This document shows, one piece after another, positions 1-22,785 of a stretch of 22,785 bases of DNA (its first letter is position 1; each line of letters starts with the position of its first letter). The DNA lies in IMG/VR virus record IMGVR_UViG_3300035216_000941, positions 1-22,785 of that record; one strand, given 5' to 3'. Below the pieces are notes generated by a model. That model had not been told where the DNA came from, searched no databases, and worked only from the letters and a program-made list of their open reading frames with translations. Made by a program: the position numbers and the translations under genes. This DNA is from a virus.

Positions 1-1959
1 TGGATCATATTCATTGCTTGGAGGTTCATCTACGTCAACGTACTCGACTGCGAATGCTTCAACAGAAGGAGTGTATGGCGATACATAATTAGTAACACTC
101 CCAACAATTGTAATGTTAATTTGTTGTTCTAAAGGGGGTACTGCACTGTCAAAGCTAAGCGGCCTTATGAAAACTGTAGTGCTAACTTCTAAAACCTGTC
201 CTTCAGTAAGTCCGGCATAAGTGCTGTAATTTTGATCAAAGGCCCACCTCCCTGACCTCGGATGAATAACAAAACCTGCCAATTCTGTAGACGTAAAATG
301 AGGAGCTCGGTGGGGATGGTAGTACAATACTCCGTCTTCCTCCTCTAAGTAATTACTGTCTTCAGAAAGCATAGAAACATATCCATACTTCTCAGAACTC
401 CCTTTTCGTGCAAATATATTCTGGATCGGCTGAACGACAGGGACGTTGTCTATTCCTTCTATTTTAAAAGTAACTGTTTTTGTAAATTCGTTTCTGTCTC
501 CGGCTTGTAACGGAAACTCTTTCATCTCAAGGATGTTGTCTCCTAGGATTTCAAAATATTCAGGTAGGTTGAACGAGGCCGGATTAAGGGTGTAACTTTT
601 TTCAATAAAAGGGATAAAAGTGTCGTCAACAGTCAATGCAAATTTAAGGTTTAGGTTATAATAATTAATCCTTAGATCTTCGCCTAACCCTGTCCATGGG
701 GCGTATGTAATCAATACATAATGCAAGTAAAGGTTATTTCTTTCATAGCTAGCAAACTTTGTGTGATCAAGTAAAGGTACATTATCTAAATGTTCATGAA
801 GACGATGTATAGGGACTAAATCGTAAGCAAAATTGTTAGGGCCATTAGTAAGGCCGTAATCTACAGGCCCAGCACCTGATAAAAACTCCCATTCAGGAAT
901 ATCGTCTGGTATCTGGAATTGTACTACGCTTCCGTTTGGAAGAGTAGCATCATTAGCTGGGTCGATAGGCCGGTTAACTAGAGCAGGCCAGCCATGTACA
1001 TTTACATTGATACGCTTACCTGGATACACCGCATTTGCTCTTATTATTGAAGCTTGAATTTTTTTTCCAGTCACTAAAGTCGCTATTTCAAACATATATA
1101 AAGCAGCGTCTAAAGGTCCATTAATATTGTCTGGATTGATCGCCTTGATCTCTGTGAAATGTACGCCTTCTCCTCCTTTATTATTAATTAAAAAACTTAA
1201 GAGACTGGTAGTAAAGATACCTCCTATCCCAGCATACAGTCCGTCGATAGGAAGCCAAAGAGGCGTGTCAATAGAGGCTGAGTCCAACATGCCTTGGATC
1301 ATTACAAATTTTGTATAATCGTCTCCAGAGAGCCCGGAAGGAATTGCGTCATGATCATTAGGGTGTGGCAGACTCAAAAGATCTACTTCAAAAATTGATA
1401 TACTTTCTTCCAAAGACCCAAGCATTATCCCAATCAATACGCCTGAACCGAGAGCAAGTGCCGCATATAAATTTAAGAAAAGATTGTATCCATAGCCTTC
1501 TGGATTTGTGGCGCTTCCGACTTCACTTTTTACCTCTAATCTTTTTAAGATTTCTGGGTAGACGAGCCAAGTCGCTCCTGACGGTATCTCGCCCACATCT
1601 AAGAAAACTGGATGTTTTGTTCTTTTCTTTCTTTTGCTTGCTTTTTCTCTTGGCAGCTTTTTTTCTTCAACGATTTTTATAGGTTCTTTTGGTTTGACGT
1701 TTTTATGCATTACATTGAACGATTCATCGACATATACTTTTGTCCCTATCGGAGGTATTGTATTAGTTACAAGGTTTACGATATAGATTTGATCATCGAT
1801 TTTTACAGTAGCAGAACCTGATTCATTAAAGCCATGCCACTTGGCCATCCCAGGGATGCCTCTTTTCTTGCTGTACTCATCTGCTGACAGCAAGGCTCTT
1901 GCTGCTGCTGCAACTGCATCTACTTTTGCTACTAATTGCTTAATAAGAGGAGTGTCCAT
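1..1959 (-). CDS. Large tail-tip or virion protein, C-terminus cut by window edge
   Basis: The frame is open from the ATG at 1959 to the left edge, giving 653 codons with no stop, so the gene continues outside the window. I do not recognise the N-terminus. Residues about 86-117 are very rich in Lys and Arg. A hydrophobic, membrane-like stretch lies at about 158-182 and a second at about 236-259. Residues about 560-615 follow the pattern of a VCBS or cadherin-like beta domain: a G-x-W-x-F-D start, a T-E-G-Q turn, then a final N-I-T-I-V-G strand. Such domains are known in adhesins and surface proteins. The start abuts the stop of the upstream gene (ends 1960), so translation is probably coupled. 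Being last in a tail operon suggests a tip, fibre or host-contact protein; the hydrophobic stretches could serve membrane penetration, which is inference. Confidence 0.8.
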   Translation of the reverse strand, partial: MDTPLIKQLVAKVDAVAAAARALLSADEYSKKRGIPGMAKWHGFNESGSATVKIDDQIYIVNLVTNTIPPIGTKVYVDESFNVMHKNVKPKEPIKIVEEKKLPREKASKRKKRTKHPVFLDVGEIPSGATWLVYPEILKRLEVKSEVGSATNPEGYGYNLFLNLYAALALGSGVLIGIMLGSLEESISIFEVDLLSLPHPNDHDAIPSGLSGDDYTKFVMIQGMLDSASIDTPLWLPIDGLYAGIGGIFTTSLLSFLINNKGGEGVHFTEIKAINPDNINGPLDAALYMFEIATLVTGKKIQASIIRANAVYPGKRINVNVHGWPALVNRPIDPANDATLPNGSVVQFQIPDDIPEWEFLSGAGPVDYGLTNGPNNFAYDLVPIHRLHEHLDNVPLLDHTKFASYERNNLYLHYVLITYAPWTGLGEDLRINYYNLNLKFALTVDDTFIPFIEKSYTLNPASFNLPEYFEILGDNILEMKEFPLQAGDRNEFTKTVTFKIEGIDNVPVVQPIQNIFARKGSSEKYGYVSMLSEDSNYLEEEDGVLYYHPHRAPHFTSTELAGFVIHPRSGRWAFDQNYSTYAGLTEGQVLEVSTTVFIRPLSFDSAVPPLEQQINITIVGSVTNYVSPYTPSVEAFAVEYVDVDEPPSNEYDP

Positions 1960-2244
1960 CTACCTCCATGCCGCTCCTAAGAATTTCTCCCCACTCCTAA
2001 TATTAATTTTATCTTTCTTACGTTTACTCGCGTATGCGGCACTCTGAACATTATATTTTGTACCTTTGTAAGAGACTGTCGGTTGATTGTTTAGTTCGTA
2101 GCCCTCCCACTTTCCTTCAAAGTTTCTTTGTCCAAAAGCACCTCCTCCTACTGAATTTTCGATAGAATTTATCCTTTCGGCTTGGGCAGTTCTTGCTACT
2201 AGCTCTAACAAGCTAATCGCATTGTTTGGATTGATAAGAGTCAT
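1960..2244 (-). CDS. Small tail-operon protein of unknown function
   Basis: This 94-residue soluble protein has no signal peptide or membrane segment. The N-terminal third looks helical (residues about 8-30), and the rest is Gly-rich and basic, ending with a G-A-A-W-R tail. Its ATG overlaps the stop of the preceding gene by 4 bases, and its own stop is directly followed by the next ATG at 1959. This tight packing among tail-tip genes supports a structural or assembly role, but I do not recognise the family. Confidence 0.8.
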   Translation of the reverse strand: MTLINPNNAISLLELVARTAQAERINSIENSVGGGAFGQRNFEGKWEGYELNNQPTVSYKGTKYNVQSAAYASKRKKDKINIRSGEKFLGAAWR

Positions 2245-2672
2245 TGTGTTTTAATGTTGACTTGTAAATTAAATCTGGCGATATTGCCTCCTGATGTAAG
2301 CTCTTGAACCCCTCCTAGGCTATGAATAGAAACAACGTTTACTACGTCTAACGGTTGCGCTGCTATCCTTTCAAATACAATAAATGTATCAAATCTCATA
2401 GGGATTGAATTCCCATTGTGTATGAACTCAAAATATTTAGAGGTAGTCGTAGCTTTTCCAACTAAAACAGATACGTCATTCTCCGTATAGGTATAGCTCA
2501 GCCTGATATAACCTCCCGCGGAAGGAGGGACTTCTTTTGTCGTTAAAGATGCATGATCAGTCGTTGGGCTGAAAGGAGTTCCACTACTTAGAAACAAGCC
2601 AGCTTCAAACTGCCTATTATTTACAATCGCTTTGATGTTCTTATCTAGTTCAGTTTCAGAGACTACAGACAT
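2241..2672 (-). CDS. Putative minor tail protein, unknown family
   Basis: This 143-residue protein has a helical start (T-E-L-D-K-N-I-K-A-I), followed by alternating polar and hydrophobic residues suggesting a beta-rich body. It has no Cys, no signal peptide and no membrane helix. It lies 19 bases after the upstream gene stop (2692) and overlaps the next start by 4 bases. Position in the tail-tip cluster after the large hub-like protein is the only functional clue; a tail-tip or baseplate component is likely but unproven. Confidence 0.8.
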   Translation of the reverse strand: MSVVSETELDKNIKAIVNNRQFEAGLFLSSGTPFSPTTDHASLTTKEVPPSAGGYIRLSYTYTENDVSVLVGKATTTSKYFEFIHNGNSIPMRFDTFIVFERIAAQPLDVVNVVSIHSLGGVQELTSGGNIARFNLQVNIKTQ

Positions 2673-2691
2673 CTCAACCCCTGGCGCTGAG

Positions 2692-3579
2692 TTAGTGTGC
2701 CGAGGGCTTCAAACGACTAGGAGGATAAGGATAGTTGTACTCAACTATATTATTGAAATCAACTGTTAAATTTGTCGTGGGATTTGAGATCGATCCGTAA
2801 TCGCTTGAATACCCAAAGTTCGGGACATTAGCCCCATAGTTCCATCCTTTGAACAATTTCTTTTTAAAAGAAAATTTATATTCGTATGTGTATTCTGTCT
2901 TAAACTCATACCTAAAGACATCAGAATTTCTTGGGAAAACCTCATGGGTTGAGGGTAACGAGCTAACAGTAACAGGTGCCAGAGTGTCAGGGTCTACTAC
3001 TTTTAAAGGTGTATTGATAGTAGCTTCGTATAACCCTAGATCTGGGGTTTCCGGATAGCTTGACTCTCCTGTATCAAAGTTTCCGCCATCGTATGACTGC
3101 AATAATGCCGCACTACCTCCGATTACGAAATCACCGCCATCACTTGAGACTCCTCCTAGACTTTCTCCGGAATCAAAATCACCACCATCTACCTCTTCTG
3201 TGGGCTCAAGCTGAATAGTTATTGGCAGCCAGTTATACAGCATCGACTGAGTCTCACCTTGAGAATCATACGCAAAGTAGTCAAAATTTAAACGTATAGA
3301 CACGTCTGATGCATTGGCGTCCCAAACCAGCAGTCCCAAAGCGATATCCGCTTTGCTTATTTGCGTTGGGATTGCGTTGTTGCGACTATCAAGAATAGTA
3401 ACGCCATTTAGCTTCAATGTTCCGTAATCTGGAGGCGTATCTACTTCAATGTACACACATCTACTAGGCAGATTTAAATCATTAACAGTAAGTGGAACGA
3501 ATCCAGTACTGTCAACATCTCGAACATAAGAATAATGATACTTGTCTGGATCGTAGACCAAGTTAGTGGTATAAGTCAT
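2692..3579 (-). CDS. Tail-tip protein with cadherin-like N-terminal domain and Gly/Asp repeats
   Basis: This 295-residue protein has three visible parts. Residues about 25-115 follow the cadherin-like pattern P-x-x-G-T-L-x-L-N-G-V, then Q-I-S-K-A-D-I-A-L-G-L-L, then F-x-Y-F-A-Y-D-S-Q-G. This beta-sandwich type is common in bacterial surface adhesins. A low-complexity linker at about 132-175 holds three copies of D-G-G-(D/N)-F followed by Gly/Ser. The C-terminus is rich in Tyr, Asn and Pro. The ATG overlaps the stop of the 1436-residue protein by 4 bases, indicating coupled translation. I infer a tail-tip or receptor-contact role; the exact family is unknown to me. Confidence 0.8.
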   Translation of the reverse strand: MTYTTNLVYDPDKYHYSYVRDVDSTGFVPLTVNDLNLPSRCVYIEVDTPPDYGTLKLNGVTILDSRNNAIPTQISKADIALGLLVWDANASDVSIRLNFDYFAYDSQGETQSMLYNWLPITIQLEPTEEVDGGDFDSGESLGGVSSDGGDFVIGGSAALLQSYDGGNFDTGESSYPETPDLGLYEATINTPLKVVDPDTLAPVTVSSLPSTHEVFPRNSDVFRYEFKTEYTYEYKFSFKKKLFKGWNYGANVPNFGYSSDYGSISNPTTNLTVDFNNIVEYNYPYPPSRLKPSAH

Positions 3580-6500
3580 GATGTGTAACCAATTAAGTTA
3601 AGGGAAACGATCATGTTGTATGGATCGAAGCCCCAGGTGGTGGAAGTTGTGTAATACTTGCCTTGCGTCTTGCCTTTAGATGTAACCGAAACGGGCATTC
3701 CAGGAGTCCAGCTAAATAGTTCTGGTCGCATTGTTTCTACGACTCTGACAGCATTCCCCCTAAGACTGTGACGACGAGCCTCATGGCCCATATAGACGCT
3801 GCACAGCCTCTCTATAGAAGCAAGCCTTGTACTGGCGGCTTCTCGGTACGTTGATCCTATGACGTTGCAGTCTCCTCTATCCATGAACAACGGATCTCCA
3901 AACTGATCAAGAGTCAAGGCTGTCAGGCTTTCTGGGATGAGGGGTAAGAATGGCAGAGGGAAGCTAACTTCCTCCGAGCCTCCTACATTAATTGAAGCAA
4001 TTTCAGTCTGATTACCACTAACTGTAACACTTAAATTAATCGTATAACTCTCTGTTTCTATGTTACATGGACTCAGTCTTTGTCCAGATCTAAAGCCTTG
4101 ACTAGGATCCCGGTCATCCAAATCTGCATATCCAGGAATATCATCACCATCAGCATCAGGATCGCTGCTATTTAATATGCCATCCCCATCTAAATCAGAA
4201 TCTTGGAAGTCAGGAATGCCATCTCCGTCAGTGTCTACGTCAAAGACTAAAGGCCTGGGATCGCTAGTGTTAGGAAGAGCGTCTCCATCAATATTAGGGT
4301 CTACAATATCTAAAATACCATCTCCGTCTAAATCATCTTCATCTGCAGTTGATGGATTTGGATCATCTACATTAAGTACTCCGTCTCCATCCATGTCATC
4401 ATCTTCATAATCAAATAATCCATCTTCGTCAATATCTCCTGCGACAACAAGCGGATCAGGGTCGGCACCATTCAGCAGGCCATCTCCGTCGATATCGGGG
4501 TCTTCAAAGTCATACAGGCCGTCCCCATCCGTGTCATAATCAAACACAAGAGGATTTGGGTCTACAGTATCTTCTAGGCCATCTCCGTCATCGTCAGTAT
4601 CAGTAGCGTCAACTGTTCCGTCATCGTCAGTATCAGTGAATGAATTCTTAGGATTGGGGTCGTTTGCATTGGCAAGCCCATCCGCGTCCATGTCAGGATC
4701 GTTCGCATTGCTAGCCCCATCACCATCTATGTCAGAGTCAAGGTCGTTAATGGTGCCATCGCCATCCATGTCGGGGTCGTCAGCATTCAAGAAACCGTCG
4801 CCGTCTATATCATCGTCTAATTTGTTTATATATCCATCGCCGTCAGTGTCGATAGTGTCTGCTCTCTGCGGTTGGGGATCTAGCTCATTAGGGATCCCAT
4901 CACCGTCAATGTCTGGATCTTCGAAATCGGCTATCTGATCCCCATCAATGTCAGAATCAGCTACCTCAGGCCTCGGGTCACTGTCATTAGGAATTCCATC
5001 ACCGTCAATGTCTGGATCTTCGAAATCATAGAACCCGTCTCCATCTGAATCCAAATCAGGGGTAATAGGATTAGGGTCTTCTTCTTGAGGTGCATTACGA
5101 AGACCATCTCGATCAATATCTTGATCAAAGCGTCTTGGGTTTGGATCGTCTTCGTTCAGGATGTTGTCTCCGTCAATATCTGGGTCTAAATCATCAGTTG
5201 TTCCATCTTCGTCTAAGTCGTAGAATCTTGGGTCGTAAGGAGCATTGCGAGGAGGCGCCTCAGGGGCAGCGGCATTGTCTGTAGACAATACAATATGAGT
5301 AGTATTATTTAATGGATTGTCATAATCAATCTTTGTATTTGTATGTTTGACTGTCCCTACTCCATACTCGTATTCGTCAATACTCTCCTGACGTAAATGT
5401 TGCCTTTTGTATGTACTTAAGCCGGAAACGGAATTATTCGCAAAGCGATTTCTATGCATTATCAACCCTTTGACTACATCAGGGCCTCTATATGCACCCT
5501 CGGATGTAAATATAATTTCTTTTATAGCATCAGTGAGTGGCTTGCCTGTTCCTCCATGTATATAATTTTTTTGTTCTTTCCTGATGACTTCACCCCCCTC
5601 TGCTCCGAAGTACATATCTGTTTTCGTAATATTTGTTAAAACTCTATGGCCTTCCATTTCAGCCAGGAAGGATCTGGCGAAATCATAAAGGCGTCCGCAC
5701 TGAGCTTTAAGTCTCAATAGATTTATCTGAGCGTCGGCCATCATGCAATCATAGAAATCTCTTGCCGCTAACATTTTCCTTACAGTGTCATTGTCTAAAC
5801 ACTCTACTATTATCCTAAACTTCGAAGGGTCGTTATCATCTCGAAGCTGACCGTATTCATTTATCTGGTCACAAACTTCTTGCATACCATTGATACGTAT
5901 TTCATACGCTTCATTTACTTGATCTAAAAATGCAGAGATACTTGACTCAGAAGATCTCCAAACGCTCATATTTTCTAATGTTTTCTCGTGACTTAATTGA
6001 TTTCCAGGGCCTTCATACTCGAATTCTTGGATTTTCTCAACATGATCATCAAAATAATATTCTTCTGTAAACAAAGATCCAGTAGTTTTATAGCCATAGA
6101 CACTTTCTATTGGAAGTATTTTCTCAATATCATCTAGATTTACTTCTGTAGTACATTCCGAACTACCTCCACCGCCTGCCCTTAAAATTGCCTCAGCCTG
6201 TTCACTCCTTATTGTCGGATTGACATAGATTCCACACCTCAGCCCATTGTCTCTTCTATCGACTCCATTATAGACATCAGGATCTTCCCCTACCCCAGGG
6301 AGTCCTTCGGCGTTGTCTAGCCTTTCTAGTTCACTAGGGTCAAATTTTCCTTGTCTCATTTGCAAGCATTCAGAGAAAGGTTTTAATCTTAAGGCCTTAG
6401 TCTGCATAAACATTTTGTCAGACAAAACGTCATCTTTTATCTCGTCAGGATTCTCATCCTCATCCTCTTCCTCATCGTCTGAGACGCAAATTCCGTCGAC

Positions 6501-7886
6501 ACAAGAAAATCCGGTATGACATTGGCTAGACCTTCTGCATTCATCGATTTCGTCTTCTATACAATGACCGTCCACGCAGATAAACCCTTCTTCACAATCA
6601 TCTCCGTCCACACAGTCATTAGGCGATTTTACGCATTGACCATTCACGCATTTCTCATCTTCAGCGCATTCAATGTCCCCATTCGTACAAAATTTCGGGA
6701 GCAAATAGCATTCATTGTCAACACACTGAAAACCTTCACCACAGTCACTTGAGTCTTTGCAATCAACGCTAATGCATTTACCGTTAACGCAAAGGCCACC
6801 TCCTCTGCTGCGACAGTCTCTTTCATCTTCGCATTCAATTTCTACACACGTACCGTCGTCACATAGATAACCAGAAGGGCAGTCGTTCGTAGTGCTGCAA
6901 CTTAATTGCTGACATTTTTTATCAACACAAACAAAATCAGTTGGGCAACTGTTGTCATCTCCACAATACTCGTCTTGGCAAGTCCCGTCGACACAAATGA
7001 ATCCAGTCGGGCAATCGTCGGTTCCAGAACACGGCATTGCCGTGCAAAGACCATTTAAGCAAGTATATCCCTCAGGGCAATCGTCTGTGTCCCCGCATTC
7101 AACTGTTTCACAGAACCCCTCAAGACAAATATCCGCGCCCCTACAGTCCTCCGCACTTACACATTGAGTCGGATCGGTTGCTGTTTCATCCTCGTCGGGG
7201 TCTGTCTCTGGATAGCCCGGAGTCTCAATTTCTTCTGTAAGAGAAAGTGTTGTAGGCGGAATAATTACGTCCTCCAAGTCTTCAACTGATAGGCTCGATC
7301 TTTCTGTCCATGAAGTAAAAGCAGGGTTCGTTAAAAATACTTCTTCCCATCTCTGAACAGTAAATCTACCATGAGCCATATAAGCAAAACTACCTATCGC
7401 CCTTAAGGCGCTATCAAGAGCGTTGAGATCAAAAGTATCTATCTGGCAGACATCTAGAATGCTGTCAATTCCGCTGAGACTTTGTATATAGCCTTTGACC
7501 TCGTCGTTGTCATTTGTTCCGAAATCTTTAATTACGGATAATCGGCAGGCAACCTCAATAGTTACTGACTGAGTCGTAAAATTTCTTTTGATATTTACAA
7601 CATATAAATTGCTACGTGGGTGCTTAGCACAGTGCCCCCCGGCAAAAGATGCACTTATTGTAACAAGATCGCCAAGAGAAAATTTAGATTCTACTATAGG
7701 CTCGCCACCAACGGTATAACCAGCTAACTCAAGAGAACCTGTAGTAAAAACAATACCTCCACTAGTAATGTCGGAGTCGGAGACAGTCCCTCCTATTAAA
7801 TTTTGACTAACATTTTTCCCTCCAATGACTATTTTTGTTTTCTTGTTAGTAGAAACATAAGAAGGCCCTGAGTTGATATTAGTCAT
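3576..7886 (-). CDS. Giant tail hub-like protein with Cys-rich repeats and TSP3-type calcium repeats
   Basis: This 1436-residue protein occupies the hub or tip position after the tape measure gene. Residues 1-235 are beta-rich (I-V-I-G-G-K-N-V-S-Q) and resemble N-terminal domains of tail hub proteins. Residues about 240-468 hold ten Cys-rich units of the form C-x5-C-x-x-G-(Y/F)-x-C-(V/L)-(D/N)-G-x-C, about 40 Cys in all. Residues about 470-885 form an acidic linker and a helical region. Residues about 886-1258 hold about 23 D-x-D-x-D-G-x loops separated by D-P-N-P or D-P-D-I, the pattern of thrombospondin type 3 calcium-binding repeats. The last 175 residues return to a beta pattern (G-M-P-V-S-V-T-S-K-G, then W-G-F-D), as in hub C-termini. 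I read it as a hub with two repeat insertions. It starts 2 bases after the previous stop and overlaps the next gene by 4. The hub assignment is inference; the repeats are directly visible. Confidence 0.85.
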   Translation of the reverse strand: MTNINSGPSYVSTNKKTKIVIGGKNVSQNLIGGTVSDSDITSGGIVFTTGSLELAGYTVGGEPIVESKFSLGDLVTISASFAGGHCAKHPRSNLYVVNIKRNFTTQSVTIEVACRLSVIKDFGTNDNDEVKGYIQSLSGIDSILDVCQIDTFDLNALDSALRAIGSFAYMAHGRFTVQRWEEVFLTNPAFTSWTERSSLSVEDLEDVIIPPTTLSLTEEIETPGYPETDPDEDETATDPTQCVSAEDCRGADICLEGFCETVECGDTDDCPEGYTCLNGLCTAMPCSGTDDCPTGFICVDGTCQDEYCGDDNSCPTDFVCVDKKCQQLSCSTTNDCPSGYLCDDGTCVEIECEDERDCRSRGGGLCVNGKCISVDCKDSSDCGEGFQCVDNECYLLPKFCTNGDIECAEDEKCVNGQCVKSPNDCVDGDDCEEGFICVDGHCIEDEIDECRRSSQCHTGFSCVDGICVSDDEEEDEDENPDEIKDDVLSDKMFMQTKALRLKPFSECLQMRQGKFDPSELERLDNAEGLPGVGEDPDVYNGVDRRDNGLRCGIYVNPTIRSEQAEAILRAGGGGSSECTTEVNLDDIEKILPIESVYGYKTTGSLFTEEYYFDDHVEKIQEFEYEGPGNQLSHEKTLENMSVWRSSESSISAFLDQVNEAYEIRINGMQEVCDQINEYGQLRDDNDPSKFRIIVECLDNDTVRKMLAARDFYDCMMADAQINLLRLKAQCGRLYDFARSFLAEMEGHRVLTNITKTDMYFGAEGGEVIRKEQKNYIHGGTGKPLTDAIKEIIFTSEGAYRGPDVVKGLIMHRNRFANNSVSGLSTYKRQHLRQESIDEYEYGVGTVKHTNTKIDYDNPLNNTTHIVLSTDNAAAPEAPPRNAPYDPRFYDLDEDGTTDDLDPDIDGDNILNEDDPNPRRFDQDIDRDGLRNAPQEEDPNPITPDLDSDGDGFYDFEDPDIDGDGIPNDSDPRPEVADSDIDGDQIADFEDPDIDGDGIPNELDPQPQRADTIDTDGDGYINKLDDDIDGDGFLNADDPDMDGDGTINDLDSDIDGDGASNANDPDMDADGLANANDPNPKNSFTDTDDDGTVDATDTDDDGDGLEDTVDPNPLVFDYDTDGDGLYDFEDPDIDGDGLLNGADPDPLVVAGDIDEDGLFDYEDDDMDGDGVLNVDDPNPSTADEDDLDGDGILDIVDPNIDGDALPNTSDPRPLVFDVDTDGDGIPDFQDSDLDGDGILNSSDPDADGDDIPGYADLDDRDPSQGFRSGQRLSPCNIETESYTINLSVTVSGNQTEIASINVGGSEEVSFPLPFLPLIPESLTALTLDQFGDPLFMDRGDCNVIGSTYREAASTRLASIERLCSVYMGHEARRHSLRGNAVRVVETMRPELFSWTPGMPVSVTSKGKTQGKYYTTSTTWGFDPYNMIVSLNLIGYTS
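4897..5027 (-). repeat. Exact 32-bp direct repeat inside the TSP3 coding region
   Basis: The 32 bases at 4897-4928 recur identically at 4996-5027. The 99-base period is a whole number of codons (33 residues, about two calcium loops). Neighbouring loops differ by many silent changes, so this pair looks like a recent in-frame duplication or a gene-conversion tract, showing how the repeat array could grow and shrink. Confidence 0.85.
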
Positions 7887-7888
7887 TC

Positions 7889-8302
7889 TTATACCTCAGA
7901 TAAAGCAGTGGTAATTAAAAAAACTTTTTGATTTGACGGGCCAATCTTTTGAAGGTTAGGGGGAGTCGTAAAAAATCCAAAATATTGTTCAGCACTTCCA
8001 GTCAATAAAGTGCTAGCAATATCAATTTTTGCAATTTGTCCTTCACCTCTGGCGATATCCCACTGCCTGAAGACAGAGTCTAAGCTAACCCAGTCGTCAT
8101 AACTTGCATACGCTGATATAGTAAATATCCTCTTCTGCCTTCTTACCGGGCCTGTTGCAATAGCGGCCCCTTGTGCTGTGTATTCAAAAGAAGCTTCTGA
8201 CAGATATTGGATAGGATAAGAGTCATCAGCAAAATTGTAAAATCTTACGAAGGTGCTGTCATATTTTAATTCTAAATAGTGACTATTTACCGGAACACTC
8301 AC
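7889..8302 (-). CDS. Small distal tail protein
   Basis: This 137-residue protein is rich in aromatic residues (Tyr and Phe) and beta-like throughout, with no Cys and no signal peptide. It lies directly between the tape measure gene, overlapping by 4 bases, and the hub-like gene, with a 2-base gap. Siphoviruses place their distal tail or minor tail proteins (lambda gpM-like, or Dit) in exactly this slot. The C-terminal half includes a W-D-I-A-R-G-E-G-Q segment and a F-G-F-F-T-T-P-P turn, compatible with a tail-tip ring protein. The assignment rests on position and size more than on a recognised motif. Confidence 0.8.
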   Translation of the reverse strand: MSVPVNSHYLELKYDSTFVRFYNFADDSYPIQYLSEASFEYTAQGAAIATGPVRRQKRIFTISAYASYDDWVSLDSVFRQWDIARGEGQIAKIDIASTLLTGSAEQYFGFFTTPPNLQKIGPSNQKVFLITTALSEV

Positions 8303-11300
8303 AGCCTTCCTCCTCTTCTTGCTTTCATGATATTAATGTCAGTCAGAAGCTTGCTGGCATCCATTACTGGAGATTGACTTTGTATTGTTACATTATTAGT
8401 AATTCTCTGGGTATCACCTCCTTTCATCATTGACCCCATTTGCTTAATTAGTGTTCCAGAAGGAACTATTCCAGTAACCCCTTGCGACTCTCTAGCCGGC
8501 TTAGCAGACCGTGTCGCTGCAGTGATAGATGCATTAATTTTTTGGTTTTTAATAAGCGTGCTTGTGTCGTTAGCATTTAGGACATATCCAGATTTTGGAG
8601 CCCTCCACTTAACGTTTCTAGCAGCAGGGAGAAGCGAAACCTTCCCTGAAGTGTCAACGAACGACTCTCGGCCTCCTCCATCATTAACCTTGTAGGTAGC
8701 ACCACCAGTAACTGGACCGCCAGTCGCCCTGGAGCCGAAGGGGACGCCTTCCATCGCGGTTTTCAAGCTATTGGTTGCACTAATAGCTTTGCTGATATTT
8801 TTTAGAGAGTTCTCAGAATCAGTCCCCATTTTTTGGATGGCTGTACTTGTATTTCCAAACTCTGTATTCAGTTTTTGAACGTTGCCCTGCACATTAGAAA
8901 GGCCAGCATTCATTGTGTTGACGGATTCGCCAAGAGCGGCTTTCACCTTTTTCACATCTAATCCAAAGAAGTTTTGGTCAATAGCTTGTCCGTCTGTAGC
9001 GAGTTTCTCTGCACCAGTCTGCAATGCCTTGACAGAAGCTTGAACCTCTTTCTTGCTTGCTGCTCCGGCATCTTTAATGTTGTCTAAGCCCTGCTGGCCA
9101 ATGCTCTCAACGTCACGCAAAGCTTCTATAGTCCCACTGCCCATCTCGTTAAGGGAACTCCGCAGGTCGCCGCCAATGTTTTGAACAAAGTTTTTAATGT
9201 CAGTTAAATTACTCTTTGGAACTAAATTAGTTGGCTGAATACCTGCTGCTTTAAGTCTTGTATTTAAAGCTTGTTGGGCTTGTGAAACTTGTAGTTCAGC
9301 CGCAAAGTTTTCCACCCTAAACATTTGTGCATTCGCTTTCGAAAGCGTTTCAGTCATTCCTATTACTTTTTGCAGCGCCTGAATCCTGGCTTGATTCTGT
9401 ACAGTTGCAGGCTCGGCTTTTAGCATTGCTATTTGAGCCTGAGTCTCCAGGCTTATCATCTCCAACTTGTGCTGCTTCTCAGCCTGCTGAACCTGCCTTT
9501 TGATTTTATCAATTTCAAATTGCAACTCAAACATATCCTTCTCAAGCCTCAAGGCATCGTCTAAGATGCTTTTATCACCTGTAACCAAAAATTCAATTGT
9601 AGCAGCCTTATTTATGGCGGTCTTAAATGTATCAAAAGCAGAAGTGATCCCTGAGGTTAAGTCGTTGAAGCCACCTTTTTGTAGGTCTTTAAGTTTGCTA
9701 TAGCTCTGGATAAGTGTATCATTTTCTTGCTTAACTTCTTTAATCCTGTCGAGCATAGCTTTGCTCAATTCTTGCTCAGCAGCTTGGGCTTCTTTCGCTG
9801 CAGCGACTCGATCGGCGCCTAGTTCCCGAGCTCGGGTTCTCAAAGCAACTACATCTTGGTTGCTTTCAGCCTGACGTTTGAAGTTGAGATCTATCTCCTT
9901 TTGGATGGCGTCTAAGTTAGATTTTGCGGCAGCTTCTCTAATAGCTGCATTCCTTACTGCTAATTGCCCTTCGGTTATTAAACCTTGATTAAGTTTTTCT
10001 TGTCCTGCTGCTCCTAAGGCGGCTGTTACTGCCTCTAGTTTTTGCTTTCTCGTTTCTAATGCTTTGTTAGAAGCTTCAAGTTTTTCTGTTAGCGTTCCTT
10101 CGCCGTCCACTGCTGTGTGAATTATTCCGGTGAAACGTCGGGTGCCGTCCATCGCAATTTCTATTGCTGCTGCCTTCTCTAAGAAGGCATCCTTCTGCCT
10201 CTCTAATTGCTGGACTTCTTGTACATTAACGTTGCCTGCTGCTTTCATCTTATCTATCTGCTGCTGCAACGCGCCAGCCTGAGCTTCTAAGCTAGTTTTT
10301 ACAGCACCCGATCCTTTCCTGAATTTCACAAGATCTTCTGCTGACATCTTTGCAATCTTGCCGTAGTCTAAGAAGCTTTGAGCTCCCTTTTTGTCAAGAA
10401 AATCACTAAGCCCTTTTAGCTGCTTTTGGTTTTGTGCCATGGCATCTTCAAAAGCTCGTTCCCTCCCAAATCTTTTTATACCAGAAACTAAAGAACCAAT
10501 CCCCTGTATTAATTGACGAGCAAAAGGTATTACGCTTATAAACCCATCCTTCAACCTTTCTACAAAGGTAGTAGCCTTTTCTGATTCAATTCCTAGCGAC
10601 TTGAGAGTGCTCTCAGACTCTTTGATAGGCTTAATTAACGCTCCTATTGATTTCTGATATTCATTAAACGCGAGGGCGCCTGCGGCGGCGGCCAAGCCAA
10701 CGACAGCAAAGGCACCTAGACCTGCCGCTCCTATTCCAACTATCGCAGCCTTAGCACCGAGTGCCGCAGCTTTTATGCCGGCGCTCTTGGCGGCGAGCAA
10801 TTTAGCACTGGCGGCTGCTGCCTCATATTTCTTAGCACCAGCATCTCCTGCTACTGGGGCGGCTGCTTTTTTTCTTAGGTCGATAAGACCCTTCAACTTG
10901 GAAGGGAAGTCACCTAATAAACCCTTAGATGTCGCTTTACCTAAACTCCTAAAGGATTGAGTCAATCCGTTAAAAAATCCAGAAACATCTCCCTTTATTA
11001 ATTCAAGAAGCGAACCTTTTAATTGTTTAACTGATATTCTAAACAACTGAAGAGTTTTATTGCCATTCCCTATAGACTCAGCCATCTTGTCATTGACCTT
11101 CGTGAAGGCAATACTTGCTAGTCTTAAAGCAACTAGAGGCGCAAGAATCGCCGCGAGCGGTCCAGCTAAATTAGAGAATGCTTGAACTAATGGTCCTAAA
11201 GGGGCCAATATAGTCCCTAAAGCTTTAGCTAAACCTATGAACAATTTCCCAAGATTTTTTATTGCTCCAGCAATACTGTTAAAAGCATTTATTAACGCTT

Positions 11301-12792
11301 GACCCCAAGGACTGTCTACGGCTTCTTGTATAAATTTCGCTACTGCATTTGACAATTCTAGTATTGCACGGATCCCCGGCTCAGCCGCAGCACCAAGAGA
11401 TTCTAATGTCTTAGTTTGTATGTTTGCGATATTGTTTTGCAGTTGCTGAACAGTAGCAGTACCATTCTCAATCTTCCCTTTTAGTCTCTCAGCGCCATTT
11501 TCCATCTTAAGGAAAGCGTCGACAAAGACAGTACTTGTGACTTGGCCGCTTTCAACAAGCTCCCCTAGCTTATCTATGCTGACGCCTAAAGCATCTGCGA
11601 ACTGAGTCCTGAAGGCACCATCAACTTCAGATATCTGTTGAGTAAGTTCTTCTGCTTGAAGTTTGCCTTTGCTTAGAACCTGAGCAAATGCCTCTTGCAA
11701 TCGTCCTGATTCTTCTGTAGTCAATCCTAAGACTTGGGTTCTCGCCGTTAAGCCTTCGATGAATTTATTAGTATCGCTAGAACTGGAGCCAATAGCCCTT
11801 AGCGCTGGCACAATTCTTTTAAAAGCCTTTTCAACCTGTTCTACTGGAGCCCCTAGGTTGATAGCAGACTGAGCAGCAACATTGAATTTTTGTGCTGTTT
11901 CAACGGAAGATAACCCAACATTTTGCAGCGCTAATGAGAAGGCTTCTACTGATTTAGTTCTGTTTACGACTTGGTTTATCGCTCCACCTACTTGTCCAAA
12001 GGCAGAACTTATAGCAAGAATACCAGACTGAATAGTTCCGAGTTTTCCTAAAATACTTATAAAACTTGTGGTTTTTCCACTAGCCGCAGCGATTCTTTGG
12101 CCGTAGAGTTGCGCTGCTTTAGAAGCCGCAATCTGAGCTTTACTTCCTAGCTTAAGACTGGTAGCAAGCTTTAGTTGCTTGGCTTGCATGAACTGAAGGC
12201 TTTGTACGCTCCCCTTCTGTATTCCTTGTGCCCTAAGCAGTGAACGCGCATTGATATCGATCTCATTAGTCAACCCACTGGTTTTTTGCTCTGCCAGTGT
12301 CAGCTTGCTTGCCTGAGCTTGCAGTGCTGATCCAATCTCCTGTATATCTTGGACACTATTAGGCATTATGCCCTGTGCTCTTCGATGCTCCTCAGTAAGC
12401 TGCTGAACCCTTTCTGCTTGTATTTTATATCCACTAGTTAATGGCCCCAAGGCCCCTAATTCTTGCTTTGCTTGACTAAGCCTTTGTCTTGCAAGTGTCG
12501 CTCCTTGCTCTTCAAGTTTTAATTGTCTTTTATTAGATTGCTCTCGCTTGCTTAAAGCAGTACCAAGTTTATTAGTATCCGTTGTTAAATCTCTTATAGC
12601 CTTATGCGCTCCGGCTGTCTCAATCTTCGCGAACATATTTATATCGCCGTCAAACTTTCCTATCGTCCCCCCAAACTTTGCAATTAGTTCACCAAGCTCT
12701 TCAAAAGTTCCTATAAAGCTTTCTAGTGCCCTTCTGGCTGCCGCAGCATTCTTTGCTTCTACGGAAAAACCAATTTCCCTAAAGTCTGGCAC
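8299..12792 (-). CDS. Tape measure protein
   Basis: This 1497-residue protein sets tail length and is threaded inside the tail tube. It starts at a GTG with an AAGGA-type ribosome site a few bases upstream. The first 200 residues are helical and rich in Ala, Gln and Lys. Residues about 270-440 match the tape-measure N-terminal domain family: S-V-E-A-F near the start, then L-G-L-T-T-E-E-S-G-R-L-Q and G-K-L-Q-A-E-E-L-T-Q-Q. A long Ala/Gly-rich hydrophobic segment lies at about 665-710, as expected for a protein that enters or crosses the host membrane. Long coiled-coil helices fill about 830-1150, and the C-terminus has a G-G-G-R-E-S-F-V-D turn. At about 1.5 angstrom per residue, the family's usual ratio, the tail would be about 220 nm, implying a siphovirus. 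Confidence 0.96.
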   Translation of the reverse strand: MPDFREIGFSVEAKNAAAARRALESFIGTFEELGELIAKFGGTIGKFDGDINMFAKIETAGAHKAIRDLTTDTNKLGTALSKREQSNKRQLKLEEQGATLARQRLSQAKQELGALGPLTSGYKIQAERVQQLTEEHRRAQGIMPNSVQDIQEIGSALQAQASKLTLAEQKTSGLTNEIDINARSLLRAQGIQKGSVQSLQFMQAKQLKLATSLKLGSKAQIAASKAAQLYGQRIAAASGKTTSFISILGKLGTIQSGILAISSAFGQVGGAINQVVNRTKSVEAFSLALQNVGLSSVETAQKFNVAAQSAINLGAPVEQVEKAFKRIVPALRAIGSSSSDTNKFIEGLTARTQVLGLTTEESGRLQEAFAQVLSKGKLQAEELTQQISEVDGAFRTQFADALGVSIDKLGELVESGQVTSTVFVDAFLKMENGAERLKGKIENGTATVQQLQNNIANIQTKTLESLGAAAEPGIRAILELSNAVAKFIQEAVDSPWGQALINAFNSIAGAIKNLGKLFIGLAKALGTILAPLGPLVQAFSNLAGPLAAILAPLVALRLASIAFTKVNDKMAESIGNGNKTLQLFRISVKQLKGSLLELIKGDVSGFFNGLTQSFRSLGKATSKGLLGDFPSKLKGLIDLRKKAAAPVAGDAGAKKYEAAAASAKLLAAKSAGIKAAALGAKAAIVGIGAAGLGAFAVVGLAAAAGALAFNEYQKSIGALIKPIKESESTLKSLGIESEKATTFVERLKDGFISVIPFARQLIQGIGSLVSGIKRFGRERAFEDAMAQNQKQLKGLSDFLDKKGAQSFLDYGKIAKMSAEDLVKFRKGSGAVKTSLEAQAGALQQQIDKMKAAGNVNVQEVQQLERQKDAFLEKAAAIEIAMDGTRRFTGIIHTAVDGEGTLTEKLEASNKALETRKQKLEAVTAALGAAGQEKLNQGLITEGQLAVRNAAIREAAAKSNLDAIQKEIDLNFKRQAESNQDVVALRTRARELGADRVAAAKEAQAAEQELSKAMLDRIKEVKQENDTLIQSYSKLKDLQKGGFNDLTSGITSAFDTFKTAINKAATIEFLVTGDKSILDDALRLEKDMFELQFEIDKIKRQVQQAEKQHKLEMISLETQAQIAMLKAEPATVQNQARIQALQKVIGMTETLSKANAQMFRVENFAAELQVSQAQQALNTRLKAAGIQPTNLVPKSNLTDIKNFVQNIGGDLRSSLNEMGSGTIEALRDVESIGQQGLDNIKDAGAASKKEVQASVKALQTGAEKLATDGQAIDQNFFGLDVKKVKAALGESVNTMNAGLSNVQGNVQKLNTEFGNTSTAIQKMGTDSENSLKNISKAISATNSLKTAMEGVPFGSRATGGPVTGGATYKVNDGGGRESFVDTSGKVSLLPAARNVKWRAPKSGYVLNANDTSTLIKNQKINASITAATRSAKPARESQGVTGIVPSGTLIKQMGSMMKGGDTQRITNNVTIQSQSPVMDASKLLTDINIMKARRGGRL

Positions 12793-12827
12793 TCTTTCGT
12801 CCTTAAAAGCTAAATTAGTCTGCCTAC

Positions 12828-12853
12828 AAAAAAAGAGGCCCCGTAAGGCCCCT
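12828..12853 (-). terminator. Intrinsic terminator between tail tube and tape measure genes
   Basis: Read on the minus strand, a 7-bp stem (AGGGGCC with GGCCTCT, one G-U pair) closes a 6-base loop and is followed by seven T. It sits just after the tail tube gene and before the tape measure start. It would reduce read-through into the tape measure gene, matching the need for many tube subunits per tail but only a few tape measure copies. Confidence 0.8.
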
Positions 12854-12875
12854 TAAATATAAACCCTAGTTATTA

Positions 12876-13511
12876 TCAGGGGTTTGCGTCAATATTCAAT
12901 TTGTATGGACCATAGCCGGTCAAGGTTGCGCTCCAGGACACAATAGACCCAGCTTCGATGCTTTCACTATACCCTTGAAGCGTTCCATAACCGTAGACTT
13001 CCTCGTCCGTGCCTGTAGGGCCACAACGAGCAAATTTGACACGCAAGCTGTTAGCAACAGTATTTTGCTCTGTCAAGCGCAGCACTTGGTAGCCAGAATC
13101 GCGGAAGTCAGCTACACCTTCAAGACTGATACTCCAAGACTTGGAAGTAGCAATAGAAGTACTGAAGCCTGCTGTCTCGTCATCATAAGTGATGACATCT
13201 TCTGACGATGTATCAGTTTCAAGAGCAGCATTGGTCAGCCCATAAAGGCGGAAAGGACCATCGGTCCCGTCCATAGCGTAGGTAACTCCTTCTATAGTGA
13301 AAACACCAGTAGCGGTATTAAAGGCGACTGTTGAGTTTGCTGCTGCAATGTTTCCTGCATCGCCAGCCGAAGAGGAATCAGTTTTTAAAAATGCTGCTGG
13401 CTGTGTTAAGCCTTTCGCTGCTGTGACACTAGGAAAAGCGATGTTAACCTGAGATGAGGCCACTGGGAGCATGTAGACATCATACCCAAAGGCTGCTGAA
13501 TAGTTTGCCAC
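12876..13511 (-). CDS. Major tail tube protein
   Basis: This protein of about 211 residues has the size, beta-rich composition and position (just before the terminator and tape measure gene) of siphovirus tail tube subunits. The C-terminal half has the typical tube pattern K-S-W-S-I-S-L-E-G, then R-V-K-F-A, then G-Y-G-T-L-Q-G-Y, then W-S-A-T-L-T-G-Y-G-P. The only standard in-frame start is the GTG at 13511, but it has no good ribosome site. The frame stays open and protein-like to a TGA at 13560-13562, next to a strong AGAGGGG site (13563-13569), so an ATC (13559) or ATT (13550) start is possible. The gene ends with three stops in a row (TGA TAA TAA), followed by a small AAACCC/GGGTTT hairpin and the terminator. 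Confidence 0.88.
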   Translation of the reverse strand: MANYSAAFGYDVYMLPVASSQVNIAFPSVTAAKGLTQPAAFLKTDSSSAGDAGNIAAANSTVAFNTATGVFTIEGVTYAMDGTDGPFRLYGLTNAALETDTSSEDVITYDDETAGFSTSIATSKSWSISLEGVADFRDSGYQVLRLTEQNTVANSLRVKFARCGPTGTDEEVYGYGTLQGYSESIEAGSIVSWSATLTGYGPYKLNIDANP

Positions 13512-13612
13512 GGATTCAAACCCCGGAATGAATCCGGTCGATACGACAATGTTAGGGATTCACCCCTCTTTAATAGAGTGCCGATCAGGAACACTATTGA
13601 TTCCCACAGTTA

Positions 13613-14521
13613 TTAAGGTGTAATTGTTAAAGTTTGAGTTACCACACCTTGTGTACTTTTTGCCTCTAAAGTAAAAGTAGTTGGAGTTGAAACTGTTACG
13701 GTGGTAGTACCACTGCTCGGCCAGTCATATCGGCCGTCTAGCCGTATCTCTTGAGCGAAGGAAGTCGCCCAGGCCAGGGTGTATTCGTTGGGATTGCTCG
13801 TAGCCGTAGAAGAGAATGACTCGATAGCAGGTTCAATTACTGTTATTTGTATCCCGCCAGTCTTTGTAGTGAAATCATTGTTAGCAGTAATAGTATAAGT
13901 CGTTGTCTGATTTACAGTTACCGCAGTAGTCCCGGTTGTTGCTATAGCTCCGACGCCTTGATCCATGGTTGCGACTGTCGTTTCGGTTAATGTCCATGTC
14001 AGGTCAACGCTACTACCTGGAGCAACATTTAATAGACTTGCATTTAATGTAATAGCAGGCTCGGGGCCGTAAACCGCCATACCTGCTGAAGTTAAAGGTT
14101 GATCTGCTGGGATGAGGACAAGTGTCTGAGCCCGAGCTCTGGCTCCTTCGCTGGTTTTTACAGTTTGTATAGAAGTTGAACCTTTGAATAATTCCATAAT
14201 TCTATGTGCCGCATTATTTAGATCTTTTCCTGTCGCCGGATCCCAGCAAATTAAAAATACCTTCCAAGTATTTACGAGTACTTCTGGGTCATCGGTAATA
14301 AACTCGACTGGCCTCCTGACATCGGAAACATCGTGTATCACACATTCTACGCCATTAATATCTGAGATTCTAGGAATATCCTGACCTGGAGTGTTGACAC
14401 TTATCGCATTTAAAGTTTGACCACCGTTTAGCTTATAGTTTCCAACATATCCAGAGAACTCAGCATCAGAGTCTAAGATTCTATAAATTAATCCCGGAGA
14501 ATCTGCGAAAACCTGGGACAT
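13613..14521 (-). CDS. Probable tail terminator or completion protein with two Ig-like domains
   Basis: This 302-residue protein divides in two. Residues 1-145 have a small alpha/beta composition with W-K-V-F-L-I-C-W-D near residue 86 and an amphipathic helix (N-N-A-A-H-R-I-M-E-L-F), compatible with tail terminator or tube-capping proteins. Residues about 154-229 and 230-302 look like two Ig-like beta domains. The first shows L-N-V-A-P-G-S-S-V-D-L-T-W and T-T-T-Y-T-I-T-A-N; the second shows Y-T-L-A-W and T-T-F-T-L-E-A. Ig-like add-on domains are common on phage surface proteins, where they may bind carbohydrate. The gene lies directly before the tail tube gene. The terminator role is inferred from position; the Ig-like pattern is clearly visible. 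Confidence 0.8.
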   Translation of the reverse strand: MSQVFADSPGLIYRILDSDAEFSGYVGNYKLNGGQTLNAISVNTPGQDIPRISDINGVECVIHDVSDVRRPVEFITDDPEVLVNTWKVFLICWDPATGKDLNNAAHRIMELFKGSTSIQTVKTSEGARARAQTLVLIPADQPLTSAGMAVYGPEPAITLNASLLNVAPGSSVDLTWTLTETTVATMDQGVGAIATTGTTAVTVNQTTTYTITANNDFTTKTGGIQITVIEPAIESFSSTATSNPNEYTLAWATSFAQEIRLDGRYDWPSSGTTTVTVSTPTTFTLEAKSTQGVVTQTLTITP

Positions 14522-14528
14522 TTTTCTA

Positions 14529-14639
14529 CGTTATCATTGCGTTCTAGTGTGCCATATAAGGAACAATAAAGGCAGATGCGGAAATGCTTATGACGTTCGA
14601 TCGAGTCATCGTTTCTTTGTTTCCGCAACAATGATAACG
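14529..14639. repeat. 11-bp perfect inverted repeat in the divergent region before the HNH gene
   Basis: CGTTATCATTG at 14529-14539 is the exact reverse complement of CAATGATAACG at 14629-14639. The arms frame the 110 bases between the minus-strand tail gene (start 14521) and the plus-strand HNH gene (start 14664). A second smaller hairpin (ATGAC with GTCAT) lies between them. The repeat may be a binding site for a regulator of the two divergent genes, or a remnant of HNH cassette insertion. Confidence 0.6.
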
Positions 14640-14663
14640 AGCCTCTTAATTTGGCCAAGAGAT

Positions 14664-15029
14664 ATGGCTAAAGATTACCTTTACAACCTAGAGGCTATGA
14701 ATTCAAAAGATGCTAAAAGGCTTTGGAGAAAAGCGATTAGAGAGGCCTGGAACAACCAATGCGCTTACTGTGGAGCAACTCCAATAGATTCAAAAAGTTT
14801 AACTCTTGACCATGTTAAGCCCAAATGTAAAGGAGGCGAGGATGTAACCAAAAATTGTATTCCAGCATGTCGGAGTTGCAATGCAAACAAAGGCAGCGAA
14901 AACTGGATTGCATGGTTCAGAATGCAACCATTTTACTCAATGGAGACAGAGATTCTGATCAAAGAGTGGCTTCGTACTGGAAGAATTGGCTCTTACCATT
15001 ACGAAACTTTTTACGAAAGAGTTAGCTAA
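14664..15029 (+). CDS. HNH homing-type endonuclease
   Basis: This 121-residue protein carries a zinc-bound HNH nuclease core: C-A-Y-C at 33-36, L-D-H at 48-50 (catalytic His), P-K-x-K-G-G, an Asn at 64, C-R-S-C at 69-72 and N-x-N-K at 73-76. Such small HNH proteins cut double-stranded DNA and often spread as selfish genes in phages. It is the only plus-strand gene in the tail operon and sits between the chaperone gene and the tail terminator gene, so late mRNA would be antisense to it. I chose the ATG at 14664 because an AAGAG lies just upstream; the frame is open back to 14547. Its 3' end overlaps the chaperone 3' end by 8 bases, tail to tail. Both flanking genes are intact, so it is free-standing rather than inside an intron. 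Confidence 0.9.
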   Translation: MAKDYLYNLEAMNSKDAKRLWRKAIREAWNNQCAYCGATPIDSKSLTLDHVKPKCKGGEDVTKNCIPACRSCNANKGSENWIAWFRMQPFYSMETEILIKEWLRTGRIGSYHYETFYERVS

Positions 15030-16202
15030 TGACGTAACTAATAACGTCTTCTTCTGCAAAAGCTTTGCCATTTGCCTTCGGCAGTTGCATGTAAACCTCA
15101 AGACCGCAAGGAGATTTCATCTTTCTCCTTGCCCCACTAGCTGATTCTAGTCCGATAAACATCGACTTGATACTGTTCTCATGATTTTCCCTGGGGGCTA
15201 ATAATATTGCGTCTTCGCAGATAAAGGCCAATAAGCTCGGAGCGTTTCCTTCTGAGGATTCTTTTAAAGCCTTGTATACAAACAATGCCCATGAAGGGAA
15301 TAGTTCCAATTCGACAAGAGCCATAGCAGCCGATCCATAAGACTGTGCTGGGCCGTCTTTGAAATCTTTTGGCTGAAACAGAAAAAAGTCCTCAATAGTG
15401 TAAGGTTCTCTTCTCTTCTTTGCGTCTCTGTTCAAATTGGCTGTCAAGGACGTTAACAGCGCTACAGGTGCTTCATTGTTATGATATCGCAGTTGCTCTT
15501 TCTTCTTAAGATTCTGAAAGGCATCAACAACGTAAAGATAAGGCAAGCTCCAAAAATTAGAATAAGAAAACTCACTATCACCGGGGTAACCGGATTTTAG
15601 CTCCCAGAATAAATACTCAAAATCTACAGTCTCTTGATGTTCTCCTCTCTTTACTTTCCCACAATGTCAGCGACATCTTCTCCTCCGTCAGGATTCTGCT
15701 CCGAAGACTCAGGCTCGCCCATATATCCACGTTCCTCTTCATTGTAAAAAGCGGCCAGGGCGTCAATCATCTCTGGATGCTGGTCCATGGTGTCGTCAAT
15801 GCCCCACTCTGGATCGATTCTGCTGACAAGCAGGATGTTGGCACAAGCCAGATTTCGCTTGCTCGCTGTTTCAATCAAGGCCGCCATAATTGACCCGAGC
15901 TCTTCCGGATATTCTTCTTTAATTTTCATCGCGAATTTATTGTCGCTAATCCCTTGCACCGCTTCCATGATTGCAGTGTAACACTCTTCTACTGTCTTTT
16001 TTGTTTTGCTCGACAGTTTAGTGGCTAAAGCTACAGTCGTAGCGACTGTTTCGGCGCTTTGAGAGACCTGATCTACGAAAGCTTTTTCAGAAACATTCAA
16101 GAAACCTCTTCTTTCGATCTCGATAATCCCGATAGATTCGTTTCCGATTTTTTCAATAAAAGACTTAACTTTTGGTTTGACAATAAAAGGTAAAGTTCGC
16201 AT
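15022..16202 (-). CDS. Tail assembly chaperone, frameshifted long form (gpGT-like)
   Basis: Reading the 183-residue upstream frame to GGGAAAG (15654-15660) and slipping back one base gives a single product of 393 residues (183 plus 210). The downstream frame has no good start of its own near the junction; the first possible one is a TTG at 15546. Yet it is clearly protein-coding before that, with F-E-Y-L-F-W-E-L-K-S-G-Y-P-G and S-Y-S-N-F-W-S-L. In lambda, gpG and gpGT hold the tape measure protein and recruit tube subunits, and a rare -1 shift gives a fixed ratio. Here the T part holds short helices and ends with D-V-I-S-Y-V-I-S. The gene overlaps the HNH gene by 8 bases at its 3' end. Placement ahead of the tube gene, not between tube and tape measure, is unusual. 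Confidence 0.88.
15651..16202 (-). CDS. Tail assembly chaperone, short form (gpG-like)
   Basis: This is the non-frameshifted product of 183 residues. It begins M-R-T-L-P-F-I-V-K, has a helical middle (S-A-E-T-V-A-T-T-V-A-L-A) and ends with an acidic tail (E-P-E-S-S-E-Q-N-P-D-G-G-E-D) just before the slippery site. The stop TAA (15651-15653) directly follows the GGGAAAG heptamer, as in lambda-type G genes. Size, acidic C-terminus and frameshift arrangement support the assignment. No strong ribosome site is seen at the ATG, which follows the gp10-like gene by 34 bases. Confidence 0.87.
   Translation of the reverse strand: MRTLPFIVKPKVKSFIEKIGNESIGIIEIERRGFLNVSEKAFVDQVSQSAETVATTVALATKLSSKTKKTVEECYTAIMEAVQGISDNKFAMKIKEEYPEELGSIMAALIETASKRNLACANILLVSRIDPEWGIDDTMDQHPEMIDALAAFYNEEERGYMGEPESSEQNPDGGEDVADIVGK
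15654..15660 (-). promoter_or_regulatory. Programmed -1 ribosomal frameshift site GGGAAAG
   Basis: On the minus strand the heptamer G-GGA-AAG fits the X-XXY-YYZ slippery rule and is identical to the one known for lambda G/GT. It ends one codon before the stop of the short form. After slippage the codons GGG AAA GTA continue into the open downstream frame. I did not identify a convincing stimulating pseudoknot. Confidence 0.88.
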
Positions 16203-16236
16203 ATGCTTGACAAAAGCACGCTAGTGTTCCAGAAAC

Positions 16237-16812
16237 TTACAGTTCAATCTTTTTATTCAATAACTCCATAGCTCGACGTTGCACTAACTCGTAAAAAGGG
16301 AATTGTTGAATACCATGCCCCCCATAAATGACTGCATCAATCCATGGCCGAGGAGGAATGTATATTGATACCTTCGGGTTATATCCAGACTTAATATATC
16401 CGCCATACTGGACTAAGTCAGCGTACGGTTCATTGTATTGAATCACAATAGACTTCTTTCCACTGTTCCAAGAAACGTCTTTAGAGTCCCTGAGAGCGCC
16501 CGTATCGACAATGTCCCGAGTTGAGCCATCCCAAGGCCAAATAGACGATTCCATAGCCTCGTCAAGGGCCTCAGACAACAAAGGAATAATTTCTTCAGCA
16601 GCCTGGTCTACACATTCTTCAAAGATTTCCTCCATCCCTTCTATAGTTTTAACTAAGTCACGAAATTCATTCAGCACTTTGTTAAGGCCTATCCCTTTAA
16701 TATCTGGCGCAGGGCTTGGTATCTTGAATTTTTCTTTCCTCTCAAGTCTTTTCATTTCTCGCTGCAATTGTTCTAAATTTTTAATAACTTTACGTATTGA
16801 TTTATTTGCCAT
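16237..16812 (-). CDS. HK97 gp10-like neck or tail completion protein
   Basis: This 191-residue protein has a charged coiled-coil N-terminus (residues about 5-30, rich in Lys, Glu and Arg) and a helical middle. The C-terminal half has the gp10-family hallmarks: L-R-D-S-K-D-V-S near residue 105, then Y-A-D-L-V-Q-Y-G-G, then P-P-R-P-W-I-D-A. HK97 gp10-like proteins join the head-tail interface and are found just before chaperone and tube genes, as here. It starts 5 bases after the preceding gene stop. Confidence 0.85.
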   Translation of the reverse strand: MANKSIRKVIKNLEQLQREMKRLERKEKFKIPSPAPDIKGIGLNKVLNEFRDLVKTIEGMEEIFEECVDQAAEEIIPLLSEALDEAMESSIWPWDGSTRDIVDTGALRDSKDVSWNSGKKSIVIQYNEPYADLVQYGGYIKSGYNPKVSIYIPPRPWIDAVIYGGHGIQQFPFYELVQRRAMELLNKKIEL

Positions 16813-16817
16813 GTCAC

Positions 16818-17321
16818 TTAATTAAGTATTTCTGCAGCAGTTAGTTGTAATTGTAGTCCGATACTTGGATAGATAATTTTGTCTATACCTTCTCCCCCAA
16901 AGACTCCAGTACACCTTTGAATAGTTGCTCTCATCTCCTCGGCTCCAAAGAAAAGATCAACTTCCTTCATTGGCTGAAAATAGCTTTGATTTGTACTTAT
17001 GTCGGTCATACTGGACTGCACTAAATCCATCGAAGTCCAGTCATCATCTGCTGCTATAGCCACATACTGCAGTGCATATCCTCTGTAGTAAAACTCATCG
17101 GCACTCGCGCCTGGAAGCATTTCCCCAAACAGTTCAGAGGCTAATGGGATCTTTCTTGATCCAGAGGTCACCCCAGAATATTGAGTTCTTTTTAAATAAC
17201 AAACAACTAAATAGTAGCTCGTATCATTAACAGTCAATCGACCGTTTGCGTCTCTTACTACTACATCGGTTATATTTACCCTGACTCGGGAATTGGCATA
17301 TGCTAATAGAGGACTGGCCAT
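16818..17321 (-). CDS. Putative head-tail connector or head-closure protein
   Basis: This 167-residue beta-rich protein comes immediately before the gp10-like gene, where siphoviruses place head-closure or stopper proteins. It has no Cys pairs or membrane segments; one segment reads Y-Y-L-V-V-C-Y-L-K-R, and the C-terminus ends L-Q-L-Q-L-T-A-A-E-I. I chose the ATG at 17321; a GTG two codons earlier (17327) is also possible, and neither has a strong ribosome site. The functional call is from gene order only. Confidence 0.7.
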   Translation of the reverse strand: MASPLLAYANSRVRVNITDVVVRDANGRLTVNDTSYYLVVCYLKRTQYSGVTSGSRKIPLASELFGEMLPGASADEFYYRGYALQYVAIAADDDWTSMDLVQSSMTDISTNQSYFQPMKEVDLFFGAEEMRATIQRCTGVFGGEGIDKIIYPSIGLQLQLTAAEILN

Positions 17322-17354
17322 GATCACACGATGCCTAGTCTATTTTTCCAAATT

Positions 17355-17666
17355 TTAAATAGGTTTACCACTCAATAGACCTCTTGACGCTCCTTCCTCC
17401 GGAAAATCTCGAGGTCTCTCTTCAATGCTTTCTTTTCCTCCCGATACTCTCTCATGAGCCTGAAACGAGGCCCGTTTGTATCTGTTTTTGAAGATGTCAG
17501 GCAACCAGTGTGTTTCTACCCAATTAATTTTTGGATTTAGTTTAATATGATGCTCAACAGAATGAGACATGGCTCCCATCTGAATATAACTATCATGAGA
17601 AACGCATGTTGTTTCTCCAGTCCTAAAAAGATACAAAGTCTTCTTTTTCTGGTCCTCTGCGCTCAT
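17355..17666 (-). CDS. Hypothetical protein, 103 residues
   Basis: This hydrophilic protein is rich in charged residues and His, with a basic start (D-Q-K-K-K-T-L-Y-L-F) and an E-E-R-P-R-D-F-P-E-E-G stretch near the C-terminus. There is no signal peptide or membrane segment. It follows the terminator at 17708-17732 in the direction of transcription, so it may start its own unit or rely on read-through. The ATG at 17666 has no obvious ribosome site. I do not recognise the family. Confidence 0.65.
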   Translation of the reverse strand: MSAEDQKKKTLYLFRTGETTCVSHDSYIQMGAMSHSVEHHIKLNPKINWVETHWLPDIFKNRYKRASFQAHERVSGGKESIEERPRDFPEEGASRGLLSGKPI

Positions 17667-17707
17667 GCTGGCACCATTGAATTAGTCTTCCAAAAGTCTA
17701 ACGGAGG

Positions 17708-17732
17708 AAAAAACCAGGCCCAAAAGGGCCTG
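17708..17732 (-). terminator. Intrinsic terminator after the DUF4278-like gene
   Basis: On the minus strand, CAGGCCC pairs with GGGCCTG around a TTTT loop, followed by a run of T. It lies 10 bases after the stop of the DUF4278-like gene and closes that unit. Confidence 0.88.
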
Positions 17733-17741
17733 TTTAGTGGT

Positions 17742-17882
17742 TTAATCGTATTGAGCCCGAGCAATTTGTTTCAGGACTTGGATTTCTTTTTCCTGCTGCT
17801 TCAACTTCTTGCGAATGAGGAGAAGTTCGTTATAGTTTGATCTAGTTTGGTACTGTGTACCACGATAAGTCAGTGTAGACAT
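17742..17882 (-). CDS. DUF4278-like small protein
   Basis: This 46-residue protein starts M-S-T-L-T-Y-R-G-T-Q-Y, the N-terminal pattern of the DUF4278 family, which is known from cyanobacteria and their phages but has no known function. The rest is a basic, probably helical tail (I-R-K-K-L-K-Q-Q-E-K-E-I). A GGAG ribosome site lies 6 bases before the ATG. Intrinsic terminators follow it directly and precede the genes further upstream, so it can be made from a short transcript. Confidence 0.82.
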   Translation of the reverse strand: MSTLTYRGTQYQTRSNYNELLLIRKKLKQQEKEIQVLKQIARAQYD

Positions 17883-17928
17883 GAGAAAGCTCCGCTAGAA
17901 GTGAATTTTACACCAAAAGCGCGTTCCT

Positions 17929-18090
17929 TCAGTCAACGGTTGCGTTCCTGTCACATTTCGAATGCTTGATCAATTCACTTACTAATTCGGCTTTGGTGCT
18001 ATTTGACAAAGATTCGTTAAGCAGAACCCTGTCTATGACATCTTTAGCGTCTGAGCAAGAGACGATAGAGGCAATTAAAAATTCCAACAT
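17929..18090 (-). CDS. Small cyanophage-type protein, 53 residues
   Basis: The protein begins M-L-E-F-L-I-A-S-I-V-S-C-S-D-A-K and continues with a helical, Leu-rich body (V-I-D-R-V-L-L-N-E-S-L). A hydrophobic start followed by a C-x-D motif is a form I associate with short orphan proteins of marine cyanophages, but I have no function for it. The frame is clean and codon use is like that of its neighbours. The ATG at 18090 lacks a clear ribosome site. It lies between the 86-residue ORF (ends 18155) and the DUF4278-like gene, on the same strand as both. Confidence 0.7.
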   Translation of the reverse strand: MLEFLIASIVSCSDAKDVIDRVLLNESLSNSTKAELVSELIKHSKCDRNATVD

Positions 18091-18154
18091 GGAATGAACG
18101 GACCCGTTCCGCGTTGTCTTACTTCCGCCTCTTTCGAGGTGAACGTACTTTATT

Positions 18155-18415
18155 CTACCATTGACGATTGGTTTTATTTTTGTAGTGGAGTTTCATAAGC
18201 CTTTCGAACTCATAATGTTCCTCGTAAAGCCCCGTGACAATTGTATACAGGTCTTCAATGTTTATAAGACCGTCAGAAGTGTCCGCAAGAGCCTCTGCTG
18301 CCGCTGCAATGGTCATGGCTTGCATCTGGACTAATGAGAGTTTTTGATCGACTGAGACGCTTCTGAGCTCTTTAGAGTAAGCCTCGTCAAATCTATCGTA
18401 AATGTTAATTGTCAT
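18155..18415 (-). CDS. Hypothetical helical protein, 86 residues
   Basis: I chose the ATG at 18415, giving M-T-I-N-I-Y-D-R-F-D-E-A, because the longer open frame (to 18514) overlaps the upstream coding region. An AGGG lies about 11 bases before this ATG. The body looks all-helical: M-Q-A-M-T-I-A-A-A-A-E-A-L-A in the middle, and L-Y-E-E-H-Y-E-F-E-R-L-M-K near the end. There are no Cys, signal peptide or membrane segment. It starts 13 bases after the preceding gene, so the two are likely co-transcribed. Function unknown. Confidence 0.72.
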   Translation of the reverse strand: MTINIYDRFDEAYSKELRSVSVDQKLSLVQMQAMTIAAAAEALADTSDGLINIEDLYTIVTGLYEEHYEFERLMKLHYKNKTNRQW

Positions 18416-18428
18416 CTTATGTACGCCC

Positions 18429-18785
18429 TTAAAACTCTGAATGGTCAAATCCTTTGCCCTTTGTTGAAATGCAATAACCTTGTAGCACCCCTTCAAGAAA
18501 ATGCAACCGGGCAATAGGTGAATTTTCCCATCCCCCTACATAAGAATCAGGATAAATCTCTATGAAGTCAGTTTTAGGGTAGAATCGAACTCTCCCATGA
18601 TTACCGTTTGGCTGCCACCGATACTGATTGCCTCGATAGATGCTTGCCTTAGCCCCTTTATCGTAACGAGGATCCTCTGGACCTATCTCTATAAAATCAG
18701 AGGTGTGACTATAGTCAATGACATAAAGAATGCCATTTGGAGCCAGCCAGAACTGTGACAAAGTTCCGCCTATCTCTGATTCCAT
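18429..18785 (-). CDS. Hypothetical protein with repeated D-F-I-E-I motif
   Basis: This protein of 118 residues from the ATG at 18785 is beta-rich and aromatic. It holds two related stretches, D-F-I-E-I-G-P-E-D-P and D-F-I-E-I-Y-P-D-S-Y, separated by about 38 residues, suggesting an internal duplication of a small beta unit. A W-L-A-P-N-G-I-L-Y-V-I-D stretch precedes them. The open frame extends upstream to 18944, but that part runs through the terminator at 18907-18936 and cannot all be coding. Between the terminator and 18785 it still looks protein-like, with a possible GTG start. The exact start is therefore unsure. Confidence 0.68.
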   Translation of the reverse strand: MESEIGGTLSQFWLAPNGILYVIDYSHTSDFIEIGPEDPRYDKGAKASIYRGNQYRWQPNGNHGRVRFYPKTDFIEIYPDSYVGGWENSPIARLHFLEGVLQGYCISTKGKGFDHSEF

Positions 18786-18906
18786 GCTTTTAGTTTGACA
18801 CTGAATACTTGTGAATTCTTCTAGCTCACAAGAAGAATAGAACAGATCGAATAAGCCCACTAAATAATTAGACGCTATTTCAGTGTATCTACTAATGCGA
18901 TCGGAC

Positions 18907-18936
18907 AAAAAAAAGGAGGCTCCCCACGGACCTCCT
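18907..18936 (-). terminator. Intrinsic terminator after the thioredoxin-like gene
   Basis: On the minus strand, AGGAGG pairs with CCTCCT around an 11-base loop, followed by eight T. It lies 30 bases after the stop of the thioredoxin-like gene and separates it from the D-F-I-E-I protein. Confidence 0.85.
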
Positions 18937-18966
18937 GAAACCATATTAGGTATAAACTCTTAACTG

Positions 18967-19248
18967 TCAAGCTCCTAGCCGAAGTTCTAATATTCTCCTT
19001 AGATTTCTAGTGATGCTCAGAGCCCCTACGTGCTCTTCTACGACAACATCATCATGATTAGTGACAGTTAAGACAGGAGTTGCTATAATCCCATACTTTG
19101 TTCCGATCTGAATCTCTTCTTCTGTCGCTACGCCTTCCTCGAGATTGACTTTTACTATTCTGTCGACTCTAGTGTCTCCAGTTTTTTCAATAAATTCGTC
19201 AACGACTTGACAAGGGCCACAAGCCGATTTGTGAAAGAGGTAAAGCAC
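18967..19248 (-). CDS. Thioredoxin-like protein with CGPC active site
   Basis: This 93-residue protein has a thioredoxin fold by pattern: a first strand (L-Y-L-F-H-K), the redox motif C-G-P-C at residues 10-13, a helix, a middle strand (I-V-K-V-N-L) and the conserved cis-Pro region (I-I-A-T-P-V-L-T-V). CGPC is the classical thioredoxin active site, so disulfide reduction or exchange is the likely activity. The only start in this frame is the GTG at 19248, which cuts into the first beta strand. A good GAGG site and ATG at 19270 lie upstream but one base out of frame, so the true N-terminus is probably about eight residues longer. The gene stands alone between two terminators. Confidence 0.86.
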   Translation of the reverse strand: MLYLFHKSACGPCQVVDEFIEKTGDTRVDRIVKVNLEEGVATEEEIQIGTKYGIIATPVLTVTNHDDVVVEEHVGALSITRNLRRILELRLGA

Positions 19249-19283
19249 GAAAATTTTTGAAACTATGCATATTTTACCTCAAG

Positions 19284-19313
19284 AAAAAGACCCTTTCTTC
19301 AAAAGAAAGAGTC
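19284..19313 (-). terminator. Intrinsic terminator after the basic peptide gene
   Basis: GACTCTTTC pairs with GAAAGGGTC (one G-U) around a 7-base loop on the minus strand, followed by TTTTT. It starts 8 bases after the stop of the basic peptide gene. The A-rich other side means it may also work weakly on the plus strand. Confidence 0.84.
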
Positions 19314-19320
19314 TTAATTT

Positions 19321-19401
19321 TTATTTCTTTGTGCCTTTCTTCCCTCCTTTCTTGGGTGGACGACCTTTTTTGGTGCCGTATGTTCCAGGTCCGTATGGCA
19401 T
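19321..19401 (-). CDS. Tiny basic protein, Pro/Gly/Lys-rich
   Basis: This 26-residue protein is M-P-Y-G-P-G-T-Y-G-T then K-K-G-R-P-P-K-K and more Gly/Lys, ending K-K. Ten of 26 residues are Lys or Arg. The G-R-P-P-K-K part resembles an AT-hook, a minor-groove DNA-binding motif, so nucleic acid binding is possible but unproven. The start ATG overlaps the hli stop by one base (TAATG), implying translational coupling. I associate this short protein type with marine cyanophages from memory, without a search. A strong terminator follows directly. Confidence 0.78.
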   Translation of the reverse strand: MPYGPGTYGTKKGRPPKKGGKKGTKK

Positions 19402-19523
19402 TAGAATACTCCAGGGATGATTTGACCAGTCATGGCGTAAGCACCAATAGCTGCAATTACACCTAGCATTGAAATTCGACCATTAACTCTCTCTGCTAAC
19501 TCAAAATGATCTTGTTGTTCCAT
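19401..19523 (-). CDS. hli: High-light-inducible protein (Hli)
   Basis: This 40-residue protein has the Hli core A-E-R-V-N-G-R-I-S-M-L-G, followed by a hydrophobic helix (V-I-A-A-I-G-A-Y) and the C-terminal signature T-G-Q-I-I-P-G-V-F. Hli proteins are single-helix relatives of light-harvesting proteins that bind chlorophyll and carotenoid in the thylakoid membrane and protect photosystem II under stress. Cyanophages carry them to keep host photosynthesis running during infection. The conserved chlorophyll-ligand Glu and Asn-x-Arg are present, so it looks functional. It forms a two-gene unit with the basic peptide downstream. The terminator at 19555-19575 separates it from upstream genes, so its own promoter must lie in about 19524-19555. 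Confidence 0.95.
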   Translation of the reverse strand: MEQQDHFELAERVNGRISMLGVIAAIGAYAMTGQIIPGVF

Positions 19524-19554
19524 AAGACTGTATAATGCACACTATATTTCCAAT

Positions 19555-19575
19555 AAAAAACCCACCGAAGTGGGT
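19555..19575 (-). terminator. Intrinsic terminator with TTCG loop
   Basis: On the minus strand ACCCAC-TTCG-GTGGGT is followed by a T run. The perfect 6-bp stem with a very stable tetraloop lies 70 bases after the membrane protein stop and insulates the hli unit. Confidence 0.88.
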
Positions 19576-19644
19576 CCATCCCGAACATACTAGATTGCCA
19601 AAAGGCGTATTATCCGCCCTTCAAACACTGCTGACGACAAAAGA

Positions 19645-19824
19645 TTAGTCTTGACTGTCAATCTTCCAGCAAATTATTGATACTGGCATAACTGAAATCC
19701 AGGCCATTATGATTAATGGGTTTAAATAACCCCAGCTACTTATATTTTCTAGGATCATACCAAGACTATAGCTAGCTACAAAGAATACTAAGCAATATAG
19801 TACCCTCCAATAGGTCTTATTCAT
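19645..19824 (-). CDS. Small membrane protein with two predicted helices
   Basis: This 59-residue protein from the ATG at 19824 (M-N-K-T-Y-W-R-V-L-Y) has two hydrophobic segments, about residues 8-25 and 36-52, joined by a short polar loop. It could be holin-like in form, but its position far from lysis genes gives no support. The start overlaps the stop of the 31-codon ORF (ATGAATAA), suggesting coupling. The longer open frame to 19869 would overlap that ORF fully. Function unknown. Confidence 0.65.
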   Translation of the reverse strand: MNKTYWRVLYCLVFFVASYSLGMILENISSWGYLNPLIIMAWISVMPVSIICWKIDSQD

Positions 19825-19912
19825 CCCAAAAACAGTCAAAAAATAGATCAAACAGCTTTTTCGCATCATCTGACTGCTTTGACCTATACTTCCCCTCCTC
19901 TATGGCGTTCAT
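19817..19912 (-). CDS. Very small ORF coupled to the membrane protein
   Basis: This 31-residue ORF is M-N-A-I-E-E-G-K-Y-R-S-K then an acidic-aromatic end (K-K-L-F-D-L-F-F-D-C-F-W-D-E). The amphipathic, protein-like composition and the 8-base stop/start overlap with the next gene make it plausible as a real small gene or a leader peptide. No clear ribosome site precedes the ATG. Confidence 0.45.
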   Translation of the reverse strand: MNAIEEGKYRSKQSDDAKKLFDLFFDCFWDE

Positions 19913-19946
19913 AATGAAAAAAATGACTTATTTCTGAACCAAGATA

Positions 19947-19975
19947 TTGACAAAAACTCCTATCAGCTTTATACT
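19947..19975 (+). promoter_or_regulatory. Sigma-70 type promoter for the 104-residue gene
   Basis: TTGACA at 19947-19952 and TATACT at 19970-19975 have the ideal 17-base spacing. The predicted transcript starts near 19982, about 14 bases before the ATG at 19996, leaving a very short leader without a clear ribosome site. Expression by host polymerase early in infection would fit. Confidence 0.78.
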
Positions 19976-19995
19976 CTCATTTTCCCGCAGCTACC

Positions 19996-20310
19996 ATGAA
20001 GACACCATACACCTGGAATCAAGTTAGCGATTCCCCTTGCGTTGAATCCTATTTTGCTGTCGAAGAAAGAAATGCTGTTGTCGTTATCCTCAAAGAGCCC
20101 TTCGTTCTCTCCCACAATTATCGAAATAAATTGATCTGCCACTGGACTTCACCTCTTTACAGGATATCTTACGAAACTTCACTCCTGATGTGCTGTAAAA
20201 CCAATCAATACATTGGTACAACACCTTTTCATATGCAGGAAGCGCTTAACTCCCTCCAGTCTCAGTGGCACTTGATCCAACCTTTAAACCTTTCGGCAAC
20301 TCCCGCATGA
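19996..20310 (+). CDS. Hypothetical protein, 104 residues
   Basis: The protein begins M-K-T-P-Y-T-W-N-Q-V-S-D-S-P and has a beta-like middle (A-V-V-V-I-L-K-E-P-F-V-L). It contains four Cys (one pair adjacent, C-C) but no clear metal site, signal peptide or membrane segment. A strong promoter precedes it. Its 3' end overlaps the 3' end of the minus-strand zinc-ribbon-like gene by 27 bases, a convergent arrangement that could allow antisense interference. I do not recognise the family. Confidence 0.75.
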   Translation: MKTPYTWNQVSDSPCVESYFAVEERNAVVVILKEPFVLSHNYRNKLICHWTSPLYRISYETSLLMCCKTNQYIGTTPFHMQEALNSLQSQWHLIQPLNLSATPA

Positions 20311-20463
20311 CTCAATCTCACCATTCAAATACTTCGCATAGCTAGCATTCATCTTCTGCCAACTTTCACACCCTGTACACCATATATCGCACATATCAAC
20401 ACTATGTACGTACTGAATTAAATTATTCATCTCAGGATCGGCCTCAGGATGCTCCATACCCAT
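20284..20463 (-). CDS. Small protein with possible zinc ribbon
   Basis: This 59-residue protein (57 from the second Met at 20457) begins M-G-M-E-H-P-E-A-D-P. It carries two Cys pairs, C-T-G-C (with a further Cys three residues before) and C-G-S-C near the C-terminus, separated by about 21 residues. That spacing fits a small zinc ribbon, so DNA, RNA or protein binding is possible. The start lies 4 bases after the stop of the 133-residue gene, so the two form an operon. The 3' end overlaps the converging plus-strand gene by 27 bases. Confidence 0.65.
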   Translation of the reverse strand: MGMEHPEADPEMNNLIQYVHSVDMCDIWCTGCESWQKMNASYAKYLNGEIESCGSCRKV

Positions 20464-20467
20464 GGTC

Positions 20468-20869
20468 TTAAGATCTATAAGTTACTGACCCTATATTACC
20501 AGTACTTGATCCAATAATGTTCGAAAATGCAAATACTTTTTGTAATTCACCCACAATCCTAGCCTTTTCTTTCAATATAGTCGCATATTTTCCGCCATTC
20601 TCTTTCTCAAACTCCAATACATCAGCCTTTACTAGCATCTTTCCCGCTTCATCCTCATGCCCAGCCTTCTTTTGATGCAACATCGCAGTGTCATACTCCC
20701 CTAATAATACTCGTACTACTGTCACTTGAGTTGATGCAATAGCCCCTAGCTCATTACATCCAATCGTCATCTCATTTAACGTATATCGACTGAATCCTAC
20801 CCCTAATGCTAATAATATCCTCTCCACATCTCCCCCCACCCATCCTAAACTAAGATCTAAACTCGCCAT
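20468..20869 (-). CDS. Hypothetical protein, 133 residues
   Basis: This protein is largely helical. The N-terminal part reads L-G-W-V-G-G-D-V-E-R-I, and the middle has a charged helical stretch (residues about 65-110, rich in Lys and Glu). The C-terminus is a Ser/Gly-rich tail (G-S-S-T-G-N-I-G-S-V-T). There are no membrane helices and only one Cys. An AAAGG lies about 9 bases before the ATG. Its mRNA is purine-rich, as is usual for coding strands, in contrast to the tract immediately to the right. It starts a two-gene unit with the zinc-ribbon-like gene. Function unknown. Confidence 0.72.
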   Translation of the reverse strand: MASLDLSLGWVGGDVERILLALGVGFSRYTLNEMTIGCNELGAIASTQVTVVRVLLGEYDTAMLHQKKAGHEDEAGKMLVKADVLEFEKENGGKYATILKEKARIVGELQKVFAFSNIIGSSTGNIGSVTYRS

Positions 20870-20879
20870 CGGATTTTAC

Positions 20880-21280
20880 CTTTAGTATCCTATTCTTCCA
20901 CTAAACTATATTTACATGCTCCACTCCCCTTGCTCCCTCCCTCCTTAGTCCTACCTCTAACTCTCGTCGTCTCAGTAAACTATTACCCCTCCCCTTCCTC
21001 TAAACTCCCAGACCTCTCTCATCCTTCTATTATCTCCACTAAACAAATCCTCTCTATTATGTACCATATGCTCGGTCCTGATAAATCTAAAAAACTTCTC
21101 CTCAAATCTATTAACCTCCTCTCTCCGAAACAACGTGACCTCCTTAAATCACTCTACTAATTAATAATGCCCTCCTTCGCTCCTCATCCCTTCTCCTCTC
21201 ATCAACGTAAACATCCACCCCTAGTCCCATCCTCCTGGTTGCCCCCTCATATCCCTAATACCCTCCTCGGTCCCTCCCTC
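20880..21280. other. Pyrimidine-rich tract (C/T on plus strand)
   Basis: For about 400 bases the plus strand is strongly dominated by C and T, with many CTCC and CCCT runs and few G. The bias ends sharply near 21285. A second open frame here (21167-21349, 60 codons) is Pro/Ser-rich and probably not a gene. Between 21290 and 21445 there is G-rich sequence (GGGGTGGGGG near 21353) and a CCGC/GCGG hairpin near 21405, but no gene that I can support. Confidence 0.7.
20930..21160 (+). CDS. Doubtful ORF in a pyrimidine-rich tract
   Basis: This 76-codon frame has an odd, Ser/Pro/Leu-rich first half that looks like translated C/T-rich DNA. Its second half, from about residue 36, looks like a real helical, basic peptide (M-Y-H-M-L-G-P-D-K-S-K-K, then L-L-S-P-K-Q-R-D-L-L-K). 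The real gene, if any, may start at an internal ATG near 21060. No ribosome site is evident, since the region is nearly free of G on this strand. I keep it as low confidence. Confidence 0.3.
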   Translation: MLPPSLVLPLTLVVSVNYYPSPSSKLPDLSHPSIISTKQILSIMYHMLGPDKSKKLLLKSINLLSPKQRDLLKSLY

Positions 21281-21447
21281 GCCGTAAAAGCTGTTTTGGA
21301 AAATTGCTCAGATTTTCAGAGGGGTCTGTCAGGAGCCACAAGCCAGTGAGTCGGGGTGGGGGAGTCACAAACAGAGCAGTGGTGTCCCATGCCTAGTCGC
21401 TACCGCTACTGCTAGTGCGGCATAGTCTAATTATATATAATGAACGA

Positions 21448-21476
21448 TTGACATACTCTCTTTGCTTACTCATGAT
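21448..21476 (+). promoter_or_regulatory. Promoter-like site running into repeat copy 1
   Basis: TTGACA at 21448-21453 and CATGAT at 21471-21476 are 17 bases apart. The -10 lies at the left edge of repeat copy 1, so a transcript from here would carry most of the repeat in its 5' leader and then reach the secreted-protein gene at 21569. Confidence 0.55.
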
Positions 21477-21518
21477 CGTGAGCAACCGTCAGGTATGCCA
21501 GTCACTATCGCACTTGCT
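21471..21518 (+). repeat. Cassette repeat, copy 1
   Basis: This is the most diverged copy, sharing GAGCAACCGTC and a distal GCCAGTCACT block with the others. Compared with copy 3 it has GTG in place of GCG and AGGTATG in place of GGGTTCG. It can form a hairpin with ACC/GGT and flanking CGT/ATG pairs. It precedes the secreted-protein gene. Confidence 0.8.
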
Positions 21519-21568
21519 CCATAGCTATCGACATGCTACGATCTACACATCACCAAGGGAACCATCCC

Positions 21569-21847
21569 ATGAACCACTCACTCCTCCCCTCCTGCCTGTC
21601 TGTCGCTGCAGTATTTTCTGCAGTAATTATTTCTGGCTCCTTAATTAATTCTGCCAGCGAGAAGTATGTAGCCTCAAGTAAGCTCGACCACCTCGCTACA
21701 TGGTGTGATGCTGGCCAAGAGAACGCATGCGCAGCACTCTCCAATGCTACAGAAGGACAGTGTGCCTCTCCCTCTGGCCAAGGTGGTTGTCGTTACGACA
21801 GCAACACCCACAGCACGACACACTCTATCCGTGGAGCCTTCCGCTAG
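21569..21847 (+). CDS. Small secreted Cys-rich protein
   Basis: This 92-residue protein has an N-terminal signal-like segment: a short polar start, a hydrophobic core at about residues 8-23 (S-V-A-A-V-F-S-A-V-I-I) and a possible cleavage after S-A-S near residue 30. The mature part has four Cys in about 30 residues (W-C-D-A-G-Q, A-C-A-A-L, Q-C-A-S-P and G-C-R-Y-D), likely two disulfides, and a Ser/Thr/His-rich tail. I chose the ATG at 21569 because AAGGGA lies 8 bases upstream and the same leader is used by the gene at 22054. It lies between repeat copies 1 and 2. The role is unknown; export to periplasm or membrane is the only inference. Confidence 0.78.
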   Translation: MNHSLLPSCLSVAAVFSAVIISGSLINSASEKYVASSKLDHLATWCDAGQENACAALSNATEGQCASPSGQGGCRYDSNTHSTTHSIRGAFR

Positions 21848-21861
21848 AGCCCGCCCTTAGC

Positions 21862-21911
21862 GTGCTCGTGAGCAACCGTCGGGTACGCCGGCCAGTCACT
21901 CTCACACTAGT
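21862..21911 (+). repeat. Cassette repeat, copy 2
   Basis: It shares GTGAGCAACCGTC with copy 1 and GAGCAACCGTCGGGT with copies 3 and 4. A 4-base insertion (GCCGGCC in place of GCC) lies before the AGTCACT block. CGT/ACG pairs flank the ACC/GGT stem. It begins 14 bases after the stop of the secreted-protein gene. Confidence 0.82.
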
Positions 21912-21931
21912 ACACCTGTACTTCTCGTCCG

Positions 21932-21960
21932 TTGACACCACTCTCTGCATCCAATGATAT
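21932..21960 (+). promoter_or_regulatory. Promoter-like site between copy 2 and the next gene
   Basis: TTGACA at 21932-21937 is spaced 17 bases from TGATAT at 21955-21960. The stretch between them (ACTCTCT, then GC) resembles that of the promoter-like site before copy 1, so the two may share ancestry. A second TTGACA lies further downstream. Confidence 0.45.
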
Positions 21961-21997
21961 GGTGTAGCATATAGCACACAGAAAAGTAAATTATGGG

Positions 21998-22027
21998 TTG
22001 ACAGAACTGCTGCATGGGATCTATTGT
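21998..22027 (+). promoter_or_regulatory. Promoter-like site for the 94-residue gene
   Basis: TTGACA at 21998-22003 and TATTGT at 22022-22027 are 18 bases apart. The predicted start is about 20 bases before the ATG at 22054, leaving room for the AAGGGA ribosome site. Confidence 0.5.
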
Positions 22028-22053
22028 GGAGAAGTCCACAAGGGAACTATCCC

Positions 22054-22338
22054 ATGACCAACCTCATCGAATCCATCACCAACAACCCAATCGCTGACTC
22101 AATTCATGACTGGCACTATGAGGCCATGGCATGGCTTGAAGATCACGGCGTTCCGGTGATCCTTACAGAGGATCTCTACCACGTTGACAGGGCCTGGTAT
22201 GGAATCCTCTACGCCAACAAATGCGGCGACCTTAACCCCATTAAGGAACTGGCCAACTGCTTTGACATGTTCGGTGGGCCTCGTGGCACCTGGCATGAGC
22301 TAACAGCGGAGATCGAAACTAACAGAGGAGACTACTAA
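22054..22338 (+). CDS. Small soluble protein in cassette array, 94 residues
   Basis: The protein begins M-T-N-L-I-E-S-I-T-N-N-P and looks alpha/beta and acidic. It has several aromatic landmarks (D-W-H-Y-E-A-M-A-W-L-E-D, then R-A-W-Y-G-I-L-Y), two Cys and no signal peptide. AAGGGA lies 8 bases before the ATG within the shared leader ending ATCCCATGA. A strong terminator with a TTCG loop follows its TAA by only 5 bases. It sits between repeat copies 2 and 3. Codon use is richer in G and C than in the tail genes, suggesting a different origin. Function unknown. Confidence 0.82.
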   Translation: MTNLIESITNNPIADSIHDWHYEAMAWLEDHGVPVILTEDLYHVDRAWYGILYANKCGDLNPIKELANCFDMFGGPRGTWHELTAEIETNRGDY

Positions 22339-22343
22339 AACTC

Positions 22344-22367
22344 AGGGGCTTCGGCCCCTTTTTTTTT
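22344..22367 (+). terminator. Strong intrinsic terminator with TTCG loop
   Basis: AGGGGC-TTCG-GCCCCT is followed by a run of nine T. It lies 5 bases after the stop of the 94-residue gene, which is therefore a single-gene transcription unit. Confidence 0.93.
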
Positions 22368-22378
22368 GTCAACTCTTC

Positions 22379-22396
22379 TTGTATCGAATGATACAA
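22379..22396. repeat. Perfect 18-bp hairpin palindrome
   Basis: TTGTATC and GATACAA flank a GAAT loop. A similar ATCCAATGATA lies at about 21950-21959 beside copy 2, so the motif may be part of the cassette boundary. It could be an operator or a minor hairpin. Confidence 0.6.
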
Positions 22397-22442
22397 CGTG
22401 ACAGTGAGAGATGCGAAAATGCTAGCTGGCATGGTTATAATA

Positions 22443-22480
22443 GTGATCGCGAGCAACCGTCGGGTTCGCCAATCACGCTC
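22443..22480 (+). repeat. Cassette repeat, copy 3
   Basis: The core 22443-22476 is identical to copy 4 over the whole 34 bases. It starts GTGATCGCGAGCAACC and ends CCAATCAC, so the ends GTGAT and ATCAC are inverted. A perfect TATAAT (22436-22441) sits directly before it. Its right end is 10 bases from the stop of the minus-strand gene. Confidence 0.88.
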
Positions 22481-22485
22481 ACTCG

Positions 22486-22710
22486 TCACCTTAGCACAGG
22501 TCGTCCTAGTTCGTCTACTAGTCCTGAGAACCACTGGCTGGTCAGGCTGTAAGCCTCCTTGGCATCGCGCAGTCCTAACCCGACCTCTTTTTTAAACTGC
22601 TTGACTGTATATTCGATCTGGTCCCATGTGATTTCCAGGGATTCCTCTTTCTCGAGAAGTTCTTGATAGGCTTGGAAGATCTCGTCCTTCCTGCTCTTCA
22701 TTGTGATCAT
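22486..22710 (-). CDS. Small charged helical protein in cassette array, 74 residues
   Basis: This protein is rich in Glu and Lys and probably all-helical: F-Q-A-Y-Q-E-L-L-E-K-E-E, then I-E-Y-T-V-K-Q-F-K-K-E-V-G, then L-R-D-A-K-E-A-Y. A GAGGA ribosome site lies 8 bases before the ATG at 22710, in the same ATCCCATGA context used by the other two cassette genes; a second Met is three codons later. It is the only cassette gene on the minus strand and is bracketed exactly by repeat copies 3 and 4. Function unknown; a small regulator is one possibility. Confidence 0.78.
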   Translation of the reverse strand: MITMKSRKDEIFQAYQELLEKEESLEITWDQIEYTVKQFKKEVGLGLRDAKEAYSLTSQWFSGLVDELGRPVLR

Positions 22711-22748
22711 GGGATGAATCCTCTTAGAGTTTGTACGTTGTCAAAGAC

Positions 22749-22785
22749 GTGATCGCGAGCAACCGTCGGGTTCGCCAATCACGAT
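22749..22785 (+). repeat. Cassette repeat, copy 4 (at right edge)
   Basis: The core 22749-22782 is identical to copy 3. The window ends three bases later, so the outer extension cannot be seen. It lies 39 bases upstream of the start of the minus-strand gene. Confidence 0.87.

Follow-up and report, generated by a model that had tools for sequence, protein, structure and literature searches.

A one-direction array of palindromic repeats and small genes, putatively exchangeable cassettes, in S-CBS2-like cyanosiphoviruses

At the end of a contig from an uncultured virus, small genes alternate with copies of a short palindromic repeat, and this locus raises the question of whether such genes are units that phages exchange, with the repeats as crossover points, or whether the repeats have another role or origin. 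The contig (hereafter the window, i.e., the whole analysed stretch of 22,785 nucleotides, IMG/VR record IMGVR_UViG_3300035216_000941) is, as judged from sequence, a fragment of an S-CBS2-like cyanosiphovirus, its tape measure, head-tail and terminase genes matching those of Synechococcus phages S-CBS2 and S-CRES1. The relevant features of the window are as follows (R1 is the model of the repeat family).

16818..17327, minus strand: family A2 gene; its S-CBS2 homologue is gp013, labelled "unknown structural protein"
20468..20869, minus strand: family A1 gene, conserved neighbour at the fixed edge of the array, 36% and 30% identical to its S-CBS2 and S-CRES1 homologues, respectively
21472..21511, plus strand: repeat copy 1, array edge on the structural-gene side; R1 18.6 bits on minus, 11.9 bits on plus
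21569..21847, plus strand: candidate cassette gene 1 (family B), open reading frame of 92 aa, first interval
21862..21905, plus strand: repeat copy 2; R1 11.7 bits, on plus only; fold z +0.46, no better than shuffles
22054..22338, plus strand: candidate cassette gene 2, open reading frame of 94 aa, second interval
22345..22367, plus strand: intrinsic terminator belonging to gene 2, ahead of copy 3 and distinct from the repeat
22443..22482, plus strand: repeat copy 3; R1 22.8 bits on minus, 16.2 bits on plus; RNA fold z -1.6
22486..22710, minus strand: candidate cassette gene 3 (family C), open reading frame of 74 aa, predicted helical, third interval
22749..22785, plus strand: repeat copy 4, truncated where the contig stops; R1 13.9 bits on minus, 11.5 bits on plus; DNA fold z -2.4

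The repeat is an imperfect palindrome of ~40 bp, whose four copies (starts 21472, 21862, 22443 and 22749, all plus) are spaced by 390, 581 and 306 nt and enclose three single-gene intervals. Its core, GAGCAACCGTCNGGTNYGCC, occurs four times in the window (at most 3 mismatches) vs. 0 times in each of 100 shuffles, which confirms the preliminary description of four one-direction repeats bracketing single small genes. That description also considered copies 3 and 4 identical, and indeed they are across 35 nt, after which they diverge (...CACGCT vs. ...CACGAT). Contig ends tend to fall at repeats, and that of the window falls inside copy 4, as might be expected of an assembly artefact; nevertheless, an artefact or chance is a practically negligible explanation in view of the shuffles and of the occurrence of arrays in many contigs and of two copies in the complete genome of the isolate S-CRES1. 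The match of R1 to the window repeats is weak (best 22.8 bits, E 0.0007): copies 1, 3 and 4 score 2.4-6.7 bits higher on minus than on plus, and copy 2 is matched on plus only; a by-eye comparison with contig L216 favours the plus strand, mostly opposite to R1, leaving the orientation of the window repeats relative to the family ambiguous.

Relatives were found with family A1 as bait, and family A2 was used as an anchor for naming the phage group. In IMG/VR, the 20-bp core was present in two other contigs only, the sisters G001 and G002 (96.8% and 99.99% identical to the window, each over 21.9 kb), both of which stop at array copy 2. The array locus is constant in uncultured relatives, beside the head-tail genes, and the two repeat copies of S-CRES1 are at the same locus; S-CRES2, which is 97.7% identical to S-CRES1 over the array region, probably carries a two-repeat array too. 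No repeat was detected in the S-CBS2 genome at E<=5, and an INPHARED DNA search yielded no match for the arrays of the window, L172 or L083. Of 15 candidate contigs, six were kept (L200, L201, L204, L205, L207 and L211) and nine with a single match were dropped, two of which (L197 and L203) were without A2. Another 24 stretches from genome_contigs, with one match each, came from unrelated bacteria or archaea, none titled cyanobacterium, and were read as chance.

Across the survey set (99 repeats from 20 arrays), the repeats run in one direction, the genes face either way, and an interval usually holds one small gene: a candidate open reading frame is present in 76 of 79 intervals, with the best frame spanning a median of 78% of the interval (61 genes). 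S-CRES1 has two annotated genes between its repeats, gp61 and gp62 (the latter annotated as a SAM hydrolase, yet matching DUF3574), and some other intervals, e.g., L165 interval 1, seem to contain two genes. Repeats lie at gene ends: in 46 of 61 genes the stop codon overlaps a repeat or is at most 15 nt away from one, and no start codon (0/61) comes within 15 nt of a repeat. This location is consistent with hairpins kept for gene expression (as insulators, transcript ends or mRNA stabilisers), recombination being a PeSL-like by-product. The strict terminator pattern was met in 2 of 79 intervals only, and therefore the repeat itself may end transcripts; two-hexamer promoter-like sites, counted irrespective of their distance from the repeat, occur upstream of 10 of 46 genes (vs. 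2.1 +/- 1.2 in shuffles), and therefore the genes may be single units; and hairpins do form, with z down to -3.5. We nevertheless regard this explanation as unlikely, as the repeat direction does not track that of the genes (36 anti, 25 parallel), TTTT is found within 9 nt of just 12 of 99 repeats, window gene 2 has its own terminator ahead of copy 3, the -10 hexamer taken by itself shows no enrichment (16 vs. 11.0 +/- 2.9 in shuffles), and for some copies the fold does not surpass that of shuffles (z -0.3, and copy 2 of the window). Of 12 folded sequences, one (L213:7573-7616, z +0.44) had wrong coordinates and is disregarded.

A purely RNA role of the repeat, as a conserved RNA hairpin, is unsupported because type I arms do not covary (462-490 of 500 shuffles were as good on five measures). 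No Rfam family reached its gathering score in the window, L201, L172 or L212. Between arm types I and II, both stem sides change in 6 of 10 outer pairs, yielding a covariation score of 0.291 vs. 0.163 +/- 0.020 (0/500 shuffles as high), with two of five measures within shuffles (278/500 and 500/500). Such covarying stem pairs, along with asymmetric palindromes all pointing one way and a ~40-nt unit with usually one gene each, would fit an integron-like site-specific system, in which an unrecognised phage or host recombinase acts on the folded palindrome and unpaired bases set the direction.

This possibility appears improbable, since the cross-type signal mostly reflects one switch from type I to type II, with no covariation within type I, and since the expected enzymes and sites are absent from the searched records: integrase PF00589 was found in 0/13 records, most of them fragments (controls 14/14), serine recombinase PF00239 in 0/17 (controls 13/14), and Y1 transposase in 0/13 phage records (controls 10/14). 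The attC sites of integrons carry R boxes RYYYAAC and GTTRRRY; none of the 99 repeats with 40 nt flanks had them (shuffles: mean 0.33, maximum 3). The earlier observation that neither an integrase nor an attC consensus is visible thus extends to the records searched, mostly fragments. An independently evolved phage analogue of integrons, with folded asymmetric hairpins of ~40 nt (in this reading, with arms that can be swapped around a common core) and a recombinase or junction nuclease for which RusA is a candidate, is likewise improbable; if true, single cassettes would be cut and rejoined in a fixed direction, and viruses would trade small genes across lineages.

The evidence for shuffling comes from relatives; the window alone proves no movement, and its sisters end before the comparable part. 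Twelve gene families are common to several arrays, several in changed order (four of 16 groups of open reading frames, 3, 4, 5 and 9, were set aside by judgement as antisense shadows). Thus, FAM11-FAM1 in G3 is reversed as FAM1-FAM11 in G5, and FAM1-FAM2 in G3 and L220 is reversed as FAM2-FAM1 in G7 and L221. By the preliminary description, its reading would be refuted if every relative had repeats at identical places with identical genes; the relatives, with their reordered families, did not refute it. At the DNA level, block edges accompanying a changed order come from one pair of metagenome contigs, L218 and L220, in which three cassette blocks, 90.5-93.4% identical, are differently ordered in a backbone 79.2% identical over 4555 bp. 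The block edges lie inside repeats or at most 3 nt from them with two exceptions: one block extends 37-39 nt past the repeat on one side, and one edge coincides with the L218 contig end. A fourth block of 78 nt comprises a repeat plus ~35 nt. A residual possibility is that misassembly at repeats produced this order change. Genes travel together with repeats in this pair, which argues against self-spreading REP- or MITE-like palindromes inserting behind stop codons of resident genes. This very improbable alternative would account for short gene-end palindromes, several to many per array, but not for their single direction within an array, and Y1 transposase is missing from the 13 records searched.

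Overall, we favour, as reasonably probable, the interpretation of the array as exchangeable single-gene cassettes with repeats as crossover points, probably via phage annealing recombination. Each cassette would comprise one small gene together with a leader of its own and would terminate at, or within, the ~40-bp imperfect palindrome, and recombination between shared repeats would lead to gain, loss and reordering of cassettes in the S-CBS2-like variable region, without inversion of the genome because the repeats share one direction. We infer an annealing-type homologous recombination by a phage Sak-like annealing protein, an exonuclease and RusA; the palindrome, folded into a hairpin, may perhaps also be a site of cutting or pausing. 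RusA exceeds the cut-off in 6 of 16 records, S-CRES1 gp6 is identified as SSAP_Sak (8.6e-7), and S-CBS2 has a homologue of the annealing gene. Neighbouring repeats are alike beyond chance (summed core distance 183 vs. 271 +/- 11.8; p given as 0.0000, 5000 permutations).

Several observations run against cassette exchange: S-CBS2 has RusA and the annealing homologue yet shows no repeat (E<=5); the Sak-like annealing protein of G002 is below Pfam's cut-off; the similarity of neighbouring repeats is missing in some arrays, including the window (p 0.50) and G8, where the trend is opposite (p 0.84); the polarity of family C implies an order that free shuffling would not require; the lasting palindromy of the repeat is not explained by homology alone; and the window repeats match R1 weakly, and mostly not on the strand assigned through L216. 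The earlier proposal of a gene-capture device based on homologous recombination between repeats is supported in part: the cassette reading is backed mainly by relatives (same locus, reordered families, L218/L220 edges at repeats), while homologous recombination as the mechanism and the capture of genes from outside are putative.

Two of the three window genes recur in other arrays. Apart from the window and the sister contigs, family B (gene 1) is matched in 10 contigs; in L113, the matching frame (586-885) overlaps the interval bounded by the repeats at 498-536 and 826-864. Family C (gene 3) is present in nine other contigs, adjacent to a repeat every time and with one and the same polarity towards it in nearly all arrays, and a scan with this family alone brought up four previously unseen contigs, in all of which (4/4) the gene lies between repeats. 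For gene 2, a phmmer search across the collected array loci returned only itself below E 0.8. Ten cassette proteins had no Pfam match over the cut-off and PHROG matches only to families of unknown function, neither the three window genes nor the family C gene of L172 had a protein match in INPHARED, and the AlphaFold model of family C (pTM 0.37) is uninformative.

Among known systems, the array is closest to PeSL cassettes and to integron/CALIN arrays, and neither definition fits. In T4-type phages (Arbiol 2010, Comeau 2014), PeSL stem-loops are said in PMC4503421 to mediate gene shuffling; the likeness lies in stem-loop elements in a variable, gene-shuffling region of related phages, as found here, whereas the element described there resides in T4-type myoviruses and includes an early promoter. 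Here, the array belongs to a siphovirus, the repeats lie at gene ends in a single direction, and promoter-like sites were counted only upstream of genes. Integron cassette arrays and CALINs have been reported in phages (PMC9892861, its main text mentioning neither cyanophage nor Synechococcus). The likeness comprises one small gene per site, one-direction sites, a stop codon near a palindromic site able to fold, and an integrase that may be missing; the differences are the lack of attC boxes (0/99), a site of only ~40 bp, genes in both directions, and no integrase found. PMC3203893 describes SAS/ESAS repeats of Cluster K mycobacteriophages, about half with 17-bp inverted repeats, that are likewise mostly in one orientation and tied to small phage genes, but at translation starts rather than gene ends. 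REP elements, according to PMC3733652, are similarly short (20-40 bp) imperfect palindromes between genes; they differ in their Y1 (RAYT) transposase, not found here in 13 records, and the repeats here form a one-direction, array-like arrangement.

These arrays address an old question of how the many small genes in variable regions of phages are acquired and reordered, as the exchange unit, its borders and related arrays in differing arrangements can be read directly. The process is testable in the laboratory because the cultured S-CRES1 carries a two-repeat version. The repeats would explain frequent contig breaks of such viruses at the array locus, and they provide a handle for finding cassette genes in viromes, for which roles in host takeover or counter-defence are a guess.

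The window carries four copies of the repeat, a ~40-bp imperfect palindrome, with three small genes between them:

21472, 21862, 22443 and 22749 (starts), one direction: repeat copies 1-4, from sequence inspection and repeat scan
21569-21847, plus strand: cassette gene 1, sole small gene of its interval
22054-22338, plus strand: cassette gene 2, sole small gene of its interval
22486-22710, minus strand: cassette gene 3, sole small gene of its interval

The preliminary description of same-direction repeats enclosing one small gene per interval, with genes facing both ways, is borne out by these coordinates and by the absence of the repeat core from 100 shuffles of the window. This virus record of 22785 bases encodes a tape-measure protein with matches in the cultured Synechococcus phages S-CBS2 and S-CRES1, which the head-tail, terminase and replication genes likewise match (genes past the window's ends were taken from the sister contig G002). 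Both isolates have a small-gene stretch of ~11 kb (annotated positions) between the portal region and the head-tail genes, and the window array starts at the edge of the corresponding place; copy 2 is the end point of both sister contigs, G001 and G002. Gene 1 (21569-21847) and its sister-locus counterpart (L005:6274-6552) differ, by eye, mainly in the second half, a mosaic-like pattern. Among the tail genes, an HNH endonuclease gene lies on the opposite strand (14643-15029, plus), with a homologue at the corresponding place in S-CBS2 and S-CRES1, and a 1436-aa tail-region protein (3576-7886, minus) contains two kinds of repeat that recall calcium-binding and EGF-like repeats: long Asp-rich DxDxDG runs (about 4115-5220) and cysteine-rich units (about 6486-7160). 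Imperfect internal repeats, possibly of tail-fibre genes, also occur at G001:C1:5627-7726 (in L012), where the alignment between G001 and G002 is broken.

A search of related cyanophage genomes for the repeat, as initially proposed, revealed comparable arrays in relatives. IMG/VR profile searches with the flanking gene families A1 (window 20468-20869, minus) and A2 (16818-17327, minus) provided the best 80 of 82 and the best 80 of 131 loci, respectively, some of which have dispersed palindromes of like design on the variable side (repeat scan); a gapped pattern yielded further arrays, among them one contig with a run of twelve type I copies. Model R1, derived from an alignment of 38 repeat copies (A4; consensus GTGATCGTGAACAATGGCCCCnAGGGCCGCTCACGATCAC), detects two copies in the isolate S-CRES1 (record positions 32280-32319, 32.7 bits, and 32843-32882, 51.5 bits), its best window copy scores 22.8 bits (E 0.0007), and S-CBS2 has no match at E<=5. 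R1 copies are present in 11 of 73 further A1 loci and in 6 of 67 further A2 loci, three of these six (L186, L173, L193) belonging to contigs counted before and the A2 locus L128 matching about equally on both strands; many A1/A2 loci are short of the array-side flank, where R1 absence carries little weight. Since A2 is carried by eight of the ten contigs tested, these eight belong to the same phage group; G011 and G012, without A2 and with one pattern match apiece, were discarded as chance.

The array set comprises 99 repeats and 79 intervals in 20 arrays from 19 contigs or records. A candidate ORF is found in 76 intervals, and the best ORF has an ATG and a Shine-Dalgarno-like leader in 61. 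Interval lengths range from 188 to 564 (median 321), the best ORF spanning a median 78% of the interval; anatomy counts use the best ORF per interval, not genes per interval (in S-CRES1, two annotated genes separate the two repeats). In this set of 61, 36 genes are oriented opposite to the repeat and 25 in its direction. The stop codon lies <=15 nt from a repeat or overlaps it in 46/61 (overlapping in 30, commonly as a TGA in the outer arm, an overlap of 4), and the start codon lies <=15 nt from a repeat in none. CC directly before ATG closes 40 of the 61 leaders, a form shared by window genes 1 and 2: AAGGGAACNATCCCATG. Within each array the copies are direct repeats of one another. The best R1 strand is uniform in all scored type I arrays except those of the window and L216 (G4 by nhmmer), and in the uniform arrays the repeats run along the structural genes. 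Among the five in-array copies of L216, minus is favoured in three (by 10.2, 4.7 and 2.0 bits) and plus, by <1 bit, in two. In both the window and L216 the whole array seems inverted as a unit relative to A1, the window case coming from a by-eye comparison with L216 that R1 scores mostly contradict.

A second repeat type follows the twelve type I copies of contig G4 in five copies (e.g., GGAACCTGCGATCAATTGGCCCTGGGGACCGTTCGCAGGTTCC) and occurs in four copies in L102. The two types have core letters in common, and their arms are unlike yet still largely complementary. In the alignment A7, both-sided changes affect 6/10 outer pairs, with a covariation score of 0.291 vs. 0.163 +/- 0.020 (0/500 shuffles as high), while two of five covariation measures do not exceed shuffles. 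Type I repeats alone show no covariation between arms, and the A7 signal is mainly a single switch of arms. Folding of single copies as RNA gave z from -0.3 to -3.5 (11 of 12 sequences, one with wrong coordinates being left out), and folding of window copies 1-4 as DNA gave -1.67, +0.46, -1.44 and -2.36. In L102, the rare arm variant CATGCGA flanks one gene on both sides (type II repeats at 309-354 and 863-903) instead of occupying the two arms of a single repeat, which would fit arms being part of the cassette. Two other kinds of palindrome were observed, namely a longer, different one (GTGANCGTGAACnnCCCC...TCACG), present once per phage at the array edge beside structural genes, like a fixed anchor, and near-symmetric ones outside arrays with the repeats' outer arms, with R1 matches on both strands for the L172 and L212 examples:

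L172:6032-6076, L102:1507-1551, L212:13698-13744: longer edge palindrome, three phages
L201:8381-8428, 8749-8793; L172:1310-1352, 1990-2033; L212:10240-10279, 14816-14859: out-of-array palindromes

A hand tally of 26 IMG/VR contigs with type I or window-type repeats (L128 excluded; window/G002 and L086/L089 being near-identical pairs) placed the array-side contig end <=250 nt from a repeat in 20, of which 14 end <=60 nt from a repeat or inside a copy. This pattern fits with assembly breaking at repeats, which would explain the window's stopping point.

Comparison of gene content between repeats across relatives showed recurring families, several of them in changed order. Grouping of ORFs (phmmer, E<=1e-3, across arrays) gave 16 groups, four of which were set aside by judgement as antisense shadows, leaving 12 families. 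Family C (FAM1, window gene 3) has members in nine arrays and a further, weak one, and it also lies beside a repeat at the edge of contig L159; an IMG/VR scan with this family alone found eight loci, four in new contigs, and the gene is flanked by repeats in all four. It runs against the repeat in 9/9 clear array members (the window counted under its by-eye orientation) and along it in the weak tenth (G4b). FAM10 runs with the repeat in G3 and against it in L216. FAM2, which was grouped by single linkage and may comprise two subfamilies, runs with the repeat in G4 and against it elsewhere. FAM11 precedes FAM1 in G3 and follows it in G5, FAM1 precedes FAM2 in G3 and L220 and follows it in G7 and L221, and FAM10 comes before FAM1 in G3 and after it in L216. 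FAM16 occurs in the type II array of L102 and the type I array of L221. Two 84%-identical stretches in L221 (5993-6093 and 7468-7568), one within the family C gene, suggest a duplicated cassette.

The clearest case of cassette movement is the pair of loci L218 and L220, whose arrays hold three blocks in different order:

L218 1-607 = L220 3520-4126: block 1, 93.4% identity
L218 819-1227 = L220 2505-2912: block 2, 90.5% identity
L218 1156-1525 = L220 4050-4420: block 3, 91.2% identity

Block 1 begins at the contig end of L218 and block 3 extends, on one side, 37-39 nt past the repeat; all other edges lie inside or <=3 nt from repeats. A fourth block (78 nt, 85.9%) comprises one repeat and ~35 nt adjoining. 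Outside the cassettes the backbone is 79.2% identical (4555 bases) vs. >90% for blocks 1-3, which suggests that the cassettes diverged later than the genomes did. The L218 repeat joining blocks 2 and 3 combines the flanks of two L220 repeats, the left of one and the right of the other. Across the 13 arrays that have at least four copies, neighbouring repeats are more alike than permuted ones (183 vs. 271 +/- 11.8; 5000 permutations), although individual arrays vary, with no significance in the window (p 0.50) and the opposite trend in G8 (p 0.84). The cassette reading is supported mainly by relatives, through changed family order and, in the L218/L220 pair, reordered cassettes with edges at repeats.

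As to enzymes, the reported lack of an integrase holds for the searched records: tyrosine recombinase was found in 0/13 (controls 14/14), Y1 transposase in 0/13 (controls 10/14) and serine recombinase in 0/17 (controls 13/14). RusA is above cut-off in 6/16 records (G002, G003, G004, G013, S-CRES1, S-CBS2) and is adjoined in G002 by a PDDEXK-type nuclease. For a Sak-type annealing protein, the records examined were S-CRES1, where gp6 is of this type, and G002, whose homologue is under cut-off (E 0.0074). The annealing protein, nuclease and RusA form a plausible candidate annealing recombination set; ~40 nt of homology would, as is general for annealing-type recombination proteins, be enough.

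No description of these arrays is among the matches listed in open literature. The nearest known system in function is that of PeSLs, stem-loop cassettes in T4-type phages (PMC4503421). Integrons and integron-like CALIN arrays have been reported in phages (PMC9892861), but in the present arrays attC boxes occur in 0/99 repeats, confirming the initial impression that an attC consensus is missing. Overall, the arrays are real, recurrent across this phage group and built like cassette arrays, and an exchange of single cassettes at repeats is well supported in relatives.
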